NCBI RefSeq assembly: GCF_009831415.1 | Contig: NZ_CP043727.1 | Coordinates: 2,666,001-2,730,000, forward strand | Source of the DNA: Yersinia canariae | GTDB taxonomy: Bacteria; Pseudomonadota; Gammaproteobacteria; Enterobacterales; Enterobacteriaceae | Length of the DNA stretch: 64,000 bases | Direction: 5' to 3' | Part shown: positions 1 to 64,000 of the stretch, one piece after another | How positions within the stretch are numbered: position 1 is the first letter of the stretch | Layout of the letters: every line of letters begins with the position of its first letter | The notes under the pieces: model-generated | Told to the model about the DNA's origin: nothing | What the model saw: the letters and a program-made list of their open reading frames with translations, nothing else | Database searches by the model: none | Made by a program: the position numbers and the translations under genes

Positions 1-757
1 GATTTTCACGCGCTTTGCGTGATAATTCGTTTTCCGGCACCGTCAGGGCCGAGACTCTTATCGCCTGAATTTTCCCCGGTAGCCCAAGTAGTGACTGCAC
101 CGCCGCCAGCGGTAACACCAGCCGACCTTCCTCTTCACCACCACTGCTTAGCACGCCACTTATCTTCACTTTCAACGGGCCAGAAGCACCGCTAAGGCTC
201 AGTTCATCACCAACTTTCCAGCCTGTTTGTTGGGCTAATTGCTTGCCTAATAAGGCCTCTACCTCAGTGGCGCCTGGTTTGACAGGCTCTTGTGGCCAAC
301 TACCATTGACCTGCCAATAAGGGCTAATGATTTGCTGCCCCGTGTGATAATCCTCTTCATCCGGCACATCGACGGGCTGATTAAAATAAGTCCCTAATAG
401 TGGGATATTCTGGCCATTGACCTCAGTTTCACCACTCAGTAACGGGGCAAAACCCACAATATTATTACGCCAGAAAATGTCTTTAATATTGGGTAACTCA
501 GCTTGATCCAGAAAATCCTGCCCCGTTAGCGGATTACTCTTCTCACCAAACAGTGATGGCAATACCACCTGACCTGCTGGCTCAATCAGGATATTTGCGC
601 CATAGGACTTCAACTCACGTGACATTTTATCGCCAATATCTATAGAGACCGCTAACAGTGAAGAAATGAGCCCTGCGGCCAAAAACACCGTAAATACGGC
701 CAGCGACTTACGCCGGACATTTCTAAACCAAGACTGCTTGAGCATACGCCACAGCAT
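1..757 (-). CDS. fetB: FtsX/MacB-type ABC transporter permease, partial
   Basis: This is the N-terminal part of a permease; the gene runs off the left edge of the window. The visible 252 residues start with an Arg/Lys-rich cytoplasmic stretch, then one membrane helix (about residues 18-40), then a large periplasmic domain, which is the FtsX/MacB layout. The start ATG at 757 lies just past the stop of the DUF2318 gene at 760, so the two are probably translationally coupled. In the FetMP loci of enterobacteria and the p19 locus of Campylobacter, two such permeases and an ATPase follow the P19, FTR1 and DUF2318 genes. The iron-related role is therefore inferred from context; the symbol follows the published E. 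coli fetMP-fetABCDEF naming. Confidence 0.8.
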   Translation of the reverse strand, partial: MLWRMLKQSWFRNVRRKSLAVFTVFLAAGLISSLLAVSIDIGDKMSRELKSYGANILIEPAGQVVLPSLFGEKSNPLTGQDFLDQAELPNIKDIFWRNNIVGFAPLLSGETEVNGQNIPLLGTYFNQPVDVPDEEDYHTGQQIISPYWQVNGSWPQEPVKPGATEVEALLGKQLAQQTGWKVGDELSLSGASGPLKVKISGVLSSGGEEEGRLVLPLAAVQSLLGLPGKIQAIRVSALTVPENELSRKAREN

Positions 758-759
758 AA

Positions 760-2163
760 TTACGGGTTCTCCTGCGAATCACTGTCTTCAGCACTGATAA
801 CCGGGGTGACAAATTGCTCTGGATGTTCGCGGAAGCGGTTGTAATTCACCTCGGATGAGAAGAAATAGGTTTTATCTCCATAGCTATATTTGTACTCGGC
901 CTTTTGGTTAGTCAGGTGAGTTTTATCAACGGGATCAATTACATCCAAGGTCACCATTGTCGTGAAATAGTTCACACCCGCCTCAAGCGAAGCTTTCGGG
1001 ATAACCAACTCTTTATCATCACTTTTCCAATCTTCCAGCGGGATCGGATTACATCCCCCCGCTTTGCCGATTGAGGGAATGAAAATATGCACTGCGCAGG
1101 CAACACAAATAACTTGATTACCTTCCATCACATAGCCCTGATCGCCACATAATAAACAGGCGTCAAAGACCACGCTAAGGCGCAAACGGTCTGGATAGCG
1201 ATTGATGATAAAGAAACGAACGGCTTTACCATCATCAGCAACCCAGACGAATCGGTGCAATTTACCATCCCGAACTTGTTCGACAGGAATATGAACTAAA
1301 CCATCTGCAGCTAGCGTGACGGGTAAAGCTTGAGATAATTGAGGGGGTTGAGAGGCAACTTTATCCCAGTAAAGTTGGGCACCGGCGACCACTACCCATG
1401 CCAGCAAGGAGAAAATGAAGATTCTGCGCACGTTACGGTAATCCGCTAATGCTTTGCGGTGAGCTATAGGTTCCGAATTTTCACGCACCACTTTACCGGC
1501 ATGGCGCAGCGGAATTAAATAACACAGTGTCGTTACCGCCAATAGCAGTGCGCAGAGGTAATTCAACCAGGCATGCCCATTGGTGACTAATGCAACATAA
1601 CTAAGTAAGGATTTAGTTAACGGTAAGACCTGCAACTTCATTAATAATAGAATGGCATCGCCGCTAAGCGGCAAAATTAATAATAATGTTAACAGCACTA
1701 ACAGTGGCCAGCGGCCATGCGATAACTGCTTAACCATCATCAACAGCAATACCGCACAGAAAACGACCCAAGTGAATGCCACCACAACGGCCGCCAGATT
1801 GAGTAGCAAATCCGTGTTGATAACATGGGTATTAGTAAAAGCGCCCAGATTTGGGTTATTCCCCCAATTAAATGCGGCCCCCAATACCAACAAGACCTGC
1901 CAGCAATAACCTAATGAACGGCGAGGGGATAATTGACTTAATAAAAATACTAACAACCCGAGGAGTTGAATGCCTACCAGAACTAACTGCAATTGCTGCG
2001 ATTTGGGGTAATAGGCTCCGGCCCACATCCCCATAACAACCATGAGTATTGTTATCCATACGAGCCTATTTAGTGCAGGCGCGGGCCTGGCTGCCCAACT
2101 TAACCCCAGTAACAACGCCACAGGTAAAAAAGCTTGTAATACGGAGACAAAAAAGTAACTCAT
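760..2163 (-). CDS. fetA: DUF2318 multi-TM iron-uptake protein
   Basis: This is a membrane protein of about 467 residues. Roughly nine hydrophobic helices fill the first 265 residues, and a soluble C-terminal half holds the Cys-rich DUF2318 region with CLLCGDQG and VICVACAVHIF motifs, which look like metal or haem/Fe-S ligand pairs. A C-terminal YHS-like stretch (YFFSSEVNYNRFREHPEQF) ends it. ATG 2163 has AAGG 8 bases upstream; a GTG two codons earlier is an alternative. It sits between fetP and the permease gene, as in other P19/FTR1 loci, where it is thought to take part in reductive periplasmic iron import. A terminator and an ERIC repeat separate it from fetP, so it may have its own promoter. 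Confidence 0.85.
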   Translation of the reverse strand: MSYFFVSVLQAFLPVALLLGLSWAARPAPALNRLVWITILMVVMGMWAGAYYPKSQQLQLVLVGIQLLGLLVFLLSQLSPRRSLGYCWQVLLVLGAAFNWGNNPNLGAFTNTHVINTDLLLNLAAVVVAFTWVVFCAVLLLMMVKQLSHGRWPLLVLLTLLLILPLSGDAILLLMKLQVLPLTKSLLSYVALVTNGHAWLNYLCALLLAVTTLCYLIPLRHAGKVVRENSEPIAHRKALADYRNVRRIFIFSLLAWVVVAGAQLYWDKVASQPPQLSQALPVTLAADGLVHIPVEQVRDGKLHRFVWVADDGKAVRFFIINRYPDRLRLSVVFDACLLCGDQGYVMEGNQVICVACAVHIFIPSIGKAGGCNPIPLEDWKSDDKELVIPKASLEAGVNYFTTMVTLDVIDPVDKTHLTNQKAEYKYSYGDKTYFFSSEVNYNRFREHPEQFVTPVISAEDSDSQENP

Positions 2164-2214
2164 TAGCACACCTTGGAGGAATCACAACACCTGCCAGTTA
2201 TCACTGCTCAACTT

Positions 2215-2412
2215 TATACCCGTCATACTTCAAGCTGCATGTACATTGGCTGCCTTCGTTCATCCCTGAAACTTACTTGTGTAAGCTTCTGCGGATTAAT
2301 GAGCCTCAAAGAAACTCATCCTGCGGGCGAGCATGAATGCTGTACAAACCGGTCTTCGGCCGATTTGTCACTTAAGTTGCCGCCTTCCTGTACGCCAATA
2401 ATTTAGGGCGTA
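2215..2412. repeat. ERIC-type repeat with internal extra sequence
   Basis: The left end (TATACCCGTCATACTTCAAG) and the right end (GCCGCCTTCCTG followed by TTTAGGGCGTA) match the two ends of the 127-bp enterobacterial repetitive intergenic consensus. The central ACTTACTTGTGTAAGCTTC stem is also recognisable. The copy is about 198 bp, so roughly 70 bp of extra sequence lies between the central stem and the right arm. It occupies the fetP-fetA gap. Confidence 0.75.
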
Positions 2413-2453
2413 GGAAACTGATAACACCGACTCACTGACTATTTAGCATGAAG

Positions 2454-2485
2454 AAAAACCGCGATAACTGCTGCTGCCATCGCGG
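2454..2485 (-). terminator. Rho-independent terminator after fetP
   Basis: On the minus strand a CCGCGAT / ATCGCGG stem with a 13-base loop is followed by TTTTTC. It begins ten bases after the fetP stop and would end a fetMP transcript before fetA. Confidence 0.7.
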
Positions 2486-2494
2486 CTGTTGTTA

Positions 2495-3022
2495 TCAATT
2501 CAGGCCGGTATATTTAAAGTCGTAGCTCACATCAAAGGGTTTCCACCAGCGACCAACACCAGTTTCGCTGTCGGTATGGCGATGCAAACCCGCTTTGGAT
2601 GGCTCACTGATATGATAAGTAACTTTGTAGTTGCCTACGCCCATCATTTTGATGTTAGCGCCATAATGTGGGCCATCACTGGCAACCATTGGCATGAATG
2701 TGCCTTCTTGCTTAGCGCCAGTGTCTGTATTCACCAAGGTATATGCAATAGTCAGGTATGGCATCCATTCGCCAGCACCAAAACCATTTTTATTGCCTTC
2801 GGTCGCATGAATATCAGCTTCCAGATGGATATCCGCTTTCGCTGCTGGCAGCCCCATGCCACGAGGTTCCATATCAATCGGTTGTAAGTAAACTGCGGCT
2901 ATTTCCATATCATTAATTTTGATAGGTTCGCCCGCTGGGTACTCTTTAAAGGCAAAGGCAGCAGGTGCTGCAAAAATGCTGGCAATGATGCTGCTGGCAA
3001 TAATCGTTTTCTTCATAGTCAT
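2495..3022 (-). CDS. fetP: Periplasmic P19 iron-binding protein
   Basis: The product has 175 residues with a signal peptide (MTMKKTIIASSIIASIFAA then AFA cleavage). The mature part has the P19/Tpd fold signature: GEPIKINDMEIAAVYLQP, Met- and His-containing metal ligands (MEPRGMGLP, HLEADIHA), WMPYL, and a C-terminal HRHTDSETGVGRWWKPF. In E. coli F11 and Campylobacter this dimeric periplasmic protein binds Cu and Fe and works with the FTR1-type permease under iron limitation. ATG 3022 has GAGG about nine bases upstream. It follows fetM by 114 bases in the same transcript direction. Confidence 0.93.
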   Translation of the reverse strand: MTMKKTIIASSIIASIFAAPAAFAFKEYPAGEPIKINDMEIAAVYLQPIDMEPRGMGLPAAKADIHLEADIHATEGNKNGFGAGEWMPYLTIAYTLVNTDTGAKQEGTFMPMVASDGPHYGANIKMMGVGNYKVTYHISEPSKAGLHRHTDSETGVGRWWKPFDVSYDFKYTGLN

Positions 3023-3136
3023 GTAGCACACCCTCAGGTATCAAATGATAAGTACATTTCGTTATTCACACCGGCATTATGCCGGGCCACTAAACTGAGA
3101 TATTACGAAGCCGAAATATTGTTACTCTGAATATTA

Positions 3137-5071
3137 TTACTCTGAAATAGTACGACCGCGCCGTTGCATTACCCACAAAGCAACCAGTGCAGCAATCAGC
3201 AATATCCCTTGAGGAATCAATGTTTCCAGATATGGGTAAATTCCCAACCAACTGATTTCGGGCACACCCGGCAACAGTGTTGGCTCAAACAATTTGCCTT
3301 CGATTAACTCAAGAACACTCTTCCCGGCAAATACAAATGCCATCAGATACATAAAGCCACCGGTAAACATAAAGAACGGTTTGAGCGGTAACTTGACGAC
3401 GGTAAAGCGCATGACCAAATAAGCCACCAGCAAGATGACACAACCCACGCCAAACCCGGCCAAAATCGACAAGTGACCACTGGTAGTGCTGGCATCGCCC
3501 ATCAGGGCCAAATAGAACAGGACGGTCTCAGCCCCTTCGCGGTAAACCGCAAGGAAACTGGTCAGCCATAGCCCTATCATTGAACCGCTACTAAGTGACT
3601 TAGAGAACTTCCCTTCCAGATAAGCTTTCCATTGGCGTGCTTCCGTTTTGGATAGCAACCAATAGCTCATGGAGAACAACATCACCACCGCGATCATCAT
3701 GGTGAAACCTTCCAGTAATTCACGGCTTTGCCCTGAATTTGCAAATAGCCACTGGAAGACAAAGGCAGTTAACACACTGGCGATTAAGGCGACGACGACA
3801 GATTGACGAATCAATGGCAATTTGTCTTGATGATTATTCTTGACCAGATATGCAACAATCGCAGCCACAATTAGCAATGCTTCCAGGCCTTCACGGACAA
3901 TAATAAGCAAGCTGTAGATGAACAAACTCCAATCCGTTTCATCCCCACCCCCGAGCATCTCAACCGCACTGGACAGATCTTTTTGCAACGCCGCGGCTTC
4001 TGCTTGTAACTGTTCAATCGGCTGGCCCGCTTTCATCAAACTGACCAATCGCGTGAAATGACCTTCTAATGTTGATTTAAACGCTGCATCCCGCGAGCCA
4101 ACTTTGTTCTCCATACCGCTGGCTTCGAATAAATCAAAATAGGTATCCTGCACAGCCATCATTGCTGGTGTCGTTTGCCCTTTCTGGTACTGACCGATGG
4201 CATCGGTCATTGCCTGATTTATCTTGCCGCTAACAGCAGCCCAATCAGCATTTGCTTGACCATCGGGATCGGTGGTTGATACAGAAGTTTGCCCTGCGGC
4301 AGATTGGCCGGCGGTAACTTGTTGCTGTTCGCGAGTCGTCGGCAAACCCGGTAGTGTATCTTCAATGGTTTGAAGTAGCCCGGTGACACGATAGGCAACT
4401 TCAGTTATTTGATCAGGTTTGCGGGTTAAATCGATGAGGGCAGTAAATTGCTGATTAATCGCAGCGGCTTGTTGTGCGGAACGATTCCCACGCACCGACA
4501 TCTCCATCTCAGAGTTTTTAAACCCCTGATAATGCGCCTGTTGCACACTTTGGCTGGCGGCCTCAAATTTGCCATTCTGATATTCACTGATAGCCTGCGC
4601 CAATAGGTCATCAATGATTTTGAAACTCTGCTGCCAATAGACCGCAATGTCATTATTTTCATAGGCTGCATGTTGCTGTTCGGCGGTGAGTTTATGGCCA
4701 CCCGTCAATACCGGCAGCACCGCGGTCAGCTCGCCTTTAAGCCAGTTAATTTTGTTATCAACTTCAGCTTGTGGCTTCCCCTCACCTATCATGCGCCGGA
4801 TTTCGCCAAAGGCCGCTTCCATTTGATAACTTTTCTGAGCCGAAATATTGATACGAATCGGCCCTTCGAGATTTTCAAAAACTTCAAAATATGCCATTTG
4901 TACCGTGGTACGGGCTTCGTCATTATTATGCTGTTGGTACAACTGAGAGGTTTTGTCGAGACGGGATTGGATATCATTGACCCACTGCTGGTAATCTGGG
5001 CTTGCCCAGGCCAACGCACTGGATAGCAACCAACAGCAGCCAAGCAAGATAAATTTGTGCCAAATTCGCAT
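3137..5071 (-). CDS. fetM: FTR1-family iron permease with periplasmic N-terminal domain
   Basis: The product has 644 residues. A signal peptide (cleavage near ALAWA) precedes a periplasmic helical domain of about 350 residues with two imperfect internal repeats, then a seven-helix FTR1 permease. Both iron-translocation REXXE motifs are present: REGLE near residue 392 and REGAE near 510. It is longer than yeast Ftr1 because of the periplasmic extension, which is typical of bacterial FetM/EfeU-like proteins paired with P19. The Fur-box-like site 23 bases upstream of the start suggests iron repression. Confidence 0.93.
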   Translation of the reverse strand: MRIWHKFILLGCCWLLSSALAWASPDYQQWVNDIQSRLDKTSQLYQQHNNDEARTTVQMAYFEVFENLEGPIRINISAQKSYQMEAAFGEIRRMIGEGKPQAEVDNKINWLKGELTAVLPVLTGGHKLTAEQQHAAYENNDIAVYWQQSFKIIDDLLAQAISEYQNGKFEAASQSVQQAHYQGFKNSEMEMSVRGNRSAQQAAAINQQFTALIDLTRKPDQITEVAYRVTGLLQTIEDTLPGLPTTREQQQVTAGQSAAGQTSVSTTDPDGQANADWAAVSGKINQAMTDAIGQYQKGQTTPAMMAVQDTYFDLFEASGMENKVGSRDAAFKSTLEGHFTRLVSLMKAGQPIEQLQAEAAALQKDLSSAVEMLGGGDETDWSLFIYSLLIIVREGLEALLIVAAIVAYLVKNNHQDKLPLIRQSVVVALIASVLTAFVFQWLFANSGQSRELLEGFTMMIAVVMLFSMSYWLLSKTEARQWKAYLEGKFSKSLSSGSMIGLWLTSFLAVYREGAETVLFYLALMGDASTTSGHLSILAGFGVGCVILLVAYLVMRFTVVKLPLKPFFMFTGGFMYLMAFVFAGKSVLELIEGKLFEPTLLPGVPEISWLGIYPYLETLIPQGILLIAALVALWVMQRRGRTISE

Positions 5072-5093
5072 AATAAGTAACGCACATGAAGTT

Positions 5094-5112
5094 GATAATG
5101 AGATTCATTGAC
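5094..5112 (-). promoter_or_regulatory. Fur-box-like site upstream of fetM
   Basis: GATAATGAGATTCATTGAC matches the 19-bp Fur consensus at 15 positions by my count. It lies 23-41 bases upstream of the fetM start, where a repressor would cover the promoter or early leader. The call rests on sequence match and known Fur control of such loci. Confidence 0.75.
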
Positions 5113-5244
5113 ATTAACACTAAACAAGAGAAATGTGTCTTGATCCTCATCAAAAAATATTTAGTCTTTTGAATTATTGTTTAAAAATGCGGAGCATCCC
5201 GCAATATCAGTACGAATGACGGCCACAGATAAGGCGATTTAATA

Positions 5245-5763
5245 ATGAAAAACACTCAAGCGGAATATGAAAATCTTCGTGCCACGGTCGGTGATAATGG
5301 TTTAATAACACTGATATCGATTGGCCATGAATCGACAACAGTCGTTGCTGACAACGCTGATAAAAAGTTTACTGAACAGCAACTTACCGTTGGCTCGAAT
5401 AATATTGCTTTGCGCTATTTTAAACATACCCCTCCCACAGCTGATGAGATGGAAAATACCATCATGGCGGTTGAAGATGAAGTCATCCGAATCAGCCCGG
5501 CCGTGAATAAAACCTCACAATTGATTACTACCGATGGCGATATTGCTGAGCTGGCACAACTTGCGGGTTTGCCCATGCAAGCAGAAATACGGATGTCACT
5601 CGAATCTGTTGAGCGGATGTTTGACAGGTTGGCGGCAGTCATAATGGGAAGGCCAGCAGCATCTGAAGGGATTCCCGAAAACAATGATTTTGCTGCACGT
5701 TTGCTGATTTTACGCGAATTTATGCACCATTTGCAGTTTTCTTCGATCATCGTGCGAGTATAG
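5245..5763 (+). CDS. Conserved hypothetical protein, 172 aa
   Basis: The ORF starts with ATG 5245, has no membrane segment or signal peptide, and is acidic (many Glu and Asp). It is divergent from fetM across a 173-base gap containing the Fur-like site, so both promoters may share control. I do not recognise a family. A central stretch (NTIMAVEDEVIRIS) and a helical C-terminus (AARLLILREFMHHLQF) are the only distinctive parts. A strong convergent terminator lies after the stop. Confidence 0.65.
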   Translation: MKNTQAEYENLRATVGDNGLITLISIGHESTTVVADNADKKFTEQQLTVGSNNIALRYFKHTPPTADEMENTIMAVEDEVIRISPAVNKTSQLITTDGDIAELAQLAGLPMQAEIRMSLESVERMFDRLAAVIMGRPAASEGIPENNDFAARLLILREFMHHLQFSSIIVRV

Positions 5764-5891
5764 ACTCAATACGTTGCCCAAGCGCCTTAACGGATAAATG
5801 ACCTTGGATCTCGGGCTTGCACAAAAACACTGACGATGTAGCCGCAGAATAATAAGGCAGTTAATTAATATGTTGAATAGGTAAATAAAAA

Positions 5892-5936
5892 ACTGACAGT
5901 GGCTGTATTAGCAACACACTGTCAGTCTATTTTTAC
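5892..5936. terminator. Bidirectional terminator between convergent genes
   Basis: A perfect ACTGACAGTG / CACTGTCAGT stem with a 15-base loop is followed by CTATTTTTA on the plus strand and preceded by an A-run that gives T's on the minus strand. It separates the 172-aa gene from the convergent MFS gene. Confidence 0.8.
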
Positions 5937-5963
5937 TGCCGGTTATTCCATCTAATCAGCGAG

Positions 5964-7604
5964 TTATTTACTGGTTTTTTTTACCAGATTATCCGCAGGC
6001 AATTCCCCTGGAAGATAATTAGGTAAACGACCCGCAGGGAAGATAGCTAGCAGTGATAATAACGCCATAATCAATAAGCCGAATTTCAGTGAGCGAAGAC
6101 GAGCTTCCTCATTGACTCGCACAGCTTCAGCAACCTGTTCAGGTGTCGCCGTGGTTTGCGCCAACACTCCTTGCAGGCGGTCATTGCTCACGAAGTTGAT
6201 ACTGTCCATATTCACTTGCGCCTGAATTTCGGGCGTCAAGATCGGGGTTTCAGCCACACCGCGCATGACGTTGGCGCTGAGTAAACCAACCAGCAAAGCA
6301 CCCGCAACGGCAGTACCAATGGCGTTCGCCAGGTTGTTAGTCGTGCCACGCAATGAGCCGACATCCCCGGCCAACTCTTTCGGTGAGGCGCTGACCAATA
6401 CGTTGAACAGTAAAGTCACCAAAGCCCCCTGAGCAAGGCCAAATACCACCAGACCAAACAGTACCGCGAACTCACTCCAGTTATTGCGCACGACAAAAGC
6501 CAGCCACAACAATGCAATAGTGCAAGTGATGAAACCATAACGACCAATCTTACGCGGTGTCAGTTTTTTGTAGAAACGGACAATCAGCATTGCTGAGAAG
6601 AATACCGACAAGTTAAATGGCATCATGGCAATTGCCGTCGCCATCGGCGTACTGCCCTGCACTATCTGGATATACAACGGAACCGAGAAGTTCAACATAG
6701 CTTCCAGCGCGACCACCGCAAACATGGCAAATACCGCGGCTTTCTCAGTGGGTGAGCTAAGGACTTCTAATGCCAACAACGGGGTTTTACCTTGTTCTTG
6801 ACGACGGCGAGTCCAAACCACAAATGCTTGCCCGAGCACAATACCCAAGACAATCATAAAGGGCGCAGGAGAAAAGCCCAGTAGACTAAATGGCGCACCT
6901 TCACGAACCAGACCGAAGCCCCAGCGGTTGAGGTTATTAAAGCCAAACGACAACAAAATAATCGCCGATGCAGCCAGAACCACACCAAATACATCAATGC
7001 CCACTTCCGGGCGGCCCTGGTCGGATTTCAGACGGAAACTCAATACAAAGATGATTGCGGATAACACAATCAATATCCCGAACGCCGGACGCCAGCCAAT
7101 GTAAGTTCCCAGTACACCACCAATCATGAATGCCGCCACACCGGCACCAGCACGAGCAGAACCTAACGCCCCCAGCGCCGTGGCCTGTTGTGTACCCCGA
7201 TAGTTTTCAGCAATCAATGCGACTAATGCGGGCACCAAGGCGGCACCGGCCAGGCCACTTAATGCCTGCGCGCTGATCATGACTGTAACATTCGGGCTGA
7301 ATGTCATCATTACCTGCGCGATACCGAACAACAGAACAGTACTGCGAAATACCACCAATGGCCCGAAGCGCTGGTTGAGTTTGGCACCCAACATAACGAA
7401 ACCGGCAACTGACAGTGAATACATGACGATCGCAGTTGCAATCGTGGTCGGTGGCACATTAAAACTTTTCACCATCCCACCCAATGCAACTGGCAGGGAG
7501 GCAACGTTAAATGACATCAGAATCTGGGCCAGCGCGATAGTTATCATCGGCACCCATGACTCTTTAATTTCCGCGCCCGCGCGGTGAGCTGATTGATTCG
7601 CCAT
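5964..7604 (-). CDS. MFS transporter, 14-TM drug/H+ antiporter type
   Basis: This is a 546-residue membrane protein with about 14 hydrophobic helices. After helix two it has the MFS motif GAKLNQRFG, and near helices five and six GSARAGAGVAAFMIGGVLG, resembling motif C of exporters. The length and helix count fit the DHA2 family. ATG 7604 has AAGGA ten bases upstream; a longer form from 7631 lacks such a site. It lies 109 bases after glsA in the same direction, so the two may be co-transcribed. The substrate is unknown; a link to glutamate or glutamine is only inference from the neighbour. Confidence 0.85.
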   Translation of the reverse strand: MANQSAHRAGAEIKESWVPMITIALAQILMSFNVASLPVALGGMVKSFNVPPTTIATAIVMYSLSVAGFVMLGAKLNQRFGPLVVFRSTVLLFGIAQVMMTFSPNVTVMISAQALSGLAGAALVPALVALIAENYRGTQQATALGALGSARAGAGVAAFMIGGVLGTYIGWRPAFGILIVLSAIIFVLSFRLKSDQGRPEVGIDVFGVVLAASAIILLSFGFNNLNRWGFGLVREGAPFSLLGFSPAPFMIVLGIVLGQAFVVWTRRRQEQGKTPLLALEVLSSPTEKAAVFAMFAVVALEAMLNFSVPLYIQIVQGSTPMATAIAMMPFNLSVFFSAMLIVRFYKKLTPRKIGRYGFITCTIALLWLAFVVRNNWSEFAVLFGLVVFGLAQGALVTLLFNVLVSASPKELAGDVGSLRGTTNNLANAIGTAVAGALLVGLLSANVMRGVAETPILTPEIQAQVNMDSINFVSNDRLQGVLAQTTATPEQVAEAVRVNEEARLRSLKFGLLIMALLSLLAIFPAGRLPNYLPGELPADNLVKKTSK

Positions 7605-7713
7605 AAATTTTTCTATCCTTTTGAAAAACAATATTGTTTTAAACTCAATCCGGTGTCACAACACACTTTGTTGCTCAATAACCGGTTTTTGAGCTTTACC
7701 TGACTCTCATGGC

Positions 7714-8721
7714 TCAACTCTTTTCGGTGTAAGGCTCAGAAACAAACATGTCCATCCCAAGACTACGTGATAAGAACCGGGCAGCCAGTTGCCCTTTGAC
7801 ACTGTTACCTGCGCTATCCAACAATGGTGCGAAAGTCCCCAACCCCCCTTTTCCTGGTGACACTGTCACAATACCGCCACCAATACCGCTTTTCCCAGGA
7901 AGACCAATGTCATAAAGCCAGTCCCCAGAGGTTTCGTACAATCCTGCGGTTACCATTACCGCTAACGCGTAATGACAAACATCATTGTCGACAACCCGCT
8001 CGCGCGTCAGTGGATTAACGCCACCGTCAGCTAATGTCGCGCCCATCACGGCTAAATCTCGGGCACTGACATTCAACGAACATTGGCGCGTATATAAATC
8101 GGTAGCAATGAGAGGGTCACATCCCAGGCGGCCATAGCCTTCCAACACATTGGCAATGCCACGGTTGCGGAAATTTGTTTCACATGCAGATTGATACACT
8201 TCTTCATTCAAAGTCAGTTCGCGCCCGGCAAAACGACACAAACCGTCATAAATTAATTTCCACTGCTCATCACTGCTCGCCCCCGGTACCAAGCTAGTTG
8301 TGGCAATAGCGCCAGAGTTCACCATCGGGTTAGTTCGCCCATCCGCAGCTCGCTCAATAGCAGTCACCGAGTTAAATGCCATTCCTGTGCTGTTCACACC
8401 CAGTTTTTCACGGGCAACTTTCGCGCCGATGGCCTGACAGACCAGAGCAAAAACAAAAGGTTTGGAGACACTCATGATGGTAAATTCATAATCCACATCG
8501 CCGGCTGAATGCACTTTGCCGTTAGTGCCGACCATGCAAACACCAAAGAGATTGGGAGGAATGCGTTCTAATGCAGGATAAACGGTAGAAACCACACCTT
8601 CGTTATCCGTACCAAACCGTTTGTGGGCTTCTTGCACCAATTTAACAACAGTATCAGGGTCCGGCAGATGGCCGGTGGATACGTAGTCGATAATTCCATT
8701 TTTGCTATCATCTGTAGGCAT
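7714..8721 (-). CDS. glsA: Glutaminase
   Basis: The 335-residue protein belongs to the serine-dependent beta-lactamase-like glutaminase family, which hydrolyses L-glutamine to glutamate and ammonia. The SxxK catalytic motif is S84-V-S-K87 (FTIMSVSKPF). Family motifs NPMVNSGAI, GRTNPM and GLPGKSGIGGG are intact, and the length is near the usual 310-330. In enteric bacteria such enzymes contribute to acid resistance through ammonia release. The neighbouring MFS gene could supply linked transport, which is not shown by the sequence. Confidence 0.93.
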   Translation of the reverse strand: MPTDDSKNGIIDYVSTGHLPDPDTVVKLVQEAHKRFGTDNEGVVSTVYPALERIPPNLFGVCMVGTNGKVHSAGDVDYEFTIMSVSKPFVFALVCQAIGAKVAREKLGVNSTGMAFNSVTAIERAADGRTNPMVNSGAIATTSLVPGASSDEQWKLIYDGLCRFAGRELTLNEEVYQSACETNFRNRGIANVLEGYGRLGCDPLIATDLYTRQCSLNVSARDLAVMGATLADGGVNPLTRERVVDNDVCHYALAVMVTAGLYETSGDWLYDIGLPGKSGIGGGIVTVSPGKGGLGTFAPLLDSAGNSVKGQLAARFLSRSLGMDMFVSEPYTEKS

Positions 8722-9159
8722 ATAGTTATCTCCCGTTTGCCTCTGTTTATATTTCTGTCTTTCTTCTGCCTCTGGGGCTTATTTTAAGTGCAGAAATTTT
8801 TATACGTTTTAATTTATATGAAATATTAATAATGATGAATCGCGTCTTTGATACTTGGCTTTATCAATTAATCATGAAATTCTTAGAGTAAGATATCCTA
8901 GGTTAAGAAAGCTGTATATCAGTTGTTTTAAATAACTTGATGATGTTTTCCCAAAGGAAAAACATCAAGACTGTTGCGATATCATGATAATAAAGACAAG
9001 AAGGGAGAGTTTATATGGATGGCACCGAATGACAAACAGCAGATAAGCATGTCCACTGGCATTAATTCGAAATAATAGGCGTTAATTATCGATAAAAAGT
9101 CCGTTAATAAATGTCATGCAATGTATTGCGACACTAAAAACTGGCCAACATATTAATAC
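8722..9159. other. 438-bp intergenic region with one hairpin
   Basis: The sequence is AT-rich and without a convincing ORF. One strong inverted repeat lies at 8942-8966 (GATGTTTTCC, AAA-containing loop, GGAAAAACATC); no T-run follows it, so it is not a clear terminator. The region should contain the glsA promoter and the 3' end of the otn transcript. Confidence 0.5.
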
Positions 9160-9942
9160 TTATGGTTGATAGGGCCTTATCCAATCCAACCCCGCCAGAG
9201 TGCCCGCACGGGGGTGATATTCACAACCAATCCAGCCGTTGTAGTTAACCTCATCAAGCAAGCCAAATAAGTACGAATAATTAATTTCACCTTCATCAGG
9301 CTCATGACGATTCGGTACAGATGCTATCTGAATATGCCCATAACGCCCTGCGAACTCGGTAATTAAATGGCTAAGATTGCCATCCACTATTTGCGCATGG
9401 AATAGATCCAATTGCAGAAATACGTTGGGGCGTTCAATGAGGTTAACCAGATCTAAAGCTTCATACTGACTCGAGAACAGGTAATTAGATTTTATCTTCG
9501 GATTTAATGCTTCAATCATGACATTAATATTATGTTCAGCAAAACGGCCGGCAGCATAACGAATATTGTCGACAAATACCTGCTGATACTTTTTCCTGTC
9601 AGCCCCTTCGGGAATCACCCCCGCCATGACATGAATAGAGGGGCACGCCAGCGCCAGCGCATATTCCAAAGCCAAATCAATATCACTGCGAGCATCTTTT
9701 TCGCGCCCCGGCAAAGCGGCCAGCCCCCACTCGCCACCATGGATATTGCCAGGAGACGTATTAAACAGCACCTGTTGTAAACTTTGTTCTTTTAATTTTT
9801 CCGCCAACTGCGCGGCAGGATAATCATAGGGAAATAAAAATTCCACCGCGCGGAACCCTGCATCTTTCGCGGCTTTAAAACGGTCAAGAAAAGGGACTTC
9901 TGTAAACATCATGGATAAATTAGCCGCAAATTTAGGCATCAT
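9160..9942 (-). CDS. otnI: 2-oxo-tetronate isomerase
   Basis: This 260-residue TIM-barrel enzyme is of the hydroxypyruvate isomerase family. Family features include [19 protein letters not shown] at the N-terminus, [42 protein letters not shown] and GCEYHPR with the metal-binding Glu, Asp and His residues. In the four-carbon acid sugar pathways of enterobacteria, OtnI converts 2-oxo-tetronate to 3-oxo-tetronate. It overlaps otnC at 9942 and is the last gene of the operon. Confidence 0.9.
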
Positions 9943-10565
9943 TAGCTCCTCAATTCAGCGATTTCGTCACTGGTCAGATAACGAATTGGTCGGTCGCCCA
10001 GTGTAAATATCAAGCGCGCAGTTTCCTCTAGCTCTTCCATATTGTCAGCCGCTTCCCGCAAGCTTTTCCCGACCACTACAGGGCCATGATTTGCCAACAA
10101 AAAAGCACGATACTGCGGAGCCAACTTTGCCAAAGCCTCGCCGAGCCGACTGTCTCCGGGGCGGTAATACGGCACGACAGGAACATCACCGACCCTCATC
10201 ACCACGTAGGGCGTAAAAGGCTTAATGGCATTGTGGCAATCCAGACCTTGCAGACACGAAAGTGCGGTTAAATAAAGGCAATGCAAGTGCACGATAGCTT
10301 CACATGCAGGGTTATTAAGATAAATGGCGCGGTGGAAACTGATCTCTTTTGAGGGTTTATCGCCAGAGATCCATTCACCATCCAAACTGACTTTTGATAA
10401 CCGCTGTGCATTCAGCTCACCTAAACAAGAGCCAGTCGGTGTTGCTAATAATGTACCGTCGGCCAGTTTCATTGACAGATTTCCGGCGGAACCGGTGGCG
10501 TAGCCTCGTTGAAAAAAGGAAGCCCCCAACTTGACCATATCTTCCCGCGCCTGCTGCTCATTCAT
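9942..10565 (-). CDS. otnC: 3-oxo-tetronate 4-phosphate decarboxylase
   Basis: This is a 207-residue class II aldolase-fold protein. It has the Zn-site motif [13 protein letters not shown], a GSCLGEL turn, the [11 protein letters not shown] stretch and [11 protein letters not shown], typical of the fuculose-phosphate aldolase/OtnC family. The family reaction decarboxylates 3-oxo-tetronate 4-phosphate to dihydroxyacetone phosphate. Its start overlaps the otnK stop (10562-10565), and its end overlaps the otnI start, indicating tight coupling. Confidence 0.9.
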
Positions 10566-11824
10566 ACTGCGAACTCCGTTTGTGCTCTGGCAAAAAAGTT
10601 TTCATCACCAAAATTACCCGACTTCAACGCCAATGAAATTGGGTGATCGGTAGATTTTACCCAAGGCACCCCGGGTGAGATGGCCGGCCCAATATGAAAA
10701 GCCTGGATACCCAATGATTGCGCGACGATACCGGACGTTTCCCCCCCCGCGACAATGAATCGTTGGACACCCTGCTGTTGTAAGCGGCGTGCCAACGCCC
10801 CGAACAGGTGTTCAACCGCCTCACTCGCGACTGTCGCCCCCCACTGCTGCTGGATTTTTTGCAGCACCTCAGGTTCAGAAGTGGCATACAGCAACGGAGC
10901 CAATGGCCCTGAAATATTCTCCATAACCCAGATGCACAATGCTTTAGCATAGGATTCAGGTTCCTTCAGACAGTGGGCAACATCAATTGACTGACTAGGT
11001 GCTTGCTGAATATATCGAGCAACCTGCTGATTAGTCATCGTCGAACAAGAACCCGACAACACGACACATAACTTGCCCTGCGGGGTTCCGGCTAATGTCG
11101 CTAATGATTGATGTTTAACGCCTTTCATCCATTGGCGAGCCAATCCTATTGCCAAGCCAGAGCCCCCCGTCACCAACACCATATCGCGAACGGCCTCTGC
11201 TTGTGTCAATAAGTGGGCCTCACTTAAGGTATCCAGAACCACATAACGTACGCCTTCCTCTTTCAACATGCGCAACTGCGATTTCACGGCGTCAACACCT
11301 TGATCCATCACTGTATTGTTGATCAATCCGCTATGACCACGGGCCTGAGCATTCATCAGACGCAATAGATTACTGTCGGTCATCGGCGTCACCGGATGAT
11401 GGCGCATCCCTGACTCGGATAATAATTGCCCCATAACAAATAAGTATCCCTGATATACCGTACGGCCATTCACGGGCAGCGCGGGGCAAATAATGGTTTG
11501 TTGCTGATTGAGGGCATCCATTAATGCATCAGTTACCGGGCCAATATTGCCTTGCGCAGTGCTATCAAACGTCGAACAATACTTAAAATAGAATTGTTGG
11601 CAACCCTGAGCTTGCAACCACGCCAACGCCGACAGAGAATCGGCCACTGCTGCCTTTGCGGGGCAAGAGCGCGATTTTAAGCTGATCACGACCGCATCTG
11701 CTGATACCTGATAATCAGCTTCAGGTACGCCGTTAATTTGCACGGTCGACATGCCATTTTCTACCAAAAAGCTGGCAATATCCGTGGCGCCGGTGAAATC
11801 ATCCGCAATGACCCCTAATCGCAT
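10562..11824 (-). CDS. otnK: 3-oxo-tetronate kinase
   Basis: The 420-residue product is a DUF1537/four-carbon acid sugar kinase. It has the N-terminal GVIADDFTGATDIASFL signature and the C-terminal nucleotide-binding GGETSGIVAQSLG motif. It phosphorylates 3-oxo-tetronate at C4. ATG 11824 is preferred because AGGAG lies nine bases upstream; the upstream in-frame extension lacks similarity to the family start. It is the first gene of otnK-otnC-otnI. The threonate or erythronate dehydrogenase and GntP-type transporter that often accompany these genes are not adjacent. Confidence 0.92.
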   Translation of the reverse strand: MRLGVIADDFTGATDIASFLVENGMSTVQINGVPEADYQVSADAVVISLKSRSCPAKAAVADSLSALAWLQAQGCQQFYFKYCSTFDSTAQGNIGPVTDALMDALNQQQTIICPALPVNGRTVYQGYLFVMGQLLSESGMRHHPVTPMTDSNLLRLMNAQARGHSGLINNTVMDQGVDAVKSQLRMLKEEGVRYVVLDTLSEAHLLTQAEAVRDMVLVTGGSGLAIGLARQWMKGVKHQSLATLAGTPQGKLCVVLSGSCSTMTNQQVARYIQQAPSQSIDVAHCLKEPESYAKALCIWVMENISGPLAPLLYATSEPEVLQKIQQQWGATVASEAVEHLFGALARRLQQQGVQRFIVAGGETSGIVAQSLGIQAFHIGPAISPGVPWVKSTDHPISLALKSGNFGDENFFARAQTEFAV

Positions 11825-12169
11825 CCGACACACTCCTGTTTTTCTATCAAGCCGGCCCCAATGACACATACTGATGGTTTTTTTGCATGAGCCATACAGC
11901 CTCCGTGTTAATTTTGGTGATATTTTGATTTATTATGTTAATAGTAGCCCGACGCCCGCCGCATTATCGTGAATTAAATCACAATAATTAACATCATAAA
12001 ATCATAAATCACATGAATTAACATCAATAATGACTCAGACTTTCACATCATAATGAACAAAATGAATAAATTAGTGATTGTTTGCGTTAAAAAATGAGAA
12101 ATATTTTCTCACTGCTGACGTATAATCACATTAATTACCATTGCCCGTGAACCAACAAACTGAAAAGGA
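11825..12169. promoter_or_regulatory. Divergent promoter region between otnK and the DeoR regulator
   Basis: This 345-bp gap is very AT-rich and contains several ATTAACATCA/TGATGTTAA-like words (for example near 11990 and 12020) that could be DeoR-family operators. No ORF is convincing. Both flanking genes face away from it, so control of the operon and autoregulation probably occur here. Confidence 0.5.
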
Positions 12170-12955
12170 GTGAACGTGATACCGGTTGAACGCCACCAAC
12201 AAATACTGGCACTGGTTGCCGAACGCGGCGTCGTCAGCATTACTGAATTGACTGAACGTTTAGGCGTATCGCACATGACTATTCGTCGCGACGTGCAAAA
12301 ACTGGAAGAACAAGGGGCAGTGTTATCCGTTTCCGGCGGGGTACGTTCAACTGAGCGGCTGGCAGCAGAGCCTTCGCACCAAGATAAAACCCAAATGTAC
12401 AGCAGCCAGAAAAATGCCATTGGTATGGCGGCGGCGCTGCATATTCCGCGCAATAGCTGTATTTATCTTGATGCGGGCACAACGACACTGGCGTTGGCAC
12501 GACAGTTGGAGGCCAGGGATGATTTACTCGTGGTCACAAATGACTTCGTCATTGCTAATTTTTTGATTGAATCCTGCCAATGTAAAATGATCCACTCCGG
12601 CGGCACATTGTGTCGTGAAAACCGTTCTTGTGTCGGCGATGCAGCGGCCCGCTCACTGCGAAACTTATCTATCGATATCGCCTTTATCTCAGCATCGTGT
12701 TGGGGGCCACGTGGTATCTCGACCCCGGACGAAGATAAAGTCGTAGTAAAACGCGCAGTCAGAGAGGTTAGCAGTAAACGAGTGCTGCTGGCTGATGCAT
12801 CAAAATATGGCAAAATAGCCACCTATTTGGCCTTGCCTCTCACTGACTTTGATGTCGTTATCACGGACACCAATTTGTCGGCTACGGCCTATGAAGAGCT
12901 GACCACTAAAGAGATTGAGTTAATCATCGCCCCTCCCCCGCATCAACCCGATTAA
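12170..12955 (+). CDS. DeoR-family transcriptional regulator of the otn operon
   Basis: The product has 261 residues. An N-terminal winged helix (ERHQQILALVAERGVVSITE, then LGVSHMTIRRDVQKLEEQG) is the DeoR signature, and the C-terminal DeoRC sugar-phosphate sensor has LDAGTTTLALARQL and GDAAARSLRNLSIDIAF. The GTG start at 12170 has AAGGAG eight bases upstream. It is divergent from otnK, so it likely represses that operon and responds to a phosphorylated intermediate; the effector is inferred. Confidence 0.88.
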   Translation: MNVIPVERHQQILALVAERGVVSITELTERLGVSHMTIRRDVQKLEEQGAVLSVSGGVRSTERLAAEPSHQDKTQMYSSQKNAIGMAAALHIPRNSCIYLDAGTTTLALARQLEARDDLLVVTNDFVIANFLIESCQCKMIHSGGTLCRENRSCVGDAAARSLRNLSIDIAFISASCWGPRGISTPDEDKVVVKRAVREVSSKRVLLADASKYGKIATYLALPLTDFDVVITDTNLSATAYEELTTKEIELIIAPPPHQPD

Positions 12956-13200
12956 TCACCAAACGACCTATATCCCCCCCTTTTAATGAAAAAAGAAATC
13001 ATAGAAAGGGGAAATTTGATAACTATATAAATCGTTATGTAGCTAAAGTAATCCTAAGTCTTAGCACCCTAATAAATAAACAGCGTAAACTACAGGGTAA
13101 TTTCGCTTACCTACATTTTTGTTGGTAACTATTGCTACAACACCCATTTCATCAATCTAGACGTCTGAGGATCCCCAGGCCGGTGTTTCTGGAGCATGAC

Positions 13201-14862
13201 ATGAATAATGCAACAACGGCTGGAAAGCAAAAAGTGCCGTTACGACTCAGTACATCTATTACCCTGATGGTCTCTGCGGTGATTGTTTCTGTACTATTGG
13301 TGGTTCACACACTGTTCTTCGTTCAGCTCAGTCAGATGGCTCAAGAGGGTCTGCAAAATAAAGCGGTTGCCGTCGCTCGGGCCTTATCTTTTTCGCCGAC
13401 CATAATCAACGGACTTACTGATCCTAACGCCGGACGACAAATTCAGGCTTATACCCGCGAAGTTCAGAAGGCCAATGACCTGCTATTCATAGTTGTGACT
13501 GATATGAAAGGCATCCGTTATTCGCATCCAAATGCTGAGATGATCGGTCAACATTTTATCGGCAATGATTTACAACCGGCGCTAGAAGGTAAAGAAAATA
13601 GCGCGATAAACCGAGGCGTGCTGGAAAGAGCAGTACGTATTTTTATTCCGGTTTATGAGACTCATGGCAAACAAATCGGCGTTGTTGCCATTGGGATTTC
13701 GCTAACCAGTATTGATTCTGTTGTAAGTGAGACTCGTTGGACTATCCCCTGGACCATATTATTTGGTGCCCTCATTGGCTCACTCGGCACTTGGTTTTTA
13801 GTCAAAGCACTGAAAAGAATTATGTTAGGTTTCGAACCCTACGAGATATCTAACCTGTTTGAACAGCGAAACGCCATGCTGCAATCGATTAAAGAAGGCG
13901 TCATCGCCGTTGATGCGGACTCCCGTATTACCGTGGTCAATCATGAAGCGAAGCGTTTATTTAAGCAAAGTGGCCCAATGGAGAATTTATTACTCAGCAA
14001 CGCCAGCAAATATTGGCCTGTGCGTTTGTATTTACAACAGGTATTGGAAACCGGAATTGCCCGTCGTGATGAAGAGATAAACTTTAACGGCAGTATATTG
14101 CTCACCAACACGGTTCCTGTCGTGGTGAAAGGCGATATTATCGGTGCAATTGCGACGTTTCGCGATAAAACTGAAGTCAGCCAATTAATGCAACGCCTGA
14201 CGGGTATGGTGCATTATGCTGATGCATTGCGAGCACAATCGCACGAATTTATGAATAAACTCCATGTAATTCTGGGTTTATTGCATATGAAGTATTACCA
14301 GCAACTCGAAGACTATATTGTTAAGACATCGAATAATTATCAGGCGGAAATTGGCTCCCTGCTGCGCAAAGTAAAATCGCCGGTCATTGCCGGTTTTCTA
14401 CTGGGAAAAATCAACCGCGCGCGCGATTTGGGAATCACATTATCCATCAGTGACGACAGCCTGTTACCGGATACCGATAATGAGCAAGTCACGACAACTC
14501 TCATTACTGTTTTGGGTAATCTGATTGAAAATGCGATGGAAGCTATTGGTAGCCAGTCTCAACGGGAGATCAATGTCAGCTTCCATTACCAAAATGGCCG
14601 AGTACATTGTGTTGTCAGTGATGATGGCCCGGGTATTGCCGCGGAACTACAAGATCGTATTTTTGATAATGGTTTTTCCACCAAAGGAAATGAACACGGC
14701 ATCGGCTTAAGCCTGGTTCGACAAAGTTTAGAAAATATCGGCGGTCATATTGAGTTCGATTCTGAAGCCGGTATTTTTACACAATTCTTTATTAGCCTTC
14801 CCTACGACATGACCTCCAGTGACAATTTTTCAAACAACATCAGCGCGGTAAATCATGATTAA
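13201..14862 (+). CDS. dcuS: C4-dicarboxylate sensor histidine kinase
   Basis: This 553-residue protein is close to E. coli DcuS along its length. TM1 is near residues 21-44, followed by a periplasmic PAS domain with the ligand motif RYSHPNAEMIGQ and NRGVLERAVRIF, then TM2 near 180-205, a cytoplasmic PAS, and the kinase core. The phospho-acceptor is H348 in SHEFMNKLH, with N (GNLIENAMEA) and G (DDGPGI, HGIGLSLV) boxes intact. ATG 13201 has GGAG upstream; an extension from TTG 13132 is less likely. It overlaps dcuR by eight bases. Confidence 0.93.
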   Translation: MNNATTAGKQKVPLRLSTSITLMVSAVIVSVLLVVHTLFFVQLSQMAQEGLQNKAVAVARALSFSPTIINGLTDPNAGRQIQAYTREVQKANDLLFIVVTDMKGIRYSHPNAEMIGQHFIGNDLQPALEGKENSAINRGVLERAVRIFIPVYETHGKQIGVVAIGISLTSIDSVVSETRWTIPWTILFGALIGSLGTWFLVKALKRIMLGFEPYEISNLFEQRNAMLQSIKEGVIAVDADSRITVVNHEAKRLFKQSGPMENLLLSNASKYWPVRLYLQQVLETGIARRDEEINFNGSILLTNTVPVVVKGDIIGAIATFRDKTEVSQLMQRLTGMVHYADALRAQSHEFMNKLHVILGLLHMKYYQQLEDYIVKTSNNYQAEIGSLLRKVKSPVIAGFLLGKINRARDLGITLSISDDSLLPDTDNEQVTTTLITVLGNLIENAMEAIGSQSQREINVSFHYQNGRVHCVVSDDGPGIAAELQDRIFDNGFSTKGNEHGIGLSLVRQSLENIGGHIEFDSEAGIFTQFFISLPYDMTSSDNFSNNISAVNHD

Positions 14863-15574
14863 TGTATTAATAGTGGATGATGATGCAATGGTAGCTGAGC
14901 TGAACAAGTGTTATCTGAGCCAGGTAGCCGGTTTCAACTGCTGCGGTTCAGTATCCAGTTTGCAGCAGGCCCGAGAGCATTTAATGGCAGCGGAGCACCC
15001 TATAGACTTAGTTTTATTGGATGTTTTCATGCGCCAAGATAATGGATTAGACTTATTGCCAGTCTTACGCGAATTCAGTGAACACACTGATGTCATTGTT
15101 ATTTCTTCCGCCACAGATGTGAATACCATCAAAAAAGCGCTGCAATACGGCGTTGTTGATTACTTAATTAAGCCATTCCAATTTTCACGTTTTGAAGAAG
15201 CACTTTCGACTTATCGCGAAAAACAAAGTTTGCTGGGACAACGTGAATATTGCGCTCAAGAAGATGTTGATTCCTTATTACGCCGCAGTAATGCCACACC
15301 GGTTGAGCGGAAAAAACTCCCTAAAGGATTAACCGCACAAACCCTGCGTACTGTATGTGAATGGATTCAAGAAGTGCAAGATGGGGAGTTCTCGACGGAG
15401 CAGATGGCAAATGCTATTGGAATTTCACGAGTTTCTTGCCGCAAGTATTTAATTTATCTATCTGACACTGAAGTTCTGAGTACTAAGGTTCTGTATGGTG
15501 CGACGGGGCGTCCGGTTTACCTTTATAAACTGTTACCCAGCCAGCAGGAGGTCTTAAAACAATATTGCCAATAG
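14855..15574 (+). CDS. dcuR: Response regulator of the CitB/DcuR family
   Basis: This 239-residue regulator has a receiver domain with phospho-acceptor D56 (LVLLDVFM), acidic DDD at 8-10 and the conserved Lys in DYLIKPF. The C-terminal HTH includes LPKGLTAQTLRTVCEWIQ and ISRVSCRKYLIYL as in E. coli DcuR. It is co-transcribed with dcuS. In E. coli the pair activates fumarate transport and respiration genes; here the closest candidate target is the facing 2-hydroxycarboxylate transporter. Confidence 0.93.
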   Translation: MINVLIVDDDAMVAELNKCYLSQVAGFNCCGSVSSLQQAREHLMAAEHPIDLVLLDVFMRQDNGLDLLPVLREFSEHTDVIVISSATDVNTIKKALQYGVVDYLIKPFQFSRFEEALSTYREKQSLLGQREYCAQEDVDSLLRRSNATPVERKKLPKGLTAQTLRTVCEWIQEVQDGEFSTEQMANAIGISRVSCRKYLIYLSDTEVLSTKVLYGATGRPVYLYKLLPSQQEVLKQYCQ

Positions 15575-15606
15575 CACTCGCGCCGAACACAACTCAATTC
15601 CCAATA

Positions 15607-15638
15607 ACAAACGGCATCTCTTATCGGATGCCGTTTGT
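15607..15638. terminator. Bidirectional terminator between dcuR and the transporter
   Basis: A perfect 12-bp ACAAACGGCATC / GATGCCGTTTGT stem with an eight-base loop lies in the 89-base gap between convergent genes. T/A-rich sequence flanks it on both sides. Confidence 0.85.
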
Positions 15639-15663
15639 TATATCATGACGACAAAACCTTTAT

Positions 15664-17022
15664 TTACATAATCCAACCCAATAGTAATGTGGCACCGATA
15701 ACAGTGGATGCCCCGCCAATTCGGGTGGCTATCTGGGCAAAAGGCATTAGTGACATCCGGTTAGACGCAGATAAAATAGCGACATCGCCCGTCCCACCTA
15801 ACCCACTATGACAACTGGTCACGATGGAAGCTTCCACAGGGTACATATTGAGATAAGGGGCGATAATGAAACTGACCGCGGCCATTGACAACACAACTGC
15901 TCCGCACACCACGACGTATCCTACAGAGAACACCGCAACAACACTTTCTAACGGAACATACAGCATTCCCAGACCAATCATCAGGGGCCACACCAATGTT
16001 GTAGAGACAAATTTATACCAACTGTGAGCGCCCTGTTCCATTTTTGACGGAATAACTTGCGCGTATTTACACATCACGGCGATCAAAATCATCAGTACCG
16101 GGCCGGGAATATGCACAATTTTCTCAAACAAGCCCCCCACAATAAAGAAAGCGCAGGTCATCAATAACCCACCGCCCATCAACTGAAAATCAGCTTGTTT
16201 TGGCCCTTCTTGCGAAGTAAATATCGCATTGTCTTGAGCCGAGCGAATTAGCATCCCCTCACCATTCAGATCCTTGCGGCGCATACCAATTCGGGCTAAT
16301 ACTCCGGCACAAATAATGGCAAAAATGTTGCCCACAACCGCTGCGGGAGCCAGTTGGGCCACATAAACATCGGGAGCCTGCCCCAGAATTGCCGAGTATG
16401 CCAATGATAACGGCAAGATACCTTCACCAATACCCCCACCGATAATTGGCACAATAATAAAGAAGAAAGTGTGATAAAGGGTAAAACCGAATAACTTACC
16501 CACCAGCAAGCCGGTAGCAACCGCAGTTATCGTTCCGACGACTAGCGGGACAAACATACGCGTCATACCCTGAATGAGCACCACACGATTCATACCAAGA
16601 ATGCTGCCGACGACCAGACTGGCGATGACAAAATAGAGTAAGTTCGCCTCCTTCATCAGCAAATGAACTGTATCCAGGGTATTCGTTTGGAAAATACCGA
16701 AGTACACCAACACCGATGGCACCATAAGACACAAAATAGCCGGGCCACCAATATCTTTCAGTACCGGTATATGGCGGCCAATATGGGATAACACAAAACC
16801 CATCGTCATAATTACCGCCAAACCACCAATCATATTTTTCGGTAAATAACTGGCATAAGACGAAATAAACACAATGGCCGAAATGGTCATAAATAAAGCC
16901 ATCGGCATCGTGTTTATATTCATTTGATTTATGTGCGTAATTAACTTTCTGATGGAAAACTTATCCGTCATGTCGATATCTTCAGCGGGAGTAAGAGTGA
17001 TTTCTTGATTTGTTTTTTTCAT
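15664..17022 (-). CDS. 2-hydroxycarboxylate:cation symporter (CitS/CimH family)
   Basis: The product has 452 residues and about 11 hydrophobic segments. The two family re-entrant-loop motifs are GGGIGEG near residue 195 and GLGGTGDVAILSASNRMSLM near the C-terminus, the latter with the substrate-binding Arg. Such carriers import citrate or malate with Na+ or H+ or exchange them for products. The exact substrate cannot be read from sequence. The neighbouring DcuSR system suggests dicarboxylate or citrate induction. Confidence 0.88.
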   Translation of the reverse strand: MKKTNQEITLTPAEDIDMTDKFSIRKLITHINQMNINTMPMALFMTISAIVFISSYASYLPKNMIGGLAVIMTMGFVLSHIGRHIPVLKDIGGPAILCLMVPSVLVYFGIFQTNTLDTVHLLMKEANLLYFVIASLVVGSILGMNRVVLIQGMTRMFVPLVVGTITAVATGLLVGKLFGFTLYHTFFFIIVPIIGGGIGEGILPLSLAYSAILGQAPDVYVAQLAPAAVVGNIFAIICAGVLARIGMRRKDLNGEGMLIRSAQDNAIFTSQEGPKQADFQLMGGGLLMTCAFFIVGGLFEKIVHIPGPVLMILIAVMCKYAQVIPSKMEQGAHSWYKFVSTTLVWPLMIGLGMLYVPLESVVAVFSVGYVVVCGAVVLSMAAVSFIIAPYLNMYPVEASIVTSCHSGLGGTGDVAILSASNRMSLMPFAQIATRIGGASTVIGATLLLGWIM

Positions 17023-18104
17023 TTTAGACCTACTGTTGGGTAGTACCTAAGGAACGAGAAGTAACGTATTGAATGTTATGGCTGTTAAAATAATTTAATA
17101 TCTTTGCCGATATTCTTCAGAAAACCATCGACTAACCTGTCACTTAATAATTACCAATTAATATCAATAATAAGAAATAGGGAGTAACCCTGTAAATATA
17201 CAGTATCAATGTAGCACTGCCTTTTAAATAAGAGAATAACCCGCATGGATATACTTATTGCATTTGCGAGCATATCGACAGGTTTATTTTAATTAACTTA
17301 ACTCGGAGTTTTGTAATTAAATAATCTAAAGAGACTCAACTTTCTCTGTTATGCTTTTTAGTTGATAAAGAGAAAAATATTATTCTGGTGCAAACATTCA
17401 CCTCCAACCTCCGTGTCTCACACAGATGATACAGTCACCTTAGGATAGCCCGCCAGCAGGTGCTTAGCCGCTATCATCACTGACCACCAAACCCACGACG
17501 ACTCACCATGCTCTATAAATCTGGGAGTGATGTATTAGTGCCTAATTTATAGCCATGTAAATATCATTATAAACAATGCATTTTATGCGTAAAAATAAAT
17601 AATAACTCTGCTAAAAAATCCATCTAAAATAAATCACCCCCCTTCCATTAAGACGAACTGCAGTTTCATACAAAAATGACAGCAATACAAAATAAAACAA
17701 ATCGAAAAAATGTGATTATAAATAATATACAAAACAATTTGATGGCTAAAAAACAAACTCGCCATATTCTCCTATGGAACAGTTAGTTACGAGTTGCTCT
17801 AAAAACAACCAATAGCCATGACAAATGTATAAATATAGGAACATATGGTGTGGTTATATATTAACCTAAGGCATTCAATTACTGATATTGCTAATACCGC
17901 AAAAAAAAATAATTTATAAGTGAATATTTTTTTGCCTCATCACGACAGAAACGATAGCATGCCCTCCCATAATTCAAGAGCAGTGATAAACACATAACAA
18001 GCGAAGGCGCTAAGACGCTATTTATGCATTAACCTTTAGCAATCGGTTGCAGTAATATATTCACAATGATTGCATAACAGACAGGAATATAGGGAATATC
18101 TATC
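17023..18104. other. 1.08-kb AT-rich intergenic region with a central inverted repeat
   Basis: No convincing ORF lies here on either strand. The only GC-richer part is about 17400-17520. It contains GATGATA (17426-17432) paired at a distance with TATCATC near 17474, enclosing CACCT/AGGTG arms, which could be a cis-acting RNA or small RNA. The flanks should hold the promoters of the divergent transporter gene and of ansP. Confidence 0.4.
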
Positions 18105-19616
18105 ATGTCAGGAAAGCACTCTGTAGAAACCCATCAGGCCGCGAGAAAACGCTGGTTAGACTCTCATGATACTGGCTATGAAAAAAGTATGGGCCGGCGT
18201 CATATACAGATGATAGCAATTGGCGGGTCTATCGGTACTGGTTTATTTTTGGGCACTGGTGCTCGTTTGCAAATGGCAGGCCCAGCATTAGCTTTGGCTT
18301 ATTTGGCTTGCGGGATTTTCTCCTTTTTCATTCTCAGAGCCCTCGGTGAACTGATCTTACACCGCCCCTCCAGCGGCAGCTTTGTTTCGTATGCTCGTGA
18401 ATTTCTTGGCGAAAAAGCATCCTACGTTGCCGGATGGATGTATTTTCTGAACTGGGCAATGACTGGGATCGTCGACATCACGGCGGTTGCTCTCTATATG
18501 CACTACTGGGGTACTTTCTCTGATGTCCCCCAATGGTTATTCGCGTTAGGCGCACTTTCAATTGTCGCTACCATGAATATGATTGGCGTGAAGTGGTTTG
18601 CAGAAATGGAGTTCTGGTTCGCCTTGATAAAAGTCGCCGCCATATCTATATTCCTGGTGGTGGGTGTGGTCTTTCTTGGCACCGGTCAAAGTGTGGGCGG
18701 GCACCCGTCTGGCATGCATCTCATTACTGATAATGGCGGATTCTTCCCACACGGGCTGCTCCCTGCATTAATATTAATCCAAGGGGTAATATTCGCTTTT
18801 GCAGGTATCGAATTGATTGGTACTGCGGCCGGTGAATGTAAAGACCCAGAAAAAATGCTCCCTAAAGCCATCAACAGTGTGATCTTACGTATTGGCTTGT
18901 TTTATGTCGGCTCAGTCGTTTTGTTGGTGTGCTTGCTACCGTGGAGTGCCTATCAAGCGGGTCAAAGCCCTTTCGTCACATTCTTCAGTAACTTAGGTGT
19001 TCCTTATATTGGAACGATCATGAATATTGTGGTGTTATCTGCCGCGCTTTCCAGCCTTAACTCTGGCCTATATTCAACCGGCCGTATCCTGCGTTCGCTA
19101 TCAATGGGGGGGTCTGCGCCGAAATTCATGTCGAAAATGAGTCCTCAATCAGTTCCTTATGCCGGAATACTAGTGACTGTGGGTATCTATGTTTTCGGTG
19201 TCGTGCTCAATTATCTGGTTCCATCGCAGGTATTTGAAATTGTGTTGAATATTGCGTCATTAGGGATTATTAGCTCGTGGGCATTCATCATTGTGTGTCA
19301 GATGAAGCTACGTCAGGCAATAAAAAATGGAACGGCTAAACCCGTGTCCTTCAAAATGCCCGGAGCTCCTGTCACATCCTGGTTAACGCTGCTTTTCCTG
19401 GCCGGTGTATTAGTGATGATGGCGTTCGATTACCCAAATGGCACCTGGACTATTGCAACTTTACCTATCATCGCCATATTACTGGTTATTGGCTGGTTTA
19501 GCTTACGAAAACGCGCCCTTGAGGTTGCCGCCGCGCCCGTAGAGACTTTGATTAAGGAAAGTGATGAGAAAAAAGTGCAATCCACTGAATTACATGAACA
19601 AAAATCCGTAGGCTAA
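18105..19616 (+). CDS. ansP: L-asparagine permease
   Basis: This 503-residue APC-superfamily amino-acid permease has 12 predicted helices. It aligns closely with remembered E. coli AnsP: RRHIQMIAIGGSIGTGLFLG in helix 1, GELILHRPSSGSFVSYAREF, GWMYFLNWAMTGIVDITAVA, and TAAGECKDPEKMLPKAINSV. It imports L-asparagine with protons. It stands alone between a long 5' gap and its own terminator. The C-terminal tail is charged and not conserved. Confidence 0.93.
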   Translation: MSGKHSVETHQAARKRWLDSHDTGYEKSMGRRHIQMIAIGGSIGTGLFLGTGARLQMAGPALALAYLACGIFSFFILRALGELILHRPSSGSFVSYAREFLGEKASYVAGWMYFLNWAMTGIVDITAVALYMHYWGTFSDVPQWLFALGALSIVATMNMIGVKWFAEMEFWFALIKVAAISIFLVVGVVFLGTGQSVGGHPSGMHLITDNGGFFPHGLLPALILIQGVIFAFAGIELIGTAAGECKDPEKMLPKAINSVILRIGLFYVGSVVLLVCLLPWSAYQAGQSPFVTFFSNLGVPYIGTIMNIVVLSAALSSLNSGLYSTGRILRSLSMGGSAPKFMSKMSPQSVPYAGILVTVGIYVFGVVLNYLVPSQVFEIVLNIASLGIISSWAFIIVCQMKLRQAIKNGTAKPVSFKMPGAPVTSWLTLLFLAGVLVMMAFDYPNGTWTIATLPIIAILLVIGWFSLRKRALEVAAAPVETLIKESDEKKVQSTELHEQKSVG

Positions 19617-19634
19617 ATATAAGTATGCAGTATG

Positions 19635-19674
19635 CAGTCCGCAGGTTGATAACTCGGCCTCCGGACTGTATTTA
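19635..19674 (+). terminator. Probable terminator after ansP
   Basis: A CAGTCCG / CGGACTG stem encloses a 20-base loop and is followed by TATTTAAT. The U-tract is short, so strength is uncertain. Confidence 0.5.
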
Positions 19675-19767
19675 ATACAAGCAATACTAGAGTTCATATC
19701 GAGCATCTATTGAAAAGTAAAATGTAAACTGTCGTTTGATTTCGCGCTATTGAACACAATCAAACCA

Positions 19768-20121
19768 CTAGAGTTTGCTCAGAAGAAAATCGCGCAAAAC
19801 AACCGCCTGATTGTGTTGTGCATCGCGACTGCCATATAACAAAGTAATTGGATGCTGTGTCAACACCTCCAGCAAAGGCTCCCAAGCCGTTGAGTTATTG
19901 AGTTGGGCCTGATACCGTTTGACAAATTCTGCCCAATCCAAATGCTGATGAAACCATTGCCGTAAAGCATTATCCGGCGCAACCTCCTTTAACCATACAA
20001 CCCCCTCCAGCCGCGCCTTACTGATGCCGCGGGGCCACAAGCGGTCCACCAGAAAAGTGTTGGCCTCATAGGGCGGCTGGACATCATAGACCCGTTGCAA
20101 TGCAATCTTCTTTATACTCAC
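19768..20121 (-). CDS. DUF488 (YeaO-like) protein
   Basis: This small soluble protein has 117 residues. It has the DUF488 signature VDRLWPRGISK, then WLKEVAPDNALRQWFHHL-type sequence and ITLLYGSRDAQHNQAVVL. E. coli YeaO is the nearest known relative; its biochemical role is not established. The start is GTG 20121, with GGAG eight bases upstream; the longer ORF to 20154 lacks a site. Confidence 0.85.
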   Translation of the reverse strand: MSIKKIALQRVYDVQPPYEANTFLVDRLWPRGISKARLEGVVWLKEVAPDNALRQWFHQHLDWAEFVKRYQAQLNNSTAWEPLLEVLTQHPITLLYGSRDAQHNQAVVLRDFLLSKL

Positions 20122-20436
20122 AGCAATCTCCTTTCGCCCTTTCCAACAGTCCAATTACTTTGAAAATAATGGGTGGCTTTGTCTTTATAATCGGGGTGTT
20201 CTCTCACCGAGATAATCTTTATCATGACTTTGTTCCCGGCACACTGATCAAGGCGGTAATTCTTTTGAGTAGATGATAATGAAGGCTCGCGGCTAAACAC
20301 CGGAATAAGTGCAGTTCTCTTTGCGAAATATTGACTCTTTCACTTATAGCAGTCACTTGCCTATCATTTACCATGAGTCGCGTTAGCGTTCGATTTTGCC
20401 AACATCAGGGTTTTAGCCGACCATAGATTTTATAAC

Positions 20437-20469
20437 CCGCATATTGTGGGCGTGACCCTCAATATGCGG
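20437..20469 (-). terminator. Hairpin after the VOC-family gene
   Basis: A perfect CCGCATATTG / CAATATGCGG stem with a 13-base loop begins nine bases after the gene's stop. The following bases are only weakly T-rich, so it may be a 3'-end stabiliser rather than a strong terminator. Confidence 0.5.
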
Positions 20470-20477
20470 CATTATTC

Positions 20478-20870
20478 CTATTTTTGATAGAGATCCCAGC
20501 GATTGCCATAGATATCCTCGAACACAACGACCATTCCATAATCTTCTTTGCGGGGCTCCTCGCAGAAAGTCACTCCTTTCGACTTCATTAATTCATAGTC
20601 ACGCCAGAAGTTATCCGTCTCCAGGAAAAGGAATACCCGACCACCGCACTGATTGCCGATAAATGTAGCTTGGTGTTCATTGGATGAACGGGCTAACAAT
20701 AAACGGCATTCACTATCTTCACGCGGCGAAACCGACACCCAACGCTTGCCGGGTTGCGGCTCATCTTCTCTCAGAACGAAACCCAGTTTTTCTGTATAAT
20801 ATTCAATCGCTCTATCGTATTCATCAACCACAATAGCAATATACCCCATCCCTCTTTTTTTACTTGTCAT
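20478..20870 (-). CDS. VOC-superfamily (glyoxalase-like) protein
   Basis: The 130-residue protein has paired beta-alpha-beta-beta-beta modules: MGYIAIVVDEYDRAIEYYTEKLGF at the start and VVVFEDIYGNRWDLYQ at the end with the metal-ligand Glu. Vicinal oxygen chelate proteins of this size act as lyases, dioxygenases or resistance proteins; the substrate here is unknown. It is monocistronic and is flanked upstream by a 255-base gap before the divergent ROK gene. Confidence 0.82.
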   Translation of the reverse strand: MTSKKRGMGYIAIVVDEYDRAIEYYTEKLGFVLREDEPQPGKRWVSVSPREDSECRLLLARSSNEHQATFIGNQCGGRVFLFLETDNFWRDYELMKSKGVTFCEEPRKEDYGMVVVFEDIYGNRWDLYQK

Positions 20871-21125
20871 ACCTTATTCCTATCCATCACCCGTTAACAT
20901 ATGTCAGACACCCTAATATAACTCGCCTGGTCGTATCTGTTCTGCGCCCTACAAGATTAGCGCCGCAACAACAAATGGTAAATAACACCTTATGCAATAT
21001 CTCTACACCAGTAATGACTTATTGGAGGTTTAATCACTGCCTCACACTGCACTGTCCATGATAATTATTTATTCATAAATACGAACATGTTATATTTCTT
21101 CCAGTTAAATTATTGGTGAATAAAA

Positions 21126-22145
21126 ATGACCACAGTGACGATTAATACAACCAGACAGATGAAGAAAAAAAACATCATGCTGGTAACTCGCACATTAAAA
21201 TCATTAGTATCTGCAACCAAAGGCGATATATCCGACCAAACTGGGTTAAGTTTGGCTACCTGTGGTACAATCCTGAATGAATTGTGTGCTCAAGGAGAGG
21301 TTATTGAAGAATCTCTCGATGAATCCCGCGGTGGTCGGCCAGCAAAACGTTATATATATAATTCCAATTACTTTAGTATATTAAGTGTTTATGCCGAAGG
21401 CACTAATGACACAGGTATTATCTCATCTTCACTGGCCTCTGCTGACGGTAAAATCATTGAGGAATATAACGAAAATTATAATAATTTTACTGCGGATATG
21501 TTAATTAGCCACATACAAGAGATAGTAGAAGAACATCATAATATCAAAGCACTAGGTCTTGGCTTACCGGGTGTTGTCGTTGATGGGAAAGTCTTAACCT
21601 GCGATATTACCAACCTTGAAGGGCTGGACATCACTGAACAGCTAAATAGACAGTTTGGTATCTTTGTCCAAGTCGGTAATGATATGAATTACACTGCATT
21701 TGGCTTTTATCGGAATAATTGCCGTGATATAAAGGATCCCATTGCTTATATTTTCATGCCCCCAAGACAGTGTGCTGGCTGTGGTATCGTTATTTCTGGG
21801 GAGATGCTACGTGGTGCGAGCCAATTTGCGGGTGAAGTTTCAAAGCTACCTTTCTACGATAATTTAACCGCCGAAACAAATTCTTATTTTAACCCCGAGA
21901 TTGAAAAACTGATTCATATTACTTCATCTTTAATCGCGATTATTAACCCCATTACCATAGCAATATCAGGAAATGAAATCACTCAGACATGTATTGATGA
22001 GTTATCCATTGAGTTATTAAAAAAGTTTGACAGCAAACACCTCCCTCACTTTGTATATCGCGACTCAATAAAATCTGATTATCATAATGGCATATCAGAA
22101 TATACTCTCGACGCCTACAATAATTTTAGAGTCTTTAACAGCTAA
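21126..22145 (+). CDS. ROK-family transcriptional regulator
   Basis: The 339-residue protein has an N-terminal winged-helix (KGDISDQTGLSLATCGTILNELCAQG, then GGRPAKRY), followed by a ROK sugar-kinase-like domain with LGLGLPGVVVDG, GNDMNYTAFG and SGEMLRGASQFAGEVSKL. The usual Zn motif CxCGxxGCxE is not evident, and the C-terminal lobe is short. It probably controls the following MFS and HAD genes in response to a sugar. It is AT-richer than the genes to its left. Confidence 0.85.
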   Translation: MTTVTINTTRQMKKKNIMLVTRTLKSLVSATKGDISDQTGLSLATCGTILNELCAQGEVIEESLDESRGGRPAKRYIYNSNYFSILSVYAEGTNDTGIISSSLASADGKIIEEYNENYNNFTADMLISHIQEIVEEHHNIKALGLGLPGVVVDGKVLTCDITNLEGLDITEQLNRQFGIFVQVGNDMNYTAFGFYRNNCRDIKDPIAYIFMPPRQCAGCGIVISGEMLRGASQFAGEVSKLPFYDNLTAETNSYFNPEIEKLIHITSSLIAIINPITIAISGNEITQTCIDELSIELLKKFDSKHLPHFVYRDSIKSDYHNGISEYTLDAYNNFRVFNS

Positions 22146-22383
22146 CCCTCACCTAATCCACTATGGTGGAAATCCCACCTTGACATAAAAATCTCACATC
22201 AATATTGGCCTCTTCCCCCCGATCCCATCCCCAGTGACAAGCATTTCGCCCAACACGAATGTCCTTGACATCTTGAGTAGCATCATTATATTTTACGACT
22301 TAATACAAGTCTTTTATAAAGTAATTTAACCTTGATTACGAACTTAATTTCGCCACAATTCACCAGAGAAAGGTCACCACAGA

Positions 22384-23571
22384 ATGTCTAGCTATACACT
22401 CAATACCCCTCTGGATACTTATGCTAAACGAGCATCTACGCGAGCCATTTTCTTCGTCGCAGGATTTGCTATGGGGCTTTGGGCTTCGCTGGTGCCCTAT
22501 GCACAAAATCGCCTGCATTTTGATGCTGGCTCATTAGGATTACTGCTGCTTTGCCTCGGGACAGGGTCACTATTGGCTATGCTTTTTTCCGGGAAACTTA
22601 TTGGTCGTTTGGGATGCAGAAAAATCATGTTATTAGGCATCGCCCTCACCTGTATCTTCCTTCCAACCTTGGCAATCATTGACCAATTTCCCTTTATGGC
22701 ATTATGCCTATTCTTTTTTGGTGCGGGTATTGGCCTCGCGGATGTTGCCGTGAATGTCCAAGGTTCACTGGTTGAGCAGTCATCTGATAAACCACTCATG
22801 TCAGGTTTTCATTGCCTTTTCAGTATTGGTTCAATCGCGGGCGCAGGCGGTGGAGCAATACTGTTTACACTTGGCTTAATGCCGCTAACAGTGACATTTA
22901 TTGCTATTGGTGTCATCGCTATTATTACTGCCACGGTATTCAGTGAATTAATCCCCTTTGGGGATCATAAAGAACCTAATGCGGTGGGAATGACAAAACC
23001 AAGGCCTAATTTCCGCCTCGTGTTAATGGCATTAATGTGCATGATTTGTTTTATGGCGGAAGGTGCAATATTAGATTGGGGTGGTGTTTTCCTGACTAAC
23101 GATCGTGGCCTTGATATTACGCATGCTGGCTGGGGATTTGCCATTTTTGGTGTAACGATGTCAATTATGCGTTTCACTGGTGACAAAGTTGTTAGCCTCT
23201 TGGGGCGCAAACGTGTATTGGTGCTGAGCAGCATTATCGCCATGAGCGGCTATGCGGTTGCGGTCATTATACCTGACTGGAAATTCACACTACTTGGTTT
23301 CGCTCTGGTCGGAATTGGGGCCGCAAATATTGTTCCCGTGCTAATAACACTGGCAGGTCAGGAAAAAGTCATGCCAGTTAATATGTCAGTAGCCATGGTC
23401 GCAACATTAGGTTATTTCGGCGTGCTGGGCGGGCCTGCACTGATTGGCTTTATTGCCCACTTAACTGACCTTTACACTGCATTTTCTATTGTGGCACTCA
23501 CATTCCTTGTTATTGCTGTTGGTGCATTCAAGCTAAAATATGTCAACGAGTTGCCCTCGCTTCAAGAATAG
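22384..23571 (+). CDS. MFS transporter, FucP/YfjJ-like
   Basis: The product has 395 residues and 12 predicted helices. MFS motif A-type loops occur after TM2 (GKLIGRLGCRKIMLLG) and TM8 (GDKVVSLLGRKRVLVL), and an acidic GAGIGLADVAVNVQGSLVE run in TM4 is typical of the sugar-permease-like group near FucP. It lies 238 bases after the ROK gene in the same direction. The substrate is probably a sugar or sugar derivative; this is inferred from neighbours. Confidence 0.85.
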   Translation: MSSYTLNTPLDTYAKRASTRAIFFVAGFAMGLWASLVPYAQNRLHFDAGSLGLLLLCLGTGSLLAMLFSGKLIGRLGCRKIMLLGIALTCIFLPTLAIIDQFPFMALCLFFFGAGIGLADVAVNVQGSLVEQSSDKPLMSGFHCLFSIGSIAGAGGGAILFTLGLMPLTVTFIAIGVIAIITATVFSELIPFGDHKEPNAVGMTKPRPNFRLVLMALMCMICFMAEGAILDWGGVFLTNDRGLDITHAGWGFAIFGVTMSIMRFTGDKVVSLLGRKRVLVLSSIIAMSGYAVAVIIPDWKFTLLGFALVGIGAANIVPVLITLAGQEKVMPVNMSVAMVATLGYFGVLGGPALIGFIAHLTDLYTAFSIVALTFLVIAVGAFKLKYVNELPSLQE

Positions 23572-23641
23572 ATACAGCAGAAAATTATTTTTAAAAGTTT
23601 CGCTAAAGAAAAAAATTGTGACTGAGTATGGTAATTTTACC

Positions 23642-23669
23642 GCTAGCAAAAATTTGCTAGCTTTTTTTT
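23642..23669 (+). terminator. Terminator between the MFS and HAD genes
   Basis: A GCTAGCAAA / TTTGCTAGC stem with a two-base loop is followed by eight T's. It would partly insulate the HAD gene, which therefore may have its own promoter. Confidence 0.85.
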
Positions 23670-23735
23670 AGACAAATAACGCTAAGATATTCTATATCAA
23701 GCTAATATCTTCAATATGTTATAGAGGGAAGCAAA

Positions 23736-24548
23736 ATGAGCATTAAAATTGTTGCTGTTGATATGGATGGAACCTTTCTTAACGACCAGATGAGTTTTGA
23801 TAGGAAACGATTTAGCACGCAATATTTGCAATTGAAAAATAATGGAATAAAATTTGTTGTCGCCAGTGGCAATCAATATTATCAGCTTATTTCATTCTTC
23901 CCGGACATTGCTCATGAAATCGCATTTGTCGCAGAGAATGGGGCCTATGTGAGTAATGAAAATGCAGAAATATTTTGCGGGGCGCTGTCGGATGAAAACC
24001 GTGAGAAGGTTCTAAAAATATTACTACCAATACCCTACCTTGATATCATCGTTTGCGGAAAAAACGGAGCTCATATGCTCAGTTCATCAGATAACGCTTT
24101 CTTCACCACCATGAGCAAATATTATCATCGCCTTAACATTGTTGATAATTTCAATCAGATAGATGAGCCCGCATTCAAATTTGCAATCAGCTTGCCCGAT
24201 GAAAAATTGGCTGATTTTATGCAGTTCATTGAAACGGAATTAGCCGGCATTGTAGCCCCTGTTTCCAGTGGGCATGGCTCAGTTGACCTTATAATACCAG
24301 GGGTACATAAAGCCAACGGCATTAAATTGCTCCAAAATATATGGGGTGTGAAAGACGAAGAAGTCGTGACTTTTGGTGATGGCGGCAATGATGTAGAAAT
24401 GTTACAGCATGCCGGTTTTGGATTCGCCATGGCAAATGCACCCGCTCGTATTAAAGAAATAGCGAAATATCAGGCAGACTCAAATAATGACTCCGGAGTG
24501 TTAAATATCATTGATAAAATTTTAAGCAAACAACCTCCGTTTGCATAA
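23736..24548 (+). CDS. Cof-type HAD hydrolase (sugar phosphatase-like)
   Basis: This 270-residue HAD-superfamily phosphatase is of the Cof/YidA type. Motif I is VDMDGTFLND with the nucleophile Asp, the cap domain is C2B type, and motif IV is FGDGGNDVEML. Members dephosphorylate sugar phosphates or cofactors. AAGAGGGAAGC gives a good ribosome site. With the ROK and MFS genes it suggests uptake and dephosphorylation of an unidentified sugar. Confidence 0.88.
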   Translation: MSIKIVAVDMDGTFLNDQMSFDRKRFSTQYLQLKNNGIKFVVASGNQYYQLISFFPDIAHEIAFVAENGAYVSNENAEIFCGALSDENREKVLKILLPIPYLDIIVCGKNGAHMLSSSDNAFFTTMSKYYHRLNIVDNFNQIDEPAFKFAISLPDEKLADFMQFIETELAGIVAPVSSGHGSVDLIIPGVHKANGIKLLQNIWGVKDEEVVTFGDGGNDVEMLQHAGFGFAMANAPARIKEIAKYQADSNNDSGVLNIIDKILSKQPPFA

Positions 24549-24577
24549 AATTTATGGCTCCCACAGGCCATCCTCAT

Positions 24578-24625
24578 AGCACCTGATCAATAAAGCGCGA
24601 GCAGGTGCTCATTATTTTTCCCGTG
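24578..24625 (+). terminator. Probable terminator after the HAD gene
   Basis: A perfect AGCACCTG / CAGGTGCT stem encloses 16 bases and is followed by CATTATTTTTC. It lies 30 bases after the HAD stop. Confidence 0.6.
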
Positions 24626-24792
24626 AAAGCGAGTAAAGTTTCCAGTCCATAAAACTCATTCCTGATAACGAATTTAAGTAAGCAGAAAATGCGGGATATA
24701 CGAAATACTAAAAGACAAAAAGGTAGACTAAATAACCATCTCCACAATATAATCAGATTATTCGTACACCAATATATATAAGGAGGATTGCC

Positions 24793-24876
24793 ATGTTGAC
24801 CCGTGAAATGTTTTTAGTTTCGCTCGTCCTTAGCGATCGTCATAGCTCAAGCACCCCCGGTATCGTACTGCGATAA
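24793..24876 (+). CDS. 27-residue leader peptide upstream of the ABC-F gene
   Basis: ATG 24793 has an excellent AAGGAGGA ribosome site six bases upstream. It encodes 27 residues rich in Leu, Val and Ser, with TPGIVLR at the end. It ends 112 bases before the ABC-F start. Its codons lie inside two RNA arms that compete for one partner (see next entry), so it looks like a regulatory uORF that senses ribosome stalling. I do not recognise the peptide. Confidence 0.7.
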   Translation: MLTREMFLVSLVLSDRHSSSTPGIVLR

Positions 24877-24969
24877 CCTGCTTGAGCGAAGCAAACTAAT
24901 AATCTGAGAACTTCCCTCCGGCTTACCGGTTATCGTCAGCAATTTTCGACGATAGGCATTTTAATGCCT
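24814..24969 (+). promoter_or_regulatory. Candidate ribosome-controlled attenuator of the ABC-F gene
   Basis: Segment TGCTTGAGC-GAAGCAAACTAA (about 24878-24899) can pair either with GCTCAAGCA (24845-24853) or with TTAGTTTCGCTC (from 24814), both inside the leader ORF. CGATAACC at the uORF stop (24871-24878) pairs with GGTTATCG (24928-24935), which itself overlaps TATCGTC/GACGATA (24931-24954). A last AGGCATT/AATGCCT hairpin ends 20 bases before the ABC-F start. Such mutually exclusive pairings around a uORF are the hallmark of antibiotic-inducible attenuation of ABC-F and erm genes. Confidence 0.65.
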
Positions 24970-24988
24970 GAAAATCTGGATAAGCATC

Positions 24989-26743
24989 ATGAGTACATTA
25001 CTTTCTGCACAATCTGTCTGTTACAACAACACGTTCGGCCCATTGCTGACTGAGATCTCTTTTAGTCTGAAAAAAGGCGATCGCATCGGCCTGATTGGCC
25101 ATAATGGCTGTGGCAAAAGTACACTTTTAAAAATCCTCAGCGGCGCACTTTCTGAAACTTCTGGCGCTATCACTGTGGCAAATCAATGTGTGATGGCGAC
25201 CGTGGAACAGCATTTGCCCCCCGCCTTGAACAATGCCACATTGAAAGATGCGGTTATCAATCACCTGCCAGACAGCCTGCATCAACCTGAACATTGGCAA
25301 GCCGAAGTTCTACTCACCACACTAGGTTTTGATGAAACCTCCTGGTCGTTAACTGCTGGAACCCTGAGTGGCGGGCAGCATACGCGGCTGTTACTGGCAC
25401 GAGCACTGGTGCGCCAACCCGATTTACTGCTACTGGATGAACCCAGTAACCATCTGGATTTACCGACGCTACTATGGCTTGAACAGTTCCTACAAAACTG
25501 GAGTGGCAGCTTTGTACTGGTATCACACGATCGCAGCCTGCTGGACCGCGTAACCAACTGTACCTGGATCCTGCGCGATAAAACTTTGCAATTCATTCGT
25601 CTGCCCTGCACTCCCGCGCGAAAGGCATTGGAGGAGAAAGACATTACCGATATCAATCGCCATCAGTCCGAGCAAAAAGAGATCGACCGCGTAGCGAAGA
25701 GTGCCAAACGGTTGGCTATCTGGGGCAGCGTGTATGACAACGAAAAACTGGCGCGTAAGGCTAAACAGATGGAAAAACAGGTCGAGCGAATGAAAGGAGA
25801 GCAAACGCGACTGACGGCCAGTCATCAATGGCAATTACAACTCCATGGCGAAGCATTACCCGCTGACCGCGTGTTGGCGCTGTCTAATTTACAGATACGC
25901 CCTGCGCCAAGAGCACCAGTTCTGTTCGAACTGGACGAGGTCAGGGTAAAAAGTGGCGATCGCATCGCGCTAGTTGGCCGCAATGGCTGCGGTAAGTCAT
26001 CGTTATTACACCGTTTATGGCAAGCGTTTCACCAACCAGAAACCACCGACACGGGCATAGTTTTCCATCCCAAGGTCCGTGTGGGCTATTACGATCAAAG
26101 CCTGCAGCAATTACATGATAACGATTCGCTCAATGACGCACTGGTGCCTTTTGCACCATTAACGGAAGACCAGCGGAAAATGGCACTTATCGGCGCGGGT
26201 TTCCCTTATCTGCGCCACCAGCAAAAGGTCAGCACCCTCAGCGGCGGCGAGCGCTCGCGGCTGTTGTTTATCGGGCTTACGCTAGCGAACTATTCATTGC
26301 TGCTACTGGATGAGCCGACCAACCACCTCGATATGGAAGGTAAGGAGGAACTGGCACAAACGCTAAAAACGTTCAGCGGCGCAGTATTATTAGTCTCGCA
26401 TGACCGCACACTGATTGAACAAAGTTGCAATCACTTTTGGTTGATCCACCAACAGCGGCTTGAGAACTGGCACGACTTAGCAGCGGTCTACAACATTCTG
26501 GCCGATAAAGTCGTTATGACATCGAGTTCAATTTCAGCCGTTGCCACTGAAGTCATTACCGCGCCAAGAGAGAGTGAGGAAGAGTGCTTGCTGACAACCT
26601 TACTGGAACTGGAAGCCAAACTGGCCGAGGATTTAGCGCGTAAACCTAAACACCAAAAAATCATCTTGCAACGTGAGTGGCAGCAACAAATCGACCAGCT
26701 TAATAAGCTGCTAGATTTGGGTTCTGAGGGCAATCGAAATTAA
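24989..26743 (+). CDS. ABC-F family ribosome-associated ATPase
   Basis: The 584-residue protein has two ABC domains and no membrane segment. Walker A motifs are GHNGCGKST (near 38) and GRNGCGKSS (near 333). Signatures are LSGGQ and LSGGE, and Walker B runs are LLLLDEPSNHLD and LLLLDEPTNHLD with the ABC-F NHLD form. A charged linker (about 195-280) joins them, and a short coiled C-terminus ends the protein. It is not an obvious EttA, Uup, YbiT or YheS. ABC-F proteins act at the ribosomal E site, and some confer resistance to 50S antibiotics. The regulated leader favours a resistance-type role, by inference. Confidence 0.88.
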   Translation: MSTLLSAQSVCYNNTFGPLLTEISFSLKKGDRIGLIGHNGCGKSTLLKILSGALSETSGAITVANQCVMATVEQHLPPALNNATLKDAVINHLPDSLHQPEHWQAEVLLTTLGFDETSWSLTAGTLSGGQHTRLLLARALVRQPDLLLLDEPSNHLDLPTLLWLEQFLQNWSGSFVLVSHDRSLLDRVTNCTWILRDKTLQFIRLPCTPARKALEEKDITDINRHQSEQKEIDRVAKSAKRLAIWGSVYDNEKLARKAKQMEKQVERMKGEQTRLTASHQWQLQLHGEALPADRVLALSNLQIRPAPRAPVLFELDEVRVKSGDRIALVGRNGCGKSSLLHRLWQAFHQPETTDTGIVFHPKVRVGYYDQSLQQLHDNDSLNDALVPFAPLTEDQRKMALIGAGFPYLRHQQKVSTLSGGERSRLLFIGLTLANYSLLLLDEPTNHLDMEGKEELAQTLKTFSGAVLLVSHDRTLIEQSCNHFWLIHQQRLENWHDLAAVYNILADKVVMTSSSISAVATEVITAPRESEEECLLTTLLELEAKLAEDLARKPKHQKIILQREWQQQIDQLNKLLDLGSEGNRN

Positions 26744-26857
26744 AACAGATTCAAATGCTTTAAACTTAAAGGTCCGGCGAGAAACGACTGAAAGGGTAAA
26801 CTGGTTGGCTAAATCAAAATAATCATTTGAATAGCTCTGCGCGAGGATAACCAATAA

Positions 26858-26886
26858 GCCTCATCATTTCCTGATGGGGCTTTTTT
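26858..26886 (+). terminator. Terminator after the ABC-F gene
   Basis: GCCTCATCA / TGATGGGGC pair around a four-to-five-base loop and are followed directly by six T's. It lies 115 bases after the stop. Confidence 0.85.
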
Positions 26887-27141
26887 ATACATTTAACTAT
26901 ATCTGACCTGCACAAATAACCAACCGAGCCGGAGATTTTGGTCACTTCATATCCGATCTCTCAAGATTTAAGGAGCTAAAATCGCTGTGCTTACACTGGC
27001 AACAGATATAATCGTGAAATAGCATGGTGTCGTCATCTACATGAAAAGTTGCAATCAGTTCTTTATTAGGTGAACAGTCAGATTCGCCTGTCGACTGAAA
27101 ATTCGTTATTATCTGCTGCCACTCTCCATCCGGTCAGCCTG

Positions 27142-27840
27142 ATGTCTACGATTCGCGATACCTTTATTGCCCCGCCCTGCTATGACAAGATAGAAACGCT
27201 CTATCAGGACGATCACCTGGTGCTTATTAATAAACCCTCGGGGCTGCTCAGCCTCTCGGGGGAAAACCCGCAGAATATCGATTCAGTACATCATCGGCTG
27301 GTGCAGATATTCCCGGGTTGCACCCTGGTCCACCGCCTTGACTTCGGAACTTCCGGGCTGATGGTGATTGCCCGCAATAAGACTATCAATGCCGCCCTCT
27401 GCCAACAATTCAGTCAGCGCACAGTAACCAAGATCTACAGCGCTCTGCTTTGCGGACATCTGGACGACAACGAAGGAGTGATCGACGCTGCGATTGCTAA
27501 AGACCCGGCGCTGTTTCCGCTGATGTCGATTTGCGCAATCCACGGCAAGCCCGCTCGCTCCCATTATCGGGTCGTTGAGCGCTTTTATCACGAGTTGGAA
27601 GACAAGACGCAACTGCCGTTGACGCGAGTTGAACTAACCCCGGAGACCGGGCGCACCCATCAATTACGGATTCACTGCCAGCAGTTGGGCCACCCTATTT
27701 TGGGCTGCGACCTGTATGGTGGCCGCCTGCTGCCAGGCACAGAACAAACACCGCGGCTAATGCTACACGCCAGTGAATTGCATTTTATTCACCCCATCAG
27801 TGAAGAGCGGATCAATGCTCATCACGCCTGCCCGTTTTAG
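27142..27840 (+). CDS. RluA-family pseudouridine synthase
   Basis: The 232-residue protein has the RluA catalytic motif HRLDFGTSGLMVIAR with the nucleophilic Asp. Upstream is LVLINKPSGLLSL and downstream is TGRTHQLRIHCQQLGHPILG, both standard family blocks. It isomerises uridines in rRNA or tRNA; the target site cannot be told from sequence. The reading frame is open to a GTG at 27070, which would add 24 residues, but family similarity begins close to the ATG chosen. Confidence 0.85.
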   Translation: MSTIRDTFIAPPCYDKIETLYQDDHLVLINKPSGLLSLSGENPQNIDSVHHRLVQIFPGCTLVHRLDFGTSGLMVIARNKTINAALCQQFSQRTVTKIYSALLCGHLDDNEGVIDAAIAKDPALFPLMSICAIHGKPARSHYRVVERFYHELEDKTQLPLTRVELTPETGRTHQLRIHCQQLGHPILGCDLYGGRLLPGTEQTPRLMLHASELHFIHPISEERINAHHACPF

Positions 27841-27905
27841 CCGAATGACAAACATGCATATCATATTTTTGCGCTATTCATAAACTGGCTGGCTATTAAA
27901 TCTTA

Positions 27906-27931
27906 ATGAAAAGTCCTGAAGGACTTTTCAT
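27906..27931. terminator. Bidirectional terminator between convergent genes
   Basis: A perfect 12-bp ATGAAAAGTCCT / AGGACTTTTCAT palindrome with a two-base spacer lies between the pseudouridine synthase gene and yaiL. Its T-rich outer arms serve both strands. Confidence 0.75.
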
Positions 27932-27955
27932 ATATAAGTATCGGCAAAACATTAA

Positions 27956-28495
27956 CTACCACATCAAATCATCTGGCACTTTAAAATCGGCATACGGATC
28001 TTCTTCGTCTTGCTCTTCCTGACTAAGCGCACTATTTAATACAATACTGTTCGCGTCTCGCTGCATAATTTTATCCGCTACGACCGCGGGGATAATAGCG
28101 TATTCACTCTCACCACCGTTATCAACAACCAAACGAGCAATGGCGAGACGCCCACTAATCAGCTGAGCTTGAGTCAGTTTATCCACAACTATTTTTTTAA
28201 TTAAATTATTATCTGTGAAGTTAAAACCAATATTGCCTTTTGAAATGTCGATTCTGTTCATTTCAATAAGCTGCTTCACCTGAGCTTTATACTCTTTAGA
28301 TAAAGCCGCTTGTTTTTGTTGTTCGCTTAGCAGTTTATCGCGCTCAAGTTGTGCTTTTTTATTTTCTTCCACCGCCTCTCTTGCCTCACGAGCCTGAACT
28401 CGTGATTTTTTAGCCGTTCGTTGAACCTTAGCCATTTTTTTGCTGGTCACTAATCCAGCTTTTAGCATCTGCTCTTGTAAGGTGAGTTTTGTCAT
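27956..28495 (-). CDS. yaiL: DUF2058 protein YaiL
   Basis: The 179-residue protein matches E. coli YaiL closely at the start (LTLQEQMLKAGLVTSKKMAK) and in the Lys/Gln/Glu-rich coiled coil (about 20-90). A C-terminal beta-rich part has VVDNGGESEYAIIP. DUF2058 proteins are nucleoid- or polysaccharide-associated by description, with no settled function. The gene is monocistronic. Confidence 0.9.
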   Translation of the reverse strand: MTKLTLQEQMLKAGLVTSKKMAKVQRTAKKSRVQAREAREAVEENKKAQLERDKLLSEQQKQAALSKEYKAQVKQLIEMNRIDISKGNIGFNFTDNNLIKKIVVDKLTQAQLISGRLAIARLVVDNGGESEYAIIPAVVADKIMQRDANSIVLNSALSQEEQDEEDPYADFKVPDDLMW

Positions 28496-28964
28496 CTTAT
28501 TTTCTAAACCAGTTGAATAATGTGTGGGATTATACCTGTAATTTTGGTGACTGTACCAGATTCCCGGTTGATGAAGATAAGCGGTGATAGCTGTAGCGCG
28601 GATTGCAAAGGTCTATTTTCCTGTGCGCGTAGCTCCCACAACCTTTTAATTGATAACCTCATAACTGCTTTGTTTCACATTTACATTCTTTTTGCACTTA
28701 TCAAGATCACGGCCTAAGTTGATGACTAAACCTGTTCAGCACCTTGATTCAATGGCCTCCAAATTTGTTTTGGTCAGTTTCAGCGCATCCCACTGGTTAA
28801 TAAAGTCTCAATTACTGATTATCTAACACTTTAATATATAAAAATTACTCTAAATTTCAATCTGATAAAAATATACCAGTAAGTAAATTATCATTGGTTT
28901 AATTATTGTTTCATCACTCCTTGTAAAATAATGGCCAATTAAACATATAAAGGAACCTTTTCAT
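28496..28964. other. 469-bp intergenic region, no feature seen
   Basis: The sequence between yaiL and the lipoprotein gene is AT-rich towards the right. I see no supported ORF, RNA gene or strong hairpin. It should hold the divergent promoters. Confidence 0.5.
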
Positions 28965-29285
28965 TTGAAAATTTCAATCATTGCAGTAACCGTTATATTC
29001 AGTGCCATTTTAAGCGGATGTGCAGTACAAAATGACAAAACACAGTTTCACGGCGTAGGTTTGACATATCAGTCAGATATCAAAAAGCTAGATAACGGAG
29101 ATTACTTCACAGAGGTTGAAGCGGCACCGGCAGCAGGCCGAATTAAAGGTGCTATTGGCGCAGCCAGCAAAAAAGCATCAGACTTTTGTCGGGTACAAAA
29201 TAAAGCCATGAAAGAAGTGAAGACTGATATAGATACTCATTTGCTGGTTAATGGTGTTGCTCATCTGACTTTCCAATGCGTCTAA
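28965..29285 (+). CDS. Small outer-membrane lipoprotein
   Basis: The 106-residue protein has a lipoprotein signal peptide and lipobox (FSAILSGC, Cys19). Two further Cys residues are in the mature part (DFCRVQNKA and the C-terminal FQCV) and could form a disulphide. The start is TTG 28965, with AAGGAACC about nine bases upstream. No function is assigned. It is the last intact chromosomal-type gene before the scar zone. Confidence 0.75.
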   Translation: MKISIIAVTVIFSAILSGCAVQNDKTQFHGVGLTYQSDIKKLDNGDYFTEVEAAPAAGRIKGAIGAASKKASDFCRVQNKAMKEVKTDIDTHLLVNGVAHLTFQCV

Positions 29286-29576
29286 CTATCCGTAAAGATT
29301 ATTAATTATCTATGATCCCCAGAGAGCTGTTGTAAAAATGGCTCTCAATCCGCAATTTGATTGGTATTCAACCGCTATCTATTTCTCCAGAGGTGGTGCG
29401 CTGATTCCCCGTGAAGAATACATCATGCGCATTGCCTACGGCGAAAACCACTGAGAAGATTTTCGGCATCTATTCCACGCGCTTAAGGAAGGAGTCTTGG
29501 AATAAACCGGGCACGCCGGTAAGGGATTTCTATGCATATTATTTAATGATACCACTGCCATGACGTTCACAAAGAA
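29286..29576. other. Scar sequence with short coding-like fragments
   Basis: The 291 bp between the lipoprotein and the LysR remnant have coding-like character in short pieces. One is a 40-codon reading frame from ATG 29339, and another in the following 100 bases lacks a start. I cannot assign them. They look like debris from an adjacent deleted gene. Confidence 0.35.
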
Positions 29577-30467
29577 TTACAGCTGACCGTTCTTAAAATA
29601 CCGGTCCCAGTATGGTGGAGAACCAATTTCATCAACTAGGAATTTTAGGATTTCACGCGTGCGGTGAGAACGAAGCTTATTTTCAGGATAAAGAACGTGA
29701 ATATAGGTCGGGACGGGCTCCGAAGAGATATCCCATTCAGGTAGTAGTCTTGTAAGGCTATTGCTTTCAAACAGGTCCGGGCTGAAAATCCACGTCGGAA
29801 ACAGCACAATGCCTGCTCCATCCTGCGCAGCAGCGACCAGTGCCCCGGCATTATTGCTGCTGATCCCACCACTAACATCAATATTATTATACTTATCTTT
29901 TACCGATGTCCGGTAATACCAGCGCTGCGCGCCAGATACTCCCCGGTACAGCAGACAGTTGTGATTAAGGAGATCTTCCGGCCGTGCCGGTGTTCCGTGC
30001 TGCTTCAAGTAGCTTTGGCTGGCTGCAACAATATAACTCTGATCACAGATAACCTTTCCGAGCATACCGGAATCATCGACCGTACTTACCCGAAAAGTAA
30101 TGTCATTTCCCTCCTGGATGGGGTCATTGAAGCTATCAGTAAGGGTTAATTCGACTGACACTTCTGGATACTTGACCCAAAGCCGGCTGATGAGATTTGC
30201 GATATGCAGCCTGCCCAGCGCCTCCGGCGCATTGATTCTGACTTTTCCACTGATGTGATGGCTGTCCTGTGCGATCTGCTCAGCGGCGTTGTCCAGCAGG
30301 TCCAGAGCCTCCCTGACCTGAGTCCGGAAGTAGCTACCTTTTTCTGTCAGTGTTACTGCACGTGTACTTCGGTAAAAGAGCTGCTGGTTGAGCTCCTTTT
30401 CAAGCGCTGCAATATCACGAGACACCGATGATGCCGGTACGCCGAAATGACGTGCGGTCGCGCGTGA
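29577..30467 (-). pseudogene. LysR-family regulator, 5'-truncated
   Basis: About 297 codons remain. The frame reads SRATARHFGVPASSVSRDIAA, then the rest of the LysR winged helix and a full effector domain to the stop. The normal first 25-30 codons (the first HTH helices) are missing, because the frame meets foreign sequence at about 30467 with a stop codon just upstream. A GTG within SSVSRD could restart a 282-residue product, but it would lack an intact DNA-binding helix pair. Adjacent sequence is a fragment of an Old Yellow Enzyme gene, probably the former divergent partner. Confidence 0.8.
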
Positions 30468-30567
30468 GGGTCAGGGGTATCTGTTTAATCCCGGTATTTT
30501 CAATGACGAGCAAATCGCGGGCTGGAAGCTGACTACGGACTCCGTACACTCAGTCGGAGGGAAAATA
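30466..30567 (+). pseudogene. Fragment of an Old Yellow Enzyme (NemA-like) gene
   Basis: The frame reads EGQGYLFNPGIFNDEQIAGW, then ends KILD-type sequence where similarity stops. This matches the segment after the first quarter of alkene reductases of the NemA family (consensus GQGY..PGI...EQIAGW...VH..GG.I). Roughly 34 codons survive with no start and no active site. Both ends are sharp junctions, so this is deletion debris. Confidence 0.75.
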
Positions 30568-30751
30568 CTAGATAGCGCTGAAACATCCCCGTGCTAGTTA
30601 GCCCGCAGAAACTAATAATTCATAGGGGCGGAAGCTCACCACTTCCTCACCCACCCAATCATTTAATTCCATTAGCCGTTCCTGTAAAGGGCTAATTCGT
30701 TGATGGCAAATACCCGCGCGGTGCGTTTATGCGTCAGCGCCAGCAAAACAT
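30568..30751. other. Junction sequence before the P2-like remnant
   Basis: No gene is assignable. On the minus strand about 34 codons are open from 30703 to 30599, ending SFRPYELLVSAG-stop, but no family is recognised. Confidence 0.3.
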
Positions 30752-31075
30752 ATTCAGGCACAACAAAACCCAGACGGATCCCCCTTTATTCCGCGCAAGA
30801 AAAAGCGCCGCGATAAACAAGGCAGCGTCAAGCGTAAGATGTTTACCAAACTGCGCACCGCCCATTTTATCAAAAATGAATCCAACGCCGATGAAGCTGT
30901 TGTCACTTTCAGTGGCAAAGTTAATAATCTGGTGCGGGTGCATCACTACGGCTTGCGGAATAAAGTCACAAAGAACGGGCCAACGGTTAAATATGAGTGC
31001 CGTCAGTTATTGGGCTTTACTGACGGCGATAGTGAATGGATTGGGGATCTGGCGTTGGATCTTATTGGTAAGTGA
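30752..31075 (+). pseudogene. P2-like tail completion protein gpS, 5'-truncated
   Basis: The frame reads IQAQQNPDGSPFIPRKKKRR, then MFTKLRTAHFIKNES, VTFSGKVNNLVRVHHYGL and QLLGFTDGD, the gpS/phage virion morphogenesis signature through to the C-terminus. The N-terminal third is missing or frameshifted: RQRQQN in the next frame just upstream looks like the lost continuation, displaced by one base near 30750. P2 gpS takes part in tail completion and head-tail joining. Confidence 0.75.
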
Positions 31076-31089
31076 ATTTTTCTCGTCCA

Positions 31090-32133
31090 TTATTTAATTA
31101 TATTTTCTCCCCATCTATTTGCTCGATTAAATGTTTTAACATCATTAAACCTTACCCCCATATCTTTCATTACTTTATGTGCAAATGGTGCTGATAGTTG
31201 CCTGATATAAAAAGGCTCATTTACAACAAAGTGATGTATTGCATGAGTGCTGCCAAAGTTAAAACAAAATAGGTTGAACGGTAAAAGCCACCAAGGATTA
31301 AGCACCTGCGTTTCCTGAATAGTATTGCCACTTTCATTATCACCATAATAATGCATGTTTGAGCTTACGAAATGTAAGCAAAACGACCACAGGATATTGG
31401 GCGCCGTGATTATTACCATTACTACATCAATAACATTGAATACTTTTAGCGTCATTTCTGACCAAGTTATTGCGACTCCAAGTAAAGGTGAAACAATATT
31501 TATCAAGTGAAATATAATAAATGAATATGCAATTAATGAGTGTAAAACTGAGAGTGGGAAAAATGCCTTAAGTGCCTTCTTAAATAACTTTCTTTTTTCT
31601 TCCCTCGATTTAGCTTGTAATATCACTACAGCTGTAGCAACTATAAAATCACTAATCATCCATAGTCTCAGCAGCCCCCAGCGCTGACCATTAGAAAGCA
31701 GCCTTTCTTCTAAATCCTCATATGTTCCTGGCATTTGGTGATGCCTTAGGTGAATTTTTCGCCTAACCCAAGGGTTAGCCGTACTAGGGCGAACACTCCA
31801 TACTATGGCCATCATTATGTTATGCATGACACGATTCCTTTTGAAATATAAACTATGAATTAAATCATGTTCAATTTCATGTACCACAGAAAGGCAAAGG
31901 GCATTAATTATGATGCATCCCCACCATGCGATATACCCATTGAGATAACATAATGAACTAACGATAAAAATCCCAATAGAGAAAGATAATATACCAAGAC
32001 CCAATGCATCCTGGTGCTTTAATATACCATATTTTCTCTCCATTTCTTTGCAGTGATTACTTATGGCCTTTCTTATTTTCTGAGATTTAATTCTGTCATC
32101 CTGTTTGTCTATATTAATATTGGTTGTATTCAT
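31090..32133 (-). CDS. Membrane fatty-acid desaturase
   Basis: The 347-residue protein has four or so membrane helices. It carries the three His boxes of the FA_desaturase family: HEIEHDLIH at 85, HLRHH at 128 and HAIHH at 297, so the di-iron site is complete. These enzymes insert double bonds into or hydroxylate acyl chains. ATG 32133 has AGGA eight bases upstream. The gene is strongly AT-rich, follows the acyl-CoA-oxidase-like gene by 53 bases in the same direction, and runs against the flanking phage genes. Acyl modification with its partner is inferred. Confidence 0.88.
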   Translation of the reverse strand: MNTTNINIDKQDDRIKSQKIRKAISNHCKEMERKYGILKHQDALGLGILSFSIGIFIVSSLCYLNGYIAWWGCIIINALCLSVVHEIEHDLIHSLYFKRNRVMHNIMMAIVWSVRPSTANPWVRRKIHLRHHQMPGTYEDLEERLLSNGQRWGLLRLWMISDFIVATAVVILQAKSREEKRKLFKKALKAFFPLSVLHSLIAYSFIIFHLINIVSPLLGVAITWSEMTLKVFNVIDVVMVIITAPNILWSFCLHFVSSNMHYYGDNESGNTIQETQVLNPWWLLPFNLFCFNFGSTHAIHHFVVNEPFYIRQLSAPFAHKVMKDMGVRFNDVKTFNRANRWGENIIK

Positions 32134-32186
32134 AGTGTAATTCCTATAGTGATTAATTAGTATGATACAGGTGAGTAAATATCACA

Positions 32187-33794
32187 TCATTCAGTATATA
32201 ACTTCGAAGTTAACTCCTTTGTATAGTCAGCATTAGCTATTGGTGCTGTTATTAGTTCAGGTGGAGGTGAGATAAGGTTAATCAGATAGGTTATTTTCTC
32301 CATTGTAGGAACTATAGGACTTGGACTTTCAGATAGATAAGGTGAAAAGACATTAATTAAATCCAATAACAGCTCATCATCTAAAATATCTGAATTTTGT
32401 ATCTCCTGAATAACCAAATCTAACCCGTAAGAGTAAGATAATATTTGTGCAGCAGCATGCGATAATGGGTTATGTTGACAATCAGCGACGACTTTCTTCT
32501 CTATTTCTTGAGCAAGATTGGCGGGAACAGTCATCGGATTATTAAATCGGTGTGTTCTAACCATATGCTTTGCAATTTGATATGACATTACTGAATTGTC
32601 ACCAGCATAAGTTAATGCTGCCTCTGCGTCATTCTGCAATGTAATAATTTTATTATAATGATGAAATCCCAAGGCCCCACACATCAAACGACACTGACGC
32701 AAAACATCCAAACCCAACGATGTTCCAATATACTTTCCTGCGGAGGCTAGAATTTGCAACTCTTTATAAGAATGCTTATTTTCCCACGAGTTTATAAACA
32801 TCCTGACAATTATCTTTCCCATAATCATAATCGCAGCCGACTTTAATAATTCAGGATATAATCGTTGGCAAAATAGAGGCTCCATAATTAATGTTTTACA
32901 TGTTGGCTCATATGATATAATTCTATTTTGAGAGTATTTAAATGTAATATTAAGTGCAGTCGCTGAGGATTTTATTAGCATATACAATGGAATTAGTCTT
33001 TCTTGTAAAAAAGTTTCAAATAAATTTATATAACGCTGTGGTTGATCCATTTCGCTATGATATACGCCGTCAGAAGATATGCTGGAATAGCGTTGCAACA
33101 TAGCATCAAGAGGAATACTAACCTGATTAAATCGAATTGCAGCCATCTGTATTCCGTGCATCCCTCCTTCAGGGCCTACGGCGATGATATTTATACCAGG
33201 AAATAATACCCCATCGTCCTTATCCCTTAATGGAACTCGAAACCAATGAGGGCCATGATCAATATCATTAACTATAAGTCTCGCTAATACCATACCCACA
33301 GATGCACTGTAGAGAGCATTCCCTATCCAAAACTTACATGAACCAGCGCTTGGGGAGTGAAGGCGCATTTTTTTTTGTTTATGGTCATAGGTTACCGTAG
33401 TTTCCAGATTCTTTACGTTAGTGCCGTTGGCAATTTCTGAACAACACATAGAGTATATGCAGTGCATGTTATTTACTTCATCATGATATTTCTCCATCTG
33501 AATAGGGTCAGACTGCGTGAACATAACATTCCCAGAAATCAGATGGGTAGATATCGATATTGCTAATGAGTGGTCGAACGCCCCAATTAAACCTATACTT
33601 TCACACAACTCATTGAACTTAACTTCTTTACCCTGCCCAAGCCACATATCATTGTGAATTAATTTCTCTTTGAAAATTAATTTCATTCTTTTTACAGTTA
33701 AATCTATATAGTCACGCTTGGACATGTGATACTTCAACTCAGCACTGAATAATGGCAACTTAAAAAGTTCTATAAGTTTATTATCAAAGTTCAT
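32187..33794 (-). CDS. Acyl-CoA oxidase/dehydrogenase-like flavoprotein
   Basis: The 535-residue protein resembles peroxisomal acyl-CoA oxidases in its middle: SEIANGTNVKNLETTVTYD, then SPSAGSCKFWIGNALYSA, VPLRDKDDG and GPEGGMHGIQMAAI. These align with the FAD-contacting beta domain. A C-terminal helical part has FHHYNKIITLQND-type sequence where oxidases have flavin contacts. Bacterial homologues of this length and form are uncommon. GGAG five bases before ATG 33794 supports the start. It is the first gene of the AT-rich cassette and is probably co-transcribed with the desaturase. Acyl-CoA is the likely but unproven substrate. Confidence 0.78.
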   Translation of the reverse strand: MNFDNKLIELFKLPLFSAELKYHMSKRDYIDLTVKRMKLIFKEKLIHNDMWLGQGKEVKFNELCESIGLIGAFDHSLAISISTHLISGNVMFTQSDPIQMEKYHDEVNNMHCIYSMCCSEIANGTNVKNLETTVTYDHKQKKMRLHSPSAGSCKFWIGNALYSASVGMVLARLIVNDIDHGPHWFRVPLRDKDDGVLFPGINIIAVGPEGGMHGIQMAAIRFNQVSIPLDAMLQRYSSISSDGVYHSEMDQPQRYINLFETFLQERLIPLYMLIKSSATALNITFKYSQNRIISYEPTCKTLIMEPLFCQRLYPELLKSAAIMIMGKIIVRMFINSWENKHSYKELQILASAGKYIGTSLGLDVLRQCRLMCGALGFHHYNKIITLQNDAEAALTYAGDNSVMSYQIAKHMVRTHRFNNPMTVPANLAQEIEKKVVADCQHNPLSHAAAQILSYSYGLDLVIQEIQNSDILDDELLLDLINVFSPYLSESPSPIVPTMEKITYLINLISPPPELITAPIANADYTKELTSKLYTE

Positions 33795-34140
33795 ACAAAC
33801 TCCAAATAAATTGCTGTGATAATTCTACGCGAAAAACAAAAATACTAGGCATTAAAAATAACAAGCAAGATTAGTATAATAGTTATTAGAATATACATTA
33901 CACATATTTCAGATTGATTATTAACCATCAACCAAGAAATATAATTATTATAATGAGGTTTTATTTAATAATTTATTTTACATTTATATTAAATGCAATG
34001 TTAATTAATTAAATACAATATTAACTAGCATTGCATTATTTAATAACCTAATTTCTCTTACTTTTTTATTTAACTTATTGCTTTCATTTAATTAAATGCT
34101 ATATGTAAAAATCTAATTTGAAGCTCTGGGGGAACCTTTT
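33795..34140. other. 346-bp extremely AT-rich gap
   Basis: The sequence is dominated by TTAATTAA and TATTTAAT-type words, with no ORF. It is the promoter side of the acyl-CoA-oxidase-like gene and the left flank of the gpV remnant. Its composition suggests H-NS-type silencing targets, which is inference. Confidence 0.5.
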
Positions 34141-34203
34141 ATGCCATCCCTCACACAAAACCCATCACATGCCGCGCGCGCCCGTAGGCGGCAGACTGAC
34201 TGC

Positions 34204-34660
34204 ATGAATATCCTTATTGCTGGTCTTAAACGCCTGTTGGCTAACATTATCCGTATTGGCATCGTCTCAGAGGTCGATCTCGCTAACGGATTGTGCCGGG
34301 TCAAAATCGGCAACCTTGAAACCGATTGGCTCAATTGGTTAACCCTGCGCGCCGGTCGGGTGCGTTTTTGGTCTGCGCCCTCCGTGGGTGAACAAGTCAT
34401 GGTGCTCAGTATCGGCGGTGAACTCACCACCGGTTTTGTGCTGCCCGCCATTTTTTCTGATGCCAATCCCGCGCCGTCACAATCGGCGGATGCCATTGTG
34501 ATCACTTTTCCTGATGGCGCGCGTTTTGAGTATGAACCGGAAACCAGTCATTTAGCGGTGACCGGAATAAAAACCGCTGCAATCAATGCCAGCGAATCAG
34601 TGAATGCCACCGCCCCCAATATTGCCTGTACCGCTTCGGTCAAAATCTTGCTGGATACAG
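34204..34660 (+). pseudogene. P2-like baseplate spike gpV, 3'-truncated
   Basis: About 152 codons match P2 gpV: GIVSEVDLANGLCRVKIG, WLTLRAGR, APSVGEQVMVLSIGGEL, FPDGARFEYEPETSHLAVTG, and the start of the C-terminal spike repeats (VKILLDT). The remaining third is gone. The frame runs on to 34797 only because it reads antisense through the terminase gene. ATG 34204 begins the family-like part. The normal P2 order is S then V, with gpV the central spike of the tail baseplate. Confidence 0.85.
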
Positions 34661-35216
34661 ACCCATCCTCGCGGGTGAGCTTTTCAGCCCACACAGCGAC
34701 GTTAAATCTGGCTCTAAAATCCGGCAGTAGCTTTGCCATCTGGCTGGCTGGCGTGAAAACCTTTTTAGCTTGTGCCATTTTGGTGGCACCGCAATAAACC
34801 TCAGCAGCATTCTCACCATCAGCGCAAAACATATACATACCAATGCCAGCCGCAAAGAATGACTTTCCATTTTTACGGCCTACACGGATATAAGCTTCTT
34901 TAAAACGACGTTTTTTGCCTTTCTTGGTTACCCACCCGAATATCGATGAAAAGATAAATAATTGCCAAGGTTCAGCTTTTAGCTTTTGCCCTTTTAGATC
35001 GCCACTGGAGTGAGGTAACAATTGAACAAAGCAACAGGCCCTTTCTGCCAGATCTCTGTCAAATCGGTAGGGGTAAGTTTTATCATTAATACTGTTTTTT
35101 AAATCATCGAGATGGCGCTGGCAGGCAAGCTTAATATATTTCCCAGCAAGTATTTTACCGCTGAGAATATCCCGAGCGTATTGCTGGGCGGCATTTACGT
35201 TCGGGTAGCTGGCCAT
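34660..35216 (-). pseudogene. Large terminase subunit TerL, 3'-truncated
   Basis: The surviving 185 codons are the N-terminus of an HK97-type TerL, with WQLFIFSSIFGW and the Walker-A-like GRKNGKSFFAAGIG. After REDGSV the similarity ends, because the sequence becomes the complement of gpV. The nuclease domain and most of the ATPase are lost, so DNA packaging cannot work. It starts 63 bases after TerS. Confidence 0.88.
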
Positions 35217-35279
35217 TGAATGTTTCCGTGATTGTGTCCCTATCGATGTAACTATTCGATTGGGACCACGGTCCCAATT

Positions 35280-35714
35280 TTAAAATTGGTTAAATGCGTT
35301 ATCACCCGGAACCTTATCTTTATTTGGCGGGTCGCTTCGAACACGGCTTGTTGGGTCCAGTCTTAAAACGACACTGAGCCTGATTAATTGAGAAATGCAC
35401 TTATCGCGAGTTTTGACCGCAGAACCTAATTTAGCGCCACCGGCCGCAGTTTCATCAGAAAGTCCGGCAGTTTTTATTTCCTGATTGGCGTCATAAAGAA
35501 TCTGAACCGTATTGCAATATTCCATCAGCAAATAGCAGTCCTGCATTTCGAAACCCTGTTTTATCAGAATTCGAATTGTCCGGTTCCATGCATCGATGGC
35601 CATCTCACCCATTAACTCATCAGGCGGTGAAACGGCACGAGTGACACTACCTTTTTGTTGCACTCCGTTTTGGGGTTTTGCACCACCGCCCGGAGCACGA
35701 ATTCCAGCGCTCAT
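35280..35714 (-). CDS. P27-family small terminase subunit TerS
   Basis: The product has 144 residues from ATG 35714 (MSAGIRAPGGGAKP). The N-terminus is Gly/Pro-rich, and the helical body contains AIDAWNRTIRILIKQGF and SQLIRLSVVLRLDPTSRVRS, both typical of phage P27-type TerS. It would recognise the packaging site and hand DNA to TerL, but TerL is truncated here. The ORF is intact. Confidence 0.85.
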   Translation of the reverse strand: MSAGIRAPGGGAKPQNGVQQKGSVTRAVSPPDELMGEMAIDAWNRTIRILIKQGFEMQDCYLLMEYCNTVQILYDANQEIKTAGLSDETAAGGAKLGSAVKTRDKCISQLIRLSVVLRLDPTSRVRSDPPNKDKVPGDNAFNQF

Positions 35715-35824
35715 AGGCAACACTCCAAATGTTAAAAAATGTCGAAAAAAAAAGATCTTATTACATGCGCGTAAAAATCTACCGGGACAGGCAGTACCCT
35801 AGGGCGAAAGGGGTTAGGGATTTA

Positions 35825-35834
35825 CCCCCCCCCC
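35825..35834. repeat. Homopolymeric C10 tract near the packaging genes
   Basis: Ten consecutive C's lie between the small gene at 35903 and terS, 20 bases from a CCCTAGGG palindrome near 35798. The position beside HNH and terS is where cos sites lie in HK97-like phages. Confidence 0.5.
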
Positions 35835-35902
35835 TCCCTCTGCTTATAGATGATAATAGTTCTCATTAGTGACGTTAATGATATTGATTGTCATTTTTAG
35901 GT

Positions 35903-36094
35903 CTACTTCCCGTGGGTATCTAATTCAATTTCGGCACCAACCAAAGCAAGAGCTGTAAGCCCTTCACCATCAGGATGTTTTGCCAACACGTCTCGAATGG
36001 TTGCAGCACAGTCGCTAACCACGCTCTGCTGTTCCGGGGGTAATGTTGTGATATGCCCTTTAATCATCAGCAATGTTTGTTCTTGATAGGTCAT
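35903..36094 (-). CDS. Small phage protein beside the HNH gene
   Basis: The 63-residue acidic protein starts at ATG 36094 (MTYQEQTLLMIKGHI), overlapping the HNH stop by an ATGA. It is mostly helical (PEQQSVVSDCAATIRDVLAKH). The placement between HNH endonuclease and terS is common in lambdoid prophages; the function is unknown. Confidence 0.7.
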   Translation of the reverse strand: MTYQEQTLLMIKGHITTLPPEQQSVVSDCAATIRDVLAKHPDGEGLTALALVGAEIELDTHGK

Positions 36095-36453
36095 TTGATC
36101 CTCTCTGTGGCAGTTTTCTTCCAGTGGCACGAAGCACAAAGTGATTCAAGGTTGTCATCGTCATCAGTTCTGCCGTGAGCCTTGGCAACTATGTGATCCA
36201 CGTGTGTTGCCGCTTTGCCAATTCCATTGCGCCGGTGCTCTTGGCACAGGTAGCCGTCTCGCATTAAGATGCGAGGACGTATTAGATCCCACGGCCTACC
36301 ATACCCACGCTCATGTCGTGACTGTCCTGGCTTATGCCGCTTCCATCCATCACTGGCATGTTCTGGCTTGTGCTTATCACAGTAGCCCGTTGCATCGATA
36401 GTTAACGCTGCACAGCCACTGTGTCTACAAGGCTTCTTTATTCTTGGCGGCAT
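36091..36453 (-). CDS. Phage HNH endonuclease
   Basis: The 120-residue protein resembles HK97 gp74. It has a CRHSGC...YCDKH N-terminal Zn-like part, then ERGYGRPWDLIRPRIL and the HNH core THVDHIVAKAHG with DNLESLCASCHWKK. Such nucleases cooperate with terminase at cos during packaging. ATG 36453 has AGAGG six bases upstream and matches the family start. The frame is open to 36528. Confidence 0.88.
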   Translation of the reverse strand: MPPRIKKPCRHSGCAALTIDATGYCDKHKPEHASDGWKRHKPGQSRHERGYGRPWDLIRPRILMRDGYLCQEHRRNGIGKAATHVDHIVAKAHGRTDDDDNLESLCASCHWKKTATERIK

Positions 36454-36627
36454 AGTAACCTCTGGTATCGGCCCGTGCTCATACGGTGTCACACTACAGA
36501 TGGCACCCTTGGATCTTTTATCAGACATTCCAAATAGAAAAGCCTCGGACTATGCCGAAGCTCTGTGAAAGTTGCTAATATGCTTGGATAGGTTGGTATT
36601 ACAATTTCTTTTAAAGAGATTTTTTGC

Positions 36628-36906
36628 ATGCACATTGATACAAAGTATCGACTATTCGCACTCATCTATCTTACAGCAGCGTATGCTGCTGCTATCCCAG
36701 CAATCTATCTGGTACTAGATCTGATTATTGGTGGTGCTCTGATTGATATATGGAAAGGTGAATACTCATTTTTTGAGTTTCTTACATACCAAAAAATAAC
36801 TTGTTTCAAGCTTTCAGCTGCTGGTGGCTTGCTGGGTCTGGTTTACTGGTTAGCTTTCTGCAGAAAGTACAGATACTTCGACCCACTAGATAAATATTTC
36901 AAATGA
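36628..36906 (+). CDS. Small membrane protein, 92 aa
   Basis: Two hydrophobic segments (residues 8-35 and 60-80) and a basic C-terminus (CRKYRYFDPLDKYFK) describe a two-TM protein. It is opposite in orientation to the late genes around it and has its own AT-rich upstream stretch, which suits a lysogenic-conversion (moron) gene. No family is recognised. Confidence 0.55.
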   Translation: MHIDTKYRLFALIYLTAAYAAAIPAIYLVLDLIIGGALIDIWKGEYSFFEFLTYQKITCFKLSAAGGLLGLVYWLAFCRKYRYFDPLDKYFK

Positions 36907-36970
36907 AAAACCACCGGCTTATAAGGCCAGTGGCGCAGGAATCTATATATCGTAAGGTGTTAAATGCTAT

Positions 36971-37348
36971 TCACAGAGCTAAAATCGCCTCAATCTCTAC
37001 ATTTAGATCGGTTGAAAATAGTTGTGTAACCTGAACTAAAGAACTTGCTGGAAGATGCTCCCCGAAATTACGAAATAGCACAATGCGTAACTGTTCTATA
37101 TCTTCCAGTGAAGTCACAAAAACTGTCACTTTAATTAATGAACTAAGAGAAGTTTTTTCTGCCAAAGCTATACGATGAAGCTGAGTAAAGATTTCCTCCG
37201 TTTGATCTGCAATACACTTCCCTTGAGATGCGGTTCCAAAAGCAGTCAGACCAGAAATATAGAGAGTTTCGCTATGTTTTACAGCATGAACGTAAGGCCC
37301 CTTAACTTGACCAAGTTCTGGATAATTCTTCCTGATTAGCCCATTCAT
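36971..37348 (-). CDS. RidA-family (YjgF/UK114) protein
   Basis: The 125-residue protein has HAVKHSETLYISGLTAFG, VTVFVTSLEDIEQL and the C-terminal VEIEAILAL of the RidA fold. The catalytic Arg of true RidA deaminases (in the RxxxQV strand) is not obvious: the site reads ASSLVQVTQLF. It may therefore belong to a non-deaminase subfamily. Its location between lysis and packaging genes marks it as phage cargo. Confidence 0.8.
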   Translation of the reverse strand: MNGLIRKNYPELGQVKGPYVHAVKHSETLYISGLTAFGTASQGKCIADQTEEIFTQLHRIALAEKTSLSSLIKVTVFVTSLEDIEQLRIVLFRNFGEHLPASSLVQVTQLFSTDLNVEIEAILAL

Positions 37349-37416
37349 TCCTCATATCCTTTTTTTGCTTATTAGGCACTAATCAGACCACATATTTCTT
37401 CTTAGACCAATAATCA

Positions 37417-37722
37417 TTAATTTTTCCTCCCGGCATTCTGCCGCCAGCTAATGATTTCATCGAGCCGACCTTTACAGATCCGTAGCTCACGTTTCAAAAC
37501 CAGCGCATACAACCCACTATCGCCCCAAGTGGTACCAACGAACTCAGGCACTTCACATTCAGTTAATGCTGATTCAGGGGGCCACAACTGGATTAATTCG
37601 GCTGACTTATGCGCGGGGCTATTCTTGCAAGATGCTAATGCTAGCGTCAGGCAGAGGCTTGATAGAACAATTATCACTCTCCGCCGAAGCCTTGAACCGC
37701 CGGAGCCGCTCGTCACTTTCAT
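37417..37722 (-). CDS. o-spanin Rz1 lipoprotein
   Basis: This 101-residue product starts inside the Rz gene in another frame. It has a signal peptide with lipobox (CLTLALASC), then a Pro-containing periplasmic tail. The start overlap with Rz of about 100 bases is the classic embedded Rz/Rz1 arrangement. With Rz it spans the periplasm and fuses the membranes in the last lysis step. It is longer than lambda Rz1. Confidence 0.75.
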   Translation of the reverse strand: MKVTSGSGGSRLRRRVIIVLSSLCLTLALASCKNSPAHKSAELIQLWPPESALTECEVPEFVGTTWGDSGLYALVLKRELRICKGRLDEIISWRQNAGRKN

Positions 37723-37954
37723 TGCGTAGTTTCCTTTCGTTTTCGAGTTGGCGGGTCGTAGCGATACGGTTGGCGGCTTCATTAGCTTGGTATGAATCGA
37801 TGATATTGCCCAGCACCGTGTTAGTGGCTTGTTCAGCCACCAGCTCCGTTTCCGATTTTTCGACCTTATTTGAGAGGCGGTAGCTGTTAAATAGCAGGGC
37901 TGACACAACAACCACCAGCACGGTAATAACTATTCCGATGGCTTTATTCATCAA
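37619..37954 (-). CDS. i-spanin Rz
   Basis: The 111-residue protein has one N-terminal membrane helix (IGIVITVLVVVVSALLF) followed by a periplasmic coiled coil (residues 28-90). It overlaps the endolysin gene end by 11 bases and hosts the Rz1 start. The arrangement and topology support the call despite low sequence conservation. Confidence 0.82.
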   Translation of the reverse strand: MMNKAIGIVITVLVVVVSALLFNSYRLSNKVEKSETELVAEQATNTVLGNIIDSYQANEAANRIATTRQLENERKLRNESDERLRRFKASAESDNCSIKPLPDASISILQE

Positions 37955-38477
37955 GCCCCCAGCACGTTAACTCGCTTTCCTGTGCACGGCGTTCTATCTG
38001 TCCGTAACAGTTGTTAGAGCGAATACGGCAATCTTTACCGCCGTCATGTATCCAGCGTTTAATCTCAGCGCACGCGCCTTTACGGTCTCCGGCGTTAAGT
38101 TTTCGGTAAAATGTGGAAGTGAAGCATTTGCCCGGGCCGATGTTATAGGGACAAAACGAAGCAATACCGGCAATCTGTGGTTCAGTCAGCGGTACCCGTA
38201 CATTTTTCTTAACCCAACTTATGGCCTTGTCAGCCTCCAACTTGTTCACCGCTGCGCACTTTTCCGCTGATAGCTTCATCCCTTTCACTACCGGTTTGCC
38301 ATCGACTTGAGTAGCACCACGGCAAACAGTCCAGATCCCCTTTCCATCTGAATAAGATGAAAGCCGGTTACCCTCTTTCTCATCCAAAAGCTGATCAAGA
38401 ATTATTGTGGTTGGTGCTGCGACCATAATCAGAGCCAGGACAGCCGTGCTTAATTTACTTTTTGTCGAGGCCATCAC
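37944..38477 (-). CDS. SAR endolysin, T4-lysozyme type (GH24)
   Basis: The 177-residue muramidase has the E-8-D-5-T catalytic triad: E35, D44 and T50 in KEGNRLSSYSDGKGIWT. The N-terminal hydrophobic segment (TAVLALIMVAAPTTIIL) lacks a cleavage site and looks like a signal-anchor-release domain. SAR endolysins are exported by Sec and released when a pinholin depolarises the membrane. It starts within the holin stop region (38474-38477). Confidence 0.9.
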   Translation of the reverse strand: MMASTKSKLSTAVLALIMVAAPTTIILDQLLDEKEGNRLSSYSDGKGIWTVCRGATQVDGKPVVKGMKLSAEKCAAVNKLEADKAISWVKKNVRVPLTEPQIAGIASFCPYNIGPGKCFTSTFYRKLNAGDRKGACAEIKRWIHDGGKDCRIRSNNCYGQIERRAQESELTCWGLDE

Positions 38478-38689
38478 TCACCATCCGGTTTATAGCCGTG
38501 ACGACGGTCCCAAATCTTGATACCGGCATTAAGTAGGAATGTCAGAGCCATAAAAAATAACGAACCAAGAACGCCAATCACCGTCCATTCATCCGGAGTG
38601 AACCCAGCGATCAGCTCTTTTAACCAAAAAATAAAACTACCACCCGACACCAGGTAGGAAGTATTAGAAGCAATATTGCTCATTTTCAT
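38474..38689 (-). CDS. Class II (S21-type) holin with dual start
   Basis: The 71-residue protein has two membrane helices (about 10-30 and 38-57) and a basic tail (KIWDRRHGYKPDGE). It begins Met-Lys-Met: GGAG is only two bases from ATG 38689 but eight from ATG 38683. Phage 21 uses such paired starts to make antiholin and pinholin. The partner SAR endolysin fits a pinholin system. Confidence 0.82.
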   Translation of the reverse strand: MKMSNIASNTSYLVSGGSFIFWLKELIAGFTPDEWTVIGVLGSLFFMALTFLLNAGIKIWDRRHGYKPDGE

Positions 38690-39069
38690 ATCTCCCCCTC
38701 CCGCTTTGCGGGTTGGGCGCGTAGTTGAGGAATTTAGCCCACCAGCGCAGCCACTCATGCGGAGTAATGTGTGTGGAGTGATTAGGTGACTGATGGGCTA
38801 AAACAGAAAACCTCAACTACATGCATTGAGGCTAATTAAGTGATGATCTGATTTCTTCTACTGTTTGGTTAAATCGTTCTTCTTCAAAACCCTACTGAAC
38901 GGCAATGCAGAGTATCTAAACATAAAAATACGTCTGCGCAGGATGAAGTCACGTGGTTTCAAGATTAAGAAAGATTCAAACTGAGTGTGCTGCTCCAATA
39001 CGGAAAGCTGGACATGAGGTATTGAAAAAACAGAATAAGCAACCAAATGCAGGCTGCTTATTATTTTAC

Positions 39070-39381
39070 TCAAAGTGGATGAATAACTTCTACTTTATGC
39101 TGAAAAACATAGGGGTCCGACAACAGGCAAAATTTATCATCGTCAGGGTAGGTGACAGCGATATGGTAGTCGTTACCTGCGAAAGCTTTAACTGCCTTAA
39201 TATCCTCCCAATATGTTGCGAGGAAAAAATGCTCCCAGTTCCCTTGGGTAACTCTTCTTACAAAAGCACCTTTATTACCTACGATTTCCTGAGAATGCCT
39301 GACTCCCGTTAAATCAAGATGTACAGCAAAGTCCTCAGCATATTCAAGCGGTACACATCCATGCCATGTCCTTACAATCAT
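39070..39381 (-). CDS. Antibiotic-biosynthesis-monooxygenase-like protein
   Basis: This 103-residue ferredoxin-like-fold protein has RTWHGCVPLEYAEDFAVHL, HFFLATYWEDIKAVKAF and a C-terminal His. It resembles ABM/quinol monooxygenase and stress-dimer proteins. It is in late-gene orientation and 381 bases before the holin start. It is likely cargo at the left edge of the island; the role is unknown. Confidence 0.65.
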   Translation of the reverse strand: MIVRTWHGCVPLEYAEDFAVHLDLTGVRHSQEIVGNKGAFVRRVTQGNWEHFFLATYWEDIKAVKAFAGNDYHIAVTYPDDDKFCLLSDPYVFQHKVEVIHPL

Positions 39382-39553
39382 TGCTCTTCTCCAGCGAAAA
39401 TTGGGCTAATAACTTAACTGAAAAAAACAGGATCGACCAAAACAATATTCGGGGAACCACCATGCAGGGGGCACCAACCATTGGTGAGACAATGGCCTGA
39501 ATAGATTGAGATATGAACCCGTTATTCAGTGATGCTCAGACGAATGTAGAGAG

Positions 39554-39580
39554 CAAAAAACCCCCGCCGAAGCGAGGTTT
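39554..39580 (-). terminator. Minus-strand terminator at the left island edge
   Basis: On the minus strand ACCTCGC, TTCG loop and GCGGGGGT form a stem followed by six T's. It lies upstream of the ABM-like gene and would stop transcripts arriving from the island. Confidence 0.7.
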
Positions 39581-39781
39581 ATTTGACTGTATAAGCGCTA
39601 CTGCACAACCAACTCTTATCACAATAGTATGTAAAATTCGTAACGAATAGCTTTTTATGGTTTTTTTGTATTAGTTCAAACTGACACCTATTGTACTCTA
39701 GGCTCAATCAGATCTGACAGTCAGCCAATTGCGGACGTTCATAGTAATGGGGCATCTGTCTTCAGTTTAATGAGTTATGCA

Positions 39782-39997
39782 TTACGGAATGTTTTCCGTC
39801 ACTCCCTGGGGCTGACACCGAATGAGCCCCTGACGCGCAATATTTTCCCACACGGGACTCATTTGCGTTTCATGGGTAATCAACCGTTCCAGTAGTGGCC
39901 AGTGCGGCTGGTGTAGCTCGGAATTATGTAGATCGTCGCGATACGCCTTCAATGTATCCAGTACGTCAGTGACGGTTTGGGTGTGATGTTAGTTCAT
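39782..39997 (-). pseudogene. Short phage-type gene with stop at codon 3
   Basis: A strong GGAGG site stands seven bases before ATG 39997, but codon 3 is TAA. The frame then stays open for 68 codons (TVTDVLDTLKAYRDDLHN and on to NIARQGLIRCQPQG) with coding-like composition. A single TAC-to-TAA change would explain it. No family is recognised. Confidence 0.5.
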
Positions 39998-40251
39998 ATT
40001 TTTTCCTCCGAATTGGGCAATGGCGGGCATTATCACTCGGAGTATATAAAAAGCAGGTAACGCAGAGAAAGAAATAAATCCCTGTCGGCGTTACCTGATC
40101 TGGCACTGTTGTTTTTCTCGAAGAGTAACGATGATGAAATAAAGTCTAAGATGCCGATCCCGAAGTGCCTGAGTTATAACTGCGTATTGATAGCTGCTAA
40201 ATGTTAAAGCAACAGACGAGTTTATACCGTACCGGCTTAGGAGAATATCAA

Positions 40252-41700
40252 ATGATTATTGATGAAATAGGATTCTTCGAGTGGGAAGGAGAAGAGAGCG
40301 AAAAGCCTGTGCCTGGCCATCTGACAATTGAGGATAACGGGAAAATTCAGCTTGAAATGCTAGCAAAGCTCCCAGGAGACGCGATGTCTCTTGATATTTT
40401 TAGCTGGACCCCCGTTGAGAATAAAACCATTCGGGGTGTGCTCAAGCAAACGGGCAGAACCGTGCTGCTTACCGAGCTGAAAGCTCGAGCTGGCTATCTC
40501 GGGCAGGAAATATTCTATAATCTTATCGCTGTACGTTGTTTTGTTGCGGACGACCCCATAGCACTCGACAAGTTAGTGGGGCTCAGTCTTCCCTTACATG
40601 ACCTTGAAGAGTGGTACCTGGCGGGTAACATAAATATGTCAGAGCAGTCTGAGGATATATGGTCTCTCACCGTTGAAAAAAAACAGGACATATCGTGGTC
40701 CTTGACCCAGGGCGCTCTGAGCCTCAAAAATCACATCACCGGGTCTTATCCTCATAACAGAAGTCAGAATGTTAATGTGACTCTCGGCACCAGCTTCGAG
40801 TATGTGCATCATGAGGTGACAACCTTAGAGGTGCTTCTAAACTGGTTAAAGGGTTTTCAGGAGTTTATTTCCCTGATGATCAACGCGACCTATGCCTTTA
40901 AGTGGCCAGAGTTTTTATGGGCTGAAGGCAGCGAGACCCTGCATGCCAAGTGCTATTTTTCCTGGTCGTCCTTATCGGAGGATGATGTAACAACCGGTAA
41001 ATACGCGCTCTCCTTTGAGCAGATCAAAGCTCGGTTTGGGGCCCTTCTGGATACGTGGTTGTTAAAAAGGGCAGCGCTGGGGCCAGGTATTCATCTTTAT
41101 CTTGGTACCGTGAGAAACCGGCACCTTTATCTCGAGCATCAGTTTGTCAACATGGTCTGGGGACTTGAGGCGCTAAGCCGCAGAAGCGAGTTATCATCGG
41201 CGAAAGAAGTGCCAGATAAACAGGCCGCGAAAAGCCTGCGAATCCTGGCAGAAATCGAAGATAAAGTTAAATTCAATTCTAAAGATAAGCACTGGTTAAA
41301 AGATCGGCTTACCCAAGCCACAGAGCCCCCGCTTGAGAAACGCTTGTATAAGGTCCTTTTACCGGTGGCCTTCGATATTGACCCTGACCGACTCCGGAAA
41401 TTTTGCACAAAATGCGCTGGTCTGCGCAATGACTTGTCACATTATGGCGGCGAACGCAGCCCGGGAGACTATGACGCTTTTATTCAAGACATTCATCCCA
41501 GGATGAAGGCCTTGAGACAGCTGTATAGACTGATTATTTTTAACATCATCGGCGTCGAGCATTCCCTGTTAAGGTGGAGCATGTATGACAGCCGGCAATC
41601 CTTGGAGTTTCTGCATTGGCTAACCGCAGCCGGTCTCATAAGCCAAGAAGTGTCTAAAACGCTCACGGGGCCAAAATCATCTCCACCCGCCGAGGAGTGA
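40252..41700 (+). CDS. apeA: ApeA-like anti-phage HEPN protein
   Basis: The 482-residue protein has an N-terminal beta-rich domain of the ApeA_N type (GFFEWEGEESEKPVPGHLTI, then LTELKARAG) and a C-terminal HEPN domain. Its RNase motif Rx4H is R392-NDLS-H397 (LRNDLSHYGG). ApeA proteins were described as single-gene anti-phage systems thought to act as RNases on infection. ATG 40252 has AGGAGA seven bases upstream; an ATG at 40201 in frame lacks this. It is in opposite orientation to the phage late genes and is the first gene of the island's plus-strand block. Confidence 0.8.
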   Translation: MIIDEIGFFEWEGEESEKPVPGHLTIEDNGKIQLEMLAKLPGDAMSLDIFSWTPVENKTIRGVLKQTGRTVLLTELKARAGYLGQEIFYNLIAVRCFVADDPIALDKLVGLSLPLHDLEEWYLAGNINMSEQSEDIWSLTVEKKQDISWSLTQGALSLKNHITGSYPHNRSQNVNVTLGTSFEYVHHEVTTLEVLLNWLKGFQEFISLMINATYAFKWPEFLWAEGSETLHAKCYFSWSSLSEDDVTTGKYALSFEQIKARFGALLDTWLLKRAALGPGIHLYLGTVRNRHLYLEHQFVNMVWGLEALSRRSELSSAKEVPDKQAAKSLRILAEIEDKVKFNSKDKHWLKDRLTQATEPPLEKRLYKVLLPVAFDIDPDRLRKFCTKCAGLRNDLSHYGGERSPGDYDAFIQDIHPRMKALRQLYRLIIFNIIGVEHSLLRWSMYDSRQSLEFLHWLTAAGLISQEVSKTLTGPKSSPPAEE

Positions 41701-42183
41701 TCGGCGATCCTGTACAGACTCACTTTTGTTCTTGGGGCGTGCGATCGCGCGGCCCCGTCTTCCTCTCCTTTTCTGGTATCTCACCCATTCAATGTTGCGT
41801 TTTTAGGCATGCCGGTATTCTCCACAACCATCGGAGTTTAAAAAAACAGCCTTTTCAGAACATGCTTTTGCAATACCCAGTCAGGTACTGAGTTCGACGC
41901 CGTGACTGAATCTGACTTGACGCCTCTTGTGAATTTTACTGGGCGACCGATCGCAACATACCTAAGCATCATCACCAAATGACCAAGATATCTAACATTT
42001 GAACGGCAGCTGTGTGCCAATAGCGGACATTGCTGGCACATGGTATGTTAGTTTAAAGGGCCATGCCCTGTATTCCGCCCTGGTACAATAGTTGCAAAAA
42101 TCATTGTAGCAACGAATAAAAGCACTATGTTAAAACCAGATCACAATCCGTTCATTCTTGAATTTTAATAGCGCAGGTCATAC
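41701..42183. other. 483-bp gap with one island-repeat copy
   Basis: No ORF is supported. The 15-mer GCGGACATTGCTGGC at 42023-42037 recurs at 46473-46487. Sequence around it (GTGCCAATAGCGGAC) resembles intergenic repeats between accessory genes elsewhere in this island. Confidence 0.45.
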
Positions 42184-43185
42184 ATGGATATTCGCACACA
42201 CAAAACAAATTTTTTAGAGTCGTTAGATTCAACTGAAGTGATACGCAAAGCAGTAAGTCTCGCTATAGATTGCATGATTGATAATGAAAATAGTAGTGAG
42301 GATATCCCCTTAGTTATTACCAGCTATGATGACTTCTGTAGGTCCCAGGTACTAGACTGTGTACAGAAATTTTGCGAAGTTGAGTACCCCAACACGGATA
42401 AATATTACTTTATTCCTAACCTGCTTCACATTAACGGCAGAACTAGTGAAGAAGCCTGTATTAACTTAATTAAATGCTTAAGAGGTACAAAAGGCATACT
42501 ATTCTGGTCAGATGCCCCATCGTGGTTTGCTAGCCTCCCCGACGGATTATTCCATGTTGTTAACATTGATCATAAAACCGTTACTCGCGGCCTTAATAAG
42601 AAAAACTCTCAGCCGACAATAATCAATAAAGAGTACAGCGTAGACACACTACTATCAGAGCTATTCTTGAATTGCTCGCACATGGAGCAAACCAACGCAA
42701 ACACCGTTTTTGAGGCAGACATGAAGTTCTATGATGAATGCCATGCTGGATTAATCAGACCAATACCCGCTCCAGTAGGCGCGTCATATGATGAAGAGAT
42801 CAAAATTAATTCTCCATATTGGCAGAAGCTCGCGTGTGTAGCTTTACGCCGCTATCAGTCAAAGGAATGTCATGACGGAATGCAATGGGATACAACCGAT
42901 AATGGCTGGATTAATGTAATCGCGTATCCGTTCATCAAAGAAATACAATCAATTGATAATAGTGGTTATCGACAATGTTTAGTTGGGCTAGTCACAATAA
43001 ACAATTCAAATGTAAATTCCCCGTACCTATCTACCGTTTGGATACATCCATTTTATCGCAGGGGAGGGTTATTAAGTAAGTTATGGCCAAAATTACAAGA
43101 GCGATATGGAAGTAACTTCGAAATTGAGCAACCGAATGAAAATATGAAAGCATTTTTGAAAAGTGTGAAACATGCAGATTACTAA
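42184..43185 (+). CDS. Unknown protein with C-terminal GNAT acetyltransferase domain
   Basis: The 333-residue protein is AT-rich and cytoplasmic. The last 70 residues read VGLVTINN..., STVWIHPFYRRGGLLSKLW, LQERYGSNFEIEQPNENMKA, a GNAT motif A (RRGGLL acetyl-CoA loop) and the following helix. The first 250 residues match no family I recognise; they start with a helical part and an alternating beta/alpha part (FIPNLLHINGRTSEEACINL, GTKGILFWSDAP). It stands next to apeA, so a defence or immunity role is possible but not shown. Confidence 0.6.
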   Translation: MDIRTHKTNFLESLDSTEVIRKAVSLAIDCMIDNENSSEDIPLVITSYDDFCRSQVLDCVQKFCEVEYPNTDKYYFIPNLLHINGRTSEEACINLIKCLRGTKGILFWSDAPSWFASLPDGLFHVVNIDHKTVTRGLNKKNSQPTIINKEYSVDTLLSELFLNCSHMEQTNANTVFEADMKFYDECHAGLIRPIPAPVGASYDEEIKINSPYWQKLACVALRRYQSKECHDGMQWDTTDNGWINVIAYPFIKEIQSIDNSGYRQCLVGLVTINNSNVNSPYLSTVWIHPFYRRGGLLSKLWPKLQERYGSNFEIEQPNENMKAFLKSVKHADY

Positions 43186-43281
43186 TTTATGAATAAACCT
43201 GTAGGGTTAGGGTTGGTGTGAATAAGTGGAGTAACAGCTCAACGTGATGCTACGCAGATTTATTACATGCCTCGGGTTGCT

Positions 43282-43654
43282 TCAAGTTTGAGAGATTCGG
43301 TCAACCAACGTCGGTCCAAAATCAGGATACCGTTCCCTGGTGATCTTCAGCGCCAGCTCAGTCAGTAATGCTGGCAGCAGGCGATTTCCAGTTCGGCCGC
43401 GACTCTGGCTGTTCATGCCAAACGGCCCGGACTGTCGATAACGTTTCAGCAGACGGCTGCAATGGCGCGGCGTAATACCGAGCATGTCCGCAGTCTGGCC
43501 AGGACGCAGGTTGCGATCGAGGACATCCTGTAGAATTTTTAGGCGGTTGATTTCTTTCACGGTGAACATCCCGGCGTCATGTATAGCCATAGAAAACTCC
43601 TCATCAGGAAAAGTGAGTCGTTGACTAGACATACAGGTTTGAAACTATAACCTG
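43282..43654 (-). mobile_element. Remnant of an ISNCY-type insertion sequence
   Basis: The first 108 codons or so of a transposase (MSSQRLTFPDEEFSMAIHD to GPTL) are nearly the same as those of the complete copy at 44893-46335, including the upstream 50 bases. The frame then ends at VDRISQT. The rest of the element is missing. It has the same orientation as the complete copy. Confidence 0.85.
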
Positions 43655-43744
43655 GACATTTCTAATGAGCCACAAATAGACATTATCATTGAGCTTTGTC
43701 AAAGCTCAATGGAATTGTCTAATCGGTGGCTCGTTAGAAATGTC
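43655..43744. repeat. 90-bp near-palindrome
   Basis: Two 45-base arms pair over their length with few mismatches: GACATTTCTAATGAGCCAC at the left against GTGGCTCGTTAGAAATGTC at the right, and CATTGAGCTTTG / CAAAGCTCAATG at the centre. The left arm equals the 5' flank of both IS copies. It looks like two IS ends fused head to head. Confidence 0.85.
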
Positions 43745-43757
43745 TATATATTGAAAA

Positions 43758-43793
43758 GGCCGCTGCGGGAGAGATTCTCGCAGCGGCCTCTTT
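43758..43793 (-). terminator. Terminator after the TIR gene
   Basis: A perfect 10-bp GGCCGCTGCG / CGCAGCGGCC stem with an 11-base loop is followed on the minus strand by TTTTC. It begins 40 bases after the TIR stop. Confidence 0.8.
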
Positions 43794-43827
43794 AGCATAA
43801 CGTCATTGTGCTTACCAAACTATCCAA

Positions 43828-44631
43828 TTAATATATTTCTCTGACTTTTATTGGTAATGCTTTTACAATTTCCGTTAAGGCTTCTATTTCTGTACTTACA
43901 TTTTTCCATACATATTTACTTAAAATTTTAGGAACTGGGCAGTCGCCCACAACTATAGTGATTATCTCAAACTCTTCTGGGCGATTTAATTTCTCATCAA
44001 CAGCATGGTCAATTTCATTTCCTATATATTTTTCATCTTTGAACTCAGGTGTTATAAAAAACACAACAGAGCAAGACTCGGCGAACCCTTTCATAATAGC
44101 TCTATTTAGATTTGCACCTGCATTCATTGACTCTTCATCGAACCACGTTGAGTAACCAATTGATTTAAGGGATGTATTTACATTCCTGACAAAATCTTTA
44201 TTAGCACTTTTGTGACTCAAAAATATTTTATTTGGTTTTATGCCCATAACTTTTTCATGCTTCTTCATTAATAGATAATATTCTTCTTGAAAAGGAATAT
44301 CTACGGATAAAAACAACACACCATCTTTATCATCCAGATCAAGATATTGTTCGATAAGGTACCTTACTTCTTGCTTATTTTCGTTGGTTATTTTATCCAC
44401 ATTGACTACCGATTTGTTAATATCATCACCAATTCCCTTTTCATGAAATATTTGATTAATTCTACCGACATGCTTAAATATAAATATATCAGTACCTGCA
44501 TACCCACCGACTTGTACAGATATTGAACTGCTAAGTAATGGCCAATTCCTAAGGTAACTTTGATGATTTTTCTCAACAATACTTTTATAAGTATTCATCA
44601 TTCCCTGATACATAAACATTCGCTCATTCAT
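43828..44631 (-). CDS. TIR-domain protein, putative NADase defence effector
   Basis: The 267-residue protein has an N-terminal helical/alpha-beta part (1-130) without recognised family. The TIR domain (about 135-260) has FLSHKS at 137, STWFDEESMNAGANL, VVFFITPEF and the candidate catalytic Glu206 in GNEIDHA. Bacterial TIR proteins cleave NAD+ or make cyclic ADP-ribose signals in anti-phage systems. AAGG seven bases before ATG 44631 supports the start. It is AT-rich and lies between two copies of one IS family, suggesting recent mobility. Partner genes such as Thoeris ThsA are not adjacent. Confidence 0.8.
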   Translation of the reverse strand: MNERMFMYQGMMNTYKSIVEKNHQSYLRNWPLLSSSISVQVGGYAGTDIFIFKHVGRINQIFHEKGIGDDINKSVVNVDKITNENKQEVRYLIEQYLDLDDKDGVLFLSVDIPFQEEYYLLMKKHEKVMGIKPNKIFLSHKSANKDFVRNVNTSLKSIGYSTWFDEESMNAGANLNRAIMKGFAESCSVVFFITPEFKDEKYIGNEIDHAVDEKLNRPEEFEIITIVVGDCPVPKILSKYVWKNVSTEIEALTEIVKALPIKVREIY

Positions 44632-44639
44632 AATTCACC

Positions 44640-46400
44640 TTATCAATACCAGTTGTTTTTACTCATGCCGTCGAACCTTTTCATTAGTTCAAAAATCACG
44701 CGATTTTAAAAGGTGCAGTGTAAGTAATACTGTGCCTTTGTACCGTTTTGGGTACTCGGTTTCTTGGTGTTTGGAATCAAATTTTTAGTGGCTAAAATCA
44801 CCTCCAACGCCGTGAAGCGGTTCGGGGTTCTGTGACACCCGAACTTTACCGAGGTTTTTCGGGGCTTTCCTTTGTATATCATATCATTGAAGCTATTTCC
44901 TTTTACCGAAAATTTTCTCAGAACGTGACTGCAATGTCTTCAACGCTTCTAACATATCGTCGCCGTTTAGTGAGCGCTGGGATTTTTTCTCTGTGGGTTT
45001 TCTCCGTCTCCGCGATGGGTCATCTCCGGCAGGGAGTGCCTGCGAACGGTTATTATCACGTTTATCCTGAACAAGCTTGATAAATTCAAGTGTCCGCCCG
45101 AGGCGTTTGTTGTCCACGATAGTGCCCTGGTCGATTTCTTGGAGTCGATCATAGGTGGAGTAGGGAAGAACATCGCCATTAAGGCGGAGTTCTTTACGAC
45201 CATCCGGGTAATGCCAGACATCGATATATTTCCCGATAGCCCTGCGGCTTAACTCATTATCTTCAATCAGATAAAGCACTTTGTCATACTGCACCGTCAG
45301 GGATTTTGAAACACGGCGTGGTTCCCGCCATGTGAAAAACGCTACCAAGTCATCGTCAGTTTCAAGTGGCCGGTGAACATCAAAATCATGCCGGGGTGCT
45401 TTCGCAAAGCGCCGGTTGTAATCGGCCATAAACTCATCTGCAAAATCATTGGCTGCATCCACTGAGGAAATACCCCTGAGCCGGAGCTCCTTTACCAGGC
45501 GATCCTGAAGCGCCAGATGGGCCCGTTCCACACGGCCTTTGGCTGAGCTGGTATTAGCGCAGATAGTCTGGATGTTCAGTTCGTGCATCGCACGACCAAA
45601 CTGGGTATAACCATCGCCCCCGGTGGCGTTTTTATTGTTGATTCTGAAGACGCTGGCTTTATCGCTATATAGCGCCAAGGGTTTGCCATGCTTTTCCAGG
45701 TAGCCCCGCGTGGCTTCAAAATAGGTGAAGGTAGATTCTGATTTAACAAAGCGAAGCTGCATCAGGCGGCTCGTCGCATCATCAACGTAGACCAGAGCAG
45801 TACAGGCGGGCGCACGGTTCTCGAACCAGTGATGGTCGCAACCATCAATCTGTATCAGTTCGCCGCAGCAAGCCCGGCGATAGCGTGGCTGCTGAATTTT
45901 TGGCGCACGTTGCTTGCGGGGGACCCAGAGTCCGGTTTTTATCATAAGCCGTCTGAGCGTTTCCTTACCGAGGACAATACCGTGATTTTCAGCGAGCTTT
46001 TCCCTTGCCAGCGTCGGTCCAAAATCGGGGTAGCGTTCCCGGATAATATTAAGCGCGAGCTCAGTCAGTGATATGGGCAGCTGACGGTTTCCTGTGCGGC
46101 CGCGACTCTGGTTATTCATCTCCAATGGCCCGGACTGACGATAACGTTTCAGCAGACGGCTGCAATGGCGCGGCGTAATACCGAGCATTTCAGCAGCCTG
46201 GCCAGGACGCAGGTTGCGATCGATGACATCCTGAAGAATTTTGAGGCGGTTGATTTCTTTCACGGTGAACATTCCGGCGTCATGAATAGCCTCAGAAAAC
46301 TCCTCATCAGGAAAAGTGAGTCGTTGACTAGACATACAGGTTTGAAACTATAACCTGGACATTCCTAATGAGCCACAAATAGACATTATCATTGAGCCAC
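44640..46400 (-). mobile_element. ISNCY-family insertion sequence, approximate limits
   Basis: It contains the complete transposase gene. The right limit is set by the end of sequence shared with the remnant copy (TAGACATTATCATTGAG near 46395). The left limit is uncertain, because no inverted repeat partner was found between the transposase stop and the TIR gene. Confidence 0.5.
44893..46335 (-). CDS. ISNCY-type transposase, complete
   Basis: The 480-residue DDE transposase has an N-terminal HTH (LRPGQAAEMLGITPRHCSRLLKR) and an rve-like core. Candidate catalytic residues lie in QIDGCDHHW, YSDKASVF and GRVERAHL. The C-terminus is basic. The frame is intact, so the element may be active. Its 5' flank (about 46336-46395) is shared with the remnant at 43282. 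The outer ends of the element are not resolved. Confidence 0.9.
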   Translation of the reverse strand: MSSQRLTFPDEEFSEAIHDAGMFTVKEINRLKILQDVIDRNLRPGQAAEMLGITPRHCSRLLKRYRQSGPLEMNNQSRGRTGNRQLPISLTELALNIIRERYPDFGPTLAREKLAENHGIVLGKETLRRLMIKTGLWVPRKQRAPKIQQPRYRRACCGELIQIDGCDHHWFENRAPACTALVYVDDATSRLMQLRFVKSESTFTYFEATRGYLEKHGKPLALYSDKASVFRINNKNATGGDGYTQFGRAMHELNIQTICANTSSAKGRVERAHLALQDRLVKELRLRGISSVDAANDFADEFMADYNRRFAKAPRHDFDVHRPLETDDDLVAFFTWREPRRVSKSLTVQYDKVLYLIEDNELSRRAIGKYIDVWHYPDGRKELRLNGDVLPYSTYDRLQEIDQGTIVDNKRLGRTLEFIKLVQDKRDNNRSQALPAGDDPSRRRRKPTEKKSQRSLNGDDMLEALKTLQSRSEKIFGKRK

Positions 46401-46584
46401 TACACACTTTGTCAAAGCTAAGTTCAGATGTCCGCATCAGGGCAAAGTTGAAATGTCCGCTCTGTACCAAAGGCGGACATTGCTGGCTCTTTAGATTTAA
46501 CCTTTAAACAGGCGTTAACGTGCCAGTAACTGTAACAAATAGCATCTAAACTTCTTATAAGTCATTTAAGGAGAATAGAACTAT

Positions 46585-47268
46585 ATGCGCATCCCAGATT
46601 ACCCCTCCCGAGATTCTGATAAATGGGCACATGTAGATGCCTGGTTTGCTGAAAAGCTCGTCCCTGAAGGATCAGATTTAAAATACATTCTCGCTATTAA
46701 CGCAAATCAAGGATTACCCACACACGATGTATCTGCCTTACAAGGGAAAATGCTGGCCATCTTCATTCAAATGACACGTGCTGTACGTGTTCTTGAAATA
46801 GGAACGCTTGGAGGGTACAGCACGATCTGGATGGCCAAAGCTTTACCACCAGATGGGATCGTAACTACCATTGAATTTAATAAGCATCATGCAGAGGTTG
46901 CGCGCCAGAATATAAACAATGTAGGCCTGACTGAGCGCGTTGAGCTTCACACTGGTGCTGCACTGGATGTCTTACCCACCCTTAAAGCACCCTTTGACCT
47001 TATTTTTATCGATGCAGATAAAGTGAATAACCCACATTATCTGGAATGGGCAATCAAACTGTCGAAGCAAGGTACTGTAATTGTGGGTGATAACTCTGTG
47101 CGCGGCGGTAATGTGATTGATTCTGATAGTGAGGATCCTAACGTGAGAGGTCTGAGAGAGTTTATTCAGATGATTTCGGAGGACGAGCGACTTGAAGCTA
47201 CAGCAATACAAACTGTTGGTGAAAAGGGATGGGATGGTTTCGTCTTGGCTATAGTTAAAGCCACATAA
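46585..47268 (+). CDS. O-methyltransferase, class I SAM-dependent
   Basis: The 227-residue protein is of the methyltransferase-3/CCoAOMT-like family. It has the SAM motif VLEIGTLGGYSTIWMAKAL, acidic strand-two residues TTIEFNKHH, and the metal-site run DLIFIDADKVNNPHYLEWA. Such enzymes methylate catechol-type or other small-molecule hydroxyls with Mg2+. AAGGAG is 12 bases before ATG 46585. It is flanked by the 15-mer repeat upstream and a terminator downstream, and is likely island cargo with unknown substrate. Confidence 0.85.
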   Translation: MRIPDYPSRDSDKWAHVDAWFAEKLVPEGSDLKYILAINANQGLPTHDVSALQGKMLAIFIQMTRAVRVLEIGTLGGYSTIWMAKALPPDGIVTTIEFNKHHAEVARQNINNVGLTERVELHTGAALDVLPTLKAPFDLIFIDADKVNNPHYLEWAIKLSKQGTVIVGDNSVRGGNVIDSDSEDPNVRGLREFIQMISEDERLEATAIQTVGEKGWDGFVLAIVKAT

Positions 47269-47296
47269 TTATCCACGTTACCAAAACAGATTTCAG

Positions 47297-47317
47297 CCGC
47301 CGTCAGGCGGTTTTTTT
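47297..47317 (+). terminator. Terminator after the O-methyltransferase gene
   Basis: CCGCC, loop GTCA and GGCGG are followed by seven T's, 28 bases after the stop. Confidence 0.88.
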
Positions 47318-47564
47318 AATCTATTGTCTGAAGCTGGCTAAAACGTCACGTTCCTTATGGATAATTGCGCAATGATTTCACTTATACTTTCATTGTAGCC
47401 CACTAGCCTTGCAAGCTTCTTAGCCAACTTCCGCTTTTCGCTCTGAGCAGACATTACTGAGTCCGCACAGCATTGACTAAAAAGGAACGGGTCAGAGTAT
47501 CTTTATTGCGCTACTAAATGCACAACTATAATTAAAACGGTTGTTCTTTTAAATGGATGAAATT

Positions 47565-48083
47565 ATGAGTTCACTCAACATGCATTTCAACATTCTAGCC
47601 GGCTACAACGCCTGGGCGAATGAACGGTTATATTCCAGCGTTGGAAAGATTGGAGAAGATGCTTACCGTAAAAACTGCGGCGCTTTTTTTGGGTCTATCG
47701 AGGCGACGCTGAATCACATGCTAGTGACGGACAGGATATGGAGACATCGTTTAAACGCATTACCTGAAACAGGGTATCGGCTGGACCAGATACTGTTCAA
47801 CAGTGATTTTCCCGGTCTGGAAATGGCGCGAAGAGAAGAAGATAAAAAGATCGTTGGTTTTATCATAGGATTATCAGAAACCGATTTAGCTGGCATAGTC
47901 TCCTACCGGCGGGCTTCAACACCAGAACTTAAGCAGCAGGTAATCTGGTCTGCTCTGGCTCACTGGTTTAATCATCAAACCCATCACAGAGGGCAGGTCC
48001 ATGCAATGTTGACCCGCGTATCCGGGGAGGCACCCGAACTGGACTTGCTGATATATCAAAGGCAGCTAAACGATAAATATTAG
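47565..48083 (+). CDS. DinB-family metalloprotein
   Basis: The 172-residue four-helix-bundle protein has YNAWANERLYSSV at the N-terminus, ATLNHMLVTDRIWRHRL with the first metal His, and HWFNHQTHHRGQVHAML with the other two. The DinB/YfiT metal triad is therefore complete. Members include thiol-dependent transferases. ATG 47565 has GGATG upstream; ATG 47553 in frame is an alternative. It is cargo between the O-methyltransferase and the IS30 element. Confidence 0.85.
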   Translation: MSSLNMHFNILAGYNAWANERLYSSVGKIGEDAYRKNCGAFFGSIEATLNHMLVTDRIWRHRLNALPETGYRLDQILFNSDFPGLEMARREEDKKIVGFIIGLSETDLAGIVSYRRASTPELKQQVIWSALAHWFNHQTHHRGQVHAMLTRVSGEAPELDLLIYQRQLNDKY

Positions 48084-48156
48084 CTTGGCGATTGACCTGC
48101 TCCCTGCAGATCAGTATACCGTGATGGTAGTATTGTTTTGCCAACTTCCGCTCTTC

Positions 48157-49381
48157 GCTGTGAGTTCAACGGGTCGGTGCAACGCTATCCTTGATCAAGG
48201 GGGACGTTGCCATGAAACGAAGAACTCGCATTTACTACACGCCAGAACAAAAGGCGATTATCTGGGACAGATACAAGCAAGGTGATTCTCTGCATGATAT
48301 CGCCAGAATGTTCGACAGATACCATTCTTCTATTATGCCCACTATCCATCAGACAGGTGGCTACCGTCCTCCCGTGCGAAAGCGGCATCGATTAGCGCTT
48401 ACGCTTGATGAAAGAGAGGAGATATCCAGAGGACTGGTAGCAAAACTCAGTATCAGGGACATCGCTGCCAAATTATCAAGAGCACCCTCAACAATTAGCC
48501 GCGAGGTCAGGAGGCATGGAGGTGCCAGGCAATACCGTGCAGCAAAAGCCGATACTGCTGCGTGGGAAAATGCTCTGAGACCAAAACCTTGCAAGCTAAT
48601 TGAAAGCCCCACATTGTGTAAAATCATTGCAGAGAAGATGCATCAGGACTGGTCGCCGGAACAGATCGCCGGTTGGCTGAAACGCTGTTATCCGGATAAT
48701 CAGGAAATGCATGTGTCACACGAAACGATTTATAAAACGCTTTTTATACAAACCCGGGGGGCATTAAAAAAAGAGCTGCAGCAATGCCTCAGAAGCGGAA
48801 GAGCGGTTCGTAGATCCCGAACGTCATCACTTAAAGGGAAAGGATTAGGGAAAATCCCGAATGCGATACCTATCAGCGAAAGGCCACCGGAAGCCGCAGA
48901 CAGAGCCATACCTGGTCACTGGGAAGGTGATCTGATCCAGGGCTCGAAAAACTCCTATATCGTCACCCTTGTAGAACGCCATTCCCGCTTTGTTATGTTG
49001 ACCAAAATCAGGGACAACAAGACCATAACGGTTATATCTGCACTCATCAGACAAGCCCGGGAATTGCCTGTTGAGCTTTATAAAACATTAACCTGGGATC
49101 GGGGAGCTGAAATGACCAGCCACACCCGGTTTACTGTAGCAACAGACATCCAGATTTACTTCTGTGATCCTCAATCTCCCTGGCAACGTGGCTCAAATGA
49201 AAATACGAACAGGTTGCTCAGACAATATTTTCCAAAGGGAACTGACTTATCGGTTCACAGTCAGCAGAGACTGAACAGCGTTGCCAGACAGCTCAACGAA
49301 AGACCGAGAAAAACGCTAGACTATGAATCACCCGCAGAACGGTTCAATAAGTGTGTTGCGTCCATCAGTTGAACTCACAGC
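48157..49381 (+). mobile_element. IS30-family insertion sequence
   Basis: The element is 1225 bp. The left end GCTGTGAGTTCAAC is repeated inverted at the right end (GTTGAACTCACAGC), with further imperfect matching inside. It encloses one intact transposase gene. No clear short target duplication is seen (TTC against TGA). Confidence 0.88.
48212..49372 (+). CDS. IS30-family transposase
   Basis: The 386-residue protein has an N-terminal HTH (SLHDIARMFDRYHSSIMPTI), a second HTH typical of IS30 (SIRDIAAKLSRAPSTISREV), and the DDE core with GHWEGDLIQGSKNS, LTWDRGAEMTSH and WQRGSNENTNRLLRQYFPKG. ATG 48212 is preferred over the in-frame start at 48191. Confidence 0.93.
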   Translation: MKRRTRIYYTPEQKAIIWDRYKQGDSLHDIARMFDRYHSSIMPTIHQTGGYRPPVRKRHRLALTLDEREEISRGLVAKLSIRDIAAKLSRAPSTISREVRRHGGARQYRAAKADTAAWENALRPKPCKLIESPTLCKIIAEKMHQDWSPEQIAGWLKRCYPDNQEMHVSHETIYKTLFIQTRGALKKELQQCLRSGRAVRRSRTSSLKGKGLGKIPNAIPISERPPEAADRAIPGHWEGDLIQGSKNSYIVTLVERHSRFVMLTKIRDNKTITVISALIRQARELPVELYKTLTWDRGAEMTSHTRFTVATDIQIYFCDPQSPWQRGSNENTNRLLRQYFPKGTDLSVHSQQRLNSVARQLNERPRKTLDYESPAERFNKCVASIS

Positions 49382-49505
49382 TGATAGCAGACGTCATGCC
49401 CCTCGGGCCTGACAGCTTAGTGCCAATTGCAGACATTTAACTGTGCAGGTATTGAAGTCCGCTGTTAGGTGTTAGCAGAACGCCTCAAACAACGGCGCAG
49501 CTTTG

Positions 49506-50099
49506 CTACGTCCGAGGACTTTGACTTATTACATGCTGAACCCACTCAAGTTGCTTTGCGTAGATTTTCGGCAGTGGGTGATAGTACGAGTATCTAGTGT
49601 TTGGCTTTAAAATTCCGAGAGGGTTAATAATACGCAAAGCTTCTATTGCCAGCCTGGCTAGAGGAACTAAAGCTTGGTTTACACCCCAGCCAAAAATAAC
49701 CGGTACATCTACGACAAAAAGCTGCTCCAGCTCAGATTGACGATTGGGCGAAAAAATGGAGTGCTCTACTAAACTACATTCATCGGACTTCAAGAAACGA
49801 TACAGTTCGCCTGAATCAGGCGTGCGAAGATCAGACAAATTCAGAATTCGTGCATAATTAAACTTCAATGCATCCATAACTTTCATAATCTGTAGTTGTG
49901 TGGTGTCTGGCCGTGCCTCTGATGGTAAGGAGTTATTATCTTTACCATCCAAAGGGAAAGAAGAACCAGGGTTCATCATTACAACCATGAGATCAGGGGC
50001 ATCAAGAATGATGCTGACCCGCTTTAGATCGAGATACTTTCTTAACTTGAAACCATTCGACTCGTAAAAGAGACCTGTAACTTCGAATTCAGCGCTCAA
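49506..50099 (-). CDS. DUF1643-like protein in a cassette-like setting
   Basis: The 197-residue protein has VVMMNPGSSFPLDGKD near residue 40, IMKVMDALKFNYARILNLSD and VPVIFGWGV, the pattern of DUF1643 proteins. These are of unknown function and often occur in accessory regions. The start is TTG 50099 with AAGGA seven bases upstream. Only 17 bases separate that start from an attC-like palindrome, the usual spacing in integron cassettes. Confidence 0.72.
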   Translation of the reverse strand: MSAEFEVTGLFYESNGFKLRKYLDLKRVSIILDAPDLMVVMMNPGSSFPLDGKDNNSLPSEARPDTTQLQIMKVMDALKFNYARILNLSDLRTPDSGELYRFLKSDECSLVEHSIFSPNRQSELEQLFVVDVPVIFGWGVNQALVPLARLAIEALRIINPLGILKPNTRYSYYHPLPKIYAKQLEWVQHVISQSPRT

Positions 50100-50116
50100 C
50101 TTGATTCCTTAGTGTC

Positions 50117-50186
50117 ATATAACGCTGCGCTCTGCGGGAATTTAGGAGCGCCAGCGAGTAGATTTTCCGTAGCAGCACCTTGTTAT
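50117..50186. repeat. attC-like imperfect palindrome
   Basis: ATAAC at one end pairs with GTTAT at the other, and GCTGC with GCAGC inside, followed by GCGGGAA against TTTCCGT, around a 25-base loop. AAC...GTT ends with two paired boxes and mismatched spacers describe attC recombination sites. The box sequences deviate from RYYYAAC/GTTRRRY. Confidence 0.5.
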
Positions 50187-50204
50187 AGTTTTGAAGGGCG
50201 ATAG

Positions 50205-50603
50205 TCAAATGTATCCACTACTAGAATTATGTGTCCACTCATCCATTTCTAACTTGGCCCCAGCCATAATCAAGCAAGCATCAACAAAAGTTTCGGCCAT
50301 CATGAGTTTTAATCTAATCTTCCCTTCAGAGCATTTCTGTTTCCGAGCCATTGCTGATTTTGATATCCCTTTTTTATAGTGCTGTTCAATCAGGTTATAA
50401 TCTTCATCTCGCCCAGCTTTCTTCAGTCTACCCACCGCAGCATCGACTAACAACCCATCATTGTCACAGCATGACAATCGCGCTTTTGAGGTACTTGGCA
50501 AAAGTCCTTTAAAGCCAGCGGCGATAGGGGAATAGCCAACACCATTATCTTCATTAGCAGCCCAGCCGCCCCATCGTTCCAAAACTAACTGAATATCTCT
50601 CAT
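50205..50603 (-). CDS. Phage antitermination protein Q
   Basis: The 132-residue protein has the antiterminator-Q-family pattern: MRDIQLVLERWGGWAANED, then IAAGFKGLLPSTSKARLSCCDNDG, and a C-terminal HTH-like region (GISKSAMARKQKCSEGKIRLKL-type). ATG 50603 overlaps the DUF968 stop. It should allow RNA polymerase to read through to the late genes at lower coordinates. That transcript now has to cross the 11-kb island, including its terminators. Confidence 0.85.
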   Translation of the reverse strand: MRDIQLVLERWGGWAANEDNGVGYSPIAAGFKGLLPSTSKARLSCCDNDGLLVDAAVGRLKKAGRDEDYNLIEQHYKKGISKSAMARKQKCSEGKIRLKLMMAETFVDACLIMAGAKLEMDEWTHNSSSGYI

Positions 50604-51601
50604 GCTAAAGCCCCTATACCGATTGACCGGTCCATAAAATGAAACCACAGCACTATCTGGCTACCATGCTCCGCTTCCCACGCTCGCATATCAGCATGCA
50701 GTGAATCGTGGCAACCACGACAAAGAGGAATAGTGAAAAGGTCGTGGGCCTTGGTACCCATACCGCCCTGCCCGTAACCAATGATGTGATGGGGGTCGTC
50801 AGCAGAACTGCCACACCCGCAACACTGTTGGGATTTAACCCACTTAAGCCACTTGGCGCTTACCCACCGGGAGCGCTTCGGGATACGCATAAAACTGGCG
50901 GGTGGCTCATCATCAATTTTCAGCGCCAGCACTTTCTTAACCTGCTCCACCTTGGTTTCAATGATTTGTGTCGGATTGGGTGCCCAGGTGATATCACTCT
51001 CTTTAGTTGGGCCGGACTTAACCACCTCTGGCAGCATCCGCAGACTGGCCCGAGCAATTGAGTCGGGGAGTAGATCGGAAACCTCGTTGACCACTGCCCA
51101 CCAACACAGCTCCGGCATCGTTAGCTGGTGGCCCTCTGAAAAACGGAAATAGCCGCACATTATTGATATCAGCCAGGTGATCAGATTGCTGGTGGCCAGT
51201 TGGTTTAAACGGGGATGGGTTTGCTCTCTCAGCTTATTATCGTGATGCCAGCACAAACGAATGGCGCACTGGCCATAACGTAATGTTGTGAGATGTTGAA
51301 CATGAGAATCATCCGGATCATGCCATTGACAGCCTTTAAGCCGTTCAACCCAAGACTCCAACACTCGAGGCCCACCAGCAGCATTAAGCACCCTTTCGTG
51401 CTCAAAGAATGACAACAGGCGCGGATCATTAGCTAAAAGCTGCTCAGTAACCGGCAACAGGCCAGCGGGAAGTGATTTAAATTCCTCTGGCTCTGTGGCC
51501 ACCAGCAAGCGCCCGGATAAATATGGCAGCAACTCAGCACCTGGCTTTAATATCACAACACCAAGTTCACGCTGGATGAACGGGGTTAATAATGCCCTCA
51601 T
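50600..51601 (-). CDS. DUF968 phage protein (YbcN/YdfU-like)
   Basis: The 333-residue protein has a C-terminal HNH-like Zn region: CCGCGSSADDPHHIIGYG and IPLCRGCHDSLH. DUF968 proteins are standard members of the nin-like region of lambdoid phages, with probable nuclease or DNA-binding roles. It overlaps both neighbours by four bases. Confidence 0.85.
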   Translation of the reverse strand: MRALLTPFIQRELGVVILKPGAELLPYLSGRLLVATEPEEFKSLPAGLLPVTEQLLANDPRLLSFFEHERVLNAAGGPRVLESWVERLKGCQWHDPDDSHVQHLTTLRYGQCAIRLCWHHDNKLREQTHPRLNQLATSNLITWLISIMCGYFRFSEGHQLTMPELCWWAVVNEVSDLLPDSIARASLRMLPEVVKSGPTKESDITWAPNPTQIIETKVEQVKKVLALKIDDEPPASFMRIPKRSRWVSAKWLKWVKSQQCCGCGSSADDPHHIIGYGQGGMGTKAHDLFTIPLCRGCHDSLHADMRAWEAEHGSQIVLWFHFMDRSIGIGALA

Positions 51602-52293
51602 GCAGCACCTTTCTTGGCAAGATACTCAGCCCATAAGCCACCAATCCACTTAACGCCTTTTGGAGTGAATCTGGCTTGGGTGAATGCGTGATTATTGACG
51701 GTGCTGGTGCCGGTCTTAACTTCGAAGCGTTCTAAATCGATATGCTGCTGATACGGAGTTAGCTCACCAGAAAGCCGGTACATGATGTGATTCTCGATCA
51801 GGAATAGCCGGAAGTCGGTTTCCTTGGCCTTGAGAAGCTTGCACACCTTCCGGAATACCATAGAGCCAGTAGCCTGAACGTAGCGATCGACAAATTCAAC
51901 TTTTGGCGCGGCAATCAAAAGCTGATTTTCAAGCTGTTGTTTTTCTTCTGCCAGATCAGCGGCTAGACGCAACGCTTCGGGGAGAGTTTGAGGAATATTG
52001 TTTTTATCTTCTAATTCCCGGAGGCGGCGAATTACCTTCATACGTATTACGGCGCTATAACCGGCAAGTAGGCACTCAACATGGTCACGGTCTAATAAGT
52101 ATTCGGTTTGGATGCGATTCATACTGTCGAGATAGGTCTGAGCAAATATGCTCATATCTTCACTCAACTGGGTCATCATGACTTCAATGTCCCGTTTTAC
52201 GTCAGAATGGCGCTTGCCAGTCAAACCAGCCACTTCACGGCTGCTCATGGTCACTACAGATTTAGATACGGGGATGCCTACGACAGTTGTCAT
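51598..52293 (-). CDS. Rha/KilAC-type phage regulatory protein
   Basis: The 231-residue protein has an N-terminal Rha-like domain (SSREVAGLTGKRHSDVKRDI) and a KilAC-like C-terminus (KVCKLLKAKETDFRLFLIE, FTPKGVKWIGGLW). Such proteins act as antirepressors or interfere with phage growth in some hosts. GGAG nine bases before ATG 52293 sets the start. Confidence 0.82.
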   Translation of the reverse strand: MTTVVGIPVSKSVVTMSSREVAGLTGKRHSDVKRDIEVMMTQLSEDMSIFAQTYLDSMNRIQTEYLLDRDHVECLLAGYSAVIRMKVIRRLRELEDKNNIPQTLPEALRLAADLAEEKQQLENQLLIAAPKVEFVDRYVQATGSMVFRKVCKLLKAKETDFRLFLIENHIMYRLSGELTPYQQHIDLERFEVKTGTSTVNNHAFTQARFTPKGVKWIGGLWAEYLAKKGAA

Positions 52294-52395
52294 ACGTTTA
52301 TACTCCACACATTAGCCTTCTTAAGCCTCTCCAATCTAATTTCCGCATAATTAGAGAGGCGATTAACTGCACAACCACTGTACATTAATACAACA

Positions 52396-52779
52396 TTAAA
52401 GGTGAACATTTATATTCACCTCGCTGATCTGTATCTCAATCTTTCCTCCCTTGATGATTGGCCCCCATTCAAGCGCCATCTTTTTCACCTGGTTATCATC
52501 AATCCAAACACCCGCATGAGTAAGGGCATCCAAGGGCGCTTTCAGATAGTTGTCCATATCCCTGATGCGTCGATCTGGTGGGTAGAAGTTAATGGTTACT
52601 GCAACATGACCAGTAATCGCTTTTGGTACCCGCCGTAATTGCTCCAGAATGCAGGCCAAAGCCTCAACTCGGAACTGACGACCCTTAGCGCTAATAAGAT
52701 GGCGACCCGCTAACGGCCCCTTACTCGGGGCGCGCCAGTAGCTGTTCACAGAGGGTGGAAATGGCAGGGTTAGTTTCAA
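52396..52779 (-). CDS. rusA: RusA Holliday-junction resolvase
   Basis: The 127-residue protein has the RusA pattern: LPFPPSVNSYWRAP at the start, the acidic catalytic run RDMDNYLKAPLDAL, and WIDDNQVKKMALEWG. It cleaves Holliday junctions as a dimer. The start overlaps the methyltransferase stop by four bases. Confidence 0.92.
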   Translation of the reverse strand: MKLTLPFPPSVNSYWRAPSKGPLAGRHLISAKGRQFRVEALACILEQLRRVPKAITGHVAVTINFYPPDRRIRDMDNYLKAPLDALTHAGVWIDDNQVKKMALEWGPIIKGGKIEIQISEVNINVHL

Positions 52780-54521
52780 GCTGCCACCTCTTTACGTTCG
52801 ATACACATTTCAGGCAGATTTGCCCGCACAAGCGCTTCGGCAAACGGTGGTGGCACCGCATTGCCACAGCGAGCTACCTGCTTATCTTTGGCGTATTTAG
52901 TACCGGTATAATCCATGTCGATGATGTACCAGCTCGGGAAGCCCTGCGCGGCGTACAGTTCATGCGGTTGCAGCATACGCATGCCGATATCGACGATTTG
53001 ATAATCAATCCCTTCAACTGTCACCAGTCCAAAGCGATCATTAGTGGTCACGGTATGCAGCGGGTCGTTAAGACTCACTCCCTCTTTCTCGTTACCGTAA
53101 TATTTAAGCAAGAAAGCCCTAACCTCTCCGACATGCAGACCACCGGCCGTGATAGTTGGCATCGGCTGAGTTACTGGCTGACCATCTTTGCAGGTGCCGC
53201 GCAACTTAATCAGATTTGAAGTAACCAGCGCATGATGATCAACCGTCGTTACTGTGTGGGCTGGCTGATTCAGATCAGCGCCTGAGCCGGTATAGTTGCC
53301 GCCGAAGTGTTTAGCCAAGAACGCAGATACCAACTGAGATTTACCACCACCGCCAGCCGTTACCGTGCCGCTGGGTTCCTCTACACTATGGCCTACGCTG
53401 TTTCCAAACTGACGAGCAATGATCGGGGCAACCAGTAAATGTTCAGCCTTGCTAGTGACTGTGGTTAGCGGTTTGCCTGCCTCATATGCCATACGGTCAC
53501 CACCAAAACCGGTTTGACCGATACGGGCAATGATTGGGGCAACTAATGAGAAGCCAGGGGTTTTGGTTATGGCCTGCAAAGGCTGTTCCAGAGCCTGGCC
53601 TCGGAAACAGTCGTAAGACGTTTTAGAGCTGGTGTGGTTACATTTCACGATAAACGGCGTGGGGTTATTCATAACAAAACGCTGAATACCTCGCGCTATA
53701 CGCTTCAAGGTGTTCTCTGCCAGCGGTTTCTTGCGCTCAAAAATACTCGGACAAGGGATTGACCAATCAATACACTCGGCTGCGGTGCGCCACGGTTTAC
53801 GGTGTCCGCTCTGAACTTCCAATAATTTTGGATCGCCGTGAGTCGGCTCCGGCCAGACGACCGGTTGCCCGTCACAGCGCATGACCATAAAGAAACGCTT
53901 TCTGATGGTTGGCGCACCATAATCACTGGCCCGAAGTTCTCTGAACTCCACTAAATAGCCTAAACCAGAAGCCAAACGCTGAGCATCAGCACCATTGATA
54001 TCAAGCCCTAACACGTCACAGCATTCCTGCAACGCTGGGTGTCCGGCATCAATCCCCGAGGTCAGCATCCCAACGAATGCCGCGAATGTCTCACCAGCAC
54101 GACGAGGATCAGGATGCTCGGTACCGTCTTCAGCAGTGAGCAGCGGCCCCCACGTTTTAAACTCTTCGACATTTTCAAGCATCATAACGCGTGGACGCTT
54201 TGCCAGTGCCCAACGTATCAATATCCACGCCAGACCACGGATCTCTTTTTTAACTGGCTTACTGCCCTTGGCCTTACTGAAATGACGGCAATCAGGACTG
54301 AACCATGCCAGGCCAACAGGTTGGCCGGCGGTCGCGGCTATTGGGTCAATATCAAATACCGATTCACAATAATGCAGTGTGTCGGGGTGATTGGTGGTGT
54401 GCATGGCGATAGCATTTGGATCATGATTGATTGCAATATCAACACTGCGACCGATAGCCATTTCAATTCCAGTGGAAGCACCACCGCCACCGGCAAAATT
54501 ATCTACGATGATTTCTTTCAT
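52776..54521 (-). CDS. Phage DNA (cytosine-5) methyltransferase with internal repeats
   Basis: The 581-residue protein has 5mC motifs I (FAGGGGAS, 9-16), IV (SPDC, 75-78, instead of the usual PPCQ), VI (ENV, 116-118), VIII (RKRFF, 207-211) and X (GNAVPPP, 553-559). The target-recognition region is unusual: residues about 289-500 hold five or six tandem 35-residue repeats with a P..TVT or P..TIT core and a terminal LV. It likely protects phage DNA or alters host methylation. It follows the N6A enzyme by a four-base overlap. Confidence 0.88.
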   Translation of the reverse strand: MKEIIVDNFAGGGGASTGIEMAIGRSVDIAINHDPNAIAMHTTNHPDTLHYCESVFDIDPIAATAGQPVGLAWFSPDCRHFSKAKGSKPVKKEIRGLAWILIRWALAKRPRVMMLENVEEFKTWGPLLTAEDGTEHPDPRRAGETFAAFVGMLTSGIDAGHPALQECCDVLGLDINGADAQRLASGLGYLVEFRELRASDYGAPTIRKRFFMVMRCDGQPVVWPEPTHGDPKLLEVQSGHRKPWRTAAECIDWSIPCPSIFERKKPLAENTLKRIARGIQRFVMNNPTPFIVKCNHTSSKTSYDCFRGQALEQPLQAITKTPGFSLVAPIIARIGQTGFGGDRMAYEAGKPLTTVTSKAEHLLVAPIIARQFGNSVGHSVEEPSGTVTAGGGGKSQLVSAFLAKHFGGNYTGSGADLNQPAHTVTTVDHHALVTSNLIKLRGTCKDGQPVTQPMPTITAGGLHVGEVRAFLLKYYGNEKEGVSLNDPLHTVTTNDRFGLVTVEGIDYQIVDIGMRMLQPHELYAAQGFPSWYIIDMDYTGTKYAKDKQVARCGNAVPPPFAEALVRANLPEMCIERKEVAA

Positions 54522-55321
54522 GCTGTTGCTCCCATGGCGACGGTAAGTGTTGCGGCGGCGGCAATGATGGCATCAGGTGGGATACCGTCTAATTTCATGC
54601 GGTTGATATTGCCTAAGATTTTATGTTGCAGATCGACCGGTAATTCAGCGGCACCAGGTACTTTGTTGAAATACAGATTTACTTCGACTGGCCAGACGGT
54701 GTTACCGGTTTCCGGTACCGGAATAATTTCAGGAATATTTTGTAGCTGTTTTTGTGGTGCAGTCCGAATGGTGGCAGGGGTTAGCTCCAGACTATTAATG
54801 CACTCGTTGCCCCAACTATCCCAGCCCTCGGCCTGTGTTCTGGCAAACAGCTCTATGCGGGGAACATCGCCCAACAGAGAGACAAGCAGATCGCGGAAAA
54901 TATCAGGCTTAGCACTGTGCTCGCCGCGTGGTGCGGTCTGGTGCTGACAAATGGCGGCATTCAAGCGTTCAGGTAACCGGCCTTTCATAGCAAATAACAC
55001 ATCTTCACTGTTGGCGCGGGTCATATGGCCCATGCCGATCGCACTGTTGCCCTTATTCTTGTTGGTCTTATGCCAAGTAAAGCCCTTCATGGTCATCAAC
55101 CGGAAGCCCCAGGCTTCAACAACTTTTAACGCCTCCAGTGGCTGAGTGGGTACCCACCACATCGCTAACAAGCAACTATCACCCGCCAGCTCCCACACAG
55201 GTAAGCGGCAGATATCAGCAAGGTTCATAGTCTCGTATTTGAAATCGACACCACGCTTACCGCTATTCGCTTTGTCACGGTAGGTCCACGGTGGATCTGC
55301 ATAAATGATTTGATAGGTCAT
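54518..55321 (-). CDS. MT-A70-family N6-adenine DNA methyltransferase
   Basis: The 267-residue protein has the MT-A70 catalytic DPPW at 9-12, WELAGDSCLLAMWWVPTQ, and the SAM-site KPDIFRDLLVSLLG. A C-terminal extension of about 90 residues is not part of the domain. Phage members methylate adenine in DNA. It overlaps the replication gene stop and the 5mC gene start. Confidence 0.9.
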   Translation of the reverse strand: MTYQIIYADPPWTYRDKANSGKRGVDFKYETMNLADICRLPVWELAGDSCLLAMWWVPTQPLEALKVVEAWGFRLMTMKGFTWHKTNKNKGNSAIGMGHMTRANSEDVLFAMKGRLPERLNAAICQHQTAPRGEHSAKPDIFRDLLVSLLGDVPRIELFARTQAEGWDSWGNECINSLELTPATIRTAPQKQLQNIPEIIPVPETGNTVWPVEVNLYFNKVPGAAELPVDLQHKILGNINRMKLDGIPPDAIIAAAATLTVAMGATA

Positions 55322-56334
55322 ATCGCCCCCGTGCCATGCTTGGCATAAGCTCTAACCAAAATTGGCCGCCACTGCATTTTTGCCGAAGTAATATTTGGAA
55401 TTGAGCCAAGACGACCTTTATCAGCTTCTGCCTGAGCCGCTTTTTCTGCAGCATTCCTTGGGCGACCACGGCTACCTAGCAACCTTTGGAATGATTCTTC
55501 AAAATCAATGTTTTCGGTAACAGTGGTGTCCAGTGATGGCCTATCAGCTGCAACCCAAGCGTTAGCACCCAACAGGAAGCCAGAGAATTTATCTGCCCTA
55601 AATATTTCAGGTGCAGTCAGTAACCGCGCCCACTTTGGATTGTTAAGAAGTTCTGCAACACGCCATTCGATAACCAGCAGTAATTCAGCCTCGGTATATT
55701 CATCCAGCAAACGGGCCTGAATATCCGCCAACGTTTCGCGGCTTGGAGTGGTTTTGCCGTTTGTTAAACGATTTAAAAATTGAAGTACCCCTCTCGCAGT
55801 TGTGACCAGCTCTACTTCCGGATCAATCGGCTGGGGGGCTATAGGGGGTATTGGTTTTAGATCTTTAACGATTCCTGAAAGATTCCGTATCCCGTTTTTG
55901 GGTGTGTTATCGTCCAAAATTGGGTGTGTTACCTCAGTTGAAACAATCCCGTTTTCGGTAATGTTCCCGTTTTTGGGTGTGTTTACCTCAACAGGAGGTT
56001 GCTTTAAACGATCCCGTTTTCGGTAATGTTCCCGTTTTTGGGTGTGTTCAACATCAGCAATGCTTTCATCAACGCCAATTAGTTTATAAACAATGACTTG
56101 TTTTGTGCGCCCACGGCGTTCGCCTGTGTCGGCAATCATGCCTAAAGCAACTAAATGCTGGAGGCTGGATTGAACAGTTTTCTTATCTAACTCAGTAGCT
56201 TCAGCCAATGCCGCAATAGATGGGAAAGCGCAATGATCCGCCCCACACATATCAGCAAGCCAAGTCAACACGGATTTGGCCGACGACCTTCCTGTTTTGA
56301 CTTTTTTGGCCCAGCGCATAGCGTCAAGACTCAT
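55318..56334 (-). CDS. Phage replication initiator (O-like), with origin repeats inside
   Basis: The 338-residue protein has an N-terminal winged HTH (FPSIAALAEATELDKKTVQS), a variable middle with repeated PKNGN/ENGIV words encoded by DNA repeats, and a conserved phage C-terminal domain (FLNRLTNGKTTPSRETLADI, then FRADKFSGFLLGANAW). Such proteins recognise the phage origin, as lambda O does. No separate helicase or helicase loader gene follows, so it probably recruits host DnaB by itself or through DnaC. Confidence 0.8.
   Translation of the reverse strand: MSLDAMRWAKKVKTGRSSAKSVLTWLADMCGADHCAFPSIAALAEATELDKKTVQSSLQHLVALGMIADTGERRGRTKQVIVYKLIGVDESIADVEHTQKREHYRKRDRLKQPPVEVNTPKNGNITENGIVSTEVTHPILDDNTPKNGIRNLSGIVKDLKPIPPIAPQPIDPEVELVTTARGVLQFLNRLTNGKTTPSRETLADIQARLLDEYTEAELLLVIEWRVAELLNNPKWARLLTAPEIFRADKFSGFLLGANAWVAADRPSLDTTVTENIDFEESFQRLLGSRGRPRNAAEKAAQAEADKGRLGSIPNITSAKMQWRPILVRAYAKHGTGAI
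55891..56048. repeat. Iteron-like repeats, candidate replication origin
   Basis: An 18-mer CCCGTTTTTGGGTGTGTT occurs three times (55891, 55966, 56031). Two of these are part of a perfect 38-bp direct repeat at 55946-55983 and 56011-56048, 65 bp apart. A partial copy TTGGGTGTGTT is at 55920. All lie inside the initiator gene, as lambda's ori lies inside O. Confidence 0.8.
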
Positions 56335-56537
56335 ACATCCACCCGTGTAAAATCTTCTCTGAAACGGTCAGTTGGCTGAGCACATTCAGGTTTATATCCC
56401 TGCTGCTCACGTAGAAAGATGACGCGGTCACCTGCCCTGTCGTAGCCAATAACGTGAACACGAATGCCGCGCTTATCGTTGTAGTACCGATCAAGCAATT
56501 GGACGGGGTTAGTAGTGGTTGAGCCGGGATTAGTCAT
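56331..56537 (-). CDS. DUF4222-like small phage protein
   Basis: The 68-residue protein starts at ATG 56537 with GAGGGGG upstream. It has LLDRYYNDKRGIRVHVIGY and RVIFLREQQGY, the pattern of DUF4222 proteins from lambdoid prophages. It overlaps its neighbours on both sides. No function is known. Confidence 0.75.
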   Translation of the reverse strand: MTNPGSTTTNPVQLLDRYYNDKRGIRVHVIGYDRAGDRVIFLREQQGYKPECAQPTDRFREDFTRVDV

Positions 56538-57084
56538 CGTAGTCCCCCTCATGCTGGCGCATTGGCATCAATATAAATAAAGGGTTTCCATAATCTTCTC
56601 GGCACTTACGGGAAAACCTGACACAGCAAGGTTTTCTTGAACCAAAAAACTGGAATTTGGCACCATGCAGATATCGGGTACCGAACATTTTTGACAAGTA
56701 GGCAAGGTAACCAACCTGAAATGCTGGCGTTAATTCATCGTCTTTAGCTTGTGGTATAACCTTATCCAGATTAGGGAACTCATGAAAAGTAATGGTGCTA
56801 ATCAGTGATATCCCTACACGCAAGCCATTCTCGTCATAGTGAACGGCAATATGTTCGCCTTTCAGACGAATGTCGGTAACGCTGGCTCGGGCGGGTATCT
56901 TTCCGGAAATATTGATAATAACCGGTGTTTTCAGTCTAACGCCGTGAGACATGCGGATCGCCACATGGCCGTTAGTCGCCTCCACATACTTCTGTGATAT
57001 GTGAATACCCACCAATGCTGGGCGAAGTATGTCTTTTGACACACAGACCTGAGCCGCACGAAGAAGATTAGAGTTAATTTTCAT
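56530..57084 (-). CDS. Phage DNA polymerase III beta-clamp-like protein
   Basis: The 184-residue protein resembles one domain of DnaN: MKINSNLLRAAQVCVSKDIL with RPALVGIHIS, VEATNGHVAIRMSH, and NLDKVIP. Single-domain clamp relatives are frequent in lambdoid early regions near the initiator gene. It may alter host clamp function; this is inference. Confidence 0.75.
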   Translation of the reverse strand: MKINSNLLRAAQVCVSKDILRPALVGIHISQKYVEATNGHVAIRMSHGVRLKTPVIINISGKIPARASVTDIRLKGEHIAVHYDENGLRVGISLISTITFHEFPNLDKVIPQAKDDELTPAFQVGYLAYLSKMFGTRYLHGAKFQFFGSRKPCCVRFSRKCREDYGNPLFILMPMRQHEGDYDD

Positions 57085-57269
57085 ACCTGACCTACCTTTG
57101 GTGCTGGCAGCGCAAGATATCGGAATGTATCCACAACATAATCAGCCGCGCTGTGGGTGACACATATCCAAAGGCCGGGTATTCTCATCACATAACGAAA
57201 TGACTCTCTCCCAGTAACAGGTAAGCAACGTAGTTGCAGGGATGAGCGTTTAGCCGCTACAATGTTCAT
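57081..57269 (-). CDS. Small phage protein, 62 aa
   Basis: The ORF overlaps the clamp-like gene by four bases and starts eight bases downstream of the CII-like stop. That tight packing is the main support. It is mildly basic (LQLRCLPVTGRESFRYVMRI) with no recognised family. Confidence 0.55.
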   Translation of the reverse strand: MNIVAAKRSSLQLRCLPVTGRESFRYVMRIPGLWICVTHSAADYVVDTFRYLALPAPKVGQV

Positions 57270-57276
57270 GCGTTAA

Positions 57277-57804
57277 TTACTCCACACGTTTAGTTAATGC
57301 ACCCGACGCCCCGGAACCGCATTCTGGGGCGTCACCCCAAAGCAACTCTGATACCGCAATAATTTCTGCAATAATCGACTGTGCTCTGTACCCTTTCGCT
57401 TTTAATCTCTTACTCTCATCGCGATCTAAAACACCATCAGCAGTAAACTCGTTATGCGCCCTGCCAAATTCACCCAAGGCCACCAGCAAGTCGTTAAATT
57501 TGATAAGCAATTCTTCATTGCCGATATCATTCACTTCGGGCAGTTTCACGAACACGCCACCAGCTCGCTTGCACATAGCTTCGGTAATGTCAGAACGGCC
57601 AGAGATTGATTCCATCTCTACCGCCATTCCCAATGGAACCACCTGCCCTGCCAACTGACGCACCCGGTTACGTAATGCATTCTCGGTACCGGACAGCGGA
57701 CATAACTGTTTGGCCATGGCGTCATACTTACCCGGCGTTTGGGTGATCAACTGGTGTATCGCATCGCTGATATCCGGCTGAGTTGGAAAGTCTTTGTTAT
57801 CCAC
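57277..57804 (-). CDS. CII-type phage regulatory protein
   Basis: The 175-residue protein is like the phage regulatory protein CII family of P2/lambdoid hybrids: ISDAIHQLITQTPGKYDAMA, SGTENALRNRVRQL and a helical C-terminus. The start is GTG 57804, with AGGAA about nine bases upstream; the longer frame to 57876 has no site. It lies directly after Cro in the early right operon. Confidence 0.75.
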   Translation of the reverse strand: MDNKDFPTQPDISDAIHQLITQTPGKYDAMAKQLCPLSGTENALRNRVRQLAGQVVPLGMAVEMESISGRSDITEAMCKRAGGVFVKLPEVNDIGNEELLIKFNDLLVALGEFGRAHNEFTADGVLDRDESKRLKAKGYRAQSIIAEIIAVSELLWGDAPECGSGASGALTKRVE

Positions 57805-57832
57805 AATGTTTCTTCCTATCTGGTGGTTTAAC

Positions 57833-58030
57833 CTAGGCCGCTGGTGCCGTAGGCTTTTGATAGTCGGATGGGTCATACTTCAATTTCCCTTCCGTAATCT
57901 TTTCAGCTTTTAAAGCCTGCTTTTCTGGAATGATGTGACCCCATTGGCAAACAGCGCTATGCGAAACACCAAGAGCAATAGCGGTTTTCGATGTGCCCTT
58001 GAAGAACTCAAGAACGTCAGTTTTATGCAT
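57833..58030 (-). CDS. Cro-like repressor
   Basis: The 65-residue protein has a HTH (VLEFFKGTSKTAIALGVSHS-AVCQWG) typical of Cro/DicC proteins. It begins at ATG 58030 with GGAGG upstream and is divergent from the CI gene across the operator region. Confidence 0.88.
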   Translation of the reverse strand: MHKTDVLEFFKGTSKTAIALGVSHSAVCQWGHIIPEKQALKAEKITEGKLKYDPSDYQKPTAPAA

Positions 58031-58046
58031 AGTTACCTCCATAAAA

Positions 58047-58060
58047 GTAAGCATACTTAC
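58047..58060. promoter_or_regulatory. CI/Cro operator
   Basis: GTAAGCATACTTAC is a perfect GTAAG-N4-CTTAC dyad, 17 bases upstream of the cro start. It would control the early right promoter. Confidence 0.8.
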
Positions 58061-58095
58061 ATCGTATATTCACAGACTACTTACGTCAACTGAAT

Positions 58096-58109
58096 GTAAG
58101 ATTACTTAC
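58096..58109. promoter_or_regulatory. CI/Cro operator
   Basis: GTAAGATTACTTAC has the same GTAAG-N4-CTTAC form. It lies 24 bases before the cI start, and half-site ACTTACG copies are at about 58078 and 58104. Confidence 0.8.
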
Positions 58110-58132
58110 GTCTTTTTTATATGGTGGATGCT

Positions 58133-58774
58133 ATGGATACAGTTGGCGGAAGAATCAAATTTAGGCGGCGGCAGTTGAAGCTGACCCAGAAAGATATCGC
58201 TGAATATGTAGGCATTTCTGCGTCTGCCGTAACTCAATGGGAAAGTGATGCTACCGGTCTATCCAGCGATAGCTTGCTGAAACTTGCCTCATTGCTTGAA
58301 TGTTCACCAGAGTGGCTTTTATCTGGAAAGGGAGAGTTAGAACCTTCGATAAAGGCCATGGCCAGTAAATCAAAAGTTGTACCCGTTATTTCATGGGTGC
58401 AGGCCGGAGCCTGGACTGAAGCACTTAGCTCAACTGGGGCTAGATCTGAATGGGTTGAAACTACAGCTAAAATTTCTGATTTTGCATTTGCTTTAAGAGT
58501 TAAAGGCGATTCAATGACATCATCAAGCTCACTGAGCATCCCTGAAGGGGCTATTGTAATAGTCGATCCAGAATATGGATTTATTGAAGATGTTAATGAA
58601 AAAATCGTTATAGCTCAAACGAATGGAAATCACGAAGCAACAATTAAGAAATTTGTAATTGATGGCCCTAATAAATATTTAATGCCGTTAAACCCTCAAT
58701 TCAAGCCTATTGAAGTAGATGACACCTGTAAATTGATTGGTATAGTAAAGCAGATAATAATCGACCTACCATAA
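58133..58774 (+). CDS. LexA-like CI prophage repressor
   Basis: The 213-residue protein has an N-terminal HTH (LTQKDIAEYVGISASAVTQW) and a C-terminal S24 peptidase domain. The catalytic Ser is S127 (KGDSMT), the Lys is at 172 or 173 (ATIKKF), and an Ala91-Gly92 cleavage site lies in WVQAGAW. RecA-stimulated self-cleavage, so SOS induction, is expected. ATG 58133 has GGTGG upstream; ATG 58121 does not have a site. Confidence 0.92.
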   Translation: MDTVGGRIKFRRRQLKLTQKDIAEYVGISASAVTQWESDATGLSSDSLLKLASLLECSPEWLLSGKGELEPSIKAMASKSKVVPVISWVQAGAWTEALSSTGARSEWVETTAKISDFAFALRVKGDSMTSSSSLSIPEGAIVIVDPEYGFIEDVNEKIVIAQTNGNHEATIKKFVIDGPNKYLMPLNPQFKPIEVDDTCKLIGIVKQIIIDLP

Positions 58775-58796
58775 TCACGTATATCTTCTTAAAGAG

Positions 58797-58819
58797 GCCC
58801 GCCAAGCGCGGGCTTTTTT
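58797..58819 (+). terminator. Terminator after cI
   Basis: GCCCGC and GCGGGC pair around a five-base loop, followed by six T's. Confidence 0.9.
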
Positions 58820-58836
58820 ATGCCCCATCCATAAAA

Positions 58837-58887
58837 GTAAGTAAACTTAATTTTTATTCTTGACTTTAAATGTAAGTTTACTAATAC
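58837..58887 (+). promoter_or_regulatory. Early left-type promoter with two operators
   Basis: GTAAGTAAACTTAA (58837) and GTAAGTTTACTAAT (58872) are diverged copies of the CI/Cro operator. Between and within them lie TTGACT (58860) and TAATAC (58882) with a 16-base spacer, a good sigma-70 promoter. CI would thus repress the rightward early genes as well. Confidence 0.75.
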
Positions 58888-58900
58888 TGAATCCATCAAC

Positions 58901-58964
58901 AGCGAACGGGCAGGACGCCCACATAGTAGCTGCCGGTGGCATACGAAACACCGGATGATTCGCT
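58901..58964 (+). ncRNA. Structured leader RNA with three-way junction
   Basis: A closing stem AGCGAA / TTCGCT (58901-58906, 58959-58964) encloses two hairpins: GGGC-AGGAC-GCCC (58908-58920) and CCGGTG, ten-base loop, CACCGG (58933-58954). The element is 64 nt and starts about 14 nt after the promoter -10 box. Size and position fit a C4-type antisense RNA of P1-like immunity or an HK022 put-like antitermination element. I cannot decide between them. Confidence 0.6.
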
Positions 58965-59002
58965 AGGTAAATCCTTATAGTCGATAAGTTGGAGGCAGAA
59001 AG

Positions 59003-59179
59003 ATGAAGGTAATCGTACAGGATCGCTTTGGTGAGACACTGTGGGTGTATAGCAATAGCCCAAAGGGCGGAGTTATGTCGCCAGTCGAAACCAACATTGA
59101 GAGCGGAATATCCAAAGAAATCATTTCCGCTCTAAATGAAGCAATTGAATCAGCAAGGGCTATGCCCCTAGCTAATTGA
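59003..59179 (+). CDS. Small early phage protein, 58 aa
   Basis: GGAGG lies seven bases before ATG 59003. The 58 residues start MKVIVQDRFGETLWVY and end in a helix (SALNEAIESARAM). It is the first gene after the early left promoter and structured leader. No family is recognised. Confidence 0.65.
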   Translation: MKVIVQDRFGETLWVYSNSPKGGVMSPVETNIESGISKEIISALNEAIESARAMPLAN

Positions 59180-59435
59180 TAACGTTAATTGAGTAATTAA
59201 TATTTGCTCGATGCCCTGCGGGTAAAGCCAAAACAACATTCCAATTTCCAGAGTGTGGAACTGAAATATTGGCAGGAAAATGTGTATACCAGCCACCGTA
59301 ATAAGTTGTCCGACCGTTTCGGCGATAAGAGTTGTAGTTAGAATCATCCATCAATAGAACGTTTATTTGATGTGAACATTCAACGGTAACGACACTACCA
59401 CCTTCCATATATTCCCGACTATGGATATGAGTCAT
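59172..59435 (-). CDS. DUF1883-like protein
   Basis: The 87-residue beta-rich protein has VVTVECSHQINVLLMDDSNY, TTYYGGWYTHFPANI and SGNWNVVLALP, which fits DUF1883. Domains of this kind also occur fused to TIR domains in other bacteria. AGAGGGG six bases before ATG 59435 sets the start. It runs against its neighbours and may be a moron. Confidence 0.65.
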   Translation of the reverse strand: MTHIHSREYMEGGSVVTVECSHQINVLLMDDSNYNSYRRNGRTTYYGGWYTHFPANISVPHSGNWNVVLALPAGHRANINYSINVIN

Positions 59436-59549
59436 ATAAAGCCCCTCTTGGTTGTGTGAGAACTTCCAAGATACCACCGCCGCCTGAGGTGGAAAGTAAT
59501 CAGGCTCACAATCACATGAGTATTCGTTAAGTATTCATCTGATTGTGGT

Positions 59550-59771
59550 TTGCCAAAGAGCTGGCCTGTGCAATTGCAGCTGCCGGAGATAAGCGCCGGA
59601 AACCACAACCTTGTTCCATTGCTGTGCTGTGTCTTTAGCGGCTGCGCCAGCCAACACCAGATTATGGCCAGCCGCCCTTTTCACACAGAGAAGCACACCG
59701 GTCGGGTTATCCCTTTTAACCTGTGCAGTATAAAGCCCCCGGCTCGGTGTTCTTCTCTGTGTGTGGAGTAA
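59550..59771 (+). CDS. Possible Ash/Icd-like small ORF
   Basis: A 73-codon frame from TTG 59550 has a C-terminal half rich in His, Arg and Cys (MASRPFHTEKHTGRVIPFNL) resembling the N-terminal segments of Ash/Icd-like prophage proteins. No good ribosome site is seen, so translation is uncertain. The rest of this 340-base gap shows nothing else. Confidence 0.3.
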   Translation: MPKSWPVQLQLPEISAGNHNLVPLLCCVFSGCASQHQIMASRPFHTEKHTGRVIPFNLCSIKPPARCSSLCVE

Positions 59772-59811
59772 CTAACCTGCAGCGTAAGCTGCATAACAGA
59801 GGATCACCCCG

Positions 59812-60183
59812 ATGAGCGAAGAAAGAAAAACCGTGGTGCCGGAATTTCTTGGTGAGCTGGATGCCGGTATTTTCGAAAATAAAATATCAGCTGCTTTAAA
59901 TGCTGCCGCGTTAGGCGTTCTAAATAATGGCGGCAAAGGCAAGGTAACCATTGAATTTGATCTATCTCGCATGAGTAATTCAATGGAAGAAAAGCGCGTC
60001 ATGATCAGCCATAAGCTGAAATTCACCACCCCTACTCCGCGCGGTAAGTCCTCCGAAGAAGATACCACCGAAACGCCTATGTATGTTGGCAAAGGCGGCA
60101 AGCTGGCAATTATGCAAGAAGATCAGGGGCAGTTATTCACAATTAATGGTGAGTCTGACGGGAAATTAAAAACCGTAAATTAA
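59812..60183 (+). CDS. Phage protein preceding yfdQ
   Basis: The 123-residue acidic protein reads VVPEFLGELDAGIFENKISA, with KGKVTIEFDLSRM and MYVGKGGKLAI later. It commonly precedes yfdQ in prophages; its function is unknown. AGAGGA eight bases before ATG supports the start. Confidence 0.78.
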   Translation: MSEERKTVVPEFLGELDAGIFENKISAALNAAALGVLNNGGKGKVTIEFDLSRMSNSMEEKRVMISHKLKFTTPTPRGKSSEEDTTETPMYVGKGGKLAIMQEDQGQLFTINGESDGKLKTVN

Positions 60184-60230
60184 TTACTTATCACTTGGTC
60201 ATAATTTATTTATATTCTTAAGGACTTTAT

Positions 60231-61058
60231 ATGTCTCAACAATTAGATTCATCAGCTATCACTGAAATTCGCGATATGGTATTAGCGACATTAGTTGAAC
60301 GGAAATTAGCTGATACAGATTGCGATACCATTGCTTTACCGGCTAGCGTCTCAGTTAAAAGCCTTGAGCAATTCAATCTTGAGCGTTACCGCTTCCGTGG
60401 TGCGATGGAAACCAGCAGCATTGATGAATATGTAAAATATTCTTCTGGTTATGCTGGTGAAGGTGTTCGCTGTTTTATTGATGCTGATGAAATGCGCGCA
60501 CAAACCATCTTTAATATTGGCACGTTATCTAATCCCGGACATGCGGATAATACTGCCAGTCTGTCACTCAAGAAAACTGCCCCATTCCGCGAACTGCTTA
60601 ACATTGATGGCCGCAAACAGACTCAAAAAGAACTTGCTGAATGGCTGGAAGATTATCGTGAGTTCTTACTGGCCTTTGATGCTGATGGTGTTGTGCTAGA
60701 TATAAAGAAAGCCGTGGGTGCAGTTCGCCGCATTACTATTGAACAAACCAGCTCAGCCGATCATGAAGACCAAGATTTCAGCGCGAAACGATCTGTAATG
60801 GAAAGCGTTGAAGCCAAAAGCAAAGATGTTATGCCTGCCGCATTTGAATTTAAATGTATTCCCTATGAGGGATTAGGCGAACGTCGTTTTAAATTGAGAT
60901 ATAGCATTCTCACTGGTGGCAATGTTCCCGTTTTAGTATTACGCATTGTTCAACTGGAAGCGGAAGAAGAAAAGATTGCTGTTGAATTTCTTGAATTGCT
61001 TACCGCTAAATTTAAAGGCGTAGAAGTTGAAACCTTTATTGGTAAATTTAAAGCGTAA
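60231..61058 (+). CDS. yfdQ: DUF2303 protein YfdQ
   Basis: The 275-residue soluble protein has the DUF2303 pattern as in YfdQ of E. coli prophage CPS-53: RFRGAMETSSIDEYVKYS, FIDADEMRAQTIFNIGTL, LRDLL-type FRELLNIDGRKQTQKELAEW and a C-terminal IAVEFLELL. Its function is unknown. It precedes yfdR, as in CPS-53. Confidence 0.88.
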   Translation: MSQQLDSSAITEIRDMVLATLVERKLADTDCDTIALPASVSVKSLEQFNLERYRFRGAMETSSIDEYVKYSSGYAGEGVRCFIDADEMRAQTIFNIGTLSNPGHADNTASLSLKKTAPFRELLNIDGRKQTQKELAEWLEDYREFLLAFDADGVVLDIKKAVGAVRRITIEQTSSADHEDQDFSAKRSVMESVEAKSKDVMPAAFEFKCIPYEGLGERRFKLRYSILTGGNVPVLVLRIVQLEAEEEKIAVEFLELLTAKFKGVEVETFIGKFKA

Positions 61059-61151
61059 TTAATTAAACCTTAATTAAATAGTATCACTTCAAATGTCCCA
61101 GCAATGGGGTATTTGGCGGGGTATTACCTAAAAACCGTGTGGAGTATATTT

Positions 61152-61682
61152 ATGACGTGTATCACTACTTATTCAGGATTGACTTTTGATTATTTGAATC
61201 CTATCCCTAGCAGTATTAGCGATAAAGATATTATTCAAGGCTTATCCAATGACTGCCGCTTTGCTGGGCAATTACCCGTATTCTATTCCGTAGCCCAACA
61301 CTGTTGGCTAATGAGCCAAATTGTGCCGGAAGAGTTCGCCCTTGAAGCCCTATTGCATGATGCTAGCGAAGCGTATTGCAGAGATATTCCCTCCCCTCTT
61401 AAACGCCTACTGCCTGATTACAAAGTTATTGAGCATCGGATTGATATGGCTATTCGCGAAAAATTTGGGCTTCCTGCCGAAATGTCCTCTGTTGTTCATT
61501 ACTGCGATCTGATCATGCTGGCCACCGAACGCCAAGAACTGGACATCGATGACGGTAAGGAATTGCCGATGCTTGAAGGTATCCCTCTGGCTGACATTGC
61601 AATAGTACCCATGACGCCAAGCCAGATACGTGTTGTATTCGCGGCGCGGCTCAATGAGCTGACAGCGGCCACTCAATCATGA
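61152..61682 (+). CDS. yfdR: HD-domain phosphohydrolase YfdR
   Basis: The 176-residue protein has HD-superfamily metal ligands: His in VAQHCWLM, HD in ALLHDASEAY, and a late Asp in VHYCDLIML. YfdR of E. coli is a deoxynucleotide-directed phosphohydrolase relative. GGAG seven bases before ATG 61152 sets the start. It overlaps the next gene by four bases. Confidence 0.9.
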   Translation: MTCITTYSGLTFDYLNPIPSSISDKDIIQGLSNDCRFAGQLPVFYSVAQHCWLMSQIVPEEFALEALLHDASEAYCRDIPSPLKRLLPDYKVIEHRIDMAIREKFGLPAEMSSVVHYCDLIMLATERQELDIDDGKELPMLEGIPLADIAIVPMTPSQIRVVFAARLNELTAATQS

Positions 61683-61855
61683 TGTACGGCCTGTTCTTAC
61701 TCGTCTGCTACACCTTCCAGCCGTGCCAGTACGAGCCTCAAGGCTACGTCTATCCGGATGATAAGAACTGTATAGCCGACATCCAGCAACAAGGCCTACC
61801 ACCTGAATATGAATGCCTGCCCGTTGATGGCGTTCTCTATGCGAGGAAACAATGA
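61679..61855 (+). CDS. DUF1482-like small Cys-rich phage protein
   Basis: The 58-residue ORF starts ATGATG at 61679 and overlaps both neighbours by four bases. It has a short hydrophobic N-terminus (MMYGLFLLVCYTF) and Cys residues at QPCQYE, KNCIAD and YECLPV, the DUF1482 pattern. It is likely exported or membrane-bound. Confidence 0.75.
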   Translation: MMYGLFLLVCYTFQPCQYEPQGYVYPDDKNCIADIQQQGLPPEYECLPVDGVLYARKQ

Positions 61856-62382
61856 TGATCAAGACAATTACAGCAGCACCAGTTGAACGTGATGCCTTGG
61901 GTTTCTGGACACATCCTGATTTCTTTGGGCCAGCAAATGGTAATGAGTTCGGCGTTGAAGGTGAATTCGATGCGTGGAAAGCTCTTAATCGTGTTACGGG
62001 TGCGATCAGCTGGATGGAGTGCGAAGAAAACGGAGAAGAATTGCAGGCCGCATACGACGCTGGCGATTGTGATCTCAGCATGTGGCACCCCACGCCACCA
62101 GCAGGTGATGGTTGGTTTCTCGCTTCTATTCATGACACAGAAGACGGTCCCGTTTGTTACTGGTTGCGCCCTATCGAATGCGATCCCGAAGCGTTAGCTA
62201 ATCACCTGGAACGCAGCCATCTTGAAGCATTAAAGATAGCGCTTATCGATAAGCATCAGGCAGCAGTGACAGCAGCGCATGAGTATTTTTCGGCGTGTGA
62301 TCTGGGGGAGGAAAGGATTTTTGCGGCAGCAATCTTTGAACGTCTGCGGGTGGCCACTAGAAAACATCAAGGTGACCTATGA
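61852..62382 (+). CDS. Phage protein of unknown function, 176 aa
   Basis: The acidic protein has GFWTHPDFFGPANGNEFGVE, WHPTPPAGDGWFLASIHDTE and GPVCYWLRP, a pattern seen in Ea22-like or YfdS-type early proteins. No activity is known. It is packed between overlapping genes. Confidence 0.75.
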   Translation: MMIKTITAAPVERDALGFWTHPDFFGPANGNEFGVEGEFDAWKALNRVTGAISWMECEENGEELQAAYDAGDCDLSMWHPTPPAGDGWFLASIHDTEDGPVCYWLRPIECDPEALANHLERSHLEALKIALIDKHQAAVTAAHEYFSACDLGEERIFAAAIFERLRVATRKHQGDL

Positions 62383-63050
62383 GCTTTCAACTGTTGTTCG
62401 AACAAAAAGGCGACTTTCAAGCCTGGTGCGCATGCCAAGCGTGGCTTAATGATCGTGGCTACAGTTACGGCCAAACATCTGCTCGCGCACCGGGGGCCGG
62501 TGTTCTTAAGGGGGATTTCTGTATCGCCAAAATGCACAACCTAACCAAACGGGAAATTAGCCAACTGGACGGAATAGTTGACGGTAATTTCCGAGACGGT
62601 CCAGTGTGCCTACGGCTAAAGGTTGAACCAGAAGTTATGGTAAGCAGCGAATCAACGAAGCAACAGCGCCTTGATCATGCCAATCAGTTGATCGGGATTA
62701 TTGCCGCCTATGGTCGCCGGTTCTTCTTTGACACGAGAACGGAGAGAGTCGCCCATCTCGAACTGAACAGCACCGGCAGGGTTTTTTTGATTGATGAATA
62801 TACCGGTAAGCGGATTTATACCCACTTTGAAAACCGCCACTGGAAGGGATTTAACCACGGTGGAACTTTACGGTCGCTGGTTATTATGATGCGGAATTAC
62901 ATCTGCAGGGGTGAGCGTATTGATGCTTACTATCTAGGACCGGAACGCAGCAGCCTGTGCAAAGGAAATATATGGGGCTATCCACAAGAAGCGATCGAGG
63001 CCGTTCGTAGTGAAGCTGGATTACTGCCAATCATCGTAGGAGAGGCATGA
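62379..63050 (+). CDS. Phage protein of unknown function, 223 aa
   Basis: The soluble protein has FEQKGDFQAWCACQAWLND, LGIIAAYGRRFFFDT-type and HFENRHWKGFNHGGTLRSLV sequence. It is an early gene in an overlapping chain. No family with known function is recognised. Confidence 0.7.
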   Translation: MSFQLLFEQKGDFQAWCACQAWLNDRGYSYGQTSARAPGAGVLKGDFCIAKMHNLTKREISQLDGIVDGNFRDGPVCLRLKVEPEVMVSSESTKQQRLDHANQLIGIIAAYGRRFFFDTRTERVAHLELNSTGRVFLIDEYTGKRIYTHFENRHWKGFNHGGTLRSLVIMMRNYICRGERIDAYYLGPERSSLCKGNIWGYPQEAIEAVRSEAGLLPIIVGEA

Positions 63051-63069
63051 TGATAAGTCAATTCTAGAT

Positions 63070-63567
63070 ATGTGCTGCGGCTCCCGCATGTTTTGGTTCG
63101 ACCGTGCTGATCCCCGCGCTGTGTTCGTCGATATCCGCTCTGAAAGTCATACGCTATGTGATGGTCGGAACTTAGATATCAGGCCGGATATTGTGGCTGA
63201 TTTTCGCCAGTTACCGTTTGCCGATAACACTTTCCAAATCGTTGTATTTGATCCACCCCACCTCACACACTGTGGGCCAGAGGGTTGGCAGGGGAAGAAA
63301 TACGGCATTCTCAGTAAGTCATGGAAAGACGACCTAACCAAAGGCTTTGCTGAGGCGTTCCGTGTATTACGTGCCGGGGGAGTTCTTATCTTTAAGTGGA
63401 ATGAAGTGCATATCCCTACTCGCGACATTATCAAACTGTCGCCGGTACCGCCCATATTTGGGCATCCATCAGGCAAACGAGCAAATACCAACTGGGTGTG
63501 CTTTCAAAAGCCAGGAGAGAATTTGATGGCCAAATTCGCACTGGCCACCAGCAGCGATATAGATTAG
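63070..63567 (+). CDS. Phage SAM-dependent methyltransferase, possibly frameshifted at its start
   Basis: The 165-residue class I methyltransferase-like protein has a DPPH catalytic-type motif (IVVFDPPHLTHC), DFRQLPFADNTF and AFRVLRAGGVLIFKWNEV. The frame upstream of the ATG reads KSILD, so motif I would be ILDMCCG. A ribosome site and ATGATG at 63047 are one base out of frame with it. The normal start may have been lost by a one-base deletion near 63059. Confidence 0.75.
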   Translation: MCCGSRMFWFDRADPRAVFVDIRSESHTLCDGRNLDIRPDIVADFRQLPFADNTFQIVVFDPPHLTHCGPEGWQGKKYGILSKSWKDDLTKGFAEAFRVLRAGGVLIFKWNEVHIPTRDIIKLSPVPPIFGHPSGKRANTNWVCFQKPGENLMAKFALATSSDID

Positions 63568-63573
63568 TAGAAC

Positions 63574-63596
63574 GGCCCGTTTGCGGCGGGCCTTAA
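63574..63596 (+). terminator. Weak terminator-like hairpin
   Basis: GGCCCG and CGGGCC pair around a seven-base loop, followed by TTAACC. The U-tract is poor. Confidence 0.4.
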
Positions 63597-63619
63597 CCAA
63601 ATTGTGTGGAGTAAACCCC

Positions 63620-63847
63620 ATGAGCGAAGATAGCGGAAAATTACTAACTCGCGCTGAATTGGAAGAGATCACTGGTTTTGTTCAACCCAAGAAGCAGTGT
63701 GAATGCTTACGAGAAAATGGCATTTTTTTCATCGAACGCAAAGATGGTAGGCCCAGTACAACATGGGCGCATGTTGAGCACCCTCTTTCTTCCCGCAATA
63801 TCACTCAGAACGTGCCTGAAGATCAACCTAACTATGGGGCTATTTAA
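63620..63847 (+). CDS. DUF4224 protein
   Basis: The 75-residue protein has LLTRAELEEITGFVQPKKQC and a C-terminal WAHVEHPL, the DUF4224 pattern of proteins that sit directly before a phage integrase. It may act in excision or integrase control. GGAG nine bases before ATG 63620; the stop overlaps the integrase start. Confidence 0.85.
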   Translation: MSEDSGKLLTRAELEEITGFVQPKKQCECLRENGIFFIERKDGRPSTTWAHVEHPLSSRNITQNVPEDQPNYGAI

Positions 63848-64000
63848 TGTCACGTCCACGCAAGAACCCAACAGATAACTGGATGCCGCCACGGGTTCGT
63901 AAAGGCAAGTCTGCATATGAGTTCAGGGCAATAGACGGGAGAACAATTCGACTATGTAGCTTTGAATGCAGCCAGGCTGATGTATGGGTTGCCTTTGAAA
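63847..64000 (+). CDS. Phage tyrosine integrase, N-terminal part
   Basis: The gene begins at ATG 63847 and runs off the window. The first 51 residues (MSRPRKNPTDNWMPPRVRKG and on) are typical of the arm-binding N-terminus of lambdoid integrases. The placement after DUF4224 agrees. The attachment site would lie just beyond the right edge. Confidence 0.82.
   Translation, partial: MSRPRKNPTDNWMPPRVRKGKSAYEFRAIDGRTIRLCSFECSQADVWVAFE

Follow-up and report, generated by a model that had tools for sequence, protein, structure and literature searches.

What switches on an ABC-F ATPase gene of Yersinia canariae that stands behind a short open reading frame and a stretch of folded RNA? The gene lies in a 64,000-nucleotide stretch of DNA (the window, by which we mean the whole stretch analysed), taken from a genome of 4.71 Mb; the nearest named protein match is from Yersinia thracica, at 89% identity. 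The preliminary description of the locus placed a 27-codon upstream open reading frame (uORF) with a strong ribosome site 112 bases ahead of the ABC-F start and likened the arrangement to translational attenuators of the erm kind. The uORF is indeed there (24793–24876, led by AAGGAGG at 24780–24786, with the ABC-F ATG at 24989), and the likeness is well supported by what computation brings out: conservation and covariation of the leader, its exclusive association with the ABC-F gene, and folding models in which most relatives switch. We consider it probable that the leader is a translational attenuator, opened by a ribosome stall whose likeliest cause is a 50S-targeting antibiotic that the ABC-F protein (probably PAF1) helps to clear. 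Translation of the uORF, stalling on it, the inducer and the function of the ABC-F are what we infer from these patterns. The parts of the locus are as follows.

24724–24753, + strand: promoter-like TAGACT-18-TATAAT, lying ahead of the uORF (agrees with the consensus at 10 of 12 positions; a consensus match only)
24780–24786, + strand: uORF Shine-Dalgarno AAGGAGG, 6 bases ahead of the ATG
24793–24876, + strand: uORF (putative leader peptide MLTREMFLVSLVLSDRHSSSTPGIVLR), 27 codons, ATG start, TAA stop
24803–24823, + strand: possible small hairpin within the uORF, GTGAA / TTCGC in the window (95.8% of cells paired, no double changes)
24829–24834, + strand: uORF codons 13–14, Leu-Ser in the window (residue conservation)
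24845–24865, + strand: strand 1, within the uORF, made of GCTCAAGC (24845–24852) and GGTATCG (24859–24865)
24868–24891, + strand: strand 2, the uORF end and just beyond (covariation), with segments CTGCGATAACC (24868–24878), GCTTGAGC (24880–24887) and GAGCGAAG (24884–24891)
24911–24939, + strand: strand 3 (covariation), with segments CTTCCCTC (24911–24918), GGCTTACC (24920–24927), GGTTATCG (24928–24935) and CAG (24937–24939)
24931–24954, + strand: inner hairpin TATCGTC / GACGATA, a competitor of 2:3 (covariation)
24955–24968, + strand: hairpin GGCAT / ATGCC ahead of the ABC-F Shine-Dalgarno (covariation)
24976–24985, + strand: strand 4, CTGGATAAGC, in which the Shine-Dalgarno of the ABC-F lies; partner of strand 3 and, for most relatives, able to pair with strand 1 too
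24989–26743, + strand: ABC-F ATPase, 584 aa; distribution fits subfamily PAF1

Of 200 dinucleotide shuffles of the 216-nt leader, just 2 equal or exceed its folding stability (z −2.76), a result which, together with helix covariation and covariance-model matches across genomes, rules out a chance structure. No Rfam family reaches its cut-off anywhere in the window. A consensus promoter scan of both strands yielded 2 sites, against 0.9 expected.

Conservation of the uORF

Relatives were gathered by searching a collection of one genome per species (84,980 species) with the ABC-F protein, keeping the best 80 of 107 loci, and by examining 99 relatives, which gave 16 ABC-F matches (15 excluding the window's own). 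Among 96 loci of this close set the ABC-F start was located in 94; the two for which the script found no start were dropped, of which L040 still shows the uORF and L098 belongs to a genome (G059) with a leader-model match. An AGGAGG-led uORF precedes the ABC-F in all 94, with 27 codons in 89, 26 in three, 30 in one and 35 in one. The wider set comprises 25 newly fetched loci (from 32 matching genomes; G718 and G222 are not included) and five further records, and all 30 carry an AGGAG-led uORF of 26 to 28 codons. Twenty-three of these 30 come from the order's other families or from Vibrio, Photobacterium or Aeromonas: the leader is found in three further families of this order and in named records of the three latter genera. 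It is not special to Yersinia: this is a real and old leader, spread through the order, built like a translational attenuator and set before one ABC-F subfamily.

From the 94 close loci, 57 leaders were retained for covariation, and 39 of these for a covariance model; coding tests used the 54 of the 57 with exactly 27 codons, and residue positions were counted in 55. The most constant feature of the peptide is a pair of residues at codons 13 and 14 (15 and 14 codons before the stop), being Phe or Leu followed by Gly or Ser in all 55 close uORFs. Among 23 wider uORFs the first position is always Phe or Tyr, and the second is Gly or Ser, mostly Gly, in 20. The pair keeps a constant distance to the stop in uORFs of 26, 27 and 28 codons.

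Peptide selection on the uORF appears modest. For codons 2–16, pN/pS is 0.74, a value as low in 101 of 300 column shuffles; in an RNAcode-like score the true frame is the best of six, and 5 of 150 shuffles score as high. Over codons 2–27, stops occur in frame 1 in 28 of 54 uORFs, in frame 2 in 54 of 54 and in frame 0 in none, the set having been chosen for an open frame.

Some uORF positions are conserved as nucleotides. GTGA (codons 4–5) and TCAC (codons 10–11), the form that the small intra-uORF hairpin takes in most close relatives, are nearly invariant there despite varying amino acids (Cys, Arg or Ser at codon 4; His, Leu, Pro or Arg at codon 11). A small helix or some other RNA constraint may lie behind this; the helix itself is unproven, since it is paired without double changes. 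At codons 21–22 (24853–24858) the window has ACC CCC, unique among the 54 uORFs, where its relative L090 has ATT ACC.

The ABC-F gene and its association with the leader

The protein has the features of its class: two ABC_tran stretches within a single chain, nothing from a membrane family among its Pfam matches, and P-loop, LSGG-type and Walker B segments that are largely invariant in 30 members. It scores far below the NCBIfam cut-offs of the housekeeping ABC-F models EttA, Uup, YbiT and YheS (215 to 246 bits versus 599 to 936; we take PRK15064 to be YbiT and PRK10636 to be YheS) and equally below those of the resistance models Vga, Msr, Lsa, Sal, CplR and OptrA (179 to 233 bits versus 680 to 1450); five members of the family stay under the named-model cut-offs as well. 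Other ABC-F genes of the same genome pass the general model. The NCBIfam ribosomal protection-like model NF000355 was rejected as evidence of resistance because three other ABC-F genes of the genome lie above its cut-off and the window's lies below, and PADLOC matches (the best to mad3, 167.5 bits) were read as general ATPase matches.

The gene is patchy in the genus, where 8 of 24 genomes have it (E up to 1e-120), and it occurs on 40 records of a plasmid collection, several of them chromosome-sized. A small plasmid record, the 50.6-kb Morganella morganii plasmid p48659_1, carries leader and ABC-F with ada, alkB and prp genes nearby. Two enterobacterial-type copies sit in records titled Chryseobacterium sp. 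and Pseudomonas reactans, which are mislabelled or mixed records, or cases of transfer. None of four neighbouring genes of the window was found within the flanking DNA (up to 4 kb on either side of the ABC-F) in 80 relatives, a search that recovered the ABC-F itself in 80 of 80; with none of the four common to the relatives, the window neighbours were rejected as a functional unit. The RluA-like pseudouridine synthase gene that comes after the ABC-F in the window (27070–27840) is near the gene in 0 of the 80.

In Escherichia coli, megablast with the Klebsiella pneumoniae copy returned no match, and in none of 5,426 genomes did blastn find a stretch that spans 80% of the Citrobacter leader plus gene; the blastn matches were short only, those listed being annotated as uup or ABC ATPase. 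This pattern recalls PAF1, a predicted resistance ABC-F that the main text of Murina 2019 (PMC6723617) reports from Proteobacteria only, in Vibrio, Enterobacter, Klebsiella, Serratia and Citrobacter and not in Escherichia. The present ABC-F occurs in the genera listed for PAF1 and has no full-length E. coli match; from this matching distribution it is probably PAF1, a predicted resistance factor. The words "leader", "attenuat" and "uORF" are absent from the main text of that paper.

A covariance model of strands 1–4, built from the 39 leaders, matched 46 of 198 family genomes, at one place each, and the ABC-F (E up to 1e-100) was found in 47 of the same genomes. Both occur in 45, and there they are adjacent: the two matches lie within 3 bases of each other in 44 and are separated by 14 bases in the last (G059), where the protein match begins at residue 2. 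The sole leader without a protein match, in a genome that is 49% complete, precedes an interrupted relative of the ABC-F, with no open frame longer than 300 codons and matching pieces in more than one frame. Two ABC-Fs lacking a leader-model match, in G107 (L138) and G222 (L139), are 43% and 39% identical to the window's.

Across 369 genomes of the class, a strong leader match occurs only in the window's own genome, and the same holds for the protein. The own genome has a single forward match, overlapped at the same place by a weak reverse-strand one (E 0.13). Placement of the leader before other genes was considered and dismissed, the only candidates in the class genomes being two weak matches (E 2.6e-4 and 0.0068); no ABC-F is seen among the long open frames of these two loci, which were assessed on their first 60 residues. 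The leader is thus exclusively associated with one ABC-F, and its preservation alongside that gene in many bacteria of gut, soil and sea suggests a gene switched on by ribosome stalling, perhaps caused by an antibiotic.

Alternative pairings and predicted switching

Judged by conserved complementarity, the leader RNA appears to be a four-strand switch, composed of strand 1 (uORF codons 18–23), strand 2 (the uORF end), strand 3 and strand 4 (the ABC-F Shine-Dalgarno). Over the 57 leaders, 96 to 99.6% of cells are paired in the cores of helices 1:2, 2:3 and 3:4. The 1:2 core, GCTCAAGC (24845–24852) with GCTTGAGC (24880–24887), is paired in 99.6% of cells and changed on both sides in 15, of which 13 replace A-U by G-C; with its less regular inner part included, the helix is 91.2% paired and has 17 double-change cells versus a shuffled mean of 3.9. 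Helix 2:3, over 19 pairs, is 95.9% paired (13 double-change cells versus 4.3), and 3:4 taken with its two inner hairpins is 97.5% paired (27 versus 4.6). Compensatory changes of the sort by which the preliminary description proposed to judge the stems are accordingly present in 1:2 and 2:3; helix 3:4 alone (98.6% paired) hardly varies and has one double-change cell, so that most of the signal of the 3:4 structure comes from the inner hairpins. The core of the first of these (columns 180–183 with 193–196) is 95.5% paired with double changes in three of four pairs, and the GGCAT / ATGCC hairpin is 97.9% paired with double changes in four of five.

None of 500 shuffles reached the double-change cell counts of 1:2, 2:3 or 3:4 with its hairpins, but the number of pairs with double changes lies within the shuffle range for 1:2 (105 of 500) and 2:3 (174 of 500), counts that are not to be read as probabilities because the relatives share ancestry. 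Strands 1 and 4 can pair as well (95.2% paired; four double-change cells, a number as high in 20 of 500 shuffles). In Vibrio campbellii, inspected by eye, strand 3 reads CTCAAG and the Shine-Dalgarno CTTGAG, the same pairing in other letters. What is conserved is a competition, of strands 1 and 3 for strand 2 and of strands 3 and 1 for strand 4.

This arrangement differs in part from the hairpins first proposed. The pairing of the uORF stop region (24871–24878) with a gene-proximal element, GGTTATCG at 24928–24935, holds in 98.5% of cells over the 57 leaders, the window's included. Of the two uORF arms said to compete for one downstream segment, that at 24845–24852 is the covarying strand 1 core described above; the other, 24819–24825 with 24884–24890, is rejected as a family feature, being paired in 73.7% of cells with two double-change cells, no more than shuffling gives; of its seven positions, one fails to pair in 52 of 57 leaders and a second in 40. 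Masking of the ABC-F Shine-Dalgarno by strands 3 and 1 was missing from that scheme altogether.

Two other elements were considered and set aside. The pyrimidine tract CTTCCCTC (24911–24918) is complementary to the uORF's own Shine-Dalgarno, a pairing that RNAalifold predicts and that shows no covariation above shuffles; paired with strand 2 instead, the tract shows three double-change cells. A second mini-ORF, MPVTLE, precedes the gene in many enterics, and its ATG sits in a covarying hairpin (one pair A-U to G-C in 13 of 57).

The free full-length folds of the 57 leaders divide evenly between 1:2 with 3:4 (27 leaders) and 2:3 with 1:4 (27 leaders), three showing neither, so that strand 4 is closed in 54 of 57. 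Stalled ribosomes were modelled by masking an idealised footprint, from 14 nt before the first base of the P site to 15 nt after it. Averaged over the leaders, 2:3 pairing then rises from 0.46 in the free full-length RNA to 0.78 when codon 20 is in the P site, and is 0 when the ribosome stands at the stop. The number of full-length leaders with 2:3 above 0.5 goes from 27 (free) to 37, 39 and 45 at codons 15, 17 and 19 and to 0 at the stop; for RNA ending before strand 4 the figures are 15, 49, 46, 56 and 0. Openness of the Shine-Dalgarno was modelled in 40 leaders (24 from the 55 close ones, 16 from the 30 wider); it averages 0.30 free, 0.58 with the P site nine codons short of the stop and 0.28 with the ribosome on the stop, and in both groups opening starts 14 codons before the stop, the position of codon 14. 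In a control with the leader shuffled from codon 17 to the Shine-Dalgarno, openness stays flat at 0.47–0.51 throughout; a gain above 0.1 is seen in 26 of 40 leaders (14 lack it) versus 6 of 40 in this control. When the uORF and Shine-Dalgarno were kept and only the part between was shuffled, in a control of 24 leaders, openness still rose from 0.37 to 0.56, and 1:4 alone would thus give much of the opening effect.

The window's own leader switches weakly in these models. At full length 3:4 stays at 0.83 or higher whichever codon from 4 to the stop is in the P site (codon 3 gives 0.65), 2:3 does not exceed 0.16, and openness remains at 0.31–0.37; 2:3 forms only in RNA ending before strand 4 with the P site at codon 19 (0.98), being 0.00 at codon 15 and 0.02 at codon 17. 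Its relative L090 does switch in the model when the P site is put at codon 15 or 19, and in part at 17; the P. mirabilis leader is closed at full length. Opening of the Shine-Dalgarno by a stalled ribosome is, in sum, predicted in most but not all relatives and poorly in the window, and the leader RNA could work as a stall-operated switch.

A structured leader might instead set a low constant level, or couple the gene to the uORF, and sense nothing. The closed strand 4 of nearly all free folds would suit such a role, as would a window copy that hardly switches in an equilibrium model. A static lock, however, needs one helix set, and here two mutually exclusive sets are both conserved with double changes; nor would it account for a Phe/Leu-Gly/Ser pair held at a fixed stop distance in uORFs of three lengths. 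We regard a non-sensing leader as very improbable. Somewhat less so, yet still improbable, is that the stall mainly controls early transcription termination, for instance via Rho, with Shine-Dalgarno masking secondary. Stalling on toiL, translation of topAI and Rho-dependent termination are linked in E. coli, according to the portions of PMC12121999 consulted. Against this, a terminator consensus scan of the window has no site in the leader, all 3 of its matches lying upstream of the uORF (24554–24611), and the conserved 3:4 helix covers the Shine-Dalgarno.

Under translational attenuation, the events would run as follows. When no ribosome stalls, strand 4 would be closed, either by 3:4 alongside 1:2 or by 1:4 alongside 2:3, and ribosomes at the uORF stop would cover strand 2 and leave the Shine-Dalgarno closed. 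If a ribosome stalled so that its P site stood some 9 to 14 codons short of the uORF stop, on the Phe/Leu-Gly/Ser pair or immediately beyond it, that ribosome would cover strand 1; 1:2 and 1:4 would be lost because of that cover, strand 2 would pair with strand 3, and the ABC-F would become translatable. The stall would most likely be due to a 50S-targeting antibiotic, cleared with the help of the ABC-F (probably PAF1).

The signal, and comparison with known systems

The same attenuator might answer to a signal other than a drug (shortage of an amino acid or its tRNA, with serine the obvious candidate, a metabolite, or a general slowing of ribosomes), the ABC-F then being a translation factor and not a resistance factor. 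A TCA serine codon is found at codon 10 in 51 of 54 close uORFs and at codon 19 in all 54; two or three consecutive serines stand at codons 18–20 in the window and in many relatives, within the region in which stalling would open the switch; and the modest peptide selection fits such a signal, as does the suggestion of the toiL authors, in the portions of PMC12121999 consulted, that an amino acid or polyamine is a possible natural signal there. Both TCA codons, however, lie within RNA elements, whose pairing can explain their conservation. The wider uORFs have Ala or Pro at codon 10 (22 of 23), and Cys or Arg adjoins the serine nine codons before the stop in 19 of 23. The patchy presence of the gene and its lack of common neighbours, moreover, resemble those of a resistance gene. 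We judge a non-drug signal unlikely, though it deserves more weight than either alternative above; a drug as the signal and an inducible ribosome-protection factor as the product are plausible.

A broader proposal can be made only tentatively, with doubt slightly outweighing belief: a single old attenuator lineage may travel with PAF1 through Enterobacterales, Vibrionaceae and Aeromonadaceae and sense a class of 50S inhibitors, or a natural compound, through a nascent-chain motif of about [SAP]-[HRQSLP]-x-[FYL]-[GSWA]. Either strand 1 or strand 3, whose sequences are similar, could lock the Shine-Dalgarno, so that there would be two closed states and a single open one. We know of no other arrest peptide with this motif.

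PAF1 is a predicted resistance ABC-F of several common Gram-negative genera, apparently unstudied in the open-licence literature, and a conserved attenuator before it is a separate line of evidence for a gene that responds when ribosomes stall. It also offers a direct route to the signal, by way of a leader reporter set against ribosome-targeting compounds. We found no description of this leader in the open-licence literature, the scope of our search, outside of which most subscription papers fall.

Several described systems resemble it in part, as judged from the portions of the cited sources consulted. In the ermC attenuator (ermCL), a stall on the uORF changes the mRNA structure and exposes the downstream Shine-Dalgarno (PMC10219788), the same sequence of events that we propose here. 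The present leader is set apart, by description and not by sequence alignment, in its downstream ABC-F gene, its 26- to 28-codon uORF with the Phe/Leu-Gly/Ser pair, and its host group. Closer in the gene controlled are vmlR, cplR and msrD, in which a uORF precedes a resistance ABC-F gene and a stalled ribosome refolds the leader; the vmlR and cplR leaders also mask the Shine-Dalgarno of the gene (PMC9226507, PMC10201436, PMC10314930). The window leader shares with all three a uORF ahead of an ABC-F gene and, with vmlR and cplR, the apparent masking. Their uORFs are very short (MIN, MR[I/M] and MYLIFM) and all three leaders contain an intrinsic terminator, premature termination being reported as non-essential for induction of cplR (same sources), whereas the window uORF is long and its leader has no terminator-like site (by consensus scan, in the window only).

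The nearest enterobacterial precedent that we saw for a drug-sensing uORF is toiL of the E. coli topAI-yjhQ locus, where a tetracycline stall disrupts pairing around the topAI ribosome site and the authors leave the natural signal open (PMC12121999, in the portions consulted). The genes downstream differ, and the two leaders are likened by description, not by aligned sequence or structure. If a drug class does induce the present leader, PAF1 would represent an inducible intrinsic response of Gram-negative bacteria comparable to those of vmlR and cplR in Gram-positives, and its uORF would add an arrest sequence to compare with the known ones.
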